Program-made: the position numbers and the translations under genes
The notes under the pieces: model-generated
The model's input: the letters and a program-made list of their open reading frames with translations, nothing else
What the model was told of the DNA's origin: nothing
Database searches by the model: none
Shown here: one piece after another, positions 1-64,000 of the stretch
Position numbering within the stretch: position 1 is the first letter of the stretch
Layout: each line of letters opens with the position of its first letter
From: Virgibacillus doumboii
GTDB lineage: Bacteria > Bacillota > Bacilli > Bacillales > Amphibacillaceae
Reading direction: 5' to 3'
DNA: 64,000 nucleotides
Assembly: GCF_902806455.1 (NCBI RefSeq)
Contig: NZ_CADCWQ010000001.1
Coordinates: forward strand, 1,550,001-1,614,000

Positions 1-2
1 AA

Positions 3-185
3 AATTTGACGTTAGTTGGTTATGCACCGTACGACAATCCTGAGGTGGCATTTGCTGTCGTTGTACCACATACAGGAATTGTTAATGGTCAGCATCCAAT
101 CAACCATAAAATCGGGCAGGGAATTTTGGATACGTACTTTGAATTAAAAAAGGAAAGAGGCCAATCCTCACAAGATAGCGAATAA
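3..185 (+). CDS. pbpA: Penicillin-binding protein, C-terminal end (partial)
   Basis: The window opens inside this gene; only the last 60 residues are present, in frame 3. They read as the end of a penicillin-binding transpeptidase domain: 'TLVGYAPYDNPEVAFAVVV' is the last beta-strand region typical of class B PBPs, followed by a hydrophilic tail rich in Lys, Glu, Ser and Gln. The family cross-links cell-wall peptidoglycan outside the membrane. In B. subtilis pbpA (yqgF) lies directly upstream of the pst operon, which is the arrangement here, so pbpA is the likely identity, but the catalytic Ser-x-x-Lys motif lies outside the window and cannot be checked. A terminator follows 20 bases after the stop. 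Confidence 0.8.
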   Translation, partial: NLTLVGYAPYDNPEVAFAVVVPHTGIVNGQHPINHKIGQGILDTYFELKKERGQSSQDSE

Positions 186-204
186 ATAACACTTTAGCTA
201 ATGA

Positions 205-237
205 CCTGAACCTCCATTATCCGGGGTTCAGGTTTTT
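205..237 (+). terminator. Rho-independent terminator of pbpA
   Basis: CCTGAACC (205-212) pairs with GGTTCAGG (225-232) and is followed by five T. It closes the penicillin-binding protein transcript. Confidence 0.85.
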
Positions 238-280
238 ATCTTGGCTATTTTCGTATAGATAGTTTTTTTGACACAAAAGA

Positions 281-794
281 TATATAATGCGACGTAACTG
301 CTGAAATGTTTTCTATAAGTCTCACTCCTCACCCCACCGTCCGGGATCGCTCCGAGCGGATGTTTTCCATATCGGGGTACCAAGACGACATCTGCTCAAA
401 AAGTTCATTTTCGCAGTGTCTTCTCAGCCGCCGGCACGGCCTCAGCCTCCGTTGCGAAAACCACTCTGAGGGGTCTTCGGACTTGTGCTGGGACTGCGAT
501 TACTCCTCCCACAGAAAACCTTTGTTCCCGCAGGAGTCACCGCCCTCCGCTCACCCGGACTAGTGAAGTGGTATCATGTGTTTTCAATCACGATTACTAC
601 TCCAACCGAAAGTTCATAAACGTAGAACCAGCAGAGGAAATATGCTGAGACTCCTGTGGGATGAAAGGCCTAGATGAGACCGCTGAATGCGTACGCACGA
701 AGGGGGCTCAACAGCCGCCCACGGAAAGCGAAGTGTATTTCCGCAGCGGTGTTATAGCACTCATTTTTTAAAAAAAATTACGTCGCATTTTATA
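281..794. repeat. Mosaic MITE-like repeat, copy 1 (514 bp)
   Basis: The ends form imperfect terminal inverted repeats: TATATAATGCGACGTAACT (281-299) against AATTACGTCGCATTTTATA (776-794), whose reverse complement is TATAAAATGCGACGTAATT. The interior is GC-richer than the flanks and shares several blocks with the repeats at 17480-18011, 46079-46214 and 59632-60178; relative to the 59.6-kb copy it lies in the opposite orientation. Shared blocks include the 'gacatctgctcaaaaagttc' segment near 387-407 and the reverse complement of 'caccgctgcggaaatacact' near 739-752. No transposase is encoded. Apparent reading frames inside it are by-products of the repeat. Confidence 0.8.
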
Positions 795-870
795 ACTGCT
801 ACGGGATAAAATGCTGCAAAATCCACTAAAGCAGCCTTCACCTTTCACATATATAATCGTTTCCCGAGTT

Positions 871-912
871 AAAAAGGTGGCATGAAAAAATATATTTTTC
901 ATGCCACTTTTT
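871..912. terminator. Long hairpin with T-runs on both sides
   Basis: AAAAAGGTGGCATGAAAAA and TTTTTCATGCCACTTTTTT form a nearly perfect long stem, A-rich on the left and T-rich on the right, so it can terminate from either direction. It lies between the repeat element and the Pho-controlled promoter and would insulate pstS from upstream readthrough. The bases between 795 and 870 and between 913 and 960 show nothing else recognisable. Confidence 0.7.
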
Positions 913-970
913 TACGTTCTGGCTCGATTATAGTAGTAAGCAAATAACTTTTTTCAATTAATCTAGTAAA

Positions 971-1024
971 TTTACGTAATATTTACAATCAATTAATAGG
1001 GTGTTAATACTAATGTTTTATGAT
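971..1024 (+). promoter_or_regulatory. PhoP box array and promoter of the pst operon
   Basis: Four hexamers related to the PhoP-binding consensus TTAACA are spaced exactly 5 bases apart, an 11-base period: TTTACG (971-976), TTTACA (982-987), TTAATA (993-998), TTAATA (1004-1009). A -10-like TATGAT follows at 1019-1024. In Bacillus such direct repeats on the coding strand bind phosphorylated PhoP dimers and substitute for a -35, so this operon should be induced by phosphate starvation. Confidence 0.8.
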
Positions 1025-1089
1025 GTATTTGCAGGGAAGGAAATACAGAATCCTTTCCAGACAAACTACCACATTTAGGGGGCTTACAA

Positions 1090-2085
1090 ATGAAGTCAAA
1101 GTTTTTATTAACACTTGCAATGTCACTGCTCTTATTTTTCCTGGCAGCTTGTGGCAATGGAGATGGAAGCGAAAGCACATCTGGATCAGGATCTGACGGT
1201 GGTGAAGGAAATGGAGAAGGTGAAGAAACTTCAACAGAAGTAACAGAAGTTATGGTTGATGGATCATCTACAGTATTCCCGATTATGGAAGCTGTTGCCG
1301 AGGAATATCAAAAAGAAAATCCGGATGCCCGGGTTAATATTGGTACATCTGGAAGCGGCGGCGGTTTTGAAAAATTTGCTGCAGGTGAAACACACATCTC
1401 AAACGCTTCTCGTCCGATAAAAGCGGAAGAAAAACAAGCACTTGAAGAAGCTGGTATTGAGTATACAGAATTTGAAGTAGCGCTTGATGGCCTATCTATT
1501 GTTGTTAATAAAGAAAATGACTGGGTTGACCAGTTAACAGTTGACGAACTCAAAAAAATGTGGTCTGAGGGTGGCGGCGTAACTACCTGGGCTGATGTAC
1601 GCGAAGGATGGCCAGAGGAAGAAATTAAGTTCTTCAGTCCTGGGGCAGATTCCGGTACATTCGATTATTTCAGCGAAGTTGTATTTGGTGAAGATGCGGA
1701 AATACGTAAGGATGCGTCTTTATCAGAGGACGACAATGTTCTGGTTCAGGGTGTAATGGGTTCTAAAAATGCCATCAGTTACTTTGGATATGCGTATTAT
1801 CTTGAAAATAAGGACAATTTAAAAGTAGTTCCGATTGTAAACAGTGATGGAGAACCGGTAAAACCCACCCAGGAAACGATCCAATCCGGCGACTATAATC
1901 CGTTTTCAAGACCATTATTCATCTATGTGAAAAATGAAGCAATGCAAAATGAGTCTGTAAATAACTTCACAAAGTATGCACTTGAAAATGCCGGAGAAAT
2001 GGCAGAAGCAGTTGGATATGTCGCTAAATCGGACAGTGCATATGAAGAGGCATTGAAAAAAATAGATGAACTGGCAGGTAAGTAA
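1090..2085 (+). CDS. pstS: Phosphate-binding lipoprotein PstS
   Basis: Extracellular high-affinity phosphate receptor of the Pst ABC transporter; it hands phosphate to PstC/PstA. The protein has 331 residues. Residues 1-20 are a lipoprotein signal peptide ending in LAAC, with Cys21 as the lipidated residue, followed by an acidic Gly/Ser/Glu linker to about residue 50. Phosphate-binding loops are visible as 'DGSSTVFPI', 'GTSGSGGGF', 'ISNASRPI' and 'GADSGTFDYF', the usual PBP-like_2 layout. The start has an AGGGGG ribosome site nine bases upstream. It is first in pstSCAB-phoU and sits right behind the Pho box array. Confidence 0.96.
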   Translation: MKSKFLLTLAMSLLLFFLAACGNGDGSESTSGSGSDGGEGNGEGEETSTEVTEVMVDGSSTVFPIMEAVAEEYQKENPDARVNIGTSGSGGGFEKFAAGETHISNASRPIKAEEKQALEEAGIEYTEFEVALDGLSIVVNKENDWVDQLTVDELKKMWSEGGGVTTWADVREGWPEEEIKFFSPGADSGTFDYFSEVVFGEDAEIRKDASLSEDDNVLVQGVMGSKNAISYFGYAYYLENKDNLKVVPIVNSDGEPVKPTQETIQSGDYNPFSRPLFIYVKNEAMQNESVNNFTKYALENAGEMAEAVGYVAKSDSAYEEALKKIDELAGK

Positions 2086-2108
2086 TAGATTTATGATATG
2101 AACTTGAA

Positions 2109-2160
2109 GCAGGATACTAATAAAGTGAGGGAAGTATATCGTTTCCCCTCACTTTCCTGC
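2109..2160 (+). terminator. Stem-loop between pstS and pstC
   Basis: A core hairpin AAAGTGAGGGAA / TTTCCCCTCACTTT is extended by an outer GCAGG / CCTGC pairing. It lacks a long T-run, so it more likely partially stops transcription or protects the 3' end of the pstS message than acts as a full terminator. Such an element would let the binding protein be made in excess over the membrane subunits. Confidence 0.6.
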
Positions 2161-2215
2161 GTTTTATAAAATCTTTCATTCTACTAAATTGGTAATTTTG
2201 CAGAGGAGTTTCAAT

Positions 2216-3142
2216 ATGGCTGTAAATGTTAAAGACCTCATGAAACAAAAGAAGTCGAATCGATTCTTGCTTCGATTTTCAGAAAAAACAGCACCGGCAT
2301 TTTTCCTGCTGTGTGCAATCATATCTGTACTGACGACAGTAGGTATCGTCGTCACATTATTAGTGGAAACCATAGCATTTTTCAATCGAGTTTCATTTAT
2401 TGACTTTATAACAGGTACTGAATGGTGGCCATTTGGTGAAAATCCGACATTCGGTATTCTTCCGCTAATTTCCGGGACATTATTGATTACAGTTGTTGCA
2501 ATGATTGTAGCAATACCGATTGGATTAGCTTCAGCAATTTATTTAAGTGAATTTGCATCACCTAGAATACGTAAGATTGTAAAACCTGTTTTGGAGGTGT
2601 TGGCAGGTATACCGACAATAGTCTATGGTTTTTTTGCTTTGACTTTTGTTACACCTTTACTTCAACAATTTATCCCCACCCTTCCAATTTTCAATGCGCT
2701 GAGTCCGGGAATTATTGTGGGAGTAATGATTATTCCTATGATTGCTTCCCTTTCGGAGGATGCGATGAGTTCTGTTCCCAATGCAATGAGGGAAGGTGCT
2801 TTGGCAATGGGTTCAACCAGGTTTGAAGTGGCACTTAAAGTAGTTGTTCCAGCGGCGTTTTCCGGAATTATTGCTTCGTTTGTGTTGGGAATTTCCCGAG
2901 CGATAGGTGAGACGATGATTGTAGCAGTGGCAGCCGGGGCAACACCAAAGCTCACGTTGGACGTCACAGAATCGATTCAGACAATGACCGGATATATTGT
3001 ACAGGTAAGTTTGGGTGATGCATCTTACGGGTCCACTACTTACTACAGCATATATGCAGTCGGTATGACGTTATTTGTCTTTACATTGATCATGAATCTG
3101 CTGTCGCAATATATTTCCAGGCGTTTCAAGGAGGAATACTAG
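2216..3142 (+). CDS. pstC: Phosphate ABC transporter permease PstC
   Basis: Membrane subunit of the phosphate importer, 308 residues from ATG 2216. This start is preferred to an upstream TTG (2189) because AGAGGAG lies at 2202-2208, at proper distance. After a Lys/Arg-rich N-terminus there are about six membrane segments, with the ABC-permease EAA loop 'EGALAMGSTRFEVALKVVVP' in the middle and 'SRAIGETMIVAVAAG' after it, both typical of PstC. It is one base from pstA, indicating tight co-expression, and pairs with PstA in the membrane channel. Confidence 0.95.
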   Translation: MAVNVKDLMKQKKSNRFLLRFSEKTAPAFFLLCAIISVLTTVGIVVTLLVETIAFFNRVSFIDFITGTEWWPFGENPTFGILPLISGTLLITVVAMIVAIPIGLASAIYLSEFASPRIRKIVKPVLEVLAGIPTIVYGFFALTFVTPLLQQFIPTLPIFNALSPGIIVGVMIIPMIASLSEDAMSSVPNAMREGALAMGSTRFEVALKVVVPAAFSGIIASFVLGISRAIGETMIVAVAAGATPKLTLDVTESIQTMTGYIVQVSLGDASYGSTTYYSIYAVGMTLFVFTLIMNLLSQYISRRFKEEY

Positions 3143-3143
3143 T

Positions 3144-4022
3144 ATGAATCTGGTTGACAAACAGGAAATTCAAAATGGAATGAAAAAGCGGTTATTCACG
3201 AATCAATTAATCAGACAACTGTTCTTCTTGGCTACTGCTTTTGGAATAGTAGTGCTGGCAACGTTATTGTATCGGATTTTTACAGAAGGAATCGCATTTT
3301 TGGACTGGCAGTTTTTAACTAATTTCGCATCAAGGTTCCCCGAAGAAGCTGGAATTAAAGCTGCTATTGTTGGTTCTATCTGGTTGATGGCTGTTACTGC
3401 TCCTGTATCACTTATCTTGGGTGTTGGAACAGCAATCTATTTGGAGGAGTATGCAAAACAGAATAAATTCACCCGATTTATCCAGATAAATATTTCGAAT
3501 CTTGCAGGAGTACCTTCCATAGTTTTTGGTTTGCTTGGTCTTACTGTTTTTGTTCGTTTAATGGAAATGGGGAGAAGTATAATGGCGGGTGGATTGACGA
3601 TGAGTTTGCTGATTTTGCCTATCATAGTTGTATCTTCGCAGGAAGCTATTCGCGCGATCCCAAAAGAACAGTATGAAGCCTCTTTTGCAATGGGGGCAAC
3701 AAAATGGCAAACTGTTCGGCGTGTTGTATTGCCCGCAGCAATTCCTGGTATCCTGACCGGAAGTATTCTTGCATTGTCACGGGCAATTGGTGAGACTGCA
3801 CCATTATTAATGATTGGTGCAATGTCATTTCTTGCGTATTTACCGGAAAATGTCTGGTCCGCATTTACTGTTCTACCAATTCAAATATATAACTGGACCG
3901 GCAGACCGCAAGAGGAGTTTCATCTAGTAGCATCCGCTGGAATAATTGTATTGTTGTTGATTATGCTGCTTATGAATTCCATTGCTGTTCTCATACGAAA
4001 TAAGTTTTCCAAGCGATTTTAA
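3144..4022 (+). CDS. pstA: Phosphate ABC transporter permease PstA
   Basis: Second membrane subunit of the phosphate importer, 292 residues, about six membrane segments. The EAA-type cytoplasmic loop '[20 protein letters not shown]', followed by '[16 protein letters not shown]', is the PstA signature that contacts PstB. AAGGAGGAATA precedes ATG 3144. It begins one base after pstC and is followed by pstB 17 bases later, so the three form one transcript. Confidence 0.95.
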
Positions 4023-4039
4023 TCAGGAGGTTTTTTAAA

Positions 4040-4861
4040 ATGCAAACTGCAACAGAGAATAATAGTACACCAATAACAACTGAGGTTAGACCGGAAAATG
4101 ATAATTCCAAATCAATATATTCTGTTCAGAATTTCAATCTATGGTATGGCGAAGATCAGGCACTGTACGATGTTCAATTGGAGATTCCAACGAATAAAAT
4201 AACAGCGATTATCGGCCCATCCGGATGTGGTAAATCGACATTCATTAAAGCACTTAACCGTATGGTGGAATTAGTCCCGTCCGTGAAAATGAGCGGAACA
4301 ATCAAGTATGGTGATGATGATATTTTCAGTCCCAAATATAAAGTAGAAGAATTACGAACAAACGTTGGAATGGTTTTTCAAAATCCGAATCCATTTCCTA
4401 AATCTATTTTTGAAAATGTAGCCTATGGTCCAAAGACTCATGGGATTAAAAATAAAAAGATACTTGATGAAATAGTTGAAAAAAGCCTTAAAGGTGCAGC
4501 ACTATGGGATGAAGTGAAAGATCGTCTTAATGAAAATGCTTTTGGGTTGTCAGGTGGCCAGCAACAAAGACTTTGTATTGCAAGGTGTTTGGCAATTGAG
4601 CCGGATGTCATTTTGATGGATGAACCTACATCTGCACTGGATCCCATTTCAACGGCTAAAGTAGAAGAACTGGTACAAAATTTAAAGGAAGACTACAGTA
4701 TCATTATTGTTACGCACAATATGCAGCAGGCTGCGAGAATCTCAGATAAAACTGCTTTTTTTCTGAATGGGGAAGTAGTTGAGTACAGCAACACAGATAA
4801 ACTTTTCTCAAATCCTGATGATAAGCGTACAGAGGATTATATTACTGGACGTTTCGGATAA
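4040..4861 (+). CDS. pstB: Phosphate ABC transporter ATPase PstB
   Basis: ATP-binding subunit that powers phosphate import, 273 residues. Walker A 'GPSGCGKST' near residue 60, the ABC signature 'LSGGQQQRL' near 173, and Walker B '[13 protein letters not shown]' near 193 are all intact, with the switch His in 'VTHNMQQA'. The first 30 residues are a polar extension common in PstB. The ribosome site AGGAGG lies at 4024-4029. B. subtilis has two tandem pstB copies; here there is one, followed by phoU. Confidence 0.96.
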
Positions 4862-4877
4862 AAAGGGGGGGATATTG

Positions 4878-5534
4878 TTGGTTGCAAGAGAGCAATTTGA
4901 AACCGACCTGGAAGAAATTAAAGAGGTGATAGTTGAGCTTGCGAAGAATACAGAACGGGCACTTCTTCAAGCAATCGATGCATTATTTAATCAGGATATA
5001 GCCTTAGCTAACAATATTATTGATATGGATACGAATATTGACAAACAAGAACTTGATATTAACAATCAAACGATTTTATTAATTGCGAAACAGCAGCCGG
5101 TAGCAACCGATTTACGCCGATTAATTGTTGCACTGCGAATCGCAACTGACCTGGAGCGGATGGGAGATAACGCTAAAAATATCGCTAAATCAACTATCCA
5201 TCTCGGGGAGGATCATCGTTTAACAATTCATCCAGCAATCAAAGAAATGCGTGATTTGGCTGTTGAAATGGTTCATACAGCAATAAAAGCATTCAAGTAT
5301 GAGGATATTTCCATTGCCGGTAAACTATCTGAGATGGATGATGAAATGGATAAACTGTATGAAGAAATTGTTAAAGAGATGTTAATGGAAACTGCTACTA
5401 ATCCGGAAAAAGTTCAATATGTCATGCAAATGGCTTTCAGCGCAAGATATATTGAACGTTTCGCTGATCATATTACTAATATAGGTGAAAGTATATTATT
5501 TCTGGTAAAAGGTGAATCATATAAGCTTAATTAG
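4878..5534 (+). CDS. phoU: Phosphate signalling protein PhoU
   Basis: Cytoplasmic all-helical regulator that links Pst transport to the PhoR/PhoP two-component system. From TTG 4878 the product has 218 residues, the normal family length, and starts 'VAREQFETDLEEI'. TTG 4875 is an alternative; the AAAAGGGGGGG site at 4861-4870 favours the later one. Two similar three-helix PhoU halves are visible: 'DLRRLIVALRIATDLERMGDNAKNI' in the first and 'MAFSARYIERFADHITNI' in the second, each with the E/D-R-x-x-D metal-binding pattern. Last gene of the pst operon; not present in B. subtilis pst. Confidence 0.93.
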   Translation: MVAREQFETDLEEIKEVIVELAKNTERALLQAIDALFNQDIALANNIIDMDTNIDKQELDINNQTILLIAKQQPVATDLRRLIVALRIATDLERMGDNAKNIAKSTIHLGEDHRLTIHPAIKEMRDLAVEMVHTAIKAFKYEDISIAGKLSEMDDEMDKLYEEIVKEMLMETATNPEKVQYVMQMAFSARYIERFADHITNIGESILFLVKGESYKLN

Positions 5535-5537
5535 AAC

Positions 5538-5569
5538 AAAAGCTGTATTGCGTTTGGCAATACAGCTTT
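5538..5569. terminator. Bidirectional terminator between phoU and a convergent gene
   Basis: AAAGCTGTATTGC (5538-5550) pairs with GCAATACAGCTTT (5557-5569). It sits between the converging stops of phoU and the 5573 gene. Confidence 0.8.
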
Positions 5570-5572
5570 GTG

Positions 5573-6124
5573 TTACCTGGTTATAAGGGTTGCGATGTCA
5601 TAATGGCTCATCTTACTTGTCACTTCGTATTCGCCAAGCTGAACTTTTGTACTGTAACCCTGATCTTCAAGATACCGGTTAAAGTTTTCAGCATCATCGA
5701 CAATACCATTATCCATCAAAATATTACTGATCTTTATGGATGACATTCCTGATTCCACTGTGAGGGTGTATGTAATAATATCCTCTTTCTCAGAAGTGGG
5801 GTCTTTTTTCTGTGAATCAGTATTTTCCTCGGATTTTTTATCCTTCTTCTGATTATTGTCATCAGCAGACTTTTCCTGCTCTTTCTGTGAACCAGGATTG
5901 TCTTCTTCATTTGTATTTTCGTTCTTATCCGATTGCATCGAAACAGACATATATTCCGAATCAGTTAAAACATGGTATCCTTCACTTTCAACACTTGCAA
6001 TCATGTCCTTAATTGACATATTTTCTTTTTCCTCTTCTGAATCATTTGTGAAATAAAATGTTATAAATAAGATAATTCCAGCAGTCAGGAGGCCAAGTGC
6101 GAATGAGCGAACTGGTTGTTTCAT
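5573..6124 (-). CDS. Membrane-anchored protein with MltG/YceG-like LysM-type domain
   Basis: 183 residues. Residues 7-26 form one membrane segment near the N-terminus; residues 60-115 are a low-complexity, Lys/Glu/Asp/Asn/Ser-rich extracytoplasmic linker. The last 65 residues ('TYTLTVESGMSSIKISNIL... LGEYEVTSKMS') resemble the small N-terminal module of MltG-type endolytic transglycosylases, found on its own in many Bacillaceae and often annotated 'aminodeoxychorismate lyase'. The catalytic transglycosylase part is absent, so this is not an enzyme of that class; binding to peptidoglycan or partner proteins is only an inference. Likely co-transcribed after the 74-residue gene at 6149-6373. Confidence 0.7.
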   Translation of the reverse strand: MKQPVRSFALGLLTAGIILFITFYFTNDSEEEKENMSIKDMIASVESEGYHVLTDSEYMSVSMQSDKNENTNEEDNPGSQKEQEKSADDNNQKKDKKSEENTDSQKKDPTSEKEDIITYTLTVESGMSSIKISNILMDNGIVDDAENFNRYLEDQGYSTKVQLGEYEVTSKMSHYDIATLITR

Positions 6125-6148
6125 TTCATTCCCCTATCTCTCTGTATT

Positions 6149-6373
6149 TTATTTTTTCTGGTTATTGTGCAGGCTATCATCCAAAAAATTATCTGTAAGC
6201 AATTCCTCTTCCAATATGCTTATTTTTTTCGACATTTTGTAATTATCCTGCATCGTTGAAATGGACAACTGTTCCAACTGACTATCCAATTCGTTAAATT
6301 TATCACGCATGAATAACGATAATACGAGCAGCACCAATGCAACGGTAATAATGGCAATTATTGCATATAGCAT
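6149..6373 (-). CDS. Small single-pass membrane protein with coiled coil
   Basis: 74 residues: a hydrophobic segment at residues 4-22, then a charged helix with heptad-like Leu/Ile spacing ('[19 protein letters not shown]', '[10 protein letters not shown]'). GAGGG lies upstream of ATG 6373. It sits 24 bases before the MltG-like gene on the same strand, so the two probably form a pair. Position matches the small yqzC/yqzD genes that follow pst in B. subtilis, but the sequence is not distinctive enough to name. Confidence 0.65.
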
Positions 6374-6552
6374 TTATAATTCCCTCCATTCAACTACAAT
6401 TATAGTTATAACATACAAATTTAGAAAGAGAAATCATCAATATTTTACATTTGATTCTTGAATGTTTCTGCAACATCTGCTATTATAATTAAGTCTGAAA
6501 CGAAATAATAGATGCCTGCAAAGCAAGATTTTACAGTTTGGAGGGAAGAATA

Positions 6553-6702
6553 ATGCGCGTAAACATTACTTTAGCTTGTACTGAAACAGGCGACCGTAAC
6601 TACATTTCTACTAAAAATAAGCGTACTAATCCAGAGCGTATAGAGCTTATGAAATATTGTCCACGTTTAAAAAAACACACATTGCATCGTGAAACAAAAT
6701 AA
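6553..6702 (+). CDS. rpmG: Ribosomal protein L33 (50S), zinc-motif-reduced form
   Basis: 49 residues, begins '[19 protein letters not shown]' and ends '[10 protein letters not shown]', a clear L33. GGAGGGAAG precedes ATG 6553. The first CxxC of the zinc-binding type is reduced to CxxT (Cys9 kept, second position Thr12) and the second pair keeps only one Cys ('KYCPRL'), so this copy probably does not bind zinc. Gene position between pst and yqgN matches rpmGA of B. subtilis. Followed directly by a strong terminator, so it is monocistronic. Confidence 0.95.
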
Positions 6703-6711
6703 TGATTATAT

Positions 6712-6753
6712 AATAATACTCCTGTCATCGATATGGCAGGAGTATTATTTTTA
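6712..6753 (+). terminator. Terminator of rpmG
   Basis: AATAATACTCCTG (6712-6724) pairs with CAGGAGTATTATT (6737-6749), then T-rich bases. Confidence 0.9.
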
Positions 6754-6801
6754 TTCCAGCGTAATAATCGTATATAATTAAGATACAGGGGGGTGACTAC
6801 A

Positions 6802-7359
6802 CTGGAAAAAACAGAACTGCGAAAAGATACTATAAAAAAATTAAAAAATATACCTGATGCAGAAAGAAAACAGATTGAGGATGGACTGAAATATCATTTG
6901 GTTGAATCTGATCTATGGAAGCAATCCGATATCATTGGTATAACGATTTCCAACGGTTTTGAGTGGAATACGAAGCCGATTATCGAAACCGCCTGGCAGG
7001 AAGGGAAAACCGTTTGTGTACCAAAATGTCTTCCGAAACAACGAAAAATGGAGTTTTATCAGATAAATACATATGACCAATTGGAAGTAGTTTATTATCA
7101 ATTACTGGAACCGATACCGGAGGAAACTGTCAAAATGGAGAAGAATATGATTGATTTACTGGTTGTACCCGGACTGTTATTTGATAAAAACGGTTACCGA
7201 ATTGGATTTGGCGGGGGCTATTATGATCGGTTTCTTGAAGATTACCGTAATAAAACGGTATCGATAGCATCAGCTTCCCAAATCGTTGAGGAACTACCGG
7301 CTGAGTCATATGACCTGCCAATCGAAAGAATAATTACTGAAAATGGAATTTTGCGATAG
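6802..7359 (+). CDS. yqgN: 5-formyltetrahydrofolate cyclo-ligase (probable CTG start)
   Basis: Converts 5-formyl-THF to 5,10-methenyl-THF using ATP, recovering folate. The C-terminal motif 'LLVVPGLLFDKNGYRIGFGGGYYDRFL' region is diagnostic: Gly-rich substrate/ATP loop followed by YYDRFL. N-terminal 'ELRKDTIKKL' carries the basic ATP-binding residues. Start choice is unusual: the only upstream candidate, GTG 6793, lies inside the ribosome-binding sequence AGGGGGGTGA (6787-6796), so the first well-spaced codon is CTG 6802, giving 185 residues starting M-EKTEL. CTG starts are rare; GTG cannot be excluded. Followed 11 bases later by the ThiF-like gene. Confidence 0.93.
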   Translation: MEKTELRKDTIKKLKNIPDAERKQIEDGLKYHLVESDLWKQSDIIGITISNGFEWNTKPIIETAWQEGKTVCVPKCLPKQRKMEFYQINTYDQLEVVYYQLLEPIPEETVKMEKNMIDLLVVPGLLFDKNGYRIGFGGGYYDRFLEDYRNKTVSIASASQIVEELPAESYDLPIERIITENGILR

Positions 7360-7370
7360 GAGGGATTACG

Positions 7371-8384
7371 ATGGACTCCACACGTTATTCAAGGCAAAAA
7401 TTGTTTGCTCCAATACAAGAGTCCGGTCAGGAGAAGTTGGCAAACAGTTCTGTGCTGGTCGTTGGTGCGGGGGCACTAGGAACAGTTATCTGTAATCACC
7501 TGGTCAGAGCCGGCATTGGCAGGGTTCGCCTGGTCGATCGGGATTATGTGGAACTCAGTAACTTACAACGGCAAATGTTGTTTGATGAGGATGACGTCAA
7601 ACGGGCTATGCCAAAAGCTGTTGCAGCCAAGAACAAGCTGGAGGAGATGAACAGTTCTGTCACTATTGAAGCAATCGTCGGCAATGTAACGAATGAGAAA
7701 ATAGATGGATATGTTAAAGATGTGGATGTAGTGCTTGATGGGACAGATAATTTTTCAACCCGATTCCTTTTGAATGATGCCTGTTTTAAATATAATATTC
7801 CATTCTCGTACGGAGGAGTAGTCAGTTCAAGAGGGATGACTGCTTTCTTTATCCCGGATGAGACTCCTTGTTTGCGGTGTATTACGAATGAAGGGGCAGA
7901 AAATGGACAAACATGTGACACAGTTGGAGTTATTTCACCTGCAGTAGATATGGTTTCTTCCTATCAGGTAACGGAAACACTGAAGTATTTAACCGGTAAC
8001 AAAGATGCTTTGCGAAAGACATTAAAGACATTTGATGTATGGTATAACAATCAGTATGACATGAAATTATCAAACGCTAAACCTGAATGTCCCACATGTC
8101 AGCTTAAGGAATATCCATCACTGCAAAAATCGGCGCAGGACGAAGAAACCGTATTATGCGGTCGTGATACGGTTCAAATTCATCAGAAGTCAGAAATGGA
8201 CCTTATCCAATGGGAAACCAGGCTGGGAAAGATTGCTGATGTTAAACGAACACCATTTTTGTTAAAGGCAAATTTAGATGAGCAGCTTAATTTTGTCATT
8301 TTCAAAGATGGCCGTGTGCTAGTTCAAGGTACGGAAGACCGTGTTCAGGCACGGGCATGGTATGATCGTTATATTGGATCATGA
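7371..8384 (+). CDS. ThiF/MoeB-type sulfur-carrier adenylyltransferase
   Basis: E1-like enzyme that adenylates the C-terminal Gly of a small sulfur carrier (ThiS or MoaD) for thiamine or molybdopterin synthesis. 337 residues. ATP-binding 'VVGAGALGT' near residue 31, Arg finger in 'NLQRQMLF', acidic 'DGTDNFSTRFLLND', two zinc-knuckle Cys pairs CLRC and CPTC, and a Cys in 'GQTCDTVGV' at the place of the catalytic or persulfide Cys. The last ~90 residues are a poorly conserved extension. ThiF and MoeB cannot be told apart here since no thiS, moaD or thiG neighbours are present. Shares an operon with yqgN; AGGAGG precedes ATG. Confidence 0.88.
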   Translation: MDSTRYSRQKLFAPIQESGQEKLANSSVLVVGAGALGTVICNHLVRAGIGRVRLVDRDYVELSNLQRQMLFDEDDVKRAMPKAVAAKNKLEEMNSSVTIEAIVGNVTNEKIDGYVKDVDVVLDGTDNFSTRFLLNDACFKYNIPFSYGGVVSSRGMTAFFIPDETPCLRCITNEGAENGQTCDTVGVISPAVDMVSSYQVTETLKYLTGNKDALRKTLKTFDVWYNNQYDMKLSNAKPECPTCQLKEYPSLQKSAQDEETVLCGRDTVQIHQKSEMDLIQWETRLGKIADVKRTPFLLKANLDEQLNFVIFKDGRVLVQGTEDRVQARAWYDRYIGS

Positions 8385-8451
8385 TGCATAATATCATCAT
8401 GATTGAAGATAACTAATAACATCACATTAATTAATAGAAAAGGGTGTCAGG

Positions 8452-8646
8452 ATGAGAATTTTCTTAGTTCTTGCATTCATGGTGACAATACTGACGATTG
8501 TATTCAGGTGGAGATACAGAATAGTAAACACCTTATTAGCCATTAGCTTTTTACGGCGTTTAGCGGTTATGATTTCGATGAATATGCCAACAATCCGTCA
8601 AAAAATCATACCTAATCTCCTCGAGTTCACTCGACCATCAAATTAA
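8452..8646 (+). CDS. Small basic membrane protein (YqgO-like position)
   Basis: 64 residues: one hydrophobic segment (residues 2-17), then a basic amphipathic region with 'RWRYRIVN', 'FLRRLAVMIS' and 'RQKIIPNL'. AAGGGTG precedes ATG 8452. Lies just before the rhomboid gene gluP where B. subtilis has the small yqgO gene. No known function; a membrane-associated helper is only a guess. Confidence 0.7.
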   Translation: MRIFLVLAFMVTILTIVFRWRYRIVNTLLAISFLRRLAVMISMNMPTIRQKIIPNLLEFTRPSN

Positions 8647-8745
8647 TAATTCATTTTACATAAGGAGCTGAAATCACAGCTCCTTTTAACTTTAGAAAGA
8701 ATTATATAAGCAATTCTGGTATGATGGGTTCAGGGAGGAACACGA

Positions 8746-10296
8746 ATGTACTTAGTTGAGCAATATAGAATGTATAAAACAGCAAACAGCCTGGTTGAAA
8801 ATGATGATTTCGGTGTGCTGTTTATTAAAGAAAATCATAAAGAAATATGGCTTGAGAAATATAAAAATAAGACATCACATGTGGTCCGTCTGGTGCACAG
8901 TGAAATTCACTGGAAGAATCATTTGAAACAGGATATAGCGGCAGTTTTTCAAAAAGCAAAAACAATGAAGCGATATTTTCTTGGTAAACATGTTGAAATA
9001 CATAATGTATATATTTCTTCCCACGCACCGGTTGATGATTGGGAAGTACTTAAAAAACCGATGCAATTAAAAGAAAGAAATCCGATAAAGATGAAAGTTT
9101 ACTATTTATCAGATGAAGATCTGGAAGAGGAACAGTCCAGACTTCAACAAGCAATTGGCAGTTCAAACATCAATTATCCGAATGAACTGTCAGAGCAGGA
9201 AATGGAAGAAAAAGTCAACTATACTATAGCAAAAATGGAGTCAATTTTTGAAAATAAAACAAAAGAAATGGAAAACGTGTTCTCCAAGGGGAAACCATTA
9301 CTAACATACTTTTTGTTGGCAATCAATATTATAATGTTTTTCATACTTGAAATAAGTGGAGACAGCAAATCAACAGGAACACTAATTCAATTTGGAGCAA
9401 AGTATAATCCGGCTATCATTGAAAACGATGAATGGTGGCGAATTATTTCGTCAATGTTTTTGCATATTGGATTTGTTCACTTATTTATGAATATGCTGGC
9501 GGTTTATTACCTGGGTGTTGCTGTTGAGCGGATATATGGCAACGTGAGATTTATTATTATCTATTTTTTGGCAGGTATTGGAGGAGGGCTTGCAAGTTTT
9601 GCATTTACCACGAACATTTCAGCAGGTGCCTCTGGTGCATTGTTCGGACTTTTTGGTGCGTTATTATTCTTTGGATTAATCCACAAACGAGTCTTTTTTC
9701 AAACGATGGGCCCAAGCTTACTTATTATCATTGGCATTAATCTAATATTTGGTTTTGTGGTTCCGCAAGTAGACAATGGGGCACATCTTGGTGGACTTGT
9801 AACCGGATTTATCGCATCAGCAATCCTGCACTTACCCGGGAAGAGAAAGTTTGGCTTACAATTCCCAGCATTCATTGTGTATGCAGGAATCATATTCGGG
9901 TTAATTACTTTCGGTATCGAAAATAATATGAATAGTACTTCCTATCAACTGATGAAATCAGAGCTGTTAAACGGCCAGGAAGAATATGAAGAAGCAGTGG
10001 AAACAGCTACGGAAGGTTTAAAAGATCCGGGTGACTTTGAAAGTCATTTGTTGTTTCAGCGCTCATATGCATACATCAGATTGGGAAAAATTGATCAGGC
10101 TGTAAACGATCTTCGAAAAACAATACAGATTAATAATGAATTTGCAGAAGCCCATTTTAACCTTGCAATTCTATATTACAATAATGGTGAACTTAACAAA
10201 GCAAAAGAACGAATTAAAAAAGCATACGAGCTCAAACCGGAAGGGAAAGACGTTCAACAATTATACGAGGAAATCACCGGTGATACGGTTGATTAA
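8746..10296 (+). CDS. gluP: Rhomboid intramembrane protease GluP (YqgP) with TPR tail
   Basis: 516 residues. Cytoplasmic N-terminal domain (1-180), six to seven membrane segments (about 185-395), then TPR repeats (about 410-510; 'YIRLGKIDQAVNDLRKTIQ', 'FAEAHFNLAILYYNNGELNKA'). The catalytic pair is intact: Ser296 in 'GASGALFG' and His347 in 'NGAHLGG'; 'HIGFVHLFMNMLAVYYLG' is the conserved TM1-2 region. In B. subtilis this protease cleaves membrane proteins such as the magnesium transporter MgtE together with FtsH. GGGAGGAAC precedes ATG. Length and domain order match B. subtilis YqgP. Confidence 0.95.
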   Translation: MYLVEQYRMYKTANSLVENDDFGVLFIKENHKEIWLEKYKNKTSHVVRLVHSEIHWKNHLKQDIAAVFQKAKTMKRYFLGKHVEIHNVYISSHAPVDDWEVLKKPMQLKERNPIKMKVYYLSDEDLEEEQSRLQQAIGSSNINYPNELSEQEMEEKVNYTIAKMESIFENKTKEMENVFSKGKPLLTYFLLAINIIMFFILEISGDSKSTGTLIQFGAKYNPAIIENDEWWRIISSMFLHIGFVHLFMNMLAVYYLGVAVERIYGNVRFIIIYFLAGIGGGLASFAFTTNISAGASGALFGLFGALLFFGLIHKRVFFQTMGPSLLIIIGINLIFGFVVPQVDNGAHLGGLVTGFIASAILHLPGKRKFGLQFPAFIVYAGIIFGLITFGIENNMNSTSYQLMKSELLNGQEEYEEAVETATEGLKDPGDFESHLLFQRSYAYIRLGKIDQAVNDLRKTIQINNEFAEAHFNLAILYYNNGELNKAKERIKKAYELKPEGKDVQQLYEEITGDTVD

Positions 10297-10329
10297 TAAA
10301 GGCTTTTTTTGATTTTTTAAAGACTTATT

Positions 10330-10360
10330 AAAAGACTCTTCCTTTTCGGGATAGTCTTTT
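10330..10360. terminator. Terminator between gluP and convergent gene
   Basis: AAAAGACT (10330-10337) pairs with AGTCTTTT (10353-10360). The right arm overlaps the stop codon of the minus-strand gene, so it can serve both. Confidence 0.65.
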
Positions 10361-11222
10361 AGTTAAAATCAGGGTATTGCTGAATCAGTTTTTCCTTTTC
10401 ACCATTTATTTCATACAAAACAAGCAAATGCTGGTTTTGTCTGTCGAACAAAACTAAGGGAATATAGCTTTTCAGTTGGTTATTCTCTATGCTTTTTGCC
10501 GCAATTATATAATTTTTATAAATCCCTTCCCACAACTGGCCGATTATTTGATTTGTTTCTTCCTGGGTGAAACTTGGAAGTGGTTCGGTGTTATATTTGT
10601 ATAAACGAGTTAGAGGAACCGTAAAATATGCTTCATTATCGATGTGAAAATAATGGATAAGCTGTTTCCATGAATATACCAATTGCTGATGTGTTGTATG
10701 TTCAAGCAATGTTGCCCATTCGGTTTCATATTCATTTTCGGGAGTTTTAAATGATTCAAGCGCAGTATTGGGAGAATCAATGACATACAATTGATCATAT
10801 GTCATCTTCTGAATACTTTTAATCTCATCATCAGGATAATGAACTTCACCATGGTGGATTGAAATGGATTGAAAAAAGGTGCTGTCCTCACTGTAGATAT
10901 TTTCCTTTATTTGAATGGTGTCTGTGTTCTCGACCCATTTGCTTCGAACACCTCTAAGGATGCCATTATTAAATAAAAGAGATGCATCCTGTCTTAAATA
11001 TAATTTCTTATCAGTTTTAGACCTGACTTTCCAGGTTATTTCGTAGGAGTCATTAGTTTTCTCAGAAATCAAATCCAGAGATGTACTTGCCTTTTTAAAG
11101 CTTGTCCCCTCATCCATTGGAAAATATGTAATCGATGGAATGGAAGTTTTCTGCCATATGAAAATAAATGCCAGCAAGCCGGCAAAAAGAATTAATACTA
11201 AGGTAGTTTTTCGTTTATTCAT
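10359..11222 (-). CDS. Membrane-anchored extracytoplasmic protein of unknown function
   Basis: 287 residues from ATG 11222. An ATG nine bases upstream (11231) is rejected because it overlaps the ribosome site AAAGGATG. Residues 6-23 form a single N-terminal anchor; no lipobox Cys. The rest is predicted outside the membrane, mixed alpha/beta, Trp/Tyr/His-rich, with no catalytic motif I recognise. It interrupts the gluP-yqgQ neighbourhood on the opposite strand, so it is an accessory gene relative to B. subtilis. Base composition is like its neighbours. Confidence 0.75.
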   Translation of the reverse strand: MNKRKTTLVLILFAGLLAFIFIWQKTSIPSITYFPMDEGTSFKKASTSLDLISEKTNDSYEITWKVRSKTDKKLYLRQDASLLFNNGILRGVRSKWVENTDTIQIKENIYSEDSTFFQSISIHHGEVHYPDDEIKSIQKMTYDQLYVIDSPNTALESFKTPENEYETEWATLLEHTTHQQLVYSWKQLIHYFHIDNEAYFTVPLTRLYKYNTEPLPSFTQEETNQIIGQLWEGIYKNYIIAAKSIENNQLKSYIPLVLFDRQNQHLLVLYEINGEKEKLIQQYPDFN

Positions 11223-11284
11223 TATAATCATCCTTTACAGACACCGCTTAAAATAGAATATATGAGGCTGGACAAAGCATTATG

Positions 11285-11383
11285 CTATTTTGGCAAGTAG
11301 GAAAGTATAAATACTTTCTTACTGCATAAGTGCAGTAAAGGCTATCTCCATTTAAAAAGCTTGGCGAAAAGCCAAGTTTTTTA
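11285..11383. other. Cluster of three hairpins ending in a terminator
   Basis: Within 100 bases there are GAAAGTA-TAAA-TACTTTC (about 11301-11318), ACTGCA-TAAG-TGCAGT (about 11321-11337), and AAGCTTGGC-GAAAA-GCCAAG followed by T6 (about 11357-11382). The last is a good rho-independent terminator. Since the upstream gene is divergent and no coding transcript enters, this could be the end of a short untranslated transcript from about 11230-11290, or simply an insulator ahead of the following promoter. It matches no riboswitch class I know. Confidence 0.5.
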
Positions 11384-11384
11384 A

Positions 11385-11414
11385 TGAATAGAATAAATTG
11401 CTCGTAACAAACTA
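11385..11414 (+). promoter_or_regulatory. Sigma-G-type forespore promoter
   Basis: TGAATA (11385-11390), 17-base spacer, CAAACTA (11408-11414), against the sigma-G pattern TGAATA / CATACTA. One mismatch, correct spacing, directly ahead of a germination-protein gene. Confidence 0.65.
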
Positions 11415-11451
11415 TTTACAGACTTCAATAATGAAATGATGGGTGAAATTA

Positions 11452-12909
11452 ATGGATAAAGAGAAACAACCTTTATTTTCTTCGTTTCAAAAAAGTGTTG
11501 ACTACATGAAAGATAGGCTAGCTGTTGATAAAAGCTTTGATGTTATATATCTGGATTTGGAATATGCCGGAAGGAACATGGCATTATTTTGTATTGATGG
11601 ATTTGCCAAAGATGAAATCCTGCACTATATCATGAAGTTATTGGCAAGCCTGGAACCCGAACAGTTGGAACCAGATCCATTAACAAAGCTGTTCAAAACA
11701 TATATTCCATATATTGAAATTGGTAAACAAAAGGATTTAAACAAAGCAGCAGACAAATTGCTGGGAGGACCGGCAGTATTAATTGTTGAGGGTCTCGATG
11801 AGATAATTATGATCGATGCCCGGACATATCCGGTAAGGTCCCCCGACGAACCGGATCTTGAAAGGGTTGTTCGCGGGGCACGGGATGGTTATGTTGAGAC
11901 AATCGTTTTCAATACTGCGCTAACAAGGAGAAGAGTTCGTGACCGTTCACTGCGTATGGAGTATATGCAGATTGGCAGAAGATCCATGACAGATATATGT
12001 TTATGCTATATTGAAGATATTGCAGATCAGGAACGTGTTGAGGACTTGAAAAGTGTTCTAAAAAAAATTGATGTTGATGGATTGCCAATGGCAGATAAAA
12101 CAGTTGAAGAGTATGTCAGCGGCCGGCACTGGAATCCATATCCTTCCGTACGATATACGGAAAGACCAGATACAGCTGCAGCCCATTTATATGAAGGGCA
12201 TGTTCTGATTATTATTGACGGATCACCGAGTGTAATGATTACGCCGGCAACTTTTTGGCATCACCTGCAGCATGCGGAAGATTATCGGCAAAAGCCTTTA
12301 ATAGGTGCATATTTACGATTCATTCGCTTTATTGCAGTATTTGCTTCGATTTTTATATTACCGCTTTATTATCTTTTTTCCGTAAATCCAGAATTTTTAC
12401 CCGCAGGTCTTGAATTTATCGGACCGTCCGAAGCGGGTACCATACCAATACTTCTTCAGTTTTATATAGCTGAAGTTGGAATTGATATGCTCAGGCTGGC
12501 GGCCATTCACACTCCATCTTCTTTGGCAACCGCTCTTGGGCTGGTTGCAGCAATCTTAATGGGGCAGGTTGCAGTAGAAGTTGGTTTGTTTTCCAGCGAG
12601 GTAGTCCTTTATTTAGCGGTTGCAGCAATCGGTACCTATACAACACCAAGCTATGAGTTGAGTATGGCAAACCGTATCATTAGAATTTTCCTCTTAACTG
12701 TAACAGGGCTGTTTGGTGCAATGGGGTATTTAGTAGGTATAACAATGTGGCTGCTGTATATAGTAAGGATGACATCGTTTAATACTGCCTTTCTTTGGCC
12801 ATTTTTACCTTTTTCATATCGTGCGTTTCGGGATGTTTTCTTGCGTTCGCCGATTCCACTTAAAAATCGAAGGCCTGCATTTTTGCACCCAAGAGACCCG
12901 GATAAATAA
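11452..12909 (+). CDS. GerA-family spore protein, SpoVAF-like
   Basis: 485 residues from ATG 11452; GTG 11443 is rejected because it is part of the ribosome site GGGTGA. N-terminal ~290 residues are the soluble GerA A-subunit domain ('PDEPDLERVVRGARDGYVE', 'NTALTRRRVRDRSLR', 'DVDGLPMADKT', 'WNPYPSVRYTERPD'), then about five membrane segments with 'SPSVMITPATF' before them and 'TYTTPSYELSMANRI' within. The motifs are closest to SpoVAF, the GerA homologue of the spoVA operon that helps release dipicolinate during germination. Here it stands alone between gluP and yqgQ, behind a sigma-G-like promoter and closed by a terminator; no B or C germinant-receptor subunit follows. Confidence 0.85.
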   Translation: MDKEKQPLFSSFQKSVDYMKDRLAVDKSFDVIYLDLEYAGRNMALFCIDGFAKDEILHYIMKLLASLEPEQLEPDPLTKLFKTYIPYIEIGKQKDLNKAADKLLGGPAVLIVEGLDEIIMIDARTYPVRSPDEPDLERVVRGARDGYVETIVFNTALTRRRVRDRSLRMEYMQIGRRSMTDICLCYIEDIADQERVEDLKSVLKKIDVDGLPMADKTVEEYVSGRHWNPYPSVRYTERPDTAAAHLYEGHVLIIIDGSPSVMITPATFWHHLQHAEDYRQKPLIGAYLRFIRFIAVFASIFILPLYYLFSVNPEFLPAGLEFIGPSEAGTIPILLQFYIAEVGIDMLRLAAIHTPSSLATALGLVAAILMGQVAVEVGLFSSEVVLYLAVAAIGTYTTPSYELSMANRIIRIFLLTVTGLFGAMGYLVGITMWLLYIVRMTSFNTAFLWPFLPFSYRAFRDVFLRSPIPLKNRRPAFLHPRDPDK

Positions 12910-12926
12910 ATTATCCGGGTTTTTTG
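12897..12926 (+). terminator. Terminator of the SpoVAF-like gene
   Basis: CCCGGATAA (12897-12905) pairs with TTATCCGGG (12911-12919), then seven T. The left arm is inside the last codons of the gene. Confidence 0.92.
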
Positions 12927-13024
12927 CATCGAGCAACAACGCTCAGTGATCAGTGTAAGTATACATCGGGCTTAGTTCTTCCGATTTACTAATGGATTTG
13001 GTATAATAATATATGGTGATTTTA

Positions 13025-13237
13025 ATGAATACTGTTTATGATGTACAACAACTTCTGAAAAGATTTGGGACAATTATATATATTGGTGACCGATTAGCGG
13101 ATCTGGAGTTAATGGAAGAGGAAATTAAAGAACTATATCAGGCACAATGCATTGTTACGAAAGATTATCAGATGGCTGTTTTAGTCCTACGGCAAGAGGC
13201 AGCCCGCATTCGTGATAAAAGAGGGGCGAATTCCTAA
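13025..13237 (+). CDS. yqgQ: Conserved small protein YqgQ
   Basis: 70 residues from ATG 13025 ('MNTVYDVQQLLKRFG'), very close in opening and pattern to B. subtilis YqgQ. Helical, charged, with Glu-rich 'ADLELMEEEIKELYQAQCI'. Its stop overlaps the ATG of glcK by one base, so translation is coupled. DUF910 family; structure known as a small helical bundle but function unknown. An in-frame ATG at 13013 lacks a ribosome site. Confidence 0.92.
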   Translation: MNTVYDVQQLLKRFGTIIYIGDRLADLELMEEEIKELYQAQCIVTKDYQMAVLVLRQEAARIRDKRGANS

Positions 13238-14208
13238 TGGAAAAAAATATTATAGGGATAGACGTCGGAGGTACCACAGTAAAAATCGGCATAATTAATA
13301 ACGACGGGAATATTCTGGATAAGTGGGAGATACCAACCAATAAGGCCGATAATGGTGCTTTTATTCTTACTGACATATGGAATTCAATAAATCAAAAAAT
13401 AGCAGCAGGTCAATTGCAAAAAGATGACATTGCCGGTATAGGAGTAGGTGCTCCGGGTTTTATTGAAGAGGAAACAGGCAACGTATATGAAGCGGTTAAT
13501 ATTGGCTGGAAAAATATTGAAATGGCGCGGGAACTGAAAACCATCTCCGGATTGCCGGTATTTGTTCAAAACGATGCAAATATAGCAGTTTTGGGTGAAA
13601 ACTGGAAGGGTGCCGGAGACCAGTCCAAGAACCTGATTGCAATTACACTAGGTACAGGAGTTGGTGGTGGGATTATCGCCAATGGAACCATTTTGAATGG
13701 TGAAAATGGCACTGCAGGTGAAATCGGTCATATTACGGTAGATCCAGAGGGTTATCCATGCAACTGCGGCCGTGAGGGTTGTCTGGAAACTATTTGCTCG
13801 GCAACAGGGATGGTCCGCCAGGCAATGAATAAAATAGACCAGCATCCGGACAGTACGTTGGCATCCTTGTATCGTAAAAATGGAAATATCACGACGAAGG
13901 ATATTTTTGATCTGGCAAAAAATGATGAAACACATTGCAAGGATATTATCGAGCACACTGCGGATGTTCTTGGATTTGTTATTGCCAATCTTGCTACACT
14001 GGTTAACCCTTCAAAAATTCTTATTGGTGGAGGAGTATCAAAAGCCGGTGATCAGTTTATAGACATGATTGATAATTATTTCTGCAAATATGCCTTAAAA
14101 AGAGTTAGTGACGTATGTGACGTAAAAATTGCGCAGCTTGGAAATGATGCAGGTATAATTGGTGCTGCATTTCTGGTAAAACAGAAGCTTGAAAACATTA
14201 CATTTTAG
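13237..14208 (+). CDS. glcK: ROK-family glucokinase
   Basis: Phosphorylates glucose to glucose-6-phosphate with ATP in the cytoplasm. 323 residues. Actin-fold ATP loop 'GIDVGGTTVKIG' near residue 6, 'GIGVGAPGFI', catalytic Asp in 'VFVQNDANIA', phosphate motif 'LGTGVGGGII', the ROK zinc site 'CNCGREGCLE' (Cys175, Cys177, Cys182) with His in 'EIGHITV', and 'ILIGGGVSKAG' near the C-terminus. Complete and normal length. Coupled to yqgQ as in B. subtilis. Confidence 0.96.
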   Translation: MEKNIIGIDVGGTTVKIGIINNDGNILDKWEIPTNKADNGAFILTDIWNSINQKIAAGQLQKDDIAGIGVGAPGFIEEETGNVYEAVNIGWKNIEMARELKTISGLPVFVQNDANIAVLGENWKGAGDQSKNLIAITLGTGVGGGIIANGTILNGENGTAGEIGHITVDPEGYPCNCGREGCLETICSATGMVRQAMNKIDQHPDSTLASLYRKNGNITTKDIFDLAKNDETHCKDIIEHTADVLGFVIANLATLVNPSKILIGGGVSKAGDQFIDMIDNYFCKYALKRVSDVCDVKIAQLGNDAGIIGAAFLVKQKLENITF

Positions 14209-14424
14209 GCTTTACTTTTTGTCGGTTTTCTATTAATATAATATATTCTCAATCAATTAAATCGATAAAAAAAGAAATAAAAATTCTATGAAACTTTTTG
14301 TTATAGAAAAACGTCATATAGTAATATAGGCAAATTCCCAGTTTTAAAAATAATGGTACGGGAATAAGCTTATATGAATAGTATTGTCAGAGTAATATGT
14401 TTTTAATGGCAGGAGGAACCAAAG

Positions 14425-16359
14425 ATGAACTTAAAACGAGTTAAAATGCCTCTTTTTATAATCGCTACTTTGTTATTCGGCATTAAAACTTATGTGATAT
14501 ATCGGTTTTTATTTCATATTGAATTAGAAAACTCAATGCAGGAACTAATATTATTTATCAATCCATTTGTATCAGCCTTTTTGGTTTTTGCTGTAAGTGT
14601 CTGGTTCAGGAAACAATCAACGCAGATGAAGTTTTTACGTTATACAACCCTGATTGGAACACTTATTGTATACTTTAACCTGGTATTTTATCGCTCATTC
14701 AGTGATTTCATTACAATTCCGCAGCTTTTCCAGGCAAGCAATATGGGTGATTTGGGGTCAAGTATACTGACATTAATTGAAGTATATGACATACTGCTCT
14801 TTGCTGATGTTGCTATTGTCTGGTATTTGAGTAAGAAAGTACCGGAAGCAATGTCGGTAAGTTATCAAAAGAGCGGAAGAGTTTTTGCTCTGGCCATGTC
14901 ATTTATGCTGCTTGCAGGTAACTTTTTCCTGGCAGAAATGGAACGCCCGCAACTGTTCACCCGGGCATTTGACCGTGAGTATTTGGTGAAAAATATTGGA
15001 TTGTTCAATTATCATCTGTATGATCTTGCTGTTCACTCAAAAGTAAAAACGCAGCGTGTATTTGCAGATGGGAATGAACTGCCGGATATTAAGGAATACG
15101 TCAATGAAAATGTAAAAAGTGATGAAAAATCACCGTTATTCGGTATTGCAGAAGATAAAAACTTAATCTTTATTTCTGCGGAATCTATTCAAAGTTTTGT
15201 TATTAATAACAAAGTGAACGGGCAGGAGATTACGCCGTTTCTAAACAGTTTGACAAAAGATGATAGCACATATTATTTTGAAAACTTTTATCATCAGACA
15301 AAACAGGGAAAAACATCTGATTCAGAATTCCTGACAGAGAATTCACTTTACCCGCTGTCCAGAGGTGCAGTTTTCTTTACGCATGGACAAAATGAATATA
15401 ATGGAATGCCTGAGATTTTAAACGAAGAAGGCTATTACACGTCCGTTTTCCATGCAAACAATAAGAGCTTCTGGAATCGTGATCAAATGTATAACTCATT
15501 AGGATATGATCACTTTTATGGTGAAGGAGCATATGAAGTCAATAAAGAAAATTCAATTGGATGGGGTTTGAAAGACAAACCGTTCTTTGAACAGTCCATC
15601 AAATATTTGCAAAACATGGAAGAGCCGTTTTATACAAAATTTATCACGCTAACAAACCATTTCCCGTTTGATTTGAGTGAAGAGGACAGTTCGATTGAAG
15701 AATTCGATTCAAATTCAAATACGCTTAACAATTATTTCCCAACGGTAAGATATATGGATGAAGCTATTGAGCAGTTCTTCAATCAGTTAAAACAGTCAGG
15801 AATATATAAAGATTCGATCATTGTAATAATGGGTGACCATTATGGAATAAGTGAAAACCATGATAAAGCGATGAGCTATTATCTGGGCAAAGAAGAAATA
15901 ACTCCATATGATCATGTCCAATTGCAGCGAGTACCAATGTTTATCCATATTCCTGGACACGAAAATGGCAAGGTAATGTCAAAAGTATCTGGTCAGATTG
16001 ATGTTAAACCAACATTATTGCACATGCTCGGTGTATCCACAGAAGATGACATTTACTTCGGTAATGATTTATTTGTTGATGACCGCAAAGGCTTTGTTGC
16101 ACTACGAAATGGAGATTTTATCAGTGAGAAGTATATATCAACCAGTGGTCAATGCTATAATCGCAAAACCGGAGAACCAATTGAAGCTGATACAACCAAT
16201 GGAGATAAAGCCGAAAATCCATGTGAGCCTATAACCAAACAGGTGGAAAAAGAATTGGGGTACTCTGATGACATTATATACGGAGACTTGTTCCGATTCA
16301 TGGATTTTGGTGATGATGAAGTTGTCAATGAAGATAAAAATGAAGCTAAAAGCAAATAG
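14425..16359 (+). CDS. yqgS: Lipoteichoic acid synthase family protein (YqgS-like)
   Basis: Membrane enzyme that polymerises glycerol-phosphate onto a lipid anchor, or primes that chain. 644 residues: five membrane segments in the first ~195, then an extracellular sulfatase-fold domain. The catalytic Thr297 lies in 'QGKTSDSEF', exactly as in LtaS; metal ligands are visible in 'FISAESIQ' and 'MGDHYGISENHD'. The C-terminal tail is acidic. GGAGG precedes ATG 14425. Position after glcK is that of yqgS in B. subtilis, one of four LtaS paralogues there; which role (synthase or primase) it plays cannot be read from sequence. Confidence 0.93.
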   Translation: MNLKRVKMPLFIIATLLFGIKTYVIYRFLFHIELENSMQELILFINPFVSAFLVFAVSVWFRKQSTQMKFLRYTTLIGTLIVYFNLVFYRSFSDFITIPQLFQASNMGDLGSSILTLIEVYDILLFADVAIVWYLSKKVPEAMSVSYQKSGRVFALAMSFMLLAGNFFLAEMERPQLFTRAFDREYLVKNIGLFNYHLYDLAVHSKVKTQRVFADGNELPDIKEYVNENVKSDEKSPLFGIAEDKNLIFISAESIQSFVINNKVNGQEITPFLNSLTKDDSTYYFENFYHQTKQGKTSDSEFLTENSLYPLSRGAVFFTHGQNEYNGMPEILNEEGYYTSVFHANNKSFWNRDQMYNSLGYDHFYGEGAYEVNKENSIGWGLKDKPFFEQSIKYLQNMEEPFYTKFITLTNHFPFDLSEEDSSIEEFDSNSNTLNNYFPTVRYMDEAIEQFFNQLKQSGIYKDSIIVIMGDHYGISENHDKAMSYYLGKEEITPYDHVQLQRVPMFIHIPGHENGKVMSKVSGQIDVKPTLLHMLGVSTEDDIYFGNDLFVDDRKGFVALRNGDFISEKYISTSGQCYNRKTGEPIEADTTNGDKAENPCEPITKQVEKELGYSDDIIYGDLFRFMDFGDDEVVNEDKNEAKSK

Positions 16360-16372
16360 TAAACACAAAATG

Positions 16373-16399
16373 GGCTGGTCACATGATATGTGACCAGCC
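16373..16399 (+). terminator. Terminator of yqgS
   Basis: GGCTGGTCACAT (16373-16384) pairs with ATGTGACCAGCC (16388-16399), followed by a T-rich stretch. Confidence 0.85.
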
Positions 16400-16424
16400 T
16401 TTATACTTTTGTCCTGACCTCATA

Positions 16425-16454
16425 AAAAAACTAACTTATATAAGTTAGTTTTTT
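16425..16454 (-). terminator. Terminator of yqgW
   Basis: AAAAAACTAACTTAT pairs with ATAAGTTAGTTTTTT with no loop spacer beyond the centre. It lies just past the stop of the minus-strand gene yqgW and has the T-run on that strand. Confidence 0.75.
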
Positions 16455-16460
16455 GATTCA

Positions 16461-16628
16461 TTACATATTTCCAATTTCGTGTATGATGGTCATTATGGAA
16501 AAGAAACCAAATGTCAATGCTGCAACTGCTGAAAACCCAAGAGCAAAAATATTTTTAATCTTTAATTGACGGATTACTGATACTACCGCTAACAGAGCAA
16601 CAATCAAAAGAATAATTGCTAATACCAT
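16461..16628 (-). CDS. yqgW: DUF2759 small membrane protein YqgW
   Basis: A short gene of 55 residues. It begins 'MVLAIILLIVALLAVVSVI' (first membrane segment), then a basic turn 'RQLKIKNIFALG' and a second segment 'AALTFGFFSIMTII'. This two-helix pattern is that of the DUF2759 family, and the position beside yqgX matches yqgW. AAGGAGG lies upstream of the ATG at 16628, with a somewhat long spacer of about 11. Function unknown. Confidence 0.85.
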   Translation of the reverse strand: MVLAIILLIVALLAVVSVIRQLKIKNIFALGFSAVAALTFGFFSIMTIIHEIGNM

Positions 16629-16801
16629 GTTCTAAACAACCTCCTTGTGATCCTTCCTGATTCCGGAATATTATACTTAAATTCTTATTTGTATTATTAT
16701 GTAACAAACGCTTTCCTATTATTATTTTAAAGTATAAAATTGGTTTTGTCGAGTTATATCAAAGTTAAATTTATGAACAATTTTTATAGTACGGAGGGAA
16801 A

Positions 16802-17428
16802 ATGATGAAAGTAAAAAGTATGTCACTCGGACCATTGGGAACCAATTGTTATATCATTCATAACAGTAATGAAGCAATCATAGTTGATCCAGGTGGTGAA
16901 CCAGAGAAGGTTATTTCTTATTTGGATGATGAGGGGCTTAAGCCAAATGCTATTTTGTTAACACATGCCCATTTCGACCATATTGGTGGGGTTGATAAAT
17001 TAAGAACACATTTTGCAGTTGACGTTTACATCCATGAAAAGGAAGATGAATGGTTAAATGATCCAGCCTTAAATGGCTCGCTGTTGTTTATAGGGAGTGA
17101 AATTGCAACTAAAAACGCTGAACATTACTTGGTTCCAGGTACCGTGAAGCTCCATACGATATCATTTGAAGTGATTCACACTCCGGGACATTCACCGGGA
17201 AGTGTCAGTTTTATTTTTCATGATGAGGCTTTTGTAATAGGTGGAGACGTCTTATTTAACAGAGGAATTGGACGAACAGACTTGCCTGGCGGTGATATCA
17301 AAGAACTGGAAAGCAGTATCCGCAATGGGCTGTATACCTTATCTGATCATTTTACGGTATTTCCAGGGCATGGTCCTAAAACAACTATTGCTGAGGAGAA
17401 GCAGCATAACCCATTTTTCCCATATTAA
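16802..17428 (+). CDS. yqgX: Metallo-beta-lactamase-fold hydrolase (glyoxalase II-like)
   Basis: 208 residues. The dinuclear metal site is complete: His55, His57, Asp59, His60 in 'THAHFDHIGG', His in 'HTPGHSPGS', Asp in 'FVIGGDVLF' and His in 'VFPGHGPKT'. This is the layout of small glyoxalase-II-type thioesterases; B. subtilis YqgX has been linked to bacillithiol-dependent methylglyoxal handling. GGAGGG precedes two tandem ATG codons (16802, 16805). Ends just before a repeat element. Confidence 0.92.
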   Translation: MMKVKSMSLGPLGTNCYIIHNSNEAIIVDPGGEPEKVISYLDDEGLKPNAILLTHAHFDHIGGVDKLRTHFAVDVYIHEKEDEWLNDPALNGSLLFIGSEIATKNAEHYLVPGTVKLHTISFEVIHTPGHSPGSVSFIFHDEAFVIGGDVLFNRGIGRTDLPGGDIKELESSIRNGLYTLSDHFTVFPGHGPKTTIAEEKQHNPFFPY

Positions 17429-17479
17429 TAAACATATATATCCTTCCCGTTAGTATTGCTGTTTTTATTTTTCACAGTT

Positions 17480-18011
17480 GACGAAAACTGCGAACTACTG
17501 AAAAAAAGTCGAGTGCAATAACACCGCTCCGGAAATACACTTCGCTTTCACACCTCCGGGTACCAAGGCGACATCTGCTCAAAAAGTTCGTTTTCGCAGT
17601 GTCTTCTTAGCCGTGGGCGGCTGCTGAGCCCCCTTCGTGCTGACGCACAAATGGTCTCACCTAGGCCTCTGCTCCCGTAAGAAGGAAGGCCGACTAAAAC
17701 CGGCCTTGTCGGCCAACGTCGGCATACCCCTGATGCAGGGGCATGTATTTCCTCCGCTGGTATCGTTCATTGTAATCTTTGTGAGTCAGCATTATGATGA
17801 TTAAAAAGATATTAAGTCTTAAACAAAAACCAGCAGCTGGAATATGCGAGACTCCTGCGGGAAGAAAAGCCTAGGTGAGACTACGAAACGCGATAGCGGT
17901 TCGGAGGCTCACCCGCGGAAAGCGAGTATATTCCAGCTGAGTATATTCCAGCTGCGGTGGTCGGAGAGCATAACTAAAAGATACCTAATTATAGTTAGTT
18001 CGTAGTCTACG
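17480..18011. repeat. Mosaic MITE-like repeat, copy 2 (532 bp)
   Basis: The ends carry an inverted repeat: CTGCGAACTA (17488-17497) against TAGTTCGTAG (17996-18005), one mismatch. The outer 69 bases on the left and 67 on the right match the 136-bp element at 46079-46214 almost exactly, so that element is an internally deleted copy. The interior shares the block near 17681-17755 (GGCCGACTAAAACCGGCC...) with the 59.6-kb copy, and 'gacatctgctcaaaaagttc' with copies 1 and 4. A 15-base direct duplication 'gagtatattccagct' occurs at about 17925-17954. No protein-coding content is credible. Confidence 0.8.
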
Positions 18012-18065
18012 GATTTTGTGTTAATACATAACCTTTTAGAAACAACCTTCCCATATTAATTAAAC

Positions 18066-18150
18066 GTAAAAAAGCCCTTCTTGAATAAGAAGGGCTTTAG
18101 GGGGGATGTGCTCTGCTCTTTTGTTGGTTAGGGATTAAAGTTAAGCTACT
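18066..18150 (-). ncRNA. Candidate C-rich small RNA (about 85 nt)
   Basis: On the minus strand there is a near-perfect sigma-A promoter: TTGACA (18185-18180), 17-base spacer, TATAGT (18162-18157). Initiation about seven bases later, near 18150, would give an ~85-nt transcript ending in AAAGCCCTTCTT-ATTC-AAGAAGGGCTTT (18098-18071) plus a T-run, a classic terminator on this strand only. There is no open reading frame. The part before the terminator is largely unstructured and holds C-rich patches (AATCCCTAACC; ACATCCCCCCTAAAG) able to pair with G-rich ribosome-binding sites, as in Firmicutes sRNAs such as FsrA or RoxS. I cannot say which, if either, it is. Confidence 0.65.
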
Positions 18151-18209
18151 ATTACTACTATAATTCTATATTAACAACATGTCAATAGTGTAAATACAAA
18201 AAAATAAAA

Positions 18210-18241
18210 AAACCCTGCACCGTTATATGTAAGCAGGGTTT
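18210..18241 (-). terminator. Terminator of yqgY
   Basis: AAACCCTGC (18210-18218) pairs with GCAGGGTTT (18233-18241), with A/T runs on both sides, seven bases after the stop of yqgY. Confidence 0.85.
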
Positions 18242-18247
18242 CTTTTT

Positions 18248-18490
18248 TTAATGCCCGAATCCAGGCACTAATATGAATTCTGAATACCATGTAAAACCAA
18301 TCATAAATACAGTACAATAAGCTCCGAATAAATACATATACATACGTTCAGATAATTTCAGATAACTTACTGTCAGGAAAAATGCCGTTTGAACCAGGAA
18401 TAAGACTGCTGTTTTCTGCATGTCTCCTATATAAAACATTACCGTAAATATACCTGTCCAAAAAGCAAGGACACGAAACATTCGATCCAT
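18248..18490 (-). CDS. yqgY: DUF2626 small membrane protein YqgY
   Basis: 80 residues, almost entirely hydrophobic with about three membrane segments: 'FWTGIFTVMFYIGDM', 'AVLFLVQTAFFLTVSYLKL', 'YLFGAYCTVFMIGFTWY'. Length, the 'FRVL..WTGIFTVMFYIGDM' start and the C-terminal 'FGH' fit the DUF2626 family, whose B. subtilis member is YqgY. GGAGGGGG precedes the ATG. Function unknown. Confidence 0.87.
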   Translation of the reverse strand: MDRMFRVLAFWTGIFTVMFYIGDMQKTAVLFLVQTAFFLTVSYLKLSERMYMYLFGAYCTVFMIGFTWYSEFILVPGFGH

Positions 18491-18563
18491 GTTTTCCCCC
18501 TCCTTTAGGTAACCTTATCAATGTAATTATAAACGACGAATTGAATAATGTAAATAACTCTTA

Positions 18564-19262
18564 TCAAACAATCGAAAGTTTTGCCACATAGGTACAATTT
18601 TCACATCCGGTAAACATGTTCTCCGTTTCGATAAGATCAACATCATCGAAAAGTGCTTCGAACATGCCTTTCAGGAAGTAATTGTGCAGTTTGCAAACCA
18701 TTGTATGATTCGTGGTTGCAACTTCTTTGAATGGGCAATTATTTATTTTAAATGTAATACTTTCATTCTCGGCATTATATCGGAAATCAGGATACATGCC
18801 AAGCATTGTGCCTGCATCTTCCAGAATAGTCATTTTTTGTTCGTTCGTAAGATTATCAGATGCTGGTGTTGTCTGGTAACGTTCAATAACCTTTGAACCG
18901 TATTTCTTACCGGTTTGATATAAAGCATTTATACCTGCTTCACCAAGTTCAACAAATGATTCGATAGCGATGGTCGAAAGTAATTTATAGTCGCGATGCG
19001 GAAAATTGAGCTCAATAACTTCGTCAGTGAGTCGATAAAGTCTGCTTGGACGTCCGCCTTTACCCGTTTTTTGTGAATATGATTCCACAATATTAATATC
19101 TTCAAGCTTTGATAAGTGAAGCCTGGCGACGTTCGGATGAATGTCGAATTTCTCCGCAATGTCCGCAACACCTACTTCCTTATGCTGCTTAACAATATAT
19201 TGGTAAATATTAAACCGCGTAGGATCGCTTAGCACACCAGTTACTTTTAATGTCTGCTCCAA
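18564..19262 (-). CDS. Winged-helix regulator with cysteine-rich C-terminal domain
   Basis: 232 residues. Residues 1-75 are an ArsR/DeoR-type winged helix ('DPTRFNIYQYIVKQ', 'VADIAEKFDIHPNVARLHLSKLE', wing 'GKGGRPSRLYRL'). The C-terminal part has Cys in 'NNCPFKEVA', 'MVCKLHNYF' and a CxxC pair 'GCENC', four Cys that could hold a metal or an Fe-S cluster, as in SufR-type regulators; an organic effector is also possible. It faces the same way as the comG operon and lies just downstream of it, but with its own leader. Target genes are unknown. Confidence 0.82.
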   Translation of the reverse strand: MEQTLKVTGVLSDPTRFNIYQYIVKQHKEVGVADIAEKFDIHPNVARLHLSKLEDINIVESYSQKTGKGGRPSRLYRLTDEVIELNFPHRDYKLLSTIAIESFVELGEAGINALYQTGKKYGSKVIERYQTTPASDNLTNEQKMTILEDAGTMLGMYPDFRYNAENESITFKINNCPFKEVATTNHTMVCKLHNYFLKGMFEALFDDVDLIETENMFTGCENCTYVAKLSIV

Positions 19263-19393
19263 CGTAATTCACCTCACTAAGTTAATTACTTTTATTATAA
19301 TAAAAAACTGCAGTGAAATGAGTGATATAAATCATTTGTTAAAAAATGACCACAACTTGCTTGCTTTTTTATTATGGTTTCTTCGGTAAAAAA

Positions 19394-19801
19394 TTATTCC
19401 AAAATCAATCGGTTGGCTATTGAAAAAGTTGATTCGTTGTCGGTTGTAATAGTGAGATGAAGGTGATATTTCTTATCATCGATGATGATATATTCAACGC
19501 GTACGTCACCATATGGGAAATAATAATTTGTGGGATTATCGGGAATTTCAGATTGGATAACTTTTTCCTTAAAAGATGTTCGTGCCATTTGCAGCAGTGT
19601 TTCTATTTTAATTTGTTCCGTTTGCTTATTTGTAATTTGAATTTCATCCTGATACATACGTACACTGGATGTTATTAAAATTAAAGCAATAGCCGTTACA
19701 AATAGAACAAAAGGCAGAATAAATCCTTTGTTATTGGTAAAAGGTAATTGTCTTTTCAAATTGCTCACCTTGTTTGGAAGTAATAAAGACATGAAAACCA
19801 T
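19394..19801 (-). CDS. comGG: Competence pseudopilus protein ComGG
   Basis: 135 residues, last gene of comGA-GG. One membrane segment at residues 28-45 after 'NNKGFILPF', which replaces the usual prepilin cleavage site; ComGG in B. subtilis likewise lacks a canonical site. Overlaps comGF by 71 bases, so translation is probably coupled; no clear ribosome site is visible. Needed for the transformation pseudopilus that pulls DNA through the wall. Identification rests mainly on position and shape. Confidence 0.8.
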
Positions 19802-20195
19802 AAGGGGAGGGGGTGAATTTCACCTTATCAATATTTCGCAAATAAATTTCGTGCCCCTCATTTGTAACTTGTCTTCTGATCAGATTTTCATATTGCTCAA
19901 TCGTAACAGTTGTACCATCATAGTGGCTAAGCGTAATTTTCGTAGGTTCCACTGTATAACTGGTTGACTTAATTACATCATCACGTAAAAAATAGTAAAA
20001 TTGCTGCATGGACAGTTCTTCATAACTGGATGTAATATTGACCCCCTTCAGAAGGTAGGCGGTGAAGGGAAGTGTCATAAACAGAATAACTATAGCAACA
20101 AGGACGGTAAGAAAAGTAAATCCATTATCATTAATCCGGGAAGCCAAATAGACAGACCTGTTCGTTTTTCCTTTTAACATTCTTCCATTCCACAC
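19731..20195 (-). CDS. comGF: Competence pseudopilus protein ComGF
   Basis: 154 residues. A prepilin-like segment '[18 protein letters not shown]' lies at about residues 23-40, and the C-terminal half has '[21 protein letters not shown]', the best-conserved ComGF stretch. AAAGGATG lies seven bases upstream of ATG 20195. Overlaps comGE by 65 bases and comGG by 71, typical of this compact operon. ComGF interacts with the minor pseudopilins of the DNA-uptake machine. Confidence 0.87.
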
Positions 20196-20466
20196 ATCCT
20201 TTCACTAAACTATTCTGCTTTGAAAACATGAATGTAAGTGTTACTGAATCAACTTCTTTATCGTATATCGCCGGTGTTTGATTTCGATCGTCCCATAAAT
20301 AGAGCTGTAATTCATCATGCAGCTCATTGAGAAATAATCGTTTTTGGTACAAAATTTCTTTTTCATTAATGATTACATTGGTTATTGGGATAAGTGTCGT
20401 GGCCATCATAAGCAGAAGGGCAGAAGCTGTCAGTGTTTCTATGAAAGAAAAGCCTTTATTGTTCAT
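20131..20466 (-). CDS. comGE: Competence minor pseudopilin ComGE
   Basis: 111 residues with a class-3 prepilin start, 'NNKGFSFIETLTASALLLM': cleavage by ComC would follow the Gly, leaving Phe, with Glu at position +5. GGCAGGTG provides the ribosome site within the end of comGD, and the ATG overlaps the read-through end of comGD by 11 bases. Minor component of the pseudopilus. Confidence 0.88.
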   Translation of the reverse strand: MNNKGFSFIETLTASALLLMMATTLIPITNVIINEKEILYQKRLFLNELHDELQLYLWDDRNQTPAIYDKEVDSVTLTFMFSKQNSLVKGCVEWKNVKRKNEQVCLFGFPD

Positions 20467-20884
20467 TGATGTAGCACCTGCCTTTTCCCAACGGACAAGT
20501 AACTTTGTACTTATTATTTATTGTTTTTATCCAAAAATTACCCGGTTGTGCTATCGTTCCTTTTTTGTTAAACGATATGATTCGCAGGTTGTGGTTGATA
20601 AATTGCCATCAGTCAGGTATTTCACGTTCCACCCAAAATTCACTTGAATGAATTTTTTTCACAACATATCCCCCATCCTGAAAGACCAGGCTATAGTTAT
20701 CTCTTGAACCGTACGACAAGTTTTGCATATATAATATATCCATTTGCAAAGTTTCCAGAAATTTTTCCTCTGCATGCTTTTCCAGTACGGACACATTTAG
20801 CGGGGCGCTAAGAAGCATTAAAACGGACCATACAGCGAGGACGAAGAGAACTTCGATTAGGGTAAAACCGTTTTTGTTGCTCAT
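20456..20884 (-). pseudogene. comGD: comGD with in-frame TGA at codon 92
   Basis: The prepilin start 'SNKNGFTLIEVLFVLAVWS' and the next ~70 residues read normally, then TGA occurs at 20611-20609. The same frame stays open past it for 50 more codons ('WQFINHNLRIISFNKKGTI', 'PLGKGRCYINEQ') to TAA at 20458-20456. Those 50 residues have the conserved ComGD C-terminal pattern (FN..G.I...G; GKGR). The full reading is 142 codons plus stop, the usual ComGD length, and its end overlaps comGE as expected. So a single codon interrupts an otherwise intact gene: a recent nonsense mutation, a sequencing error, or leaky TGA read-through. The first 91 residues alone could still make a short pseudopilin. Confidence 0.85.
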
Positions 20885-21214
20885 TTAACTTCCGCTAGAC
20901 TTATCTACTGTTGTTTTACCACTTTCCGTATCCGTGGTTAACTGCAAACTGGTTTGGTCCGGGCATTCCTTCTGATCTTCTGTAATGTAACCGGCTGTTT
21001 CTAATGCATCGATACTGGCTGGATAATTCTTTTTTTCTATATAATAAGCATCCACCTGTGCCTGTACGACACTGATTAATGCATTGCATCCTTTATCATA
21101 AACTTCCTTACTCTTGTCACTTAAGTTTGGGACAATCAGGATAATCAGTACCGAGATTATCATTAAGACGATCAGCATTTCGATCAATGTAAATCCTTTT
21201 TTATTTTTAAGCAA
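20885..21214 (-). CDS. comGC: Competence major pseudopilin ComGC
   Basis: Structural subunit of the transformation pseudopilus. Prepilin start 'KNKKGFTLIEMLIVLMIIS' with cleavage after Gly by ComC; Cys residues in 'KGCNALI' and 'KECPDQ' match the disulfide-forming pair of ComGC. TTG 21214 is chosen because the ribosome site AAAGGAG abuts the upstream ATG (21223) with no spacer; that ATG would add three residues. The stop is directly adjacent to the comGD start. Confidence 0.92.
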   Translation of the reverse strand: MLKNKKGFTLIEMLIVLMIISVLIILIVPNLSDKSKEVYDKGCNALISVVQAQVDAYYIEKKNYPASIDALETAGYITEDQKECPDQTSLQLTTDTESGKTTVDKSSGS

Positions 21215-21228
21215 TATTTCCATCTCCT

Positions 21229-22284
21229 TTAAATTGTTTTAATTAACTGGAACATCGGCCACATTAAGGTGACATAGATAAAAACGATGAAACTTGCCAA
21301 AACAACAAAAAATACAGGTTGAATATACGTGATAAGCTTCATGATTTTCCGGTGCATTTCTTCTGTCTGTAATTCTGCATATACAGTTAAATCCTTTTCA
21401 AGCGCATCCGCATCGGCGTTCTTTTGAAAGATGGTTGCCAACTGTTTGTCGATAAACGGTAAATTTGCCAACAAGCTGGTTATATAAACCCCGCGTGACA
21501 ATTCATCAGTCATTAATGAAGCGTAATAAGACAGGATCGGCTGCTTTTTCTGCTCGGATAATATGACTAATATTTCTTTGATCGACATGCCCGTTTTAAG
21601 TAAGGAACTGAAGTGTGTTGCAATGAGAAATGAGATTTGCAATTTTTTATAGTGACGAAAGATTGGAATAAAGCCGTAAAAACGAATTTGTTTTTCTATA
21701 CTGACTTTATTTTTATTGAATCGCCACAGGAGAAAACAAAGAACAGAAATGAACCCTGCTATCATTAAAAATTTGCCGGAAAAGTCAATGATTATAATGG
21801 AAAGCATTACGGTGGAGGATGTTCCGCTATTATTTTGAAACAGATCAATAAAAGAAGGGAGAACGGACTGTTTAACGAAGTATAACAGCAGTGCAAAAAC
21901 ACAAAGCAGAATTAATGGGTAACGGGATGCTTCCTGAAACTTTTTCACATACATGATTCGCTGTTCGTACATCGAGATGCATTTTTCAACATTTAATTGA
22001 ATATCACCATTAGCTCGAACAAAATATAAGTAGGAAGTAATCGCCGGATTAAAATTTACTTGTTCCAAAGCCTCATCAAGTGTGCTTCCTGTCTGAAGGG
22101 ATGTAATAACGGATGAAGCTGTGGCGTCTAGTTGTTTATCCCATTTGATGATTTCAAGTGCTGCTACAATTGGATATCCGTTTTTTAATAAGCGTGCAAG
22201 CCGCTTTAGAAAGCGTAATTGAATGTCTTGCTTGGGTGATTTATGCCCCGCCGGAGGAATACGTTTCTTCAGAGATATATCCAT
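21229..22284 (-). CDS. comGB: Competence pseudopilus platform protein ComGB
   Basis: Inner-membrane platform, GspF/PilC family, 351 residues from ATG 22284 ('MDISLKKRIPP'), which has GAAGGCG upstream; a longer frame begins at 22353 deep inside comGA. Two T2SF domains are visible, 'LARLLKNGYPIVAALEII' near residue 30 and 'FSSLLKTGMSIKEILVIL' near 245, each followed by membrane segments. Overlaps the end of comGA by 44 bases. Confidence 0.92.
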   Translation of the reverse strand: MDISLKKRIPPAGHKSPKQDIQLRFLKRLARLLKNGYPIVAALEIIKWDKQLDATASSVITSLQTGSTLDEALEQVNFNPAITSYLYFVRANGDIQLNVEKCISMYEQRIMYVKKFQEASRYPLILLCVFALLLYFVKQSVLPSFIDLFQNNSGTSSTVMLSIIIIDFSGKFLMIAGFISVLCFLLWRFNKNKVSIEKQIRFYGFIPIFRHYKKLQISFLIATHFSSLLKTGMSIKEILVILSEQKKQPILSYYASLMTDELSRGVYITSLLANLPFIDKQLATIFQKNADADALEKDLTVYAELQTEEMHRKIMKLITYIQPVFFVVLASFIVFIYVTLMWPMFQLIKTI

Positions 22285-23257
22285 ATGCGAACGCCTTCTT
22301 TCGTAAGTGATCAAACGTATAAAATTGCTTTGATTCGCTAATATCAACTCCATTCAGCGTGTTTTCCAGCAAATCTCCATCTAACAGCTCAATTATTGCA
22401 GCACGTCTCGTAATTGTTTTATTAATTTCGATTGGGATTAATTGCAGTGCTGCAACGGAAATTAATGATTGTTTCAGATCGGATAAACTTAACCCCATTT
22501 CCTGAAGACGGTGGATGGTCCCTAAAGCATTTTTAGCATGTAATGTACTTAAAACAAGGTGACCGGTCAATGAGGCATCAAATGCGAATTGAGCAGTAAA
22601 GCTATCCCGTATTTCGCCAATCATAATAATATCGGGGTCATGTCTAAGTGCGGCCTTCAATCCGGTTTGGTAGGTAATTCCCGCTTTTTCATTTACCTGT
22701 ACCTGAAGAATGTCATTTATGTCCTTTTCAATTGGGTCCTCCAGGGTAATCGTCTGGTATGACTTTTCTGTTAAAATGGTTTGCAGCAATGTATATAAAG
22801 TAGTGGTTTTCCCGCTGCCTGTAGGACCTGTAAATAAAATAATACCAGTGCGATTCGTAATCCATTCTTTGAGTTTTTTCAACTGGTTTGGGAAAAGAAA
22901 AAGCTGATTCAGGGTAAGATTATCTTCCTGTGGGAGAACGCGGATGGCCAGACTCTCATTTTGATTGACCGGAAGTGTAGATAGACGCAGTGCGTAACGA
23001 TTGGCATGGGTTTCGTGGATAATTGTTCCATTTTGCGGCTTGCGAACTTCACCTATATCCATTCCTGATGTAAACTTGTAGTAAGTAAGCAATGCTTGGT
23101 ATTGAACAATGGGAATCGTTCGGTGCAGGATTCGTTTTCCAAATACCCGAAAGTAAATGTTTGCCTGATTAGGGAAAGGGTAGAAGTGAATATCCGAAGC
23201 GTTGGTACTAATGGCGGATTGCAGAAGTTTTTCTGAAAGTATTGAAGCTTTGTTCAA
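22241..23257 (-). CDS. comGA: Competence pseudopilus traffic ATPase ComGA
   Basis: GspE/PilB-type ATPase driving pseudopilus assembly, 338 residues, first gene of the operon. Walker A 'GPTGSGKT' at 144-151, Asp box 'TLEDPIE' at 171-177, Walker B 'IIMIGEIRD' at 210-218, His box 'GHLVLSTLHAKNA' at 232-244. Start is TTG 23257 with AAGGAGGTG at good distance. The divergent region with aroK is A/T-rich with A4 and T6 tracts where ComK boxes would be expected, but I do not see a clean AAAA-N5-TTTT pair. Confidence 0.95.
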   Translation of the reverse strand: MNKASILSEKLLQSAISTNASDIHFYPFPNQANIYFRVFGKRILHRTIPIVQYQALLTYYKFTSGMDIGEVRKPQNGTIIHETHANRYALRLSTLPVNQNESLAIRVLPQEDNLTLNQLFLFPNQLKKLKEWITNRTGIILFTGPTGSGKTTTLYTLLQTILTEKSYQTITLEDPIEKDINDILQVQVNEKAGITYQTGLKAALRHDPDIIMIGEIRDSFTAQFAFDASLTGHLVLSTLHAKNALGTIHRLQEMGLSLSDLKQSLISVAALQLIPIEINKTITRRAAIIELLDGDLLENTLNGVDISESKQFYTFDHLRKKAFAYGYISEETYSSGGA

Positions 23258-23361
23258 TAATATGCCACCTCCTTCATTAGACTATATTCGACAGTGCTCG
23301 ATAAATTCCTTCTTTTTTTTCAAAAATAATTATAAAAATTTTTTAAGGCAGGGGAAAACGC

Positions 23362-23874
23362 ATGAGAACACTTTATTTAATTGGCTTTATGGGAAGTGGG
23401 AAAAGTACAGTAGGGCAGGAATTGAGTAAGCTGCTTGGCATACCTTGTATTGATACAGATCACATGATCGAAAACGTGTACAAAGTAAAAATAGCTGAAA
23501 TTTTTCAGAATAAAGGTGAAAGTGTTTTTCGGAAGTTTGAAACCGAAATTTTAAAACAAACCCCGGTACACCATCATATTGTTTCAACCGGCGGTGGTAT
23601 TGTTGAAACGGAAGAAAACATAACGTTTATGAAAGCCAATGGAAATATTGTGTTTTTGAAAACATCATTAAATGAGATAGAGATGCGTCTTAGCAATGAC
23701 CGTTCACGGCCATTGTGGAATAAAAACAGTTATGAAAAGCAACGCTTATTTGACCGGCGTAATAAACTGTATAAGGAAAGTGCTGATATCATCATTCATA
23801 CGGATGACAAAAACAGTCGTGAAATTGCAGCTGATATTAAAGAACAGGCAGGATTGCAGTCATATCAGGAATAA
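23362..23874 (+). CDS. aroK: Shikimate kinase
   Basis: Phosphorylates shikimate to shikimate-3-phosphate in the chorismate pathway. 170 residues: P-loop 'GFMGSGKST' at 8-16, shikimate-binding 'DTDHMIE' near 33, 'RKFETEIL' near 58, 'STGGGIVE' near 77, and the lid 'NDRSRPLW' near 113. AAGGCAGGGG precedes ATG. Divergent from comG as in B. subtilis (aroI/aroK). Confidence 0.95.
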   Translation: MRTLYLIGFMGSGKSTVGQELSKLLGIPCIDTDHMIENVYKVKIAEIFQNKGESVFRKFETEILKQTPVHHHIVSTGGGIVETEENITFMKANGNIVFLKTSLNEIEMRLSNDRSRPLWNKNSYEKQRLFDRRNKLYKESADIIIHTDDKNSREIAADIKEQAGLQSYQE

Positions 23875-23926
23875 ATTTTTACAAACTGCAAAAACTAGTA
23901 CCACTACAATAAATGAGGTGGTTACA

Positions 23927-24106
23927 ATGTCCGGAAATGAATATGTTAAGTATGTGACCCAGCAGATTACAACTTATCTTGATACACCCGCAGCTGAAAA
24001 AAAACTGAAAAGAATACAAAAGAAAAGTCAACCAACTATTTTTTCAAGCAGGTGGCTTGGTATCTTACCATTTGCTTTTAAGTTATTTATCAAAAGAACC
24101 CAATAA
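23927..24106 (+). CDS. yqzE: Small basic protein YqzE
   Basis: 59 residues from ATG 23927, with GAGGTGG upstream: 'MSGNEYVKYVTQQITTYLD' then Lys-rich middle and hydrophobic 'RWLGILPFAFKLF'. The start and overall composition fit the YqzE family, which in B. subtilis lies between comG and yqhG. Function unknown. Its stop lies inside the following terminator stem. Confidence 0.88.
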   Translation: MSGNEYVKYVTQQITTYLDTPAAEKKLKRIQKKSQPTIFSSRWLGILPFAFKLFIKRTQ

Positions 24107-24140
24107 CAGGCTCTAATTTGACGTAGCCTGTTATTGGGTT
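24097..24140. terminator. Bidirectional terminator, 16-bp perfect stem
   Basis: AACCCAATAACAGGCT (24097-24112) pairs with AGCCTGTTATTGGGTT (24125-24140). The arms contain the last codons of yqzE on one side and of yqhG on the other, so the two converging genes share it. Confidence 0.85.
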
Positions 24141-24913
24141 AAATAAAATATTCCTCCGTTGATAACTTTAAATTTAACATATGGTTTGTAACGTTTTGTT
24201 ATTTCCTCAATTTCCTTTTCCATTTCCTGTTTTGTCTGTTCATCACCATCTTTCCCGCTGTAAAAGTGTTTCACCAAATTAATTTCTTCTTCCATTGTTT
24301 TTAATGATTCATCTGCCCAATTATGCGATTGATCGTTAATATAACTTTCAAGAACAGATTCAATTCGTTTAAATCCGCTATTCAATTTTATAATTGGAGA
24401 GATTGTATAACAGTAATCCGCTATTGTCATTTGCAGTGATTTATTTTGTAATTCTTCCATCATTTCCACTTTCATTTCCCCGTTGACCAGATGCAATCCG
24501 ATTGAAATAATTTCATCCCGTTTTTGTTTCCCTTGATAACTGATTTTTATGTTCGTAATCAGCCATGGAAATAATGCAGTTTTTTGATTTGTATTGATTT
24601 TTTCGAACAGCTTTGTATATTTTTCATTATTACTTAAATGCTGAAGTATTTGCTGTAATCTCGGACTTCCAAAATGAATCCATTCATTCTTGCCATCCCG
24701 TTTTTCCGGATCCGTAATTAGAGTTAGCTTCATCGGCTGACCGGGACTTCCCATCTTTTTAACATAGTGCCAGTAGAAGGGGCGATTCATTAATGCCCGG
24801 TCCATTTTCTCATTCAACTGTACCGAAAGAACTCCGTCATTAATTTGCTCTAACGTACAGTGATGAGCAGTGAAATAGGATGATAAAAAGTCATGTAAAT
24901 TTCTAATTGCCAT
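24131..24913 (-). CDS. yqhG: YqhG family protein, partner of an SNF2-type helicase
   Basis: 260 residues from ATG 24913 ('MAIRNLHDFLSSYFTAHHC'), which has AAGGAGC upstream and overlaps the end of yqhH by 11 bases; an upstream in-frame ATG (24943) lies inside yqhH. Mostly helical and charged, with no catalytic motif. Always paired with yqhH in Bacillaceae, so a joint role is likely, but neither the substrate nor the process is known. Confidence 0.9.
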   Translation of the reverse strand: MAIRNLHDFLSSYFTAHHCTLEQINDGVLSVQLNEKMDRALMNRPFYWHYVKKMGSPGQPMKLTLITDPEKRDGKNEWIHFGSPRLQQILQHLSNNEKYTKLFEKINTNQKTALFPWLITNIKISYQGKQKRDEIISIGLHLVNGEMKVEMMEELQNKSLQMTIADYCYTISPIIKLNSGFKRIESVLESYINDQSHNWADESLKTMEEEINLVKHFYSGKDGDEQTKQEMEKEIEEITKRYKPYVKFKVINGGIFYLTQ

Positions 24914-26561
24914 ACTGTTGCTCCTTATGTGCTGTCTCTTCATGAGTTAATTTAATAATTGAAGAAAGATTATCAAGTTTAATTTTTGCTTCGCCAGTGG
25001 ATGTAGAGTCGGAAAAAATCGTTTGTATTTCAGATTCAATGTCATTTATATTCAACTCTGCCAGTATACTGTCCAAATGCCCGATTACCTGTTCAAACAA
25101 GTTTATTTTTTCATACAGCAAGGTCATTATGTGCTCTTCAACCGTCTCGCGAATTGCAAAATTATAAATATGGACATCATTTTTCTGACCGTACCGGTGA
25201 ATTCTGCCGATCCGTTGTTCCAGACGCATTGGATTCCAGGGCAGGTCATAATTAATCATGTGGTTGCAAAATTGCAGGTTGATTCCTTCACCGCCAGCTT
25301 CTGTGGCGATAAGTACCTGAGCCTTATTTTTAAACAAATGCTGCATCCAGTCTTTTTTACTTTTTTTAAATCCACCTCTAAACGGAACTGATGTAATACC
25401 GTTTTGCTGCAAGTACCATTGTAAGTATAGCTGTGAGGCCCGATACTCGGTGAAAACAATTACTTTTTCATTATTTACTTGTTTAATAATTTCAACTACC
25501 TTTTCAGCTTTTGAATGATTTGGAAGTTGTTCGATCTTCTCTGCCAGAGGTTGGATGATGGAGACTCTGGCCTCATCAGTTGCCATTTTTTGGAGTGATA
25601 AAAAACATGCCTCCCTTGATGAACAAATTTCCCGTAAAAGGGTTATCTTTGAAAAAGTTGAAAATTGTTCAGTGATATTTTCAAGGTGGTTGTAAACGTC
25701 TTTTTCTTGTTCGGTAAAGTCAATCCATACAGTGTCTATGTGACGCTTTATAGAGTCAAACTCGATATTGCCCCGCGTGTTTCGAACCATCACTTTTTGA
25801 ACTAATTGTTTTAAATATTTATCCTGTTTTAATTGCTTCCGGTTTTTCCCGTATTTTTCCAAAAAAGATTCGTAGTCACCAAGATGGCCCGGTTTTAGTA
25901 TGGATACCAGATTAAAAATCTCGACAAGCTGATTTTGCACCGGCGTAGCTGTTAACAATAAACAGTACTTTTTCTTCAATGACCGGACAAAATCATAGTT
26001 TTTTGTTTTATGGTTTTTAAGTTTATGTGCCTCGTCAATTAATATCAGATCGTAATCAATATCGAGGATATTTTCCCGGTGTGGTGAACGCTTTGCAGTA
26101 TCAATTGATGTAACAATTACATCATAATGATCCCATGCATAGTTTTTCCGATGTGCGATTGCGGGAATGTAAAATTTCTCATTTAATTCTTTTACCCACT
26201 GATTTACAAGGGAAGCGGGTACGATTATAAGTGTTTTCTTTACAAGTCCTCTCAACATGTATTCTTTCAAAATTAGTCCGGCTTCAATTGTTTTTCCGAG
26301 ACCAACTTCATCAGCTAATATTGCACGGCCGTTCATTTCCTCAATAACTTGTTCAGCGCACTCAATCTGATGATCAAGGAATTCTATTTGTGGGAGATAT
26401 TCCAATGATTTTAATCCTTCAAAAGTTGGTGCCATCGTAGTTAATTCGGCCTGATAGGTCATTTGAAAAAGCTCCCATGGAGTAAAAGGACCTTCCTGGT
26501 CAAGCGCTGTATTGAATTCATCTATAAAAACGGAATCTTTTTGAAGTTCTACCTGATTCAT
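24903..26561 (-). CDS. yqhH: SNF2-family DNA-dependent ATPase YqhH
   Basis: 552 residues. Walker A 'DEVGLGKT' at 84-91 and DEAH at 176-179, motif III 'LLLTATPVQN', and the second RecA domain with 'VIVFTEYRAS', 'IATEAGGEGINLQFCNHMI' and the arginine-finger motif 'RIGRIHRYGQ'. These are RapA/SNF2-type translocases that move along duplex DNA and remodel protein-DNA complexes. The substrate is not known. Upstream gene of the yqhH-yqhG pair; shares its promoter region with the glycine riboswitch on the other strand. Confidence 0.93.
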   Translation of the reverse strand: MNQVELQKDSVFIDEFNTALDQEGPFTPWELFQMTYQAELTTMAPTFEGLKSLEYLPQIEFLDHQIECAEQVIEEMNGRAILADEVGLGKTIEAGLILKEYMLRGLVKKTLIIVPASLVNQWVKELNEKFYIPAIAHRKNYAWDHYDVIVTSIDTAKRSPHRENILDIDYDLILIDEAHKLKNHKTKNYDFVRSLKKKYCLLLTATPVQNQLVEIFNLVSILKPGHLGDYESFLEKYGKNRKQLKQDKYLKQLVQKVMVRNTRGNIEFDSIKRHIDTVWIDFTEQEKDVYNHLENITEQFSTFSKITLLREICSSREACFLSLQKMATDEARVSIIQPLAEKIEQLPNHSKAEKVVEIIKQVNNEKVIVFTEYRASQLYLQWYLQQNGITSVPFRGGFKKSKKDWMQHLFKNKAQVLIATEAGGEGINLQFCNHMINYDLPWNPMRLEQRIGRIHRYGQKNDVHIYNFAIRETVEEHIMTLLYEKINLFEQVIGHLDSILAELNINDIESEIQTIFSDSTSTGEAKIKLDNLSSIIKLTHEETAHKEQQYGN

Positions 26562-26703
26562 AACATACTTCCTTTTTTACAGAGTTGTTATTTTCTCTAC
26601 TTTTTACTTGGTCCATATGCTATAATGGCATTAAATAAAAAATAGAAATTTCAATGTTACATAGTATAACCAAATACATTTGTTTTCATTATGCGAATGA
26701 ATA

Positions 26704-26925
26704 CAAGGGGAGAGTTTACTTTTTAAGTAACGCCGAAGGAGCAAACCAAGTGTGAATCTCTCAGGCAAAAAGACTCTTGTAGGACGCAACTCTGGAGAGT
26801 GTTTATTTTTTGTAAACCACCAACGAAGCAAGCATTTTTTGGAAAGTGTAAACGATTCCAAGTGTGCGCAACTTTCTGGTTGAAGGACAGAGATTTCACT
26901 GGTAAACAGGGGAATCTCTATTTTT
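26704..26925 (+). promoter_or_regulatory. Tandem glycine riboswitch
   Basis: Two glycine aptamers in a row. The first runs from about 26706 ('ggggagagtt', 'gccgaaggagcaaacc', 'gaatctctcaggcaaaaaga', 'ggacgcaactctggagag'), the second from about 26812 ('caccaacgaagcaag', 'cgattccaagtgtgcgcaac', 'ttgaaggacagag'). An expression platform follows: AGAGATT (26889-26895) can pair with AATCTCT (26912-26918) before a T-run. Binding of glycine to both aptamers is known to turn on the gcv operon, so glycine excess induces its own breakdown. Confidence 0.92.
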
Positions 26926-26960
26926 ATGTACTAAGAATGCTTAAAAAGGGAGTGGATTGA

Positions 26961-28067
26961 ATGAGTGAATTGAAACGGACACCATTGTTTCCTGAATATG
27001 AAAAATCAGGAGGAAAGACAATTGATTTCGGTGGCTGGGATTTACCAGTTCAGTTTAAAGGCATTAAACATGAGCATGAAACAACCAGAACAAAAGCCGG
27101 TCTTTTTGATGTGTCTCATATGGGTGAAATACTTGTTACGGGACCGGACAGCAAAGCATTTTTGCAGAAAATGATCACCAATGATATTTCCAAATTAACG
27201 CCAAAACGTGCCCAATATACTTTTATGTGTTATGAAGATGGAGGTACGGTAGACGACTTCATTGTTTATATGCTTGAGGAGGATTCTTATTTACTGGTAG
27301 TAAATGCAGCAAATACCGACAAGGATTTTGCATGGCTGAATAAGAATAATGATACGGATGCCAACATCGAAAATGTATCATCTGATTATGTTCAACTGGC
27401 ACTTCAGGGTCCGAATGCGGAAGTAATTCTTCAAAAGCTGACTGAAACGGATTTAAGTGCAATAAAGTTTTTCCGTTTCGAGAATCCAGTTTATTTTTCA
27501 ACGATAGAGTCAGGAGCGGTCGTATCAAGAACAGGCTATACTGGTGAAGATGGATTTGAAATTTATATCAGTGCTGAAAGTGGCAGAGATTTATGGCAGC
27601 TGATTCTAAAAACAGGTGAAGAATATGGGGTAGAACCAATTGGACTTGGAGCGAGGGATACATTGCGTTTTGAAGCAAACCTGGCACTGTATGGTCAGGA
27701 GCTTTCAAAAGATATTACCCCAATTGAAGCCGGTATGAAATTTGCAGTCAAAACTAATAAGGAAGAAGATTTTATAGGAAAAGAAAAATTAAAGCAGCAA
27801 GCAGAAAATGGAACTGACAGGAAACTAGTCGGTATAGAAATGATTGACAAAGGCATTCCGCGTACAGGGTACCAGGTTTATGCAGGTGAATCCGAAGTTG
27901 GTTTTGTCACTAGTGGAACGCAATCTCCGACATTGCAAAAAAATATGGGACTGGCAATGATAAATAGCGAGTTTTCCGAAGTGGGAACAGAATTGAGTGT
28001 TCAAGTACGAAAGCGCCGGCTAAAAGCTGTTGTTGTTAAAACGCCATTTTATAAACGAGAGAAATAG
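26961..28067 (+). CDS. gcvT: Glycine cleavage system T protein (aminomethyltransferase)
   Basis: Transfers the methylene carbon of glycine from the H-protein lipoyl arm to tetrahydrofolate, releasing ammonia. 368 residues: '[11 protein letters not shown]' near 47, folate-binding '[13 protein letters not shown]' near 190, '[12 protein letters not shown]' near 228 and C-terminal '[13 protein letters not shown]'. AAGGGAG precedes ATG 26961. First gene after the riboswitch, then gcvPA and gcvPB; the H protein and lipoamide dehydrogenase are encoded elsewhere. Confidence 0.96.
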
Positions 28068-28081
28068 GGAGGTTTTTTTAC

Positions 28082-29431
28082 ATGGAATTTCGTTATTTGC
28101 CAATGACAGAAACCGATAAACAGGAAATGCTGAATACGATTGGTGTTGATTCAACGGAAGAATTTTTTTCAGATATTCCAAATGAGGTTCGTTTTAAAGG
28201 AGAACTGAACCTGAAAAAACCAGCAAATGAATACCAATTGAAAAAGGAACTGTCAGAAATGGCTAAGAAAAATGCCAACCTGACAGAATACAGTTCATTT
28301 CTGGGAGCAGGAGTTTACGATCATTTTATTCCATCAGTTGTTGACCATGTTATTTCACGATCGGAATTCTATACGGCATATACACCATATCAGCCGGAAA
28401 TATCACAAGGTGAACTTCAGGCAATATTTGAATTTCAAACAATGATTTGTGAATTAACCGGCATGGATGTTGCTAACTCATCCATGTACGATGGTGGAAC
28501 AGCTTTGGCTGAAGCAGTAACATTAAGTGCAGGTCAAACAAAACGAAAGAAGATTCTTGTCTCTAAAGCAATTCATCCGGAGTCACAAGCAGTTATTGAA
28601 ACATACGCCAAAGGTCATGATCTTGAAATTATTGAAATTGATTATCAGAACGGCCGGACAGATTTGGAACAATTGAATAACGAATTGGATGAAAATACTG
28701 CAAGTGTTGTCATGCAATATCCAAACTTCTTTGGCCAAGTTGAACCATTACATGAAGTAAACGAACTTATTCGCCAACAGAAGAAAACGATGTTTATTGT
28801 ATCCAGCAACCCATTGGCGCTAGGATATTTAACACCACCTGGAGCGTTTGGAGCAGATATCGTTGTTGGAGACACACAAGTATTTGGTATTCCAGCCCAA
28901 TTCGGCGGGCCGCACTGTGGATATTTTGCAACCACTGATAAATTGAAACGTAAAGTACCCGGACGCTTGGTCGGACAAACAACTGATGAGGATGGACAAC
29001 GGGGATTTGTACTGACACTTCAGGCAAGGGAGCAGCACATAAGACGTGATAAAGCTACCTCTAATATATGTTCAAACCAGGCATTGAACGCACTTGCCAG
29101 TTCTGTTGCCATGAGTTCAATCGGTAAGAGAGGCCTGAAAAAAATGGCTGTTTTAAATATGCAAAAAGCACGTTATGCGAAACAAAAGCTTGACGATGCG
29201 GGCATACCGGTAGTGACAGATGGCGTATTTTTCAATGAGCTGGTTATCAAGCTTCCTAAGGACGTTACCAGTGTAAATGAGAAGCTTTTGGATAAAGGAA
29301 TTATTGGGGGATATGATTTGGCACAGGCATATCCTGATCAAAAGGGGCATATGTTAATCGCTGTTACAGAAATACGTACAAAAGAAGAAATTGATACTTT
29401 TGTTAAAGAATTGGGTGATATTCATGGCTAA
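28082..29431 (+). CDS. gcvPA: Glycine dehydrogenase (decarboxylating) subunit 1
   Basis: N-terminal half of the P protein, which decarboxylates glycine. 449 residues. Begins '[16 protein letters not shown]'; '[18 protein letters not shown]' and '[13 protein letters not shown]' are family hallmarks, '[14 protein letters not shown]' lies near the substrate site, and '[20 protein letters not shown]' occupies the place of the PLP loop. The split P protein (alpha plus beta) is normal in Bacilli. Its stop overlaps the gcvPB start by eight bases. Confidence 0.96.
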
Positions 29432-30881
29432 TACAGATTTTCCATTAATTTTCGAACGCAGTAACGAGGGAAGAACAAGTTATAGTTTACCAGAATTGGA
29501 TGTTCCTGAATTTGATTTGGACAGTGAATTTGAAGACTCCTATATTCGAAAGACAGCACCTGACTTACCTGAAGTAAGTGAACTCGAAATAATGCGACAT
29601 TATACAGCATTATCAAGACGAAATTATGGTGTGGATTCCGGATTTTATCCACTCGGGTCCTGTACAATGAAGTATAATCCAAAAATCAATGAAGATGTTG
29701 CAAGACTTGAAGGGTTTAGTCATATTCACCCGCTCCAGGATCCAAAAAGTGTACAAGGTGCTATGGAAATGATGTATGACCTGCAGACATCACTAGTGGA
29801 ATTAACAGGTATGAATCAGGTTTCTCTTCAGCCGGCTGCAGGTGCACAGGGGGAATGGACTGGATTAATGATGATCCGTGCGTTCCATGAGGCTAACGGT
29901 GACTTTAATCGTACAAAGGTAATTGTGCCTGACTCAGCACATGGAACAAATCCGGCGTCTGCAACTGTAGCAGGATTTGATGCAGTTACGGTTAAAACAA
30001 ATAAAAAAGGATTAGTGGATTTAGAAGATCTAAAACGGGTTGTTAACGAAGAAACTGCAGCTTTAATGCTGACAAATCCGAATACGCTCGGTTTATTTGA
30101 AACTGAAATTATGGAAATGGCTGAGGTCGTTCACGGTGCAGGCGGAAAACTTTATTATGATGGTGCTAATTTAAATGCAATCATGGGATATGCGAGACCA
30201 GGTGACATGGGTTTTGACGTAGTACATCTGAATCTGCATAAGACATTTACAGGTCCTCACGGTGGCGGCGGACCGGGTTCAGGACCGGTTGGTGTTACAA
30301 GTGAATTGTCTCCATATCTGCCAAAGCCATTGCTTGTTAAAAAAGATGATCAATATATTTTTGATTATGATCGTCCGGAATCAATCGGTCGGGTAAAACC
30401 TTATTATGGGAACTTTGGTATTAATTTAAGAGCGTATACGTACATTCGCACTATGGGAGCAGAAGGACTCAAAAAGGTAAGTGAATATGCAGTGTTAAAT
30501 GCAAACTATATGATGCGGAAGTTGGAGAAGGAGTACGTATTGCCATTCCCGCAGCATTGCAAACATGAATTTGTTTTATCCGGAAAGAAACAGAAAAAAT
30601 TAGGAGTTCGTACGCTGGACATTGCCAAGCGGATACTGGATTATGGGTATCATCCGCCAACAATCTATTTCCCGATAAACATTGAAGAATCATTAATGGT
30701 AGAGCCGACAGAAACAGAGTCTAAGGAAACGTTGGATGGGTTTATTGATACGATGCTTCAAATCTCCGATGAAGCAGTAAACAATCCTGAACTTGTACAG
30801 GAAGCACCACATAATACGGTTATGAAACGGTTGGACGAAACAACTGCAGCAAGAAAACCGATTCTGCGTTATATGAAGTAA
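29424..30881 (+). CDS. gcvPB: Glycine dehydrogenase (decarboxylating) subunit 2
   Basis: C-terminal half of the P protein, carrying the PLP cofactor. 485 residues from ATG 29424 ('[13 protein letters not shown]'), preferred over in-frame codons further upstream because GGGTGAT lies just before it. The PLP lysine is Lys273 in '[18 protein letters not shown]'. '[16 protein letters not shown]' and '[11 protein letters not shown]' are diagnostic. Forms a heterotetramer with GcvPA in the cytoplasm. Confidence 0.96.
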
Positions 30882-30884
30882 ATT

Positions 30885-30921
30885 AAAAACGGATGAGGTA
30901 TTAGTTACCTCATCCGTTTTT
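30885..30921. terminator. Bidirectional terminator between gcvPB and yqhL
   Basis: AAAAACGGATGAGGTA (30885-30900) pairs with TACCTCATCCGTTTTT (30906-30921), a perfect 16-bp stem. The right arm overlaps the last codons of yqhL. Confidence 0.92.
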
Positions 30922-31281
30922 AATTTTTCCAGTCCATTTTTTAAAGCCGCCTTTTAGCTGGTTTACATCTTCATAGCCTTTTTTATGAAGCAGTTGAGCG
31001 GCCCTGGCTGATCTTGAACTTCCCTGACAATATAAATAAACAGGCTTATCCTTTCTTATCTCTACCAATCGCTGTTTCATTTGTGTAACTGGTATATTCC
31101 TGGCACCCAGAATGTGGCCCTTTTTAAATTCCTGCGGCTCTCTAACATCAATTAATTGTGCTTTACGATATCCTTCACGGAACTGATCTTCAGTTAATAC
31201 CTTAAGAAAGTTCTTTTGCCTAAAATACCGGAAAATTCCAAATGCAGCAATTGCTACAATTACTATTACTAAATATTCCAT
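30910..31281 (-). CDS. yqhL: Membrane-anchored rhodanese YqhL
   Basis: 123 residues: an N-terminal hydrophobic segment (3-17), then a single rhodanese domain with 'LIDVREPQEFKKGHILGARNIP' and the active-site loop 'YCQGSSRSARAA', whose Cys would carry the persulfide. Sulfur acceptor unknown. Same position after gcvPB as in B. subtilis. Faces the gcv operon. Confidence 0.92.
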   Translation of the reverse strand: MEYLVIVIVAIAAFGIFRYFRQKNFLKVLTEDQFREGYRKAQLIDVREPQEFKKGHILGARNIPVTQMKQRLVEIRKDKPVYLYCQGSSRSARAAQLLHKKGYEDVNQLKGGFKKWTGKIKNG

Positions 31282-31581
31282 TATTGATCCCCCGTAATTC
31301 TCATTTGTATCTATTCCATTATATTGCGGATGAGCTGTTTTTTCAAAGTATTTTTCTTAACAAGTGATTATTAATAAGACTTTAGACTTATTTTTTGTTG
31401 ATATGGTCATAATAAAAAGCCTATTGTCGCATTTTACCGAATCATTGCAAGTTGTCGGAACAGACTTAATATAAAAAAGCTTAACACTGCTGGATTTTTG
31501 GATGATTCCTTTAAATAACTGGATTTTACTTAAAATAACAACGCTTTCTGATGATTGACAGCTGCGACTATTTCTGTTCAA

Positions 31582-31630
31582 ATTCAATATATAGTATTAT
31601 AAAACAGAAAATAAATACTAGATATTGTTT
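31582..31630 (+). promoter_or_regulatory. Pair of NrdR boxes upstream of nrdJ
   Basis: Two 16-base sites match the NrdR consensus acaCwAtATaTwGwgt: attCAATATATAGTAT (31582-31597) and ataCTAGATATTGTTT (31615-31630), 33 bases apart, about three helical turns. NrdR is the Zn/ATP-cone repressor of ribonucleotide reductase genes and normally binds such paired boxes near the promoter. The remainder of the 31282-31581 gap is A/T-rich; no B12 riboswitch is visible even though the enzyme uses B12. Confidence 0.75.
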
Positions 31631-31691
31631 TTAATGTACAGAATGTGGTATGTTAATTATAACAAATAAATAGCAAAGGAGCGATCAAAAA

Positions 31692-34600
31692 ATGTCGATT
31701 GCTGTTGAATCAAAGAATCATATTAACGTGGATGCACTCAATGAAGACATAAATGCATTCCCACAGGTTCATCCAGTTACAGATGACATGAAACTAACAC
31801 ACAAAGGTGTATCCAGGTTAGTAATGCTTGACCGGTATGCATTTAAAGACACTGAAAAGAAAACATTAAAAGAAGGCGACTTTGTCGTTCTGACAGTTAA
31901 GGCGGATCCGAAGTTTCCCGCCCGCGGACTTGGTATTGTGAAATCTATCGATTGGAACAGTAAAGAAGCTGAAATTCAGGTAGATTCAGAGTTTGTATCA
32001 GTCCTTGATAATGAGGATGAGGCATCAACTGGTGTTGTAAGACGTTCGCTTGATGTAATAGACAAGCCATTGGAAGTCTACTATGAACAGATTGCCAAGC
32101 GAAACGCAACAGGGCTCTCCGCTGTGGAGACTACTGAGGCAGGGCAGAAAGAATGGTTTGACAAGTTTAATGATGAGTTGAGCAGTCTTAACTTCATCCC
32201 GGCAGGTCGTGTGTTGTACGGTGCTGGAGCTGACACGGACGTAACTTATTTTAACTGTTATGTAATGCCGTATATTAGGGATTCGCGTGAAGGAATCTCT
32301 GACCACCGCAAGCAGGTAATGGAAATCATGAGTCGGGGTGGAGGTGTAGGAACTAACGGTTCAACACTGAGACCAAGAAATACGCTGGCCAGAGGAGTTA
32401 ACGGAAAGTCATCAGGCTCGGTATCCTGGTTGGATGACATCGCTAAACTGACTCATCTTGTTGAACAAGGCGGATCAAGACGTGGTAAACAAGCGTGCCT
32501 CGTCTATAAATAAACCCCGTGAATTGCTGGAAACTCTTTTATGACCTGTTGGCCACAACGAAACTGGAAACGGTAAGCGTGATGGCTAAAGAACAACAGG
32601 TGGACAAAGACAATCAGCAGCCAAGCTCCGTACGGGAGAAGGTTCAACGACCATCGAAAGCACGTTTTAGACGGAAGTGAGTAGAGTAGAAATCAAGTGA
32701 TTTCGAAGCGCGGGGACACAGACACTGTGTAAGATATGGTCTGAACTTCGGGGTGACCCGGAGAGCTGTCGTAACGAAACAGCAAAACAAATTGGCACAA
32801 ATGATCATGTTAGTGGATTCACATCCGGATATCATTGAATTTATCATCTCAAAAATGCAGAATCCGCGAATCCTTCGTTATTTGATTGAAAATACGGAAG
32901 ATGAACAAATCAAGCGTATGGCACAGGAAAAACTGAAATTCACACCATTGACAGAAACAGAATCAGATCTGTATCAGGGTATATTAAATTATCGGAGTAT
33001 ACCTGGTCAGGGCGGTTTTACCGACGCTGCTATCCGTGAAGCGGACGAGAAACTAAGAACCGGGGGAACATATTCGGTTCACAATCCGGAATTCCTGACC
33101 GGTGCAAATATTTCAGTTTGTATAACGAAGGAATTGATGGAAGCCATTGAAAACGACGAAATGTACGAGCTTCGATTCCCGGATGTGGAAAATTACACAG
33201 AGAAGGAAATGAAAGAGTACAACGAGAACTGGGATAAAGTCGGCGATGTCCGCAAGTGGGAAGAAATGGGCTATGGTGTTAGGGTTTATCGCCGGATTAA
33301 GGCTAAAGAACTTTGGAATCTAATCAATATTTGCGCGACATACTCCGCGGAACCTGGAATATTCTATATTGATAATGCAAATGAAATGACAAACGCCAAA
33401 GCGTACGGCGACCAGGTAGTTGCAACAAACCCGTGTGGTAAAGCGGCATAGTTTGCCTCACGTTAAAAATTGCGGGATAAAGCGGGAAGGCTGAGAGGCT
33501 AATCCGAACCGAAGGCTGAGCTTAAAAATTCAGTCAGGGGCAACGCATAGGTTGGTGAACCTCGAAAGAGAATATAATCCACCCACGAGACCGCAACATT
33601 ACACAGTTATTGGAAAAGGGGTAGGGAGATGAATAGAGGATATGCAGGCTATTACAAAGATTACTATTTAAGAAGTTCTTATGAATATGCTTATGCGAAA
33701 TATCTTGATTATTATTCAATCCCATGGACCTATGAATTAAAAACATTTGATATAGGATATAGAAAATACAAACCAGATTTTTTTCTTTTCGGTCAAAAGA
33801 ATAATATTTCAAATATAGTGGAGATAAAATCAAGAGAGAAATATAGATTGTTGGAAGCAAGGAAAGCATTAGGAGCTATTGAAGAATTATATGCTATTGA
33901 TTGCGAACTAATCTCGTATAATGAGTTATTGACCATGTATAAAAAGTTACCATTTTCTTTAACTTCAACCATAACGGAATGGATAAAGTCTGAAGTTACT
34001 ACAATAAATAAAGCTGCTTATGGTAAATTAAATGGGCACTATAATATTCCTCATACTTTAGAAGCCAAGAAAAAGATTGGTGAACATACTAAGAAACTTT
34101 GGGCAACTGATAATGAAACAAAGAAAAGAATGATTGAAGGGCTAAGGAAGTCCGGATCTATCCAAAAGGGTAAGTTAAAAAAACCGCGGGAAACTAGGAA
34201 TTGTGCAGCTTGTGGAACAGCATTTAATATAATTATTACTTCAAATAAGAAGTATTGTAGTAGAAAATGTGCAGGGAATATTGCTATAAAAAATGCTACA
34301 AATATTTATGTAATAAAACGCGGTGTAATACATGAGGAAATAAAGCAGTATATAATAGAATGGTCAATATCTCATAAAGAAATTGTGCTTACAACTAAAC
34401 TGAATAAAATAAAGCCAACACTAAAGCCGTTATTTGAAGACATCAATACCAAATTTGGGGTAAAGGACTTTAGAGTAATATCAAAGGCTGTTTTTGGAAA
34501 AGACCGAGGTAGAAAAGAGCTAGTAAGATTTATGAAAAAACTGTGTAATGAAAAGGTATGCTGAACTTGCAGGAATTCAACTGTAAGAACTATCGGATAA

Positions 34601-35746
34601 AAAGCCGGTAGGATAACAAAATTGGAACAACCTCTTGCACCATATTCTGTCTGCAATTTAGCTGCTGTTAACTTGGCAGAGATGGCAGACGAAGAAAGTA
34701 AAACTGTTAACTTCGAAAAGCTGAAGCAGACTGTAAAAACAGGTGTACGCATGCAGGACAATGTGATTGACGCAACACCATACTTCCTGGACGAAAACAA
34801 AAAGCAGGCACTTGGGGAGCGCCGTATAGGTCTTGGTGTCATGGGAATGCATGACTTGCTTATCTACTGTGAAACAGCATACGGTTCCAGTGAAGGAAAC
34901 GAACTGGTGGACAGCATCTTTGAAACCATTGCAACAACTGCCTACCGTGAATCTATTAAACTTGCTAAAGAAAAAGGAAGTTTTCCATTTCTTATAGGTG
35001 ACACGAAAGAGGAAACAAAGGAACTAAGACAAGCATTTATCAACACTGGCTATATGAAGAAGATGCCGGAAGATATCAAACAGGATATACTTGAATACGG
35101 CATCCGTAATTCGCACCTGCTTACTGTTGCACCAACAGGATCCACTGGTACAATGGTTGGTGTATCAACCGGGCTTGAACCATATTTTTCCTTTTCTTAT
35201 TACAGAAGCGGGAGACTTGGTAAGTTTATCGAAGTAAAAGCAGATATTGTACAGGAATATTTTGATCGTAACCCAGATGCAGATCAAGAAAACCTACCAA
35301 ACTGGTTTGTAACTGCAATGGATCTAGCACCGGAAGCACATGCTGACACACAATGTGTTATTCAACGCTGGGTCGACAGTTCAATCTCGAAAACGGTAAA
35401 CGCACCGAAAGGCTATACGGTTGATCAGGTGGAAAGTGTTTATCAGCGATTGTACAATGGTGGTGCCAAAGGCGGAACTGTTTATGTCGACGGAAGTCGT
35501 GATACCCAGGTTCTTACGCTTAAGGCTGAAGAGAACTCGCTTGGTGAGCAAACGGAACTCTTTGAAGAAACAGAAAAACCCAAAGTTGTATTAATGGACA
35601 CTATTCAGGAGCTGGACAAAACAAACGTTACCATCGGCTCGGAAGTCGGTGATACTTGTCCGGTTTGCCGTGAAGGCAGTGTGGAAGACATTGGCGGCTG
35701 TAACACTTGTACAAGCTGTGGTGCACAGCTTAAATGTGGATTATAA
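31692..35746 (+). CDS. nrdJ: Adenosylcobalamin-dependent (class II) ribonucleotide reductase, split by two introns
   Basis: Exons are 31692-32486, 32795-33439 and 34625-35746; joined they give an 853-residue protein in one frame. It reduces ribonucleotides to deoxyribonucleotides using a B12-derived thiyl radical, without oxygen. First redox Cys189 in 'YFNCYVMP'; catalytic NPCGE motif with Cys479, split after Gly480 by the second intron; 'GSTGTMVGVSTGLEP' in exon 3; C-terminal zinc-like CxxC pairs 'DTCPVCREG' and 'CNTCTSCGAQLKCGL' that regenerate the active site. Unspliced, each exon hits a stop a few codons into its intron. AAGGAGCG precedes ATG. Paired NrdR boxes suggest repression when dNTPs suffice. 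Confidence 0.93.
32487..32794 (+). ncRNA. Group I intron 1 in nrdJ (308 nt, no ORF)
   Basis: Removing these bases joins 'GGSRRG' to 'AQMIMLVDSHPD', an uninterrupted NrdJ sequence. Boundaries follow group I rules: exon ends in U, intron ends in G. The exon end AGACGTGGT (32478-32486) pairs with the internal guide GCCTCGTCT (32497-32505), with one U-U mismatch and the terminal U-G pair at the splice site. Core elements are visible: 'gaattgctggaaactc' (P3/P4), 'caatcagcagccaagc' (P6/J6-7), 'caacgaccatcgaaag' (P7 5' side) and 'taagatatggtctgaac' (P7 3' side with P3). Subgroup looks IA. No maturase or endonuclease. Confidence 0.92.
33440..34624 (+). ncRNA. Group I intron 2 in nrdJ (1185 nt, with endonuclease gene)
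   Basis: Inserted between Gly480 and Glu481 of the active-site motif NPCG|EQ. Exon ends in U, intron ends in G (34624). P1: exon CGTGTGGT (33432-33439) pairs with GCCTCACG (33455-33462), again with a single U-U mismatch and the terminal U-G. Core pieces 'aaaattgcgggataaag' and 'gctaatccgaaccgaag' lie before the internal gene, and 'aggtatgctgaacttgcagg' (P7 3' side) just after it, partly overlapping its last codons. The gene occupies the peripheral loop between them. Subgroup uncertain, probably IA as for intron 1. Confidence 0.92.
33629..34564 (+). CDS. Intron-encoded homing endonuclease, PD-(D/E)XK type
   Basis: 311 residues. N-terminal nuclease: Glu19 in 'SSYEYAYAKYLDYYSIPW', Pro49-Asp50 in 'YKPDFFLFG', and Glu65-x-Lys67 in 'IVEIKSREK', the order expected of a PD-(D/E)XK active site. 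Residues about 137-172 ('HTLEAKKKIGEHTKKLWAT', 'KKRMIEGLRKSGS') resemble the NUMOD3 DNA-binding repeat of intron endonucleases. A CxxC...CxxxC cluster ('NCAACGTAF', 'YCSRKCAGN') near 191-216 suggests a zinc finger, then a basic tail. Would cut intronless nrdJ alleles to spread the intron. TAGGGAG precedes ATG. A/T-richer than nrdJ. The EDxHD class is an alternative, but no such His-Asp pair is seen. Confidence 0.85.
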   Translation: MNRGYAGYYKDYYLRSSYEYAYAKYLDYYSIPWTYELKTFDIGYRKYKPDFFLFGQKNNISNIVEIKSREKYRLLEARKALGAIEELYAIDCELISYNELLTMYKKLPFSLTSTITEWIKSEVTTINKAAYGKLNGHYNIPHTLEAKKKIGEHTKKLWATDNETKKRMIEGLRKSGSIQKGKLKKPRETRNCAACGTAFNIIITSNKKYCSRKCAGNIAIKNATNIYVIKRGVIHEEIKQYIIEWSISHKEIVLTTKLNKIKPTLKPLFEDINTKFGVKDFRVISKAVFGKDRGRKELVRFMKKLCNEKVC

Positions 35747-35754
35747 TTAATATG

Positions 35755-35784
35755 AGAAGAATCAACTTCGTGGTTGATTCTTCT
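35755..35784 (+). terminator. Terminator of nrdJ
   Basis: AGAAGAATCAAC (35755-35766) pairs with GTTGATTCTTCT (35773-35784), then T-rich. Confidence 0.9.
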
Positions 35785-35888
35785 TTTAATTTAGGGAAGC
35801 TTGTTTTAAGCATAATAATCTTGTATTCTTAATTTAGAAAATTTGTTGCACAGACTAAAAAATTTTATCTTTGAAATGAGTTGATATT

Positions 35889-36308
35889 TTGCCTACCCCA
35901 AGTATGGAAGATTACATTGAACAAATATATAATTTAATTGAAACAAAAGGTTATGCCCGTGTTTCTGACATTGCAGAAGCATTAATGGTTCATCCATCAT
36001 CAGTGACCAAAATGGTACAGAAACTGGATAGGGATGCGTACTTAAATTATGAAAAATACAGAGGATTTGTCCTGACCTCCAAAGGCAAAAAAATTGGAGA
36101 GCGATTAGTATTCCGTCATGAGCTTTTGGAAGATTTTCTTGAAATCATTGGTGTTGACAGTGACAAGATCTATAAAGATGTGGAAGGCATCGAACATCAT
36201 CTCAGTTGGAATTCGATAGACCGTATCGGAGATTTGGTACAATATTTCAAGTCAGATAAAGAACGTATTGATGAATTGAGAAAAATTAAACAAGCCGGTG
36301 AAAAATAA
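35889..36308 (+). CDS. mntR: Manganese-responsive repressor MntR
   Basis: DtxR-family repressor of Mn uptake genes, 139 residues from TTG 35889 ('[16 protein letters not shown]'). Mn ligands are in place: Asp8 ('MEDYIE'), Glu11, His77, Glu99, Glu102 and His103 ('[13 protein letters not shown]'). The winged helix '[25 protein letters not shown]' is nearly that of B. subtilis MntR, which also has the opening '[12 protein letters not shown]'. The ribosome site is weak (GAGTTGAT). Confidence 0.95.
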
Positions 36309-36385
36309 ATCAATCATTTAAAAGGAGTTCTAATTCTTTGATTTTTTTCTTACATATATAGAAAAGAATCACGAGGAGAGAACTC

Positions 36386-37276
36386 ATGAAAATTGATGGA
36401 GTGTTTTCGGGTGGCGGCGCCAAAGCGTATGCACTTGTTGGTGCTCTTCGAAGTATAGAGGAGTATAATTTGTCGTTTGAAAGAGTTGCCGGAACGTCTG
36501 CCGGGGCAATAATGGCTGCTTTAATCGCAGCAAACTATCAAATGGATGAAATAGAGGAAATGATTCAGGAACTGGACGTGGAAAAACTGCTGGATCCGCC
36601 AAAATTGAGTACAATAATCCCATATACAAAATGGATTTTTTTATATTTCAAAATGGGATTATATAAAGGCGATAAACTGGAAAAATGGTTATATAAACAC
36701 CTGGCTGAGAAAAATATTTATACTTTTAATGATTTGAAACAAGGATATTTGAAAGTGGTTGTGAGTGATATATCACTTGGAAAGCTTGTTGTTATACCGG
36801 ACGATTTACATCGCATATACGGAATTGATCCAAACTATTTTCCCGTATCCAAAGCAATTCGAATGAGTGCAGGGTACCCGTATTTTTTTATACCAAAAAG
36901 ACTTCCGGGAAAACAAAAACGAAAGAGCCTTATTGTTGACGGTGGATTATTAAGTAATTTTCCGTTGTGGATTTTTGAAAATGAAAATTATCGGAAGAAG
37001 CGGCCGGTTCTCGGAATTAAATTAAGTGGTTTCCCTAATCAGATTATTCCACGTAAAATAACCAATGCGCTTGATATGTTCCAGGCTTTGTTCTCAACAA
37101 TGCTGCACGCACATGATGCACGGTATGTTTCAAAAACTTACAAGAATAACATAATTTTTATTCCTGTCGACGATATTGAGTCAACCGAGTTTGACCTTAG
37201 TGAGGAGACAAAAGAAAAACTAATTACTACGGGTAAAGAAAGAGCCGATAAGTTTCTGAAATACTGGCCCAAATAA
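36386..37276 (+). CDS. yqhO: Patatin-like phospholipase YqhO
   Basis: 296 residues. Lipid acyl hydrolase fold: oxyanion 'SGGGAKAYALVGAL' near residue 8, nucleophile Ser in 'GTSAGAIMAAL' near residue 39, and the catalytic Asp in 'LIVDGGLLSNFPLW' near residue 185. Such proteins act on membrane lipids; substrate unknown. GAGGAGAG precedes ATG. Same place as yqhO in B. subtilis. Confidence 0.93.
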   Translation: MKIDGVFSGGGAKAYALVGALRSIEEYNLSFERVAGTSAGAIMAALIAANYQMDEIEEMIQELDVEKLLDPPKLSTIIPYTKWIFLYFKMGLYKGDKLEKWLYKHLAEKNIYTFNDLKQGYLKVVVSDISLGKLVVIPDDLHRIYGIDPNYFPVSKAIRMSAGYPYFFIPKRLPGKQKRKSLIVDGGLLSNFPLWIFENENYRKKRPVLGIKLSGFPNQIIPRKITNALDMFQALFSTMLHAHDARYVSKTYKNNIIFIPVDDIESTEFDLSEETKEKLITTGKERADKFLKYWPK

Positions 37277-37312
37277 AAAAACCAAGCTACTTAGAGAGAA
37301 GCTCGGTTTTTT
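37275..37312. terminator. Bidirectional terminator between yqhO and yqhP
   Basis: AAAAAACCAAGCT and AGCTCGGTTTTTT pair with one mismatch; A-run on the left and T-run on the right. The right part overlaps the end of yqhP. Confidence 0.8.
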
Positions 37313-37668
37313 CTTTTGGATTTATTTCCATCGATTACCCGCAAATGAGAAGCCCGCTTATTTAATTTCTTCTTCATCTGTAGCGGTTGAGTACGTTTGG
37401 CGGAACTGTTGGATGGGATGCTGGTATGATTTTTATATTTGGCTTTCGATTGTTTTACAGCTTGCTTATATTTCTTTGAATCATTTGAAGGGGCTCGTTT
37501 TCTGAGAAAAATAAAGTAAATTACCGCAAACACTGCTACACCAAAACCAAGCATCATCATTATGTTACCCAAAAATGAGGCTGTGTTTGTAAACAGCTGT
37601 GCAATAACTCCTATTACTGCCAGACCAATAATTGTATATACTACAACGGAAAACTTATTGCGAAGCAT
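37291..37668 (-). CDS. yqhP: Membrane protein YqhP
   Basis: 125 residues: two membrane segments (about 8-25 and 31-52), then a long cytoplasmic tail very rich in Lys, Ser, Arg and Asn ('KKLNKRASHLRVIDGNKSKR'). Length and position between yqhO and yqhR fit yqhP (SA1362-like family). GGAGGAC precedes ATG 37668. Function unknown. Confidence 0.85.
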   Translation of the reverse strand: MLRNKFSVVVYTIIGLAVIGVIAQLFTNTASFLGNIMMMLGFGVAVFAVIYFIFLRKRAPSNDSKKYKQAVKQSKAKYKNHTSIPSNSSAKRTQPLQMKKKLNKRASHLRVIDGNKSKRKNRASL

Positions 37669-37949
37669 CTGAATGTCCTCCTTTCCTATTAACTTGTCCT
37701 TACTACTTTGTATACCACTATTTTCAGATTTTATATCATTGTTCCAGAAAAAATTAAAAGCTTTTCTTGCCTTAACTTCAATTCTTTCCGTTCCATTCCA
37801 AATTATTCACTATTATCACATTTATTATAATCAATTATTTAAAGTTAATTTTACTAGAAATTATGCAATATAACTACAAAAATAAACTAATTTAAATGAA
37901 ATGATTGGTTTTAAATCATTTGGTAACACTAAAAATGGAGGTGTTTCGA

Positions 37950-38465
37950 ATGGAAAAAGATACGCGACTGGAACAGGATAAACAGGAACAGCCAATATCT
38001 GTGGTTTCCAGATCTTTAATAACAGGTTTTATTGGGGGGATTATTTGGGGTTCTTTTGGAGTAGTACTGTATTTCTTTAATTTTTCTGAGGTAGCTCCAA
38101 AAAGTTATCTATTGCGTTCCTGGCTGACAGCAGACTGGATAGATAGCTGGCTGGGTAATATTGTTTCCATTTTAATGGTAGGAGTTCTTTCATTACTGAC
38201 AGCGTTTATTTATTATATGTTATTTAAAAAAGTAAACTCACTCTGGATGGGAACAGGCTTTGGTGTTATTTTGTGGGTTATCATATTTTATATCCTGCAG
38301 CCGATTTTTCCGAACATCCCCTATCTGATGGAACTGGACAGATATACAATTGTATCCACGTTATGTTTATATATTTTATACGGGACTTTTATTGGATATT
38401 CCATTTCTTATGATTATAATGACACCATACGAAAATCAGAAGAAAAAAAGGAGGATCAGGGTTGA
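37950..38465 (+). CDS. yqhR: Membrane protein YqhR
   Basis: 171 residues from ATG 37950, which has GGAGGTG nine bases upstream; an earlier in-frame start at 37905 has none. Four membrane segments after a polar N-terminus of about 20 residues: 'FIGGIIWGSFGVVLYFF', 'IVSILMVGVLSLLTAFIYY', 'GFGVILWVIIFYIL', 'LCLYILYGTFIGYSISY'. Matches the YqhR family by position and topology. Function unknown. Confidence 0.87.
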   Translation: MEKDTRLEQDKQEQPISVVSRSLITGFIGGIIWGSFGVVLYFFNFSEVAPKSYLLRSWLTADWIDSWLGNIVSILMVGVLSLLTAFIYYMLFKKVNSLWMGTGFGVILWVIIFYILQPIFPNIPYLMELDRYTIVSTLCLYILYGTFIGYSISYDYNDTIRKSEEKKEDQG

Positions 38466-38554
38466 TTGATAGTCACCATTATTCAAACGTTTTTGTTTAT
38501 GGTAAACTATAACAGTCCGTAATTATATAAAATATAAAGGAATGAAAGAGGCAG

Positions 38555-38986
38555 ATGAATCGGCTTTTATTAGTAAATGGTCCCAATATTAATATGCTGG
38601 GGAAACGGGAAAAAGAAATTTATGGGGAGTTCACTCTGAACGATCTTGAACAGGATGTATCAGACTTGGTACAGGAGTATGGGTTTAAGCTTGATTGTTT
38701 TCAATCCAATCATGAAGGGGAATTGATAGATCGACTGCACCAGGCCAGTGGTAAATATGCCGGGATTATCTTCAATCCTGCTGCATACACCCATACCAGT
38801 ATTGCATTACGTGATGCCATCGCAGCAATAGAGACCCCGGTTATTGAGGTTCATATTTCAAATGTACATAACCGTGAGACCTTTCGCCGCGAGTCGATGC
38901 TTGCTCCAGTTTGTCATGGACAAATAGTCGGCCTGGGAATGAAGGGCTATCGGCTGGCGGCGCTTGCATTCTTGGATAATAAATAG
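38555..38986 (+). CDS. aroQ: 3-dehydroquinate dehydratase, type II
   Basis: Third step of the shikimate pathway. 143 residues. Starts 'NRLLLVNGPNINMLGKRE'; catalytic Tyr in 'KEIYGEF', 'FQSNHEGEL', Asn/His region 'FNPAAYTHTSIALRDAI', 'EVHISNVHNRETFR' with the catalytic His. Complete. Equivalent to yqhS of B. subtilis; complements aroK at 23.4 kb. Confidence 0.96.
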   Translation: MNRLLLVNGPNINMLGKREKEIYGEFTLNDLEQDVSDLVQEYGFKLDCFQSNHEGELIDRLHQASGKYAGIIFNPAAYTHTSIALRDAIAAIETPVIEVHISNVHNRETFRRESMLAPVCHGQIVGLGMKGYRLAALAFLDNK

Positions 38987-39000
38987 AAAGGATTGATCTG

Positions 39001-40062
39001 ATGGAGAAATTGAAGAAACTACGTAAAAGCTTAGGGGAAAATGAACTGGACGCAATTTTAATCACCAGTTCAATAAACAGAAGGTACATTACCGGTTTCA
39101 CTGGTACTGCTGGTGCTGTAATCGTTACCCGCAACGATGCGCGGTTTATTACAGATTTTCGTTACATAGAACAAGCGAACGAACAAGCAACTGGCTTTAC
39201 GGTTGTTGAACATAAGCAAGCAATACATCAGGAAATTGCTGATCAGTTAAAGCAGTTAAATGTAAAACGTCTTGGTTTTGAAAAAGATCATGTGACATTT
39301 TCTGCGTATGAAACATACAAAAATGCATTTGATGTTGACTTGGTACCGGTCAGTGGAGTTGTTGAAGAACTTCGTTTAATTAAATCTGAAGAAGAACTGA
39401 CTATTTTAATACAAGCAGCCAAAATTGCTGATGATGCGTTTGAACATATTAAAGGCTTCATTAAGCCGGGGGTTAAAGAAATAGATGTTTCAAATGAACT
39501 TGAGTTTTTTATGCGTAAACAAGGAGCAACATCATCCAGCTTTGACATTATTGTCGCTTCAGGCTACCGTGCAGCACTGCCACATGGAGTTGCTTCCGAT
39601 AAAAAAATAGAATCCGGGGAGCTTGTAACCATGGACTATGGTGCACTGTTTAATGGTTACTGCTCAGATACCACAAGAACTGTAGCGGTTGGGGATATAA
39701 ATGATGAATTAAAGACCATTTACAACACTGTTCTTGAAGCACAATTACGAGGTGTCGATGGAGTGAAGCCAGGAATGTCCGGTATCGAAGCGGATGCACT
39801 TACCAGAGATTATATAAAAGAAAAGGGATATGGAGATTATTTTGGCCACTCAACAGGGCACGGTCTCGGAATGGAAGTTCATGAGGGACCAGGATTGTCG
39901 TTTAGATCGGATAAAAAACTGGAACCGGGTATGGTAGTCACCGTTGAACCTGGTATTTATGTTCCGAATGTCGGCGGTTGCAGAATTGAAGATGATATCG
40001 TTATAACGGAAACGGGAAATGAACGACTGACAAAGGCTTCAAAAGAATTGATCCAACTATAG
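39001..40062 (+). CDS. yqhT: Xaa-Pro aminopeptidase-type M24 peptidase
   Basis: 353 residues. N-terminal creatinase-like domain (1-125) and C-terminal pita-bread domain with all five metal ligands: 'TMDYGALFNGYCSDTTRT' (two Asp), 'GHSTGHGLGMEVHEGPG' (His), 'MVVTVEPGIYV' (Glu), 'CRIEDDIVI' (Glu). Removes N-terminal residues ahead of Pro, or acts as a general dipeptidase, in the cytoplasm. Between aroQ and efp as in B. subtilis. Confidence 0.95.
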   Translation: MEKLKKLRKSLGENELDAILITSSINRRYITGFTGTAGAVIVTRNDARFITDFRYIEQANEQATGFTVVEHKQAIHQEIADQLKQLNVKRLGFEKDHVTFSAYETYKNAFDVDLVPVSGVVEELRLIKSEEELTILIQAAKIADDAFEHIKGFIKPGVKEIDVSNELEFFMRKQGATSSSFDIIVASGYRAALPHGVASDKKIESGELVTMDYGALFNGYCSDTTRTVAVGDINDELKTIYNTVLEAQLRGVDGVKPGMSGIEADALTRDYIKEKGYGDYFGHSTGHGLGMEVHEGPGLSFRSDKKLEPGMVVTVEPGIYVPNVGGCRIEDDIVITETGNERLTKASKELIQL

Positions 40063-40080
40063 GCAAGAGGAGGATTTTGA

Positions 40081-40638
40081 ATGATTTCTGTAAATGATTT
40101 TAAAACTGGCTTAACAATTGAAGTTGATAATGAAATATGGCAGGTTATGGAATTTCAGCATGTGAAACCGGGCAAAGGTGCTGCATTTGTGCGGTCAAAA
40201 TTACGCAATTTGAGAAATGGTAATATCCAGGAAAAAACTTTTCGTGGCGGGGAAAAAGTAAATAAAGCACACATTGAAAACAGAAAGATGCAATATCTGT
40301 ATGCTTCAGGTGACAGCCATGCGTTTATGGATACGCAAACTTACGATCAGCTGGAAATGCAAACTGATCAACTTAAAGATAAATTAAACTTTATGAAAGA
40401 GAGTATGGAGGTATCCATCCTAACTTACGAAGGCGAAATTATTGGGCTGGAATTGCCGAATAATGTTGAGTTAGCCGTAACAGAAACGGAACCGGGGATT
40501 AAGGGTGACACTGCCAGTGGCGGAACTAAGTCAGCTACATTGGAAACTGGTCATACAGTTCAGGTACCATTATTTATTAATCAGGGTGATGTATTGGTTA
40601 TCAATACATCTGATGGCAAATACGTTTCAAGAGCATAA
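40081..40638 (+). CDS. efp: Elongation factor P
   Basis: 185 residues, three beta-barrel domains. Helps the ribosome synthesise Pro-Pro stretches. The modifiable Lys32 lies at the tip loop in '[11 protein letters not shown]', as in Bacillus, where it carries 5-aminopentanol. C-terminal signature '[19 protein letters not shown]'. AGGAGG precedes ATG; follows yqhT by 18 bases, so probably one transcript. Confidence 0.97.
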
Positions 40639-40678
40639 ATTAAATACCGATTATATCTGCAAGAACGCGGATAACACA

Positions 40679-40713
40679 AAAAGGAACGGTCCAATATTGG
40701 GCCGTTCCTTTTT
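40679..40713 (+). terminator. Terminator of efp
   Basis: AAAAGGAACGGTCC and GGGCCGTTCCTTTTT form a strong stem ending in T5. Confidence 0.9.
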
Positions 40714-40728
40714 ATATCGCCTCAGCTA

Positions 40729-40757
40729 GTCATAATTTGCCCTTAAAAACATACATT
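40729..40757 (+). promoter_or_regulatory. Sigma-E-type mother-cell promoter of spoIIIA
   Basis: GTCATAATT at 40729-40737, then CATACATT at 40750-40757, matching the sigma-E -10 pattern CATACAnT. It lies 33 bases before spoIIIAA, the operon known to be transcribed by sigma-E. Confidence 0.7.
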
Positions 40758-40789
40758 TACTAGAAAGATAAAAAAAGCGAGGACAAGTT

Positions 40790-41767
40790 ATGGAAGAAAT
40801 ATTACGCCTGTTTCCTGAAATGATGAGACAAGCAGTAAACAGCAAGATGAGAAATCGTTGGAAGTCCTTACAGGAAATACGTATTCGTTTAAACCGTCCT
40901 ATTGAACTTATTTTTGATGAACATACAGAATGGATTGAAACAGTTAGGCCCGGCAGGAAAGATAGTATTTTTGTGTTAAATCAATTAAGCGAATTTTCGC
41001 TTTACCGGATGGAAGATGAATTACGTGAAGGTTATGTCACGATTGAAGGCGGTCACCGTATAGGGCTGGCAGGTAAAGTAAATACACTGAATGGATCAGT
41101 TAAAGCAATCCAGTATATAGCTTTTTTTAATATACGAATCGCTAAGCAGAAGATAGGAGCAGCCAAACAGCTTATTCCTTATCTTTATAAAAATAATTAT
41201 ATGAATACACTGTTTGTCGGTCCCCCGCAAACAGGTAAGACAACCCTGATCCGTGATGTTTCCCGGTTAATTTCGAACGGCTGGGACAATATCCTTCCTC
41301 ATAAGGTAGGCATTATTGATGAACGGTCTGAAATTGCCGGTTCGAAAAAAGGGATTCCACAGCATGATATTGGTCTCAGAACGGATATAATGGATGCCTG
41401 TCCAAAAGCAGAAGGAATGATGATGATGATCAGGTCCATGTCACCGGAAATACTTATCGTAGATGAAATAGGAAGCACAAATGATGTACAGGCATTGATG
41501 GAGGCTATAAATGCTGGTGTTACTGTTATTTGCAGTATTCATGGTAAATCGCTGGATGAATTAAAAAAGCGTCCATCATTACAGCCATTATTTCAATCAA
41601 ACGTTTTTCAGCGGACTATTCTGCTGGCAAGGGGAATGACGCCAGGTTATATCCATCGTGTATATGATCAAAACGGGAAAAATCTTTTACAGAAATCGGG
41701 GAGTATAAATGCTGAAATGGATTGGAGCACTTCTTCTCATAGGTACAACAACATTGGCAGGGTTTGA
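40790..41767 (+). CDS. spoIIIAA: Stage III sporulation protein AA (secretion-type ATPase)
   Basis: 325 residues. ATPase of the mother-cell complex that, with SpoIIQ, bridges to the forespore and keeps it active. Walker A 'VGPPQTGKTTLIRDVSR' near residue 143; 'GIIDERSEIAG'; Walker B-like 'ILIVDEIGSTNDVQ' near 223; 'VTVICSIHGKSLDEL'. Resembles type II/IV secretion ATPases. First of eight spoIIIA genes; overlaps spoIIIAB by 59 bases. Confidence 0.95.
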   Translation: MEEILRLFPEMMRQAVNSKMRNRWKSLQEIRIRLNRPIELIFDEHTEWIETVRPGRKDSIFVLNQLSEFSLYRMEDELREGYVTIEGGHRIGLAGKVNTLNGSVKAIQYIAFFNIRIAKQKIGAAKQLIPYLYKNNYMNTLFVGPPQTGKTTLIRDVSRLISNGWDNILPHKVGIIDERSEIAGSKKGIPQHDIGLRTDIMDACPKAEGMMMMIRSMSPEILIVDEIGSTNDVQALMEAINAGVTVICSIHGKSLDELKKRPSLQPLFQSNVFQRTILLARGMTPGYIHRVYDQNGKNLLQKSGSINAEMDWSTSSHRYNNIGRV

Positions 41768-42224
41768 AATTAGTCGAAGTTTAAATGCAAGACCAAAACA
41801 AATCAGGCAGTTAAAAAATGCCTTGCAAATATTAGAGGCAGAAATATTATATAGCCAATTACCGCTTCCAGATGCTTTTCAAACAATTGCAAAGCAAATT
41901 CCGCAACCGAGTAAATCATTTTTTCAATCATTAAGTGATTTTCTGCACAAAAATAGTACTGATTTATTCACGATATGGGATCACGAAGTTAACCAACTAC
42001 TGAAAACTTCATCGCTGACCGGCAATGAAGGAGAAATTCTTAAACAATTTGGCAGAACGCTTGGTCAGCATGATTTTGACCAACAGCAAAAACATATCCA
42101 CCTTACAATTAACCATTTGGACCGTGAGTTGGAAGAAGCCAGGGATAATCAATACAGATATGGCAAAATGGCAAAAAGTTTGGGGCTATTATGTGGATTG
42201 TTTGTTGTATTATTGCTCATTTAG
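41709..42224 (+). CDS. spoIIIAB: Stage III sporulation protein AB
   Basis: 171 residues. Membrane segment at the N-terminus ('MLKWIGALLLIGTTTLAGF') and another at the very end ('SLGLLCGLFVVLLLI'), helical domain between them. This is the GspF-like platform component in models of the SpoIIIA channel. Conserved 'RPKQIRQLKNALQILEAEI' and 'LGQHDFDQQQKHI' are family features. CGGGGAG precedes ATG. Confidence 0.93.
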   Translation: MLKWIGALLLIGTTTLAGFEISRSLNARPKQIRQLKNALQILEAEILYSQLPLPDAFQTIAKQIPQPSKSFFQSLSDFLHKNSTDLFTIWDHEVNQLLKTSSLTGNEGEILKQFGRTLGQHDFDQQQKHIHLTINHLDRELEEARDNQYRYGKMAKSLGLLCGLFVVLLLI

Positions 42225-42242
42225 ACGGAAAGGAGTACAGCT

Positions 42243-42449
42243 ATGGCTATTGACGCATCCATTTTATTTCAGATTGCGGGAATTGGAATCATTGTGGCTT
42301 TGATTCATACCATCTTGAAACAGATGGGCAAAGAAGATATGGCTCATTTCGCCACAGTTGTCGGGTTTGTAATTGTCATGGTGATTGTTGTTAATCAACT
42401 TTCAGATCTCTTTCAGCAGATAAAATCTGTATTCCTTTTCCAGGGGTAG
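42243..42449 (+). CDS. spoIIIAC: Stage III sporulation protein AC
   Basis: 68 residues with two membrane segments: 'LFQIAGIGIIVALIHTIL' and 'FATVVGFVIVMVIVVNQL'. Short, highly conserved SpoIIIAC/AD-type protein. AAAGGAG precedes ATG. Part of the SpoIIIA-SpoIIQ feeding-tube complex in the mother-cell membrane. Confidence 0.93.
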   Translation: MAIDASILFQIAGIGIIVALIHTILKQMGKEDMAHFATVVGFVIVMVIVVNQLSDLFQQIKSVFLFQG

Positions 42450-42455
42450 TGATAG

Positions 42456-42848
42456 ATGGATATCATACAAATTGTTGTTCTGGGAATTATCGCAAGCATT
42501 TTATATATCGTATTGAAAGACATAAATCCTTCTTTTGCATTTTTTCTGATTGTTATTACAGGTATTTTAATTTTTCTGGCAATCATCAAACAAATTGGCA
42601 TTATCTTTCAACTAATAGAGTCATTGGGTAATAAAGCAAACATTGATGGTATGTATATGGAGACCATTCTAAAAATAATTGGAATAGCATATATTGTTGA
42701 ACTTGGTGCAAATCTGACCAGGGATGCAGGTTTAAGTTCAGTAGCTTCCAAGATTGAATTAGCTGGAAAAATATTTATTATCCTTTTGGCTATTCCGATT
42801 ATAACTGCTGTCATAGAAGCTATCTTAAGCTTTATACCATCAGCTTAG
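42456..42848 (+). CDS. spoIIIAD: Stage III sporulation protein AD
   Basis: 130 residues, four membrane segments, related to SpoIIIAC but longer. 'AYIVELGANLTRDAGLSSVASKIE' in the centre is the conserved family loop. Six bases from spoIIIAC. Confidence 0.93.
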   Translation: MDIIQIVVLGIIASILYIVLKDINPSFAFFLIVITGILIFLAIIKQIGIIFQLIESLGNKANIDGMYMETILKIIGIAYIVELGANLTRDAGLSSVASKIELAGKIFIILLAIPIITAVIEAILSFIPSA

Positions 42849-42883
42849 AAAAGGTGTCAATCTGAAAGGAGTATTTCTGCTGA

Positions 42884-44062
42884 ATGGTACAAAAATCAAT
42901 GCTGATTATCGCAGTTCTCGTCACCATAGCATTACTCTTTTTGGGACAAGCTACTGTCTCTGCTGAACCTAAACCAAAGGATATACAGGATAGTATGCTT
43001 AATGAGGTATCTCTGGATGGTGTGCAGAAGTATTGGCGGAACCTGGTTGATTCCTATGAGGGGTACCTTCCGGGTATTGAAAAGACAACTGTCTATGAAT
43101 TTATCAAAGATAAAGGATCTTTTTCGATAAAAGGTACATTACAGGGTTTGGCAGAATTTTTATTGCATGAACTGATTTTAAACGGAAAACTGCTCGGACT
43201 TCTATTATTGCTTACATTGTTTTCAACTATACTTCAGACAATGCATACAGCTTTTGAACAAAGTACCGTCAGTAAAGTGGCTTATTATGTTGTATATATT
43301 GTATTAATATTTTTGGCGCTGAACAGCTTTTATTTGGCAGTATCCTATGCGAAAGACGCTATTGATACGATGAGCGGTTTCATGATTGCCCTGCTGCCGT
43401 TAATGTTGGGGATTATGGCTACGCTTGGCAATGTAATCACGGTTTCATTTTTTCATCCAATTGTGTTTTTTCTAATACACGCAAGTGGTGTACTGGTTTC
43501 CAAGTTTATTTTACCGTTACTGTTCCTGTCGGCTCTTCTGCTGATTGTCAGCACTTTAAATGAAAATTATAAAGTTACACACCTGGCAAATTTATTTAAA
43601 TCGGTAGGAATGGGGACACTTGGCGTTTTTTTAACAGTTTTTCTGGGAGTGATGTCCGTACAAGGAGCTACCAGTGCAATTCAGGACGGAGTAGCGATGA
43701 AAACAACTAAATTTATTACTGGAAACTTTATTCCTGTCGTAGGAAGAACGTTTACCGATGCAGCGGATACAATTTTAAGTGCTTCCCTTTTGTTAAAGAA
43801 TGCAGTCGGAATTGTAGGGGTTTTGATCGTTGTATTTGTGGCAGCTTTTCCGGCCATTAAAATATTTGTCATTGCGATAATTTATAAGCTGGCAGCTGCT
43901 GTCCTGCAGCCAATTGGTGACGGGCCGGTAATTACCACCCTAAATACGATCAGTAAATATATTGTGTATATTTTAGCCTGTTTACTGGCAGTTTCTTTAA
44001 TGTTTTTCCTGGCAATTGTCATACTAGTCGCCGCAAGTAATATTACCATTCTCCTGCGTTAG
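42884..44062 (+). CDS. spoIIIAE: Stage III sporulation protein AE
   Basis: 392 residues. Residues 5-25 look like a signal peptide, followed by a ~60-residue external domain and about seven membrane segments. Conserved 'MSVQGATSAIQDGVAMKTTKF' and 'VVGRTFTDAADTILS' occur in all SpoIIIAE. Likely a channel component. AAAGGAG lies 12 bases before ATG 42884, a rather long spacing. Confidence 0.93.
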   Translation: MVQKSMLIIAVLVTIALLFLGQATVSAEPKPKDIQDSMLNEVSLDGVQKYWRNLVDSYEGYLPGIEKTTVYEFIKDKGSFSIKGTLQGLAEFLLHELILNGKLLGLLLLLTLFSTILQTMHTAFEQSTVSKVAYYVVYIVLIFLALNSFYLAVSYAKDAIDTMSGFMIALLPLMLGIMATLGNVITVSFFHPIVFFLIHASGVLVSKFILPLLFLSALLLIVSTLNENYKVTHLANLFKSVGMGTLGVFLTVFLGVMSVQGATSAIQDGVAMKTTKFITGNFIPVVGRTFTDAADTILSASLLLKNAVGIVGVLIVVFVAAFPAIKIFVIAIIYKLAAAVLQPIGDGPVITTLNTISKYIVYILACLLAVSLMFFLAIVILVAASNITILLR

Positions 44063-44072
44063 GGGGTTGAAC

Positions 44073-44693
44073 ATGGAATTTGTTATCCAGTGGGTTACGC
44101 AAATTATAATCTTTTTGTTGCTGGCATCAGTTGTAGATTTATTGATCCCTGCAACTGCCATGAAAAAATACGTCAAGCTGGTAGTGGGTTTAATTTTAAT
44201 TTTAATTTTTTTAAAACCAGTCTTTACTCTGTTTGATACGGATGTTCAACAGGCGCTGGAAACGTCTTTTTCACAGATAAATAATCAAAATTCGGAGAGT
44301 GAGCAAGTAGGAAATTTAATTAAAAAGCAAAAAAGTGAAATACAAGACTCTCAGAATGCATATATTTTAGAACAAACGGTTGTCCAATTAAAAGATTTGG
44401 CAAAGACACCGTTAAAGGAAAACTTCCAGGCAGAAATATCTGACATTAAATTTCTGTTTTCTTCTGAATCTGAACCATCATTCAAGAATCTGAAAGAAAT
44501 CATAGTATTTTTGCAGGAATCGGAGACGGGGGTGGGATCAATTGATACTGTCGAGGATGTTGTAGTAAATACGGACAAACCTTTCCAGGATGAAAGTGAA
44601 ATTGATAAAGAAGGGATTAAGCAATTATTACAGGATATTTGGGAGATAAACAATAAAAAATTAACTGTTAAATGGGAAGGAGGTTCACTTTGA
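44073..44693 (+). CDS. spoIIIAF: Stage III sporulation protein AF
   Basis: 206 residues from ATG 44073, with AGGGGG just before it; an in-frame TTG (44067) overlaps that site. Two N-terminal membrane segments (about 4-24 and 33-52), then an extracytoplasmic domain with a ring-building-like fold in other species. Overlaps spoIIIAG. Confidence 0.91.
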   Translation: MEFVIQWVTQIIIFLLLASVVDLLIPATAMKKYVKLVVGLILILIFLKPVFTLFDTDVQQALETSFSQINNQNSESEQVGNLIKKQKSEIQDSQNAYILEQTVVQLKDLAKTPLKENFQAEISDIKFLFSSESEPSFKNLKEIIVFLQESETGVGSIDTVEDVVVNTDKPFQDESEIDKEGIKQLLQDIWEINNKKLTVKWEGGSL

Positions 44694-45337
44694 AAAAACA
44701 AATAAAAAATTTATTCCAATCGAAAAAATCAGAAACAGACGGTAAACCATCCAAAAAAACAAGTTATATCATCGTCATTGGTCTGATTGGACTCTTGTTA
44801 ATCATTTTAGGAAATGTATTCTCGTCATCATCAGAGTCGGATGGGAGTGACAGGCAGCTTTCAGATGTAACAAACACCACTAAACAAAAGCCAGCTGAAG
44901 AAACGTTTTCCAAGGACAAATCCTCGAGCACCTCAGATGTATCTGAAATTGAAAAAAGTTATGAAGAGGACCTTCGGGAAATGCTCAATAAAATTAATGG
45001 AGTATCTGAAGTGGAGGTAATGGTAAATCTTGAATCTACCAAAGTAAAAGTCTATGAAAAAAATCTGATTACAGGCCAGCAAACTACTGAGGAATCCGAT
45101 AAGAATGGTGGGACACGGGAGATAGAAGACAGTACAAAAGAAACACAGGTAGTATTAGTGAATCAGGGAGATAAAGAAGTCCCATTACTAATTCAAACGA
45201 AAAAACCGGAAGTAAGGGGGGTATTCGTGGTAGCTAAGGGAGTAGATCATGCAACAGTAGAACAGCGGGTTATTGAAGCGACGTCCCGTGTGCTCGATGT
45301 TCCAACACATAGAGTTTCAGTAATGCCAAAAAATTAG
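44690..45337 (+). CDS. spoIIIAG: Stage III sporulation protein AG
   Basis: 215 residues from TTG 44690, preceded by GGAAGGAGG at 44675-44683; an earlier in-frame ATG (44672) is upstream of that site. One membrane segment ('YIIVIGLIGLLLIILGNVF'), a Ser/Asp-rich linker, then the ring-building domain ('LREMLNKINGVSEVEVMVNL', 'KEVPLLIQTKKPEVRGVFVVA'). SpoIIIAG forms the large ring between mother cell and forespore. Translation is coupled by a four-base overlap with spoIIIAF. Confidence 0.93.
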   Translation: MKKQIKNLFQSKKSETDGKPSKKTSYIIVIGLIGLLLIILGNVFSSSSESDGSDRQLSDVTNTTKQKPAEETFSKDKSSSTSDVSEIEKSYEEDLREMLNKINGVSEVEVMVNLESTKVKVYEKNLITGQQTTEESDKNGGTREIEDSTKETQVVLVNQGDKEVPLLIQTKKPEVRGVFVVAKGVDHATVEQRVIEATSRVLDVPTHRVSVMPKN

Positions 45338-45348
45338 GAGGATGTTAT

Positions 45349-45912
45349 ATGTTGAAAAAACAAACCGTATGGCTTTTAACAATGTTAAGTTTAATGATTG
45401 TGTTGAGTGTCTATTATATTACGTCACCGGACAGTGGAGATCTTGCTTATTTACCTGCAGGGGGTGACTCAGAAGAATCGGCTTCAGATGAATCAAAAGA
45501 CTCCGATACTGCAAGTGATACGGATGCAGATGTAAAAGATGCTACAAATTTAGGACAGGACCAGTTGTTCACAATGCTTCGAATGGAAGTTCAGGATAAG
45601 CGAAGTGCTGCTAAAGACAGACTTGATGATGTAGTTGCCTCAAGCAGTGCAAGTATTGAAGAAAAAAATGAAGCAAGAAATAAGATACAACAGCTGGAAG
45701 AGATCTCTACAAAAGAGAGCATATTGGAAAAGTCAATTATGGCTTCAGCGGACTACAGTGATGTACTGGTTCGTCATAATGAAGATAAAGTCCATGTTAG
45801 TGTGAAAGTGGATCAGTTATCCAAAACGGAGACGGTTAACATCATGCAAATGGTGCGCGACGAGTTTGGTGATATAGATGTAAGCGTAGGATCTGAGCCA
45901 ACTGAAAGCTAA
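45349..45912 (+). CDS. spoIIIAH: Stage III sporulation protein AH
   Basis: 187 residues. One N-terminal membrane segment ('VWLLTMLSLMIVLSVYYI'), an acidic Ser/Asp linker (about 30-60), and an EscJ-like domain ('IMASADYSDVLVRHNEDKVHVSV') that binds SpoIIQ of the forespore. Last gene of the operon; terminator 11 bases on. AGGAGG precedes ATG. Confidence 0.94.
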   Translation: MLKKQTVWLLTMLSLMIVLSVYYITSPDSGDLAYLPAGGDSEESASDESKDSDTASDTDADVKDATNLGQDQLFTMLRMEVQDKRSAAKDRLDDVVASSSASIEEKNEARNKIQQLEEISTKESILEKSIMASADYSDVLVRHNEDKVHVSVKVDQLSKTETVNIMQMVRDEFGDIDVSVGSEPTES

Positions 45913-45923
45913 TATATCATATA

Positions 45924-45951
45924 AACCGGTCGAATTAATTCGTCCGGTTTT
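45924..45951 (+). terminator. Terminator of the spoIIIA operon
   Basis: AACCGGTCGAATT and AATTCGTCCGGTTTTG form a stem with one bulge, then T-rich sequence. Confidence 0.8.
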
Positions 45952-46033
45952 GTTTTGGATAAAGATAGTTTACCTAAAACACTTGCGGGGTTTCACTCTG
46001 CTATTTCTCTTTATCGGAAGCATTTTTTCAATA

Positions 46034-46063
46034 AGCAACATACCTTTATAAAGGTATGTTGCT
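46034..46063. repeat. Perfect 30-bp palindrome
   Basis: AGCAACATACCTTTA is followed directly by its reverse complement TAAAGGTATGTTGCT. No T-run follows, so it is not a typical terminator. It lies 15 bases before the short repeat copy at 46079. Confidence 0.7.
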
Positions 46064-46078
46064 CATTATTTCCCTTTA

Positions 46079-46214
46079 GACGAAAACTGCGAACTACTGA
46101 AAAAAAGTCGAGTGCAATAACACCGCTGCGGAAATACACTTCGCTTTATTCCAGCTGCGGTGGTCGGAGAGCATAACTAAAAGATACCTAATTATAGTTA
46201 GTTCGCAGTCTACG
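46079..46214. repeat. Mosaic MITE-like repeat, copy 3 (136 bp, internally deleted)
   Basis: Left 69 bases equal the left end of the 17480-18011 copy (one difference, CCGCTGCGG for CCGCTCCGG) and the right 67 equal its right end; about 395 internal bases are missing, with the junction at 'cgcttt|attcc'. Terminal inverted repeat CTGCGAACTA (46087-46096) / TAGTTCGCAG (46199-46208) is perfect here. The remaining gap 46215-46476 before accB is A/T-rich and shows no clear motif. Confidence 0.85.
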
Positions 46215-46476
46215 AAAAATACTAAAAAAGAGTTTCGTACTCTAAAATGAAGCAAATAGCAACCCTCTTTTAGAAAACAGCCATAGTATTATTCGCATTA
46301 AACAGTTATCATTGATATAATTATCAACATGAAACCGTTTTACAGTATAAGAAAATCCTAGCCATTTAAATAATTCAATATAGAATGGGTTGATGTTTTA
46401 CTTATATATAGCGTAAAATATTATGAGGAGTTATTAGTACCTGTTATTAATTTGTTATAACAAAGGAGTGCCAGAC

Positions 46477-46980
46477 ATGTTAAAAGTACAGGAAATACGG
46501 GAATTAATAAAATTGGTAGACCAATCAACAATTGACGAATTCACTTATGAATCAAACGGGACAACTGTCACCATGAAAAAATCGGGTGAACAGCCAGTAG
46601 TTAAATCGGTTGAGAACCAGGAAGTTCCTAAAGAATCTCCAGTTGAGCCTGTGAAGGTTAAAGAACCTGAAGTCCAGGAAGTCAAGAAGGAAGAAACAGC
46701 ACAAAGTGAGGAGCCAGCTGCAGAAAGCAATACAGATTATGATCATGAAATTGTTTCTCCAATGGTAGGAACGCTATATATTGCTCCTAATCCGGAAAGT
46801 GATCCATTTGTTAAAAATGGTTCCAAGGTAGAAAAAGATTCTGTTGTTTGTATTGTTGAAGCGATGAAACTATTTAATGAAATTGAAGCTGAAGTTTCAG
46901 GTGAAATCGTAGAAATATTAGTGGAAGATGGCGAATTGGTAGAATACGGTCAACCACTATTTAGAGTAAAGACTAAATAA
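46477..46980 (+). CDS. accB: Biotin carboxyl carrier protein of acetyl-CoA carboxylase
   Basis: 167 residues from ATG 46477 (AAAGGAG upstream; an in-frame GTG at 46468 is inside that site). N-terminal helix, a Pro/Glu/Lys/Val linker (about 45-85), then the biotinyl domain with Lys131 in '[13 protein letters not shown]', the site of biotinylation. Delivers carboxybiotin for malonyl-CoA synthesis, the first step of fatty-acid synthesis. Confidence 0.95.
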
Positions 46981-46993
46981 GGGGATGTGGCGT

Positions 46994-48361
46994 GTGATTA
47001 ATAAACTGTTAATTGCCAACAGGGGTGAAATAGCGGTCCGAATAATACGGGCATGTAAGGAAATGGATATCGAAACAGTGGCAGTTTATTCTGAAGCGGA
47101 TAAAGATGCATTACATGTCCAGCTTGCTGATGAGGCATACTGTATTGGACCTACCCTGAGCAAAGATAGTTACTTGAATTTCACTAACATAATGAGTGTT
47201 GCAACATTAACTAAAGTCGATGCCATTCATCCCGGATACGGGTTTCTGGCAGAGAATGCTGATTTTGCAGAAATCTGCAAAGCATGTAATATTACATTTG
47301 TTGGACCTTCTGCAGAGTCCATTCAAAAGATGGGAATAAAAGATGTTGCAAGGGAAACGATGAAAGCGGCTAATGTACCGATTGTTCCCGGTTCAGAAGG
47401 TGTAATTCAAAATGAGGAAGAAGCAATTAAAATAGCTGAGGAAATTGGCTATCCCGTGATTATTAAAGCAACTGCCGGCGGTGGCGGAAAAGGAATACGT
47501 GTTGCCAGATCAGAAGAGGAGTTAATCAAAGGTATTCGGGTTACGCAGAAAGAAGCTGAAACGTCATTTGGAAATCCTGGTGTATACATAGAAAAGTATA
47601 TCGAAGACTTCAGACATGTTGAAATTCAGGTGTTAGCCGATCAACATGGAAATGTAGTACACTTGGGGGAGAGGGATTGCTCGATTCAGCGAAGACTGCA
47701 AAAGTTAATTGAAGAATCCCCTTCTCCGGCATTAACCCCTGAAATTCGCGCTAAAATGGGTGAAGCATCGGTTAAAGCTGCGAAAGCAGTGGACTACGTA
47801 GGTGCGGGCACAATAGAGTATATTTTTGACCGTTCAAGCCAATCGTTTTATTTTATGGAGATGAATACAAGAATACAGGTAGAACACCCTGTAACGGAAA
47901 TGGTAACGGGGGTTGACTTAATAAAAGAGCAAATTAAAGTAGCAAATAACGAAAAGCTTTCATTCAGGCAAGAGGATGTGGAATTGGACGGCTGGGCAAT
48001 TGAATGCCGAATTAATGCTGAAAATCCTTTTAAAGATTTTATGCCTTCCCCTGGCAGCATAAACATGTATTTACCACCAGGCGGATTAGGTGTTCGAGTT
48101 GATTCCGCAGTATACCCCGGTTACAGCATTCCTCCATTTTATGATTCAATGATCGCAAAACTGATTGCGTATGGTCCAACGCGGGAAGCGGCTATTGACA
48201 GAATGAAACGGTCATTGGATGAATATGTTGTTGAAGGGGTATATACAACCATACCTTTCCATCGATTAATAATGGATCATGATGTTTTTGTAAAAGGTGA
48301 TTTTAATACGAAATTCCTTGAAGAAAATCCGATTACTGAAAATGTGGATGTAAAGGAGTGA
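46994..48361 (+). CDS. accC: Biotin carboxylase of acetyl-CoA carboxylase
   Basis: Carboxylates the biotin on AccB using ATP and bicarbonate. 455 residues from GTG 46994 ('[17 protein letters not shown]'); the ATG at 46985 directly follows the GGGG ribosome site and is too close. Glycine-rich ATP lid '[14 protein letters not shown]', '[21 protein letters not shown]', '[20 protein letters not shown]' with the catalytic Glu/Arg. Follows accB by 13 bases. Confidence 0.96.
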
Positions 48362-48365
48362 GAAT

Positions 48366-48767
48366 ATGAGTGAAAAAATAACGGAACAACCATTGTTGGA
48401 TGTCAGTGATGATGAAAGTTTGGGAAAAGTTGAAATTGCACCAGAGGTTATTGAAGTAATGGCCGGAATAGCTGCCTCTGAGGTAGAGGGACTTTCTTCC
48501 ATGCGCGGTAATTTTGCAACTGGTGTGGTTGAACGGTTTGGTAAAAAATCACACAGTAAAGGTGTAAAAGTGGAATTGACCGATAACGGAATATTGATTG
48601 ATTTATTTGTTGTGTTAAATTTTGGTGTTTCTATTCCAAAGGTGGCACAACAACTTCAGGACAACATAAGGCAAACAATTAAAAATATGACTGCACTTGA
48701 AATTGCTGAAATTAATGTGCATGTAGTAGGTATCCAAATGGACGGAATGGAAGAAGAAAACGAATAA
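48366..48767 (+). CDS. yqhY: Asp23/Gls24 family protein YqhY
   Basis: 133 residues. Asp23 domain: 'GKVEIAPEVIEVMAGIAASEVEGLSSM' and 'VAQQLQDNIRQTIKNMTALEIAEINVHVVGI'. Five bases after accC, the same arrangement as B. subtilis, where YqhY influences acetyl-CoA carboxylase activity and lipid synthesis. Its own ribosome site (AAGGAG) overlaps the accC stop. Confidence 0.94.
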   Translation: MSEKITEQPLLDVSDDESLGKVEIAPEVIEVMAGIAASEVEGLSSMRGNFATGVVERFGKKSHSKGVKVELTDNGILIDLFVVLNFGVSIPKVAQQLQDNIRQTIKNMTALEIAEINVHVVGIQMDGMEEENE

Positions 48768-48774
48768 ATATTCT

Positions 48775-48804
48775 AGGTCAAAAGAAGAAATTTCTTTTGA
48801 CCTT
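48775..48804 (+). terminator. Terminator of accBC-yqhY
   Basis: AGGTCAAAAGAA (48775-48786) pairs with TTCTTTTGACCT (48792-48803). T-run is weak. Confidence 0.7.
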
Positions 48805-48885
48805 CATTTATTTCTGGATTCTAGCTTTGGATACATAATCATGTTATTATTTGAAGGAGATATGGAATAAAAGGAGCTATGAAGA

Positions 48886-49266
48886 ATGAAACGTCATTCA
48901 GCACGAGAAAAAGCATTTCAAATACTGTTTCAATTGGATATTAATGATAATGATCCCGAAAAAGCTATTGAGGATCACCTTGAAACAATGGAAATAGATA
49001 CATTTTTATTGAGCCTTGTTCAAGGTGTAGCGGAACATAAAGAAGCAATTGACAATACAATTACTGACCATTTGGAAAATTGGTCTTTTAGCCGTATAGC
49101 TTCCGTTGAGAAAACAATTTTACGTATTGCTATTTATGAAATACGATATGTTCAGGATATACCGACCAGCGTTTCAATAAATGAAGCGGTTGAGTTAGCC
49201 AATACGTATGGCGATGAAAAAGCCGGAAAATTTGTAAATGGCGTTTTGTCCAAAATCATAGCCTAA
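48886..49266 (+). CDS. nusB: Transcription antitermination factor NusB
   Basis: 126 residues, all helical. Binds boxA RNA with S10 in rRNA antitermination. 'KRHSAREKAFQILFQLD' start, 'NWSFSRIASVEKTILRIAIYEI' and 'PTSVSINEAVELANTYGDEKAGKFVNGVL' are the NusB signatures. AAGGAGC precedes ATG 48886. Confidence 0.96.
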   Translation: MKRHSAREKAFQILFQLDINDNDPEKAIEDHLETMEIDTFLLSLVQGVAEHKEAIDNTITDHLENWSFSRIASVEKTILRIAIYEIRYVQDIPTSVSINEAVELANTYGDEKAGKFVNGVLSKIIA

Positions 49267-49281
49267 AAGGGGATGTAACCA

Positions 49282-50142
49282 TTGACTGCTGAAATAATTA
49301 ATGGAAAAGAGCTGGCACAAACACTAAGAGAAGAAATGAGTAAAGAAGTCACAGAATTGAAAAATCAAGGCATTGTTCCACATTTAACAGTCATACTGCT
49401 TGGAGATAATCCTGCTTCAAAGTCATATGTTAATGGTAAGAAAAAAGCCTCCGGAGAAACAGGCATTTCTTCTGATGTAATTGAAATGTCTGCATCCACT
49501 TCTGAAAAAGAACTTCTTCAAAAAATTCATGAACTTAATGATGATGAATCAGTACATGGTATACTGGTACAATTGCCACTTCCCGACCATATAAATGAAC
49601 AACATGTAATTGAAGCAATTAAACCCGCTAAAGATGTTGACGGTTTCCATCCTGTTAATATTGGCAGAATGATGACGGGACATGATACATTCCTGTCATG
49701 TACTCCTTATGGGATATTAACTATGCTGAAATCATATGATATTCCAATAGAAGGTAAACATGCCGTTATTATCGGGCGAAGCAATATAGTCGGTAAACCG
49801 GTGGGGCAATTATTGCTGAATGAAAATGCAACCGTAACATATTGTCATTCCAAAACCTCTAGTTTAATAGATTATACAAAGGATGCGGATATTCTGATAG
49901 TTGCTGTTGGAAGACCAAATGTAATCGATAATAAGCATGTCAAAGAAGGTGCTGCTGTTATCGATGTTGGTATTAATCGTCTGGAAAATGGCTCTTTGAC
50001 AGGAGATGTGGATTTTGACGCTGTAAAAGAAAAAGCCGGTTACCTGACACCAGTCCCAAGAGGAGTAGGACCGATGACGATAACAATGCTTTTAAAAAAT
50101 ACAATTAAAGCTGCTAAAGGACTGGCTGAAAGTGAAGGATAA
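49282..50142 (+). CDS. folD: Bifunctional methylene-THF dehydrogenase/cyclohydrolase FolD
   Basis: Interconverts 5,10-methylene-, methenyl- and 10-formyl-THF with NADP. 286 residues from TTG 49282, AAAGGGGATG upstream. 'SKSYVNGKKKASGETGI' carries the catalytic Lys, 'GILVQLPLPDHI', 'PAKDVDGFHPVNIG', NADP loop 'IIGRSNIVGKPVGQLL', and C-terminal 'TPVPRGVGPMTITML'. Overlaps xseA by 11 bases. Confidence 0.97.
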   Translation: MTAEIINGKELAQTLREEMSKEVTELKNQGIVPHLTVILLGDNPASKSYVNGKKKASGETGISSDVIEMSASTSEKELLQKIHELNDDESVHGILVQLPLPDHINEQHVIEAIKPAKDVDGFHPVNIGRMMTGHDTFLSCTPYGILTMLKSYDIPIEGKHAVIIGRSNIVGKPVGQLLLNENATVTYCHSKTSSLIDYTKDADILIVAVGRPNVIDNKHVKEGAAVIDVGINRLENGSLTGDVDFDAVKEKAGYLTPVPRGVGPMTITMLLKNTIKAAKGLAESEG

Positions 50143-51490
50143 TTATTTAACAGTTACCGCCTTAACGAAATATATCAAGCGGAAATTAAACAGTGATCCA
50201 CATTTAAAAAACATTTGGCTTAAAGGTGAAATATCGAATTTTAAACATCATAGCCGGGGCCATATGTATCTGACGATCAAAGATGACCATTCACGAATAC
50301 AAGCGGTCATGTTTGCTGGAAACAACCGTCGCTTAAAATTCTCACCCGAAAATGGCATGAATGTATTAATTAAAGGTGAGATTAACGTTTTTGAGCCTTA
50401 TGGACAATACCAGCTATATGTTCAGCAAATGGAACCGGATGGGATAGGCTCTCTCTATTTAGCCTTTGAACAGCTAAAAGAAAAGTTACATAAACAAGGA
50501 TATTTTGACCAAAGTCATAAGAAGGAAATCCCGAGGTTTCCGAAGAGTGTAGGTATCATCACATCACCAACCGGTGCTGCAGTACGTGATATTATTACCA
50601 CAATTAAAAGAAGGTATCCGATTGTAAAGACTACGGTAATACCTGTACTTGTACAAGGGATAAATGCACCGGTATCGATTCAGAAAGCAATAAATTTAGC
50701 TAATAACCATGGCGATTTTGATGTACTGATCGTTGGTCGCGGTGGAGGTTCCATTGAGGAGCTTTGGAGTTTTAACGAAGAAATAGTAGCAAATGCAATT
50801 TTTTATTCATCCATCCCTGTTATATCAGCTGTCGGACATGAAACCGATGTAACTATAAGTGATTATGTAGCTGATTTGCGGGCGCCAACCCCGACCGGAG
50901 CAGCAGAAATTGCGGTTCCATCCCAATTGGAACTGTCTGACAAGCTTTCAGGTTTAACACGCTCATTAATAAGACAAATGAAGGAAAGTATAACCGGTTC
51001 TAAACAGTCACTTCAACGGATGAAACAATCTTACGCATTTCGTTATCCGGAACAGCTGCTGACACAAAAAGAGCAGGAATTGGATAAACAGGTGGAACGT
51101 CTTGATAAAACGACAAATAATTTGTTGAAAGGCAAGCATGATGCAATTAAAAGTTTAAACGCCCGGATTGCTGCACAACACCCTAATCAGCAGCTTAACT
51201 ATTCAGCAAAAGAGCTGAAACAGTTAACGAAGCAGAATAATCATTTTATGAATAAAATTGTTGAGCAAAAAACAATCCGTTTAAGAAATGTTATTGAAAA
51301 ATTGGCGCTGCTCAATCCACTGGAAACGATGAAACGCGGATATGCCATTCCGTATAATGAGTCAGGGGACATCATTAAATCAACAAATAATGTGAATGAA
51401 AATGACCAAATCGTAGTACGGGTATCTGATGGGACACTTGAATGTCACGTAATGGAAGTAAAGGAGGAAAATAATGGAGAACGAAAATAA
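50132..51490 (+). CDS. xseA: Exodeoxyribonuclease VII large subunit
   Basis: Catalytic subunit of a single-strand-specific DNA exonuclease. 452 residues from GTG 50132, inside folD's end. N-terminal OB domain '[20 protein letters not shown]', then the nuclease core '[23 protein letters not shown]', '[20 protein letters not shown]', '[25 protein letters not shown]', and a long coiled coil (about 270-400). Overlaps xseB by 17 bases. Confidence 0.96.
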
Positions 51491-51707
51491 TATGTCTTTT
51501 GAGGAAGCAATGGTAGAGCTTGAAAAAATTGTGAGTAAGCTTGAAGAAGGCGATGTTCCTTTAGAAAAAGCAATTGCCTACTATCAGGATGGGATGAAGC
51601 TGTCTAAATTTTGCAGTGACAAATTGACAAATGTGCAGGAGAAAATGACTCAAATTATGAATGAACAAGGTGAGCTTGGAGAATTTGAGGTACAGGAGGA
51701 AGAATAA
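51474..51707 (+). CDS. xseB: Exodeoxyribonuclease VII small subunit
   Basis: 77 residues, helical: '[37 protein letters not shown]' region is the XseB hallmark (read in two pieces here: '[16 protein letters not shown]', '[16 protein letters not shown]'). Binds the XseA coiled coil. AAGGAGG is inside xseA. TTG start of ispA follows two bases after the stop. Confidence 0.95.
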
Positions 51708-51709
51708 TT

Positions 51710-52594
51710 TTGCATCATAATTTGGATGAATTTATCAATGAGAACAAAAGGATCATCGAGGAAGAAATGAAAAGGCATATGTTGCGATTAACCATTCCAG
51801 ATCAGTTAAAAAAATCCATGTTGTACTCACTGGAAGCAGGGGGGAAAAGGCTAAGACCAATTCTGCTGCTGGCAAGTTTTAAAGCATATGGCAACGATAT
51901 TAAGAAGGTATTGTCAAGTGCAGTTGCTCTTGAACTCATCCATACCTATTCATTGATACATGACGATTTGCCGGCGATGGATAATGATGATCTAAGACGG
52001 GGGAAGCCAACAAATCATATAATGTTTAAAGAGGCAACCGCAATATTGGCAGGCGACGCCCTATTAACCTATAGTTTTGAACTTGTAATGAATGATCCAG
52101 AATTAACTGACAGCGAGAAGATTTATATTACAAAATTGCTGTCAGAGGCAAGCGGACCCAAAGGAATGGTGGCCGGTCAAATACTGGACATGGAAGCAGA
52201 GGAAAAAGAAATTACCCTTGAAGAATTAGAAACCATTCACAAACTTAAAACCGGTGAATTACTCAGGTTTGCAATTAAATCAGGTGCTTATGCTGGTGGT
52301 GCAACAGATAAACAGATTAAACATATGGATGAATTTGCGTACTATCTGGGGTTAATATTCCAGGTCCAGGACGATATATTGGATGTTTCAGGCGATCCTG
52401 AAAAACTCGGCAAGCCTGTTGGAAGTGATCAATCAAATCAAAAGAACACGTATCCAAAACTGCTTGGGCTTGATGGAGCGATTGAGAAAAAACAATTCTA
52501 CGTAAACAGGGCAAAGAAAGCTCTGGAAAACGCAGGAGCTGATAATTCTTACCTAATGTATCTAACTGATTATTTCAGCAATCGTGATTACTAG
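51710..52594 (+). CDS. ispA: Farnesyl diphosphate synthase
   Basis: Condenses isopentenyl and dimethylallyl diphosphate to farnesyl diphosphate for quinones, undecaprenol and sporulation lipids. 294 residues from TTG 51710 (AGGAGGAAG upstream). First aspartate motif 'LIHDDLPAMDNDDLRRGKP', second 'IFQVQDDILDVSGDPEKLG'; 'EAGGKRLRPILLLAS'. Last gene of the nusB-folD-xse-ispA run and immediately upstream of the OLE RNA, the position known for ole loci. Confidence 0.95.
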   Translation: MHHNLDEFINENKRIIEEEMKRHMLRLTIPDQLKKSMLYSLEAGGKRLRPILLLASFKAYGNDIKKVLSSAVALELIHTYSLIHDDLPAMDNDDLRRGKPTNHIMFKEATAILAGDALLTYSFELVMNDPELTDSEKIYITKLLSEASGPKGMVAGQILDMEAEEKEITLEELETIHKLKTGELLRFAIKSGAYAGGATDKQIKHMDEFAYYLGLIFQVQDDILDVSGDPEKLGKPVGSDQSNQKNTYPKLLGLDGAIEKKQFYVNRAKKALENAGADNSYLMYLTDYFSNRDY

Positions 52595-52682
52595 GATGAT
52601 TAAACGAAAAAGAATTACCACTTAGATACAGTGATTCCCTAAAAAATTCGAGTTTACACTATTAGATTTCAATTAATTTTTA

Positions 52683-52691
52683 TGGTATAAT
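52683..52691 (+). promoter_or_regulatory. Extended -10 promoter of the OLE RNA
   Basis: TGGTATAAT (TGn plus TATAAT at 52686-52691) lies about a dozen bases before the first base of the RNA's closing stem. The -35 region is weak, which extended -10 promoters tolerate. Processing from the ispA transcript is also possible. Confidence 0.6.
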
Positions 52692-52702
52692 TAAAACATA
52701 AT

Positions 52703-53301
52703 AGGAATGGTGCAGTATTCTAGTCAGTCCTCCGTTTCTGAAGGCGGGCCTAAAAATCCGCCAAAGGGCACATCGATGAAGTTCCTTGTGTTGGCTTGAG
52801 GCGCCCAGCCTTGGGTCAGTGCTGGGAGTTAAGGTTTTCGGGCGATCCACAAAGGCATGTGGGCGTTGACCCGATTACCGCGGAGGCCCATATCTGTAGT
52901 GATGACTAAGCCTAGGAATCATTATGGAATGGGGTATGAACCTGTACAATGGGGTAAGGGACTCCTTATTGACAGCGTAGCCTGCCTTGAGTGGTAGTGA
53001 GGGGATTAGAGCCGTAATAACTAGTCAGGTGGCCACTGACTCGGTTATTTTTATCTCTATGAAATCAACACTGCAAAAGAGGCTAGGGATCGGTTAAAGA
53101 CTGTTGAGGAAATCTCCTAGACTGTTCCAATGACATTTAAAAGGGATTATGGTGTGGACTAAGTGGTAATCCAGTCCAGCTTTGGGAAACCGGGCTGAGA
53201 TGGTTTTAAAGGGGAACCGCCTTAATGGTAACATTGGGTAGCCATCTGGGAAAACCTACTGGACCTAAGCCGCAATTTTAACCTTTTAAGTGACCATTCC
53301 T
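52703..53301 (+). ncRNA. ole: OLE RNA (ornate, large, extremophilic RNA), about 600 nt
   Basis: Non-coding block of about 600 bases between ispA and a four-helix membrane protein gene. The ends pair perfectly: AGGAATGGT (52703-52711) with ACCATTCCT (53293-53301). The inside is G-rich, full of short stems (for example GGCGGGCC...; CCAGCCTTGGGTCAGTGCTGG; GTCAGGTGGCCACTGAC), with stops in all frames. Size, gene context and neighbour protein are those of the OLE RNA first described in Bacillus halodurans and other extremophilic or anaerobic Firmicutes. OLE RNPs assemble at the membrane and matter for tolerance to cold, ethanol and Mg2+. Assignment made from memory of context and terminal pairing, not by covariance search. 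Confidence 0.92.
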
Positions 53302-53328
53302 AACTACATATTAAGTTAGAGGTTGAAA

Positions 53329-53907
53329 ATGAAATCACAAATAAGAAAATCTTTAAAATTCAGTTTAGTTATAGCCGTTATCACTTTTGTGCTGGCGGCT
53401 ATTTTTTCAATCGTATCTTCCTCTGTATTGAGTGAAGTTGTTTGGATAGCTGGATTAGTTATTGTGTTTATAATCTTACTTATCGGTGTTGTGTTTGACA
53501 TGCTAGGAATCGCCTCCACGGCGGCACAGGAGGCTCCATTCCACGCCATGGCAGCTGAAAAAGTAAAAGGTGCAAAAGAGTCTGTAATTATTATTCGAAA
53601 TGCGGATAAATTTGCCAGTTTTTGTAACGATGTAATCGGGGACATATCCGGAATAGTAAGTGGTACGGCGTCTGGTATAGTTGTGCTGCAAATATCACGC
53701 GAATTAGGACAGGGTGATGGCTCGGCTGTATATCTTGCCTTATCTGTTTTATTAACTGCACTGGTTGCTGCATTAACAGTAGGTGGAAAAGCGTTGGGTA
53801 AATTTCTTGCAATTAACGCTTCAACAAAGATAATATTTTTTGCCGGTAAGGTTATTGCTTTTATTGAAGGCAATTTTAAAGTCAGGTTACTGCCCAGAAA
53901 TAATTAG
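53329..53907 (+). CDS. oapA: OLE-associated membrane protein OapA
   Basis: 192 residues from ATG 53329 (AGAGGTTGA upstream; in-frame TTG at 53323 overlaps it). About four membrane segments: 'SLVIAVITFVLAAIFSIV', 'VVWIAGLVIVFIILLIGVVF', 'GIVSGTASGIVVLQI' and 'YLALSVLLTALVAALTVGG'. The stretch 'FDMLGIASTAAQEAPFHAMA' resembles the DUF21 membrane domain of CNNM/CorC-type Mg transporters. In known OLE loci the gene right after the RNA encodes OapA, which binds the RNA and anchors it at the membrane. Starts 27 bases after the RNA's closing stem. The OapB and OapC partners are not in this window. Confidence 0.9.
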   Translation: MKSQIRKSLKFSLVIAVITFVLAAIFSIVSSSVLSEVVWIAGLVIVFIILLIGVVFDMLGIASTAAQEAPFHAMAAEKVKGAKESVIIIRNADKFASFCNDVIGDISGIVSGTASGIVVLQISRELGQGDGSAVYLALSVLLTALVAALTVGGKALGKFLAINASTKIIFFAGKVIAFIEGNFKVRLLPRNN

Positions 53908-53977
53908 ACTATTTAATGTTGTATTCATATGGTTTACAATTTAGTATGAATGATACTAAAAGCAGAGGAATTTATAT

Positions 53978-54796
53978 ATGGCTAAAAAACGGTTAGATGT
54001 ATTATTAGTGGACAGGAATCTGATTGAAACAAGAGAAAAAGCAAAACGTGTTATAATGGCAGGGCTTGTTTTTTCGGAACAAAATCGATTAGAAAAGCCT
54101 GGGGGAAAGGTTGATGAAAATATCCCAATAACAATAAAAGGAAATCTAATTCCATACGTTGGCCGGGGAGGCTTGAAGCTGGAAAAGGCATTAGATCATT
54201 TTTCGATTTCACTTGAAAATAGAATAATGATTGATGTCGGTTCATCTACAGGCGGCTTTACGGATTGTGCACTGCAAAACGGTTTACAACTTTGTTATGC
54301 AATTGATGTTGGATATAATCAACTGGACTGGAAATTAAGAAATGATGAACGGGTTGTTGTTATGGAAAGAACCAATTTTCGTTATGTAACTCCCGATATG
54401 ATTAACCATGGTGTGCCTGATTTTGCCACGATAGATGTATCATTTATTTCTTTAAAATTAATACTTCCGGTCTTAAGGCAACTTCTGCACCAGGGAAGCG
54501 ATATTGTTGCGCTAATTAAACCGCAATTTGAAGCCGGGCGGGATCAGGTGGGAAGAAAAGGGATTGTACGTGATAAATCTGTTCACATGGACGTTCTGCG
54601 AGAAATTCTAAGCTTTGCAAAACAGGAAGGATATCAATTACTTGATTTAACTTATTCACCGATAACCGGCGGTGATGGCAATATTGAATTTTTGGTGCAT
54701 TTGGGTTGGAAAACCGCAAAAGAAGGAAAAAGCTTTACTGATATCGAATTACAGTCAGTAGTCGAAAATGCTCATCAAGAACACAGAAAGAATTGA
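53978..54796 (+). CDS. yqxC: TlyA-family rRNA methyltransferase YqxC
   Basis: 272 residues: an N-terminal S4 RNA-binding domain ('KKRLDVLLVDRNLIETREKAKRVIMAG' region), then an FtsJ-like SAM methyltransferase domain with 'MIDVGSSTGGFTDCALQNG', 'FATIDVSFISLKLILPVL' and 'ALIKPQFEAGRDQVGRKGIV'. TlyA proteins 2'-O-methylate rRNA. Usually follows dxs in Bacillus; here only 70 bases separate it from oapA. Confidence 0.93.
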   Translation: MAKKRLDVLLVDRNLIETREKAKRVIMAGLVFSEQNRLEKPGGKVDENIPITIKGNLIPYVGRGGLKLEKALDHFSISLENRIMIDVGSSTGGFTDCALQNGLQLCYAIDVGYNQLDWKLRNDERVVVMERTNFRYVTPDMINHGVPDFATIDVSFISLKLILPVLRQLLHQGSDIVALIKPQFEAGRDQVGRKGIVRDKSVHMDVLREILSFAKQEGYQLLDLTYSPITGGDGNIEFLVHLGWKTAKEGKSFTDIELQSVVENAHQEHRKN

Positions 54797-54819
54797 AACG
54801 TGATTAGTGGAGGCTTTTA

Positions 54820-55269
54820 ATGAGTAAAATCCAACGTCATATTAAAATACGCGAATTAATTACTGAAAATGAAATAGAAACGCAGGATGAACTGGTTGAG
54901 CAGCTTGAGTCACTAGGGTTTAACGTGACCCAAGCCACCGTTTCACGTGATATAAAAGACCTTCATCTTGTAAAAGTTCCCTCTGTTAATGGCAGGTATA
55001 AATATAGTTTGCCTGCAGACCAGCGATTTAATCCGATGGAAAAATTAAAGCGCTTAATTATGGATGCCTTTGTCAAAATAGAACATGCCAATCATTTCAT
55101 TGTACTAAAAACCTTGCCTGGCAATGCTCATGCTATCGGTGTTTTAATTGACAATTTGGAATGGGAAGAGATTATGGGAACAATTTGTGGTGATGATACC
55201 TGTCTGATCATATGCAGAACAGAACAAGACGCAGATTCCATAAGGAACCGCTTTTTAAGTATGCTTTAA
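54820..55269 (+). CDS. ahrC: Arginine repressor AhrC/ArgR
   Basis: 149 residues. N-terminal winged helix '[34 protein letters not shown]' region and C-terminal arginine-binding, hexamer-forming domain with '[14 protein letters not shown]' and '[14 protein letters not shown]'. Represses arginine synthesis and activates catabolism. GGAGG precedes ATG. Between yqxC and recN as in B. subtilis. Confidence 0.96.
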
Positions 55270-55289
55270 TGAATGATGGGGTGACAAAC

Positions 55290-57011
55290 ATGCTGACCGA
55301 ATTATCAATTCAAAATTTTGCAATCATTGATGAAATATCTATTACATTTAATGAAGGACTCACTGTTCTGACCGGAGAAACAGGTGCCGGAAAGTCAATC
55401 ATTATTGATGCAATTCAACTGCTTGCCGGAGGTCGCGGATCCGTTGAATATGTTAGACATGGGACAAAAAAAGCAGAAATTGAAGGATTGTTTTCGCTTG
55501 ATTCCGACACACATGAGGTTTATGAGACAGGAAAAAATTTCGGCATCGATATCCAGGATGGCATGATTGTTCTAAACAGAACCATAACAGAAAGCGGGAA
55601 AAGCATATGCAGAGTAAATGGAAAACTGGTTACTCTGGCCATATTAAGAGAGTTTGGAAAGAATCTGATTGATATACACAGTCAACATGAAACGCAATCC
55701 CTTATGGATTCGGAAAATCATATTCATTTACTGGACTTATATGATGAAAAGCGAATTAATAAATCCAAACAGGAATACCGTAGGTTGTATGAAAAGCTTT
55801 CAACGTACAAAAAGAGATATAAAGAACTAAGCGAGAATGAACAGGAAATGTCACATCGTCTGGATCTTCTGAAGTTTCAAATTAATGAACTGGAAGCTGC
55901 AAACTTACTTCCGAATGAAGATGAAGAATTGGAAGAGGAACGCAGTCAGCTGGCTAATTTTGAACGGATATACAAGGGATTACAGGATGCCTATAATGCT
56001 TTGTATGGAGAGCAAAAAGGTATTGATTGGTTAAATCAGGCTAATCAGGCTCTTCAGGATAACCAGGAATATGATACGTTTATTGCAGAAAAAGCCGAGG
56101 AAATGTCCAATCATTATTATCTGATAGAAGAGTTAATGTATGAATTACGTAATTATACAGATTCCCTCCAATATGATCCCGAACGGCTAAACGAAATTGA
56201 ATCCAGGCTAAGTGAAATAAATCGGTTAAAGAAGAAATATGGTCCATCCGTAAATGACATTTTGGAATATATTGGTGAGATTGAAGAAGAAATTGAACAG
56301 ATAACCAATAAGGATTCACATTTAAGTAAATTATCCGAGCAAATTAATGAACTTGCCCAGGATGCTTATTTAGAGGCTAAACAAATGCACGATCTCCGTA
56401 AAAAAGCAGCCGAATCGTTGACTAAAGACATTCATCAGGAACTTAATGGTCTGTACCTGGATAAGGCAAAATTTTCTGTTGCATTTGAAAGTAAAAAGGA
56501 ACCGGAAAATGAGTATGGATTGATTAGGAACAATGTTAAATTACATAAAAATGGTTTTGATTATGTACATTTTCGCATATCAACGAATCAGGGAGAGCCA
56601 TTAAAAGAATTGAGCAAAGTTGCATCCGGTGGTGAATTATCACGAATCATGCTTGCTTTAAAGAACATATTCGCTAAACATCAGGGAATGACGAGTGTTA
56701 TATTTGATGAAGTGGATACAGGTGTCAGCGGTCGTGTTGCACAGGCAATCGCTGAAAAAATATATCAGATTTCAAAACGTTCACAGGTACTATGTATTAC
56801 TCATTTACCACAGGTTGCTGCGATGTCTGATACACATAAGTTAATCGAAAAGCTTGAAAAAAACAATCGAACATCCACTAAAATTATTGAGCTGTCCGAA
56901 ATGAGTAAGGTTGATGAATTAAGCAGGATGATCACCGGCACGAAATTAACAGAAACTGCCAAAGATCATGCAAAAGAATTACTTGAATTAGCCACAGCAT
57001 TTAAAAATTAA
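55290..57011 (+). CDS. recN: DNA repair protein RecN
   Basis: SMC-like ATPase that acts first at double-strand breaks. 573 residues from ATG 55290 (GGGGTGA upstream; earlier in-frame starts lie inside ahrC). Walker A 'GETGAGKSIIIDAI' near residue 30, 'DIHSQHETQSLMD', long coiled coil about 160-360, signature 'SKVASGGELSRIMLALK' near 450, Walker B 'TSVIFDEVDTGVSG', and 'LCITHLPQVAAMSD'. Full length. Confidence 0.96.
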   Translation: MLTELSIQNFAIIDEISITFNEGLTVLTGETGAGKSIIIDAIQLLAGGRGSVEYVRHGTKKAEIEGLFSLDSDTHEVYETGKNFGIDIQDGMIVLNRTITESGKSICRVNGKLVTLAILREFGKNLIDIHSQHETQSLMDSENHIHLLDLYDEKRINKSKQEYRRLYEKLSTYKKRYKELSENEQEMSHRLDLLKFQINELEAANLLPNEDEELEEERSQLANFERIYKGLQDAYNALYGEQKGIDWLNQANQALQDNQEYDTFIAEKAEEMSNHYYLIEELMYELRNYTDSLQYDPERLNEIESRLSEINRLKKKYGPSVNDILEYIGEIEEEIEQITNKDSHLSKLSEQINELAQDAYLEAKQMHDLRKKAAESLTKDIHQELNGLYLDKAKFSVAFESKKEPENEYGLIRNNVKLHKNGFDYVHFRISTNQGEPLKELSKVASGGELSRIMLALKNIFAKHQGMTSVIFDEVDTGVSGRVAQAIAEKIYQISKRSQVLCITHLPQVAAMSDTHKLIEKLEKNNRTSTKIIELSEMSKVDELSRMITGTKLTETAKDHAKELLELATAFKN

Positions 57012-57032
57012 AAAAAGGGGATAAATTGGATG

Positions 57033-57065
57033 AAAAAGCCAGATGCTATAGTATCTGGCTTTTTT
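57033..57065 (+). terminator. Terminator of recN
   Basis: AAAAAGCCAGAT pairs with ATCTGGCTTTTT around an eight-base loop. Confidence 0.92.
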
Positions 57066-57213
57066 GATCTTAATACCTTTTATCCATAAAATTTATAGGA
57101 AATGTTACACATCTTTTCTTATTTTTCACCAGTTTAAAACAGATACAGTTCGGTAAAATAGAAATACACAAATAAATAAATGGTATGGGTTAGGAACGAG
57201 GAGAGTGAATTGG

Positions 57214-58473
57214 GTGAAGCGCATTAAAGAAATAAGTATTTGGACAGGTTTATTATTTCTAATAAGCATTCTGGCTATTGCCTTTACAGTCCCCGTACAA
57301 AAACACTTTGGTATTCCTAATCAAGTCACAGCCATTGAGTATAACTTATCAGCCAACAAACCAGTTTCTGGAAAAAATGAACACGAGAATAATGATTCCT
57401 CCGTATTTTATGCAGAAAAACCCGTAAATAGTCAGCTTTTTCGTGAAGCTGCGGGACTACCGGCAAAAAAAATAAATGATGAGAAACTTGAGGATATGAA
57501 AGTAATCCCTGGAGGACAATCAATAGGTGTGCAGTTGCACACACTTGGAGTACTTGTCGTTGGCCATCATCAGGTCAAAGGTGAAAATGGAAAAGTATCA
57601 CCTGGTGAAGATGCGAATATTCAAGTGGGAGATGTGATTTTAAAAATTAATGGAAACAAAATAAAAGGAATGGAAGATATAAAATCATCTGTTAAAAAAG
57701 CGGGAAAAAACGATAAAAAATTGGATATCAAGATTAAACGTGGAGATAAAACCTTTGATACAACGTTAGAACCTGTAAAAGATGACGAGGAAGATGAATA
57801 CCGTATTGGATTGTATATCAGAGATTCTGCAGCGGGAATTGGAACAATGACTTTTTATGAACCTGAATCAAAAAAATATGGGGCTCTTGGTCATGTCATT
57901 TCTGATATGGATACCCAAAAGCCAATAGAAATTCATAATGGAACAATTGTGAAATCAAATGTAACTTCAATTGAAAAAGGAAATAATGGTACCCCTGGTG
58001 AAAAACAGGCAAAGTTTTCTGTTGATGACAAAAAAATTGGGAGCATTACAAAAAATAGTCCATTTGGTATTTTCGGTAAACTTAATAAATCGCTGTCAAA
58101 TGGACAGTATGACAAACCAATGCCAATTGCACTTTCACATGAAGTCAAAGAGGGTCCTGCCAAAATTTTAACCGTGATTGATGGAAATGAGGTTAAAGAG
58201 TTTGAAGTTAAAGTTGTAAGCAGTGTACCGCAAAAATTTCCAGCCAAAAAGGGAATGATTATTCAAATAACAGACCCCGAATTATTGAAGAAAACAGGCG
58301 GAATTGTTCAGGGTATGAGCGGCAGTCCGATAATTCAGGATGGCAAAATAATTGGTGCCGTAACACATGTGTTTGTAAATGATCCAACATCCGGTTATGG
58401 CGTTCATATCGAATGGATGTTGCAGGAGGCTGGACTAGGAACTAAAAAAGAAGAGCAAAAGAAAGCAAGTTGA
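57214..58473 (+). CDS. spoIVB: SpoIVB serine peptidase
   Basis: Forespore protease that triggers pro-sigma-K processing by cleaving SpoIVFA. 419 residues from GTG 57214; GTG 57205 is only one base from the GAGGAG site. N-terminal membrane segment (about 5-25), PDZ domain (about 95-185, '[19 protein letters not shown]'), then the S55 peptidase domain with His227 in 'GALGHVISD' and Ser369 in 'VQGMSGSPI', at offsets like those of the B. subtilis enzyme. A terminator follows at once. Confidence 0.96.
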
Positions 58474-58475
58474 TA

Positions 58476-58518
58476 AAGTGACTTGTTACAGGATAAAAGT
58501 ACCTGTAACAAGTCACTT
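58476..58518 (+). terminator. Terminator of spoIVB, 17-bp perfect stem
   Basis: AAGTGACTTGTTACAGG (58476-58492) pairs with CCTGTAACAAGTCACTT (58502-58518). Confidence 0.85.
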
Positions 58519-58543
58519 CTTATGTTATAATTTATATATATTT

Positions 58544-58682
58544 TTCGACAAAACTAACTCCTTTTTGTCATATTTTATCGAATGTTATCGATATTAAGAG
58601 AAAATAAGCGTAAATTAAAGTAAATCGAAAAAAATTTAAAGTTTTTTCTATAAAAGAAGGATATTTGAATCTTATGTCGAAT
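58544..58682 (+). promoter_or_regulatory. spo0A control region: 0A boxes and sigma-H promoter
   Basis: Two perfect Spo0A boxes: TTCGACA (58544-58550, reverse of TGTCGAA) and TGTCGAA (58675-58681). A sigma-H-type promoter AAGGATAT (58657-58664) and CGAAT (58678-58682) overlaps the second box. This reproduces the autoregulated Ps promoter of B. subtilis spo0A, where Spo0A~P acts on its own promoter. Confidence 0.75.
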
Positions 58683-58731
58683 AAGTTACGTGGATAAAAA
58701 GAACAAGAATACATAAAGGAGGAAATATTTA

Positions 58732-59511
58732 GTGGAGAAAATTTCAGTTTGTTTAGTTGATGACAACAGGGAACTTGTTCAGTTAATGGAGGAGTATTTT
58801 GAAGGCCAACAGGATATTGAAGTTATCGGGGTAGCGTATAACGGTAAAGATTGCCTTGAAATGCTTGATGAAATGGAACCGGATGTACTTGTTTTGGACA
58901 TTATCATGCCACATGTTGATGGTCTTGGCGTATTAAATACACTTCGTGGAATGGAACGGAACAATCATCCAAATGTAATTATGTTAACTGCTTTTGGCCA
59001 GGAAGAGGTTATGAAAAAAGCAGTTGATTTAGGAGCATCCTATTTTATTTTAAAACCATTTGATTTGGACAATCTGGCTGATCAGATTCGCCAGGTACAA
59101 GGGAATAATACATTACAGGCAAGTCCGAAGAAATCAAATAATAAAGAGCGCAAGAAGAAAGATCTTGAAGCGAGTATAACGAATATTATTCATGAAATTG
59201 GAATTCCTGCACATATTAAAGGTTATATGTATTTAAGAGAAGCAATTACGATGGTTTATAATGATATTGAACTTTTGGGATCGATTACAAAGGTACTTTA
59301 TCCTGATATCGCCAAAAAGTTTAATACTACTGCATCAAGGGTTGAACGTGCTATTCGTCACGCGATAGAAGTAGCGTGGAGCCGTGGGAACATCGAATCA
59401 ATTTCACAGTTGTTTGGTTACACTGTTAGTATTTCCAAAGCAAAACCGACCAATAGCGAGTTTATTGCAATGGTTGCAGATCGGCTTAGGCTTGAGCATA
59501 AAGCAAGCTAA
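58732..59511 (+). CDS. spo0A: Sporulation master regulator Spo0A
   Basis: 259 residues from GTG 58732, AAAGGAGG upstream. Receiver domain with acidic pocket 'LVDDNREL', phosphorylated Asp56 in '[13 protein letters not shown]', Thr in 'MLTAFGQ' and Lys in 'FILKPFD'; Lys/Asn-rich hinge (about 128-145); DNA-binding domain '[16 protein letters not shown]' and '[26 protein letters not shown]'. Target of the sporulation phosphorelay. Confidence 0.98.
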
Positions 59512-59519
59512 AAAGTAAA

Positions 59520-59553
59520 AATACTGTACGCTGGAATATCAGCATACAGTATT
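59520..59553 (+). terminator. Terminator of spo0A
   Basis: AATACTGTACGCTG pairs with CAGCATACAGTATT, one mismatch, followed by six T. Confidence 0.85.
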
Positions 59554-59631
59554 TTTTATTTACTCAACTTTCGTACCAATAATGTAAGCTCAAAATGTAT
59601 ACTGCGGAAAAAGCTGTTTCTGGAAGAGAAA

Positions 59632-60178
59632 GATATATAATGCGCAGTAACTTTTTTAAAAATATGGAGTGCTATATCACCGCTGCGGAAATACACTACG
59701 CTTTCCATGGGCGGCTGATGAGCCTCCTTGCTCCTTCGTCGCTGCTGAGTCTCATCTAGGCCTCTGCTCCCATAAGAAGGAAGGCCGACTAAAACCGGCC
59801 TTGTCGGCCAACGTCGGCATACCCCTGATGCAGGGGCATGTATTTCCTACGCTGGGTTTAGTTTCATTTACTTTGATATTAATTGTAATAGAATATCAAA
59901 CATCTATGTTGCACATTACCAGCGTTTGATTGGAGCGGAGGGCAGTCGACTCCTGCGGGAAAAGCAAAAGGTTTTCGGTGGGGCGAGTAATCGCAGTCCC
60001 AACGGCTGAATACCCCGCAGGAAGTGGTTTTCTTCCGAGGAGGCTGAAGCGTTGCCCGCGGCTAAGAAGACACTGCGAAAACGAACTTTTTGAGCAGATG
60101 TCGCCTTGGTACCCGGAGGTGTGAAAGCGACTGCCCGCAGCGGAGATCATACGCGGCGTTTACTGCGCATTTTCTATC
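59632..60178. repeat. Mosaic MITE-like repeat, copy 4 (547 bp)
   Basis: Terminal inverted repeats GATATATAATGCGCAGTAA (59632-59650) and TTACTGCGCATTTTCTATC (60160-60178), differing at two positions when reverse-complemented. The left arm shares 'caccgctgcggaaatacact' with copies 2 and 3 and, inverted, with copy 1; the block near 59777-59851 (GGCCGACTAAAACCGGCC...) repeats that of copy 2; the right arm is the inverted counterpart of the left half of copy 1. No transposase. The flank 60179-60351 shows nothing recognisable. Confidence 0.82.
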
Positions 60179-60351
60179 AAATGCGTAATCAAACGATAGC
60201 TGTTAATCCAAAATCAACTCAAGTATTGTATCTCCAGCCTTCCACAATCATTCAAGGCTTATGTATCCATTTCACACTGCGAAAGTTGAATTATACAAAA
60301 TAACATCATTTAAATAATTCACAACAATCCACGTGAAAACAAGTTAAGAAC

Positions 60352-61701
60352 CTATTCAAAAAATACTTTATACAGGGATTGTATTGCACGATTCAATCCT
60401 TCCGACTGGATACCGAACATCATTGATACATCGGATGACCCCTGGTTTATCATTTCTATATTTACATTTGCATCGGTGAGTGCAGTCGTTGCTTTTTGTG
60501 CTATCCCAACCGTACTCATTATACCTTCACCAACAATCATTATCATTGCAAGATTCCGGTTGAACATTATCATGTCGGGCTGTAACTCTTTTTTGATACG
60601 GTTTTTAATTGCTTCTTCCTTCGATGCAGTTAGTTGCGTATCACGAATTATTACTGACATGTCATCGATTCCTGATGGAGCATGTTCAAATGAAATGGAT
60701 TCCTCCTCCAATATTTGCAGAAGTTTCCGTCCGAACCCCAGCTCGCGGTTCATTAAATACTTACTTACATATAAACTTGAAAAACCCGCATCACTTGCAA
60801 TTCCAACTACACATTTTTTACTTGGTTTCTTATTGGCAACAATCATTGTTCCAGAGGCTTTGGGGTTGTTCGTATTTTTAATACATACCGGTATTTTTTG
60901 TTGAAAAGCAGGGATTAACGCTTCATCATGGAATACGGAAAATCCGGCATATGACAATTCACGCATTTCCTTATAAGTTAATGTTTTGATTTCTCTGGGA
61001 TTCTCGACAATTGCAGGGTTAACGGAATAAACAGAATCGACATCGGTAAAATTCTCATATAAATCTGCTTTTACACCAGCTGCTACCAGGGATCCGGTAA
61101 TATCAGATCCGCCTCTGGAAAAAGTGATCAGTCGGTTATTCTTTGTGAAACCGAAAAATCCCGGTATAACAATTATCCCTTCTCGTTGCCTAAGCCCGTA
61201 AAGTTTCGAAAAACTGTCAGGCAGTATTTGTGCATGGCCGGGTTCATTGCTGACAATGATTCCTGCATCCTTAGGGTTTACGTAGTGTGCATTTAATCCT
61301 AATGTCTTCAGATATTCACTGACAACCTTTGCACAGCTGTCTTCGCCGATTGATTTTAATGCATCCATTTTTAAACCCCTGGATTCATCATCACTATTGA
61401 TTATTGATTGTATGGAGTTCTTTATATCATCGAGGATAGTCGTTGAAATGTTAAGTTCCTTTACAATTTCCGAGAAGCGATCCAATACTAAATCCAATTT
61501 CTCTGTATAACGTTTATTTTGAAAAGCAAGCTCACCTGTTTCAATTAGAAGATCTGTCATTTTTAAATCATTTTTATATCTTTTACCTGGAGCAGAAACG
61601 ACTACAAATTTTCTCTCTGGCTCACCTTGAATAATTGCTCCGATTTTTTTGATTTGATTGCCGTTCGCTACAGAACTTCCTCCGAATTTTACTACATTCA
61701 T
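60352..61701 (-). CDS. Aspartokinase (YclM/LysC-III type)
   Basis: Phosphorylates aspartate, first step to lysine, threonine, methionine and dipicolinate. 449 residues from ATG 61701 ('MNVVKFGGSSVANG'), eight bases after GGAG; an ATG two codons earlier is too close to it. Catalytic 'KFGGSSV' and 'TFSRGGSDITGSLVAAG'; two C-terminal ACT domains (about 300-449, 'GFGRKLLQILEEESISFEHAP', 'MSTVGIAQKATTALTDANVNIEM'). Length and motifs fit the threonine/lysine-inhibited class III (B. subtilis YclM), not the two-start LysC. Not part of the B. subtilis gene order here. Confidence 0.92.
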   Translation of the reverse strand: MNVVKFGGSSVANGNQIKKIGAIIQGEPERKFVVVSAPGKRYKNDLKMTDLLIETGELAFQNKRYTEKLDLVLDRFSEIVKELNISTTILDDIKNSIQSIINSDDESRGLKMDALKSIGEDSCAKVVSEYLKTLGLNAHYVNPKDAGIIVSNEPGHAQILPDSFSKLYGLRQREGIIVIPGFFGFTKNNRLITFSRGGSDITGSLVAAGVKADLYENFTDVDSVYSVNPAIVENPREIKTLTYKEMRELSYAGFSVFHDEALIPAFQQKIPVCIKNTNNPKASGTMIVANKKPSKKCVVGIASDAGFSSLYVSKYLMNRELGFGRKLLQILEEESISFEHAPSGIDDMSVIIRDTQLTASKEEAIKNRIKKELQPDMIMFNRNLAMIMIVGEGIMSTVGIAQKATTALTDANVNIEMINQGSSDVSMMFGIQSEGLNRAIQSLYKVFFE

Positions 61702-61759
61702 TCTCATCGCTCCAATTTTCCATCTACTTGAATAATTTCTCAAAAATTCCTGTTTTACT

Positions 61760-61987
61760 TTACTTCTTTTTTCTGTTTTGCTGGCGCTTGCGATCCCGAT
61801 GGACGATAAAACCCCCGATAAAGGCAATTCCGCCTAAAAACAAGATAAAGCCGAGTGCAAACTGAATTCCTAGGTGATGAAATATCGGGTTATATTCGTC
61901 AAATAACGTGTCACGCATAAGTTTAATCCCATATGCAGATACAAGGCCGGGTATAAGTAATATTAATACTGCTACGATGCGAATCAT
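61760..61987 (-). CDS. yqzF: DUF2627 small membrane protein YqzF
   Basis: 75 residues with two membrane segments ('AVLILLIPGLVSAYGIKLM' and 'FALGFILFLGGIAFIGGFIV') and a basic end 'HRDRKRQQNRKKK'. Pattern and position next to the sigma-54 regulator match YqzF. AAGGGG precedes ATG 61987. Function unknown. It lies 58 bases upstream of the aspartokinase on the same strand. Confidence 0.87.
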   Translation of the reverse strand: MIRIVAVLILLIPGLVSAYGIKLMRDTLFDEYNPIFHHLGIQFALGFILFLGGIAFIGGFIVHRDRKRQQNRKKK

Positions 61988-62128
61988 GTTTTTTCCCCTT
62001 TTAATGATGAAATAAATCTTTTAATAGTATAGCAAATTTTAAAAGAAATAGGAATTAATCAAAATTTGCTTAAAAATGCAGGATAACGTATGATAAAAGT
62101 GTGCAATAAATTGCAAGGTGGTATCTAT

Positions 62129-64000
62129 ATGAAACGGGTTCTAATAGTTGGTGCCGGTAAGGGCGGCAGTGCGTTGCTGGAAATATTGTATAATACAGAC
62201 CGTATGGAAATTATTGGGGTGGTGGATACAAACAGATCTGCAGAAGGGTTAAAGGCAGCACAAAATTATGGGATTCCTACCGATGATAATTGGGAAAACT
62301 GGATTGATAACGATGTTGATATCATTATCGAGGCGACTGGTGATGAAAAAGTTCTGGAAAATTTACTGGAAAGAAGAAATGGTAAGACAGTAGTCATCCC
62401 TGGAACCGTTGCATACATAATTTCTGAGCTGTTTGAAGAAAAGGAATCTCTCCTGGAACGGTTAAAACTTCAGACGAATAACCAGGAACTGATTCTCAGC
62501 AACATCCGTGATGGTATGATAGTTATCAATAATCAGGAAATTGTTCAATTCGTGAATAAAAGTGCTGCCAGGATCGTCGGAATACCCGAGGAAAAATTCA
62601 TGGGTCATGATATAAAAAACGTTATTGCCGGTACAAGGCTGCCGCACGTGTTACGAAGCAGAAGAAGAGAAGTAAATCAAAAGCTTGTATTGGAAAATGG
62701 CAAAAAAGTCATTACAACCCGAATTCCAATAATAAATGCACAGGACAGACTGATTGGCGCCTTTGCTGTATTTAAAGACATTACCGAAGTAGTGAACCTG
62801 GCTGAAGAGAATACTGACCTTAAAGAAATAAAAACGATGCTCGAGGCAATAATTCAGTCATCAGATGAAGCAATAACTGTGGTAGATGAAAATGGAATTG
62901 GCATTATGATAAATCCAGCATACACAAGGATAACCGGACTGAAAGAGGCAGATATTGTTGGTAAACCGGCGACTGCCGATATATCCGAAGGCGAAAGTAT
63001 GCATATGAAGGTGCTGCAAACACGACGTGGTGTTCGAGGGGTTCGTATGAAGGTAGGACCGGCAAAAAGAGATGTACTGGTAAATGTTGCACCTGTAATT
63101 GTGGATGGAAAAATCAGAGGAAGTGTTGGTGTACTGCATGATGTTTCTGAAATACAGACGCTCACCAGTGAACTGAAGCGGGCACGTCAAATTATTCGGA
63201 ATCTGGAGGCAAAGTATACGTTTGATGACATTATTGGGCCTTCAGCTGAAATGAGGATAGCTTTGGAGCAGGCTAAAGTAGGTGCGAAAACGCCTGCAAC
63301 AGTTCTTTTAAGGGGAGAATCGGGAACAGGAAAAGAATTATTTGCCCATGCCATTCATAATGAAAGTGACCGTAAGCACAATAAATTTATCCGGGTTAAT
63401 TGTGCTGCAATCGCAGAATCTATATTGGAAAGTGAATTATTCGGGTATGAGGAAGGTGCATTCTCGGGCGCAAAACGAGGTGGTAAAAAAGGGTTGTTTG
63501 AGGAAGCAAACACGGGAAGTATTTTTCTTGATGAAATTGGTGAGCTATCCCTTCATATGCAGGCAAAACTGCTGCGAGTGCTGCAGGAGCATGAGATAGT
63601 CCGTGTGGGTGGAACCGACCCGATCACAATAGATGTTCGCGTAATTACAGCAACAAATGTCAACCTTGAGAAAGCAATAATGAACAAAACATTTCGGGAA
63701 GATCTGTATTACCGTTTGAATCGCCTGCCGATATATATTTCTTCCCTTAAGGAACGAGGTGATGATTTGCCTGATCTGGTTCATCATCTTATATCCAAAA
63801 CAAATCAGGATTATGGAAGAAATGTTAAAACAATTGAACAGGATGCGATTGAGTATTTAAAAAGCTATCATTGGCCGGGAAACGTCCGGGAGTTGGAAAA
63901 TGTAATCGGACGAGCAATGATTTACATGGACATGAATGAAGAGGTAATTAAAAGAGAACATATCCCTAATCTTATTGCTGCCGCAAAAAATCAGAGCTTG
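62129..64000 (+). CDS. bkdR: Sigma-54-dependent activator, BkdR-like (partial)
   Basis: 624 codons are present and the gene runs off the window. Residues 1-110 form a Rossmann-like sensor domain starting '[19 protein letters not shown]'; two PAS domains follow (about 120-225 and 240-350); then the AAA+ domain with Walker A 'GESGTGKE', the sigma-54 contact loop as GAFSGA (usually GAFTGA), Walker B '[11 protein letters not shown]', '[15 protein letters not shown]' and '[16 protein letters not shown]'. The C-terminal helix-turn-helix is missing. In B. subtilis this architecture and position (after yqzF) is BkdR (YqiR), which turns on branched-chain amino acid breakdown (bkd operon) with SigL. 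GCAAGGTGG precedes ATG. Confidence 0.92.

Follow-up and report, generated by a model that had tools for sequence, protein, structure and literature searches.

OLE RNAs are among the largest structured RNAs of bacteria and have no established biochemical job. A 64,000-nucleotide stretch of Virgibacillus doumboii DNA (hereafter, the window) carries a block that an original prediction, made from the letters alone, had assigned to this class, and it raises the question of what such an RNA does beside the membrane protein OapA encoded immediately downstream. The block had been described as about 600 bases long, rich in stems, complementary at its ends and situated 27 bases before oapA. This description and its coordinates proved right: the stem-bounded part of the RNA spans 52703-53301 of the forward strand (599 nt), a 9-bp stem, P1 (5' strand 52703..52711, 3' strand 53293..53301, both +), closes it, and 27 bases separate the RNA end at 53301 from the oapA start at 53329. 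A cmscan search returned a full-length match to the Rfam OLE covariance model RF01071 (52691-53313, +; model positions 1-616 of 616; 516.4 bits, with a gathering score of 50 bits; E 1.4e-148), which bears out the OLE/OapA assignment. We place the OLE RNA gene (ole) at 52691..53313 (+) from this match together with covariation in 65 sequences. The block also folds 4.6 standard deviations better than shuffled versions of itself, and its identity as OLE RNA is near certain. No second OLE match was found in the 3.9-Mb genome (estimated completeness 99.99%), making the window copy the sole one. The locus is an ordinary full-length OLE locus, of a class already published.

Sequences for comparison came from an OapA scan of named genomes, of which we used the best 80 of at least 547 matches. 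These are mostly Virgibacillus, Lentibacillus, Halobacillus, Gracilibacillus and their kin; the highest OapA identities among the matches listed are those of Virgibacillus subterraneus and V. litoralis, at 84-85% of the matched segment. One record in the collection, named Roseburia sp. 1XD42-34 (L022; NZ_QWLJ01000020.1), has an OapA that groups in the tree with those of Virgibacillus and Oceanobacillus, and the Roseburia name is therefore probably wrong. The OLE alignment holds 65 sequences, the window and 64 of the 80 loci (81 sequences in all); three loci that failed the motif anchor, with OLE found by cmscan, and 13 others, by choice, were omitted. RNAalifold applied to this alignment yielded a consensus structure of 185 pairs, and 97.7% of the cells of these pairs form across the 65 sequences. 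Base-pair covariation, proposed as a check alongside the original prediction, came out in its favor: 100 of the 185 pairs are changed on both sides, as compared to a shuffled mean of 61.3 with 0 of 500 shuffles as high, a test that is inflated by kinship and that favors a structure predicted from the same alignment. Sliding the partner by 1-3 columns left 33-47 double-changed pairs and 37.5-45.6% pairing.

The consensus recovers stems that the Rfam structure line leaves unpaired, namely P1, P2 and P3/P3.1 (13 pairs); stem names were assigned from the text of the papers. The seven inner pairs of P1 are 99.6% paired in the 65 sequences, and three of the seven are double-changed. The 5' strand of P3 and P3.1 lies at 52725..52739 (+; P3 52725-52729, P3.1 52732-52739) and is paired by RNAalifold with 53086..53103 (+; P3.1 53086-53093, P3 53099-53103); 10 of these 13 consensus pairs have both partners changed in at least one sequence.

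Cryo-EM places A-A pairs of the P4 loop, loop contacts around P5/P6/P7 and a P9 kissing loop at the interface of an OLE dimer (PMC12286853; PMC12265935, a discussion of two cryo-EM dimer studies). In the window, the P4 hairpin (52743..52762, +; the published dimer bridge B1) carries an A-rich loop, CCUAAAAA, that is identical in 62 of 65 sequences. The P5/P5.1 stem (52782..52828, +) has CGCCCAG around its loop, identical in 64 of 65, and the GCC within this stretch complements the GGC of the P6.1 loop, the published kissing contact. P6/P6.1 (52833..52879, +), the published bS21 site, has CAAAGGCAUG around its loop, the P6.1 stretch being identical in 61 of 65. The P9 arm ends in a self-complementary GGCC loop (53031..53034, +; the published loop-loop dimer contact), which is found in 64 of 65 sequences; the exception, L081, has a shortened arm. 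The J4a/5 region, where OLE RNAs are expected to form a kink turn for OapC, is likewise highly conserved in the alignment. The sequence features of the putative dimer contacts, namely an A-rich L4, L5.1/L6.1 complementarity and a symmetric P9 loop, are present in the window RNA.

The genes around the block are arranged as at known OLE loci. As predicted, ispA (farnesyl diphosphate synthase; 51710..52594, +; NCBIfam NF045485, 411.5 bits) lies upstream, at the end of the order accB-accC-yqhY-nusB-folD-xseA-xseB-ispA, and a membrane protein gene, oapA (53329..53907, +), lies downstream; tlyA (53978..54796, +; TIGR00478, 301.5 bits) follows and opens the order tlyA-argR-recN-spoIVB-spo0A. Seven of these genes (accB, nusB, folD, xseA, xseB, argR and recN) bear names that we took from reading their open reading frames. 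The order xseA, xseB, ispA, oapA, tlyA recurs in 80 of 80 loci among the best 80 of at least 547. A comparison of the window OLE with plasmids gave one partial match. A 504-kb Pusillibacter faecalis record (L156; NZ_AP023421.1, 200851-203944) has dxs-tlyA-argR-recN together with a CNNM-domain gene and a stretch of DNA that partially matches OLE; it is typed as a conjugative plasmid but could be a chromid or a wrongly assigned piece of chromosome.

The gene for DXP synthase, dxs, often immediately adjoins ole and oapA (PMC10898510). Among the best 80 of at least 547 relatives, queried with the 636-aa frame of L010, dxs lies between oapA and tlyA at 53 named loci (interval 1930-2135 bp) and is missing from this position at the other 27 (interval 21-321 bp); tlyA of the window occupies the place where dxs begins in the 53. 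Nor was dxs found elsewhere in the window genome, whose sole DXP-synthase match scores 20.2 bits, below the cut-off of 21.2; the genome does encode HMG-CoA reductase (E 6.7e-117), a marker of the mevalonate route. Across 119 genomes of the family, 38 have dxs only, 76 HMG-CoA reductase only, 5 both and 0 neither, with dxs scored as present at 280 bits or more and its state mixed within no genus. OLE occurs in 33 of 43 genomes with dxs and 56 of 76 without (Fisher p 0.83, the 119 genomes being related and not independent), and we rejected an isoprenoid link of OLE on this lack of association. Thus, OLE is independent of DXP synthase even though the genes are often neighbors, and its persistence where the neighboring dxs is gone weighs against an obligatory partnership with dxs. 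A search of the available literature pairing OLE RNA with mevalonate found no paper, and one pairing it with dxs found a single paper. In one genome, two neighboring strong DXP synthase matches near ole (G099:C7:424045-426184) appear to represent a dxs duplication.

Several other features of the window merit mention. A vitamin B12-dependent ribonucleotide reductase gene (31692-35746; first exon by NCBIfam) is interrupted twice, first by an intron of group I (32449-32763; 65.7 bits) and then by a second insertion at ~33452-34621, which contains a 311-aa open reading frame without a Pfam match, splits the gene after NPCG and drew no RNA family call. Run in E-value mode, cmscan missed the group I intron that it reported in gathering mode, and the gathering result was taken. 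Tandem glycine riboswitch aptamers (26697-26892; 74.2 and 32.7 bits) lie upstream of genes read as a glycine cleavage operon. An iron/manganese-dependent repressor (35889-36308; PF01325, PF02742), read as MntR-like, is encoded ~16 kb from ole and may be of interest given the published metal-ion phenotypes.

OapA is a 192-aa open reading frame (194 aa from an alternative TTG start at 53323) whose model has the four membrane helices that had been predicted and, by its modelled structure, a CNNM-like fold. A fold search with this model found a structural match to the CNNM fold of CorB that covers model residues 37-176, and in the superposition the modelled C-terminus of OapA falls where the CorB membrane domain ends. 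Searching solved structures with the OapA sequence returned nothing credible, and Pfam gave no match at E 0.001, PF01595 included. The two aspartates of a DxxxD motif, D101 and D105, are invariant in 56 aligned proteins.

The original prediction had also pointed to oapB and oapC elsewhere in the genome, and we located both. OapB is a 112-aa KOW protein (E 1.1e-32 to 7k9b, the solved OLE-associated protein B) encoded between adk and infA, and OapC (YbxF) is an 83-aa L7Ae-type protein, with best matches to 3v7e and 4lck (YbxF; E 5e-19 and 7e-19), encoded between rpoC and rpsL; the flanking names were read from open reading frames. A bS21 gene is present as well. In Halalkalibacterium halodurans, OLE P6 contains CCUCCU, which matches the 16S tail; mutants that alter this mimic and keep pairing still bind bS21, and inverting conserved P6 G-C pairs strongly lowers bS21 binding (PMC12054373). 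The mimic, as CCUCC or CCUCCU, is absent from P6 of the window, and among the 65 sequences each form is seen in P6 only once (CCUCC in L038). By contrast, P6 columns 145-147/175-177 and 139/183, which we liken to the published mutants by region, are G-C in 65 of 65, such that invariant pairs (GGG/CCC) flank a variable middle. With the mimic missing in 64 of 65 and the G-C pairs invariant, natural variation agrees with the mutants and not with the mimic. CCUCC is found instead in the P3/P3.1 5' strand of 45 of 65 sequences, where we attach no function to it. In the group around the window, conservation therefore does not extend to the 16S-tail mimic that had been proposed for bS21, and we treat CCUCCU in P6 as a species feature of H. 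halodurans rather than a class-defining one.

Of 119 genomes sampled from the family, 89 gave both OLE and OapA and the other 30 gave neither, 10 of the negatives in each list being derived by subtraction. CNNM-domain matches average 1.53 per genome with OLE and 2.40 without (p 4e-6, 119 genomes), or, by genus, 1.56 (37 genera) and 2.41 (6 genera; p 0.009, three mixed genera omitted). An anticorrelation between OLE and CNNM/MpfA proteins has already been published (PMC11332333), and the lower CNNM count where OLE is present repeats it inside one family. The two are not exclusive: one or more CNNM matches occur in 80 of the 89 OLE-positive genomes. Within genus g21, ispA and tlyA are ~30 bp apart, by tblastn ends, in five OLE-negative genomes (L119, L125, L127, L131 and L133), and ole and oapA are both retained in L123 and L135. 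No OLE remnant was found by cmscan at E up to 1 in 16 of the 22 OLE-negative ispA loci (L119-L144 minus the OLE-positive L123, L135, L137 and L138), and the caution on E-value mode given above applies to these loci and to the OapA2 loci described below.

Together, these observations bear on what OLE does. In the reading that we set out first, which we hold to be about evenly poised between right and wrong, OLE and OapA form one membrane device in which the RNA stands in for the regulatory domains that an MpfA/CorC-type divalent-metal transporter carries in the cytoplasm. It draws on the identity and covarying structure of the RNA, the CNNM-like model of an OapA that has no room for CBS or CorC domains, the finding of genes for OapB, OapC and bS21, the shared occurrence of OLE and OapA and the lower number of CNNM matches in genomes with OLE. 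Co-transcription of ole and oapA is reportedly the case in H. halodurans and is assumed here. OLE would dimerize through the conserved P4, P5.1/P6.1 and P9 loops, dock on the cytoplasmic basic face of OapA dimers and gate Mg2+ or Mn2+ export under ion, cold, alcohol or carbon stress, and OapB, OapC and bS21 may change its shape. Alternatively, OLE could be mainly a stress-signaling scaffold, as in the published bTOR idea, with OapA only a tether and with capture or release of translation and other factors, bS21 and ArgR among them, as its output. bS21 binds OLE, and its loss copies the ole phenotypes under cold and ethanol (PMC12054373); the window genome has bS21, OapB, OapC and, as the second gene after oapA, a frame read as argR; and G-C pairs of the bS21 region are invariant in the 65 sequences. 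A modelled transporter-like fold with an invariant DxxxD, however, would exceed the needs of a tether, and 64 of 65 sequences lack the 16S-tail mimic from which the idea of ribosome mimicry arose, leaving the scaffold a possible but doubtful account. A block 27 bases 5' of oapA could also be no trans-acting RNA at all, only a structured cis-acting leader of the oapA mRNA; promoter and terminator scans at the window locus stayed at chance level, and the one terminator-like site lies inside the P9 arm, with no other before oapA. We consider such a leader highly improbable: in length, covariation and conserved loops the block agrees with published OLE RNA, and work on OLE in H. halodurans has reported that it binds proteins, is recovered in pull-downs and gives phenotypes when mutated (PMC9723947, PMC12054373).

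A further proposal makes OLE an integral membrane RNA, with P3/P3.1 spanning the bilayer, domain 2 outside and OapA on both sides: P3 is placed across the membrane with the OapA sites P2 and P4a on opposite sides, which requires some OapA to face in and some out (PMC12265935). Our 13 consensus pairs in P3 and P3.1, close to the published 12, with 10 of the 13 double-changed, would suit such a span. The charge distribution of OapA points the other way. In all 36 ole-linked OapA proteins (OLE found upstream by cmscan or motif anchor in 35 and by a separate cmscan in L004), the N-terminus, middle loop and C-terminus together hold a mean of 11.9 K/R residues (minimum 9) as compared to 0.19 (maximum 1) in the two opposite loops; we chose the segment cuts near model helix ends, and the K/R-rich side is longer (74 vs 18 window positions), giving densities of ~0.16 and 0.01 per residue. 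Basic segments of membrane proteins lie on the cytoplasmic side (the positive-inside rule), and so this asymmetry predicts a single OapA orientation, in which sites P2 and P4a should share one side of the membrane. The last membrane helix of CorB leads to cytosolic domains, and the superposition on CorB thus gives the same orientation, if that topology applies to OapA. One-sided charge therefore argues, from sequence, for one predicted orientation and against the published two-orientation models; an RNA spanning the bilayer with no OapA on the outer side would still be compatible with it. Overall, a membrane-crossing OLE seems unlikely to us. A basic cluster on the cytoplasmic face of OapA is mentioned in PMC12265935, whose available portion does not contain the charge-orientation argument and whose main text there lacks 'positive-inside' and 'topology'; a literature search combining OapA, OLE RNA and topology found only PMC12286853. 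The asymmetry makes the membrane-crossing question accessible to a standard topology assay.

A diverged subfamily of OapA that is unlinked to ole offers another view. In genus g19, four of eight genomes carry, at a great distance from ole, an additional intact OapA-like gene, oapA2, with 43-47% identity to the window OapA (L149 4643-5239, -; L150 4537-5241, -; L151 4804-5415, +; L152 4724-5320, +); two more have copies with stops (L153, L154), and in two none was found. All four intact genes adjoin a frame read as helD, and the one of these frames tested is the RNA polymerase recycling motor HelD (1068 bits). With dN/dS of ~0.06-0.10 among the four, oapA2 is, on this sequence comparison, under purifying selection. 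At seven OapA2 loci, cmscan with E up to 1 found no OLE nearby, and the OapA2-bearing g19 genomes have one OLE match each in total. A hidden OLE beside OapA2 was rejected, the upstream similarity being, in our reading, largely T-box leaders and repeats; mobile carriage was rejected as well, OapA2 having a single weak match among plasmids, another among phages and none among viral contigs. As a separate observation, group II intron matches adjoin a T-box leader on the same strand in L151 (1577-3756).

In a database search with OapA2 (best 120 of 2820), 27 leading rows at 59-95% identity include Virgibacillus, Pseudalkalibacillus, Pontibacillus, Lentibacillus, Gracilibacillus and others, and the rows that follow are nearly all at 44-54%, save a partial match at 60%. 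A tree built from 56 proteins groups 13 of the 27 and five intermediates in a clade (100/100) apart from all 36 ole-linked OapA, with a program warning of long branches meeting at the OapA2 clade. The paralogue passages of PMC11332333, in the portion available, concern MpfA and OapC, not OapA. We rejected OapA2 as the oppositely oriented partner that two-orientation models require, its charge bias pointing the same way (mean K/R 16.6 vs 1.46; bias at least 13 in 13 of 13). OapA2 keeps DxxxD and the basic middle loop, and thus it could as well bind the OLE of its host as act free of RNA. We tentatively propose, as a rather speculative extension, that with OapA inserted one way OLE need not cross the membrane; all OapA sites would be cytoplasmic, OLE would be an RNA version of a transporter regulatory domain, and OapA2, found beside helD and far from ole in some relatives, may work without OLE as a natural protein-only control. 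Such a subfamily would allow RNA-dependent functions to be separated from RNA-independent ones.

Set against known systems, the window OapA differs from the CNNM transporters MpfA, CorC and CorB in an extra N-terminal helix and in being too short for CBS and CorC/HlyC domains, which follow the CNNM domain in MpfA. Unlike usual OLE loci, the window has no dxs after oapA, and unlike OLE of the H. halodurans type, its P6 is without the CCUCC(U) 16S-tail mimic. In other respects, it shares with full-length OLE from H. halodurans and the Clostridium cryo-EM dimers a full model match, the dimer loops and an oapA directly 3'. Its OapA, like others of the family, adjoins ole and has four long helices, DxxxD and a CNNM-like modelled fold, with no departure in the window copy; the locus is an ordinary one, whose relatives supply natural tests of ideas about OLE.
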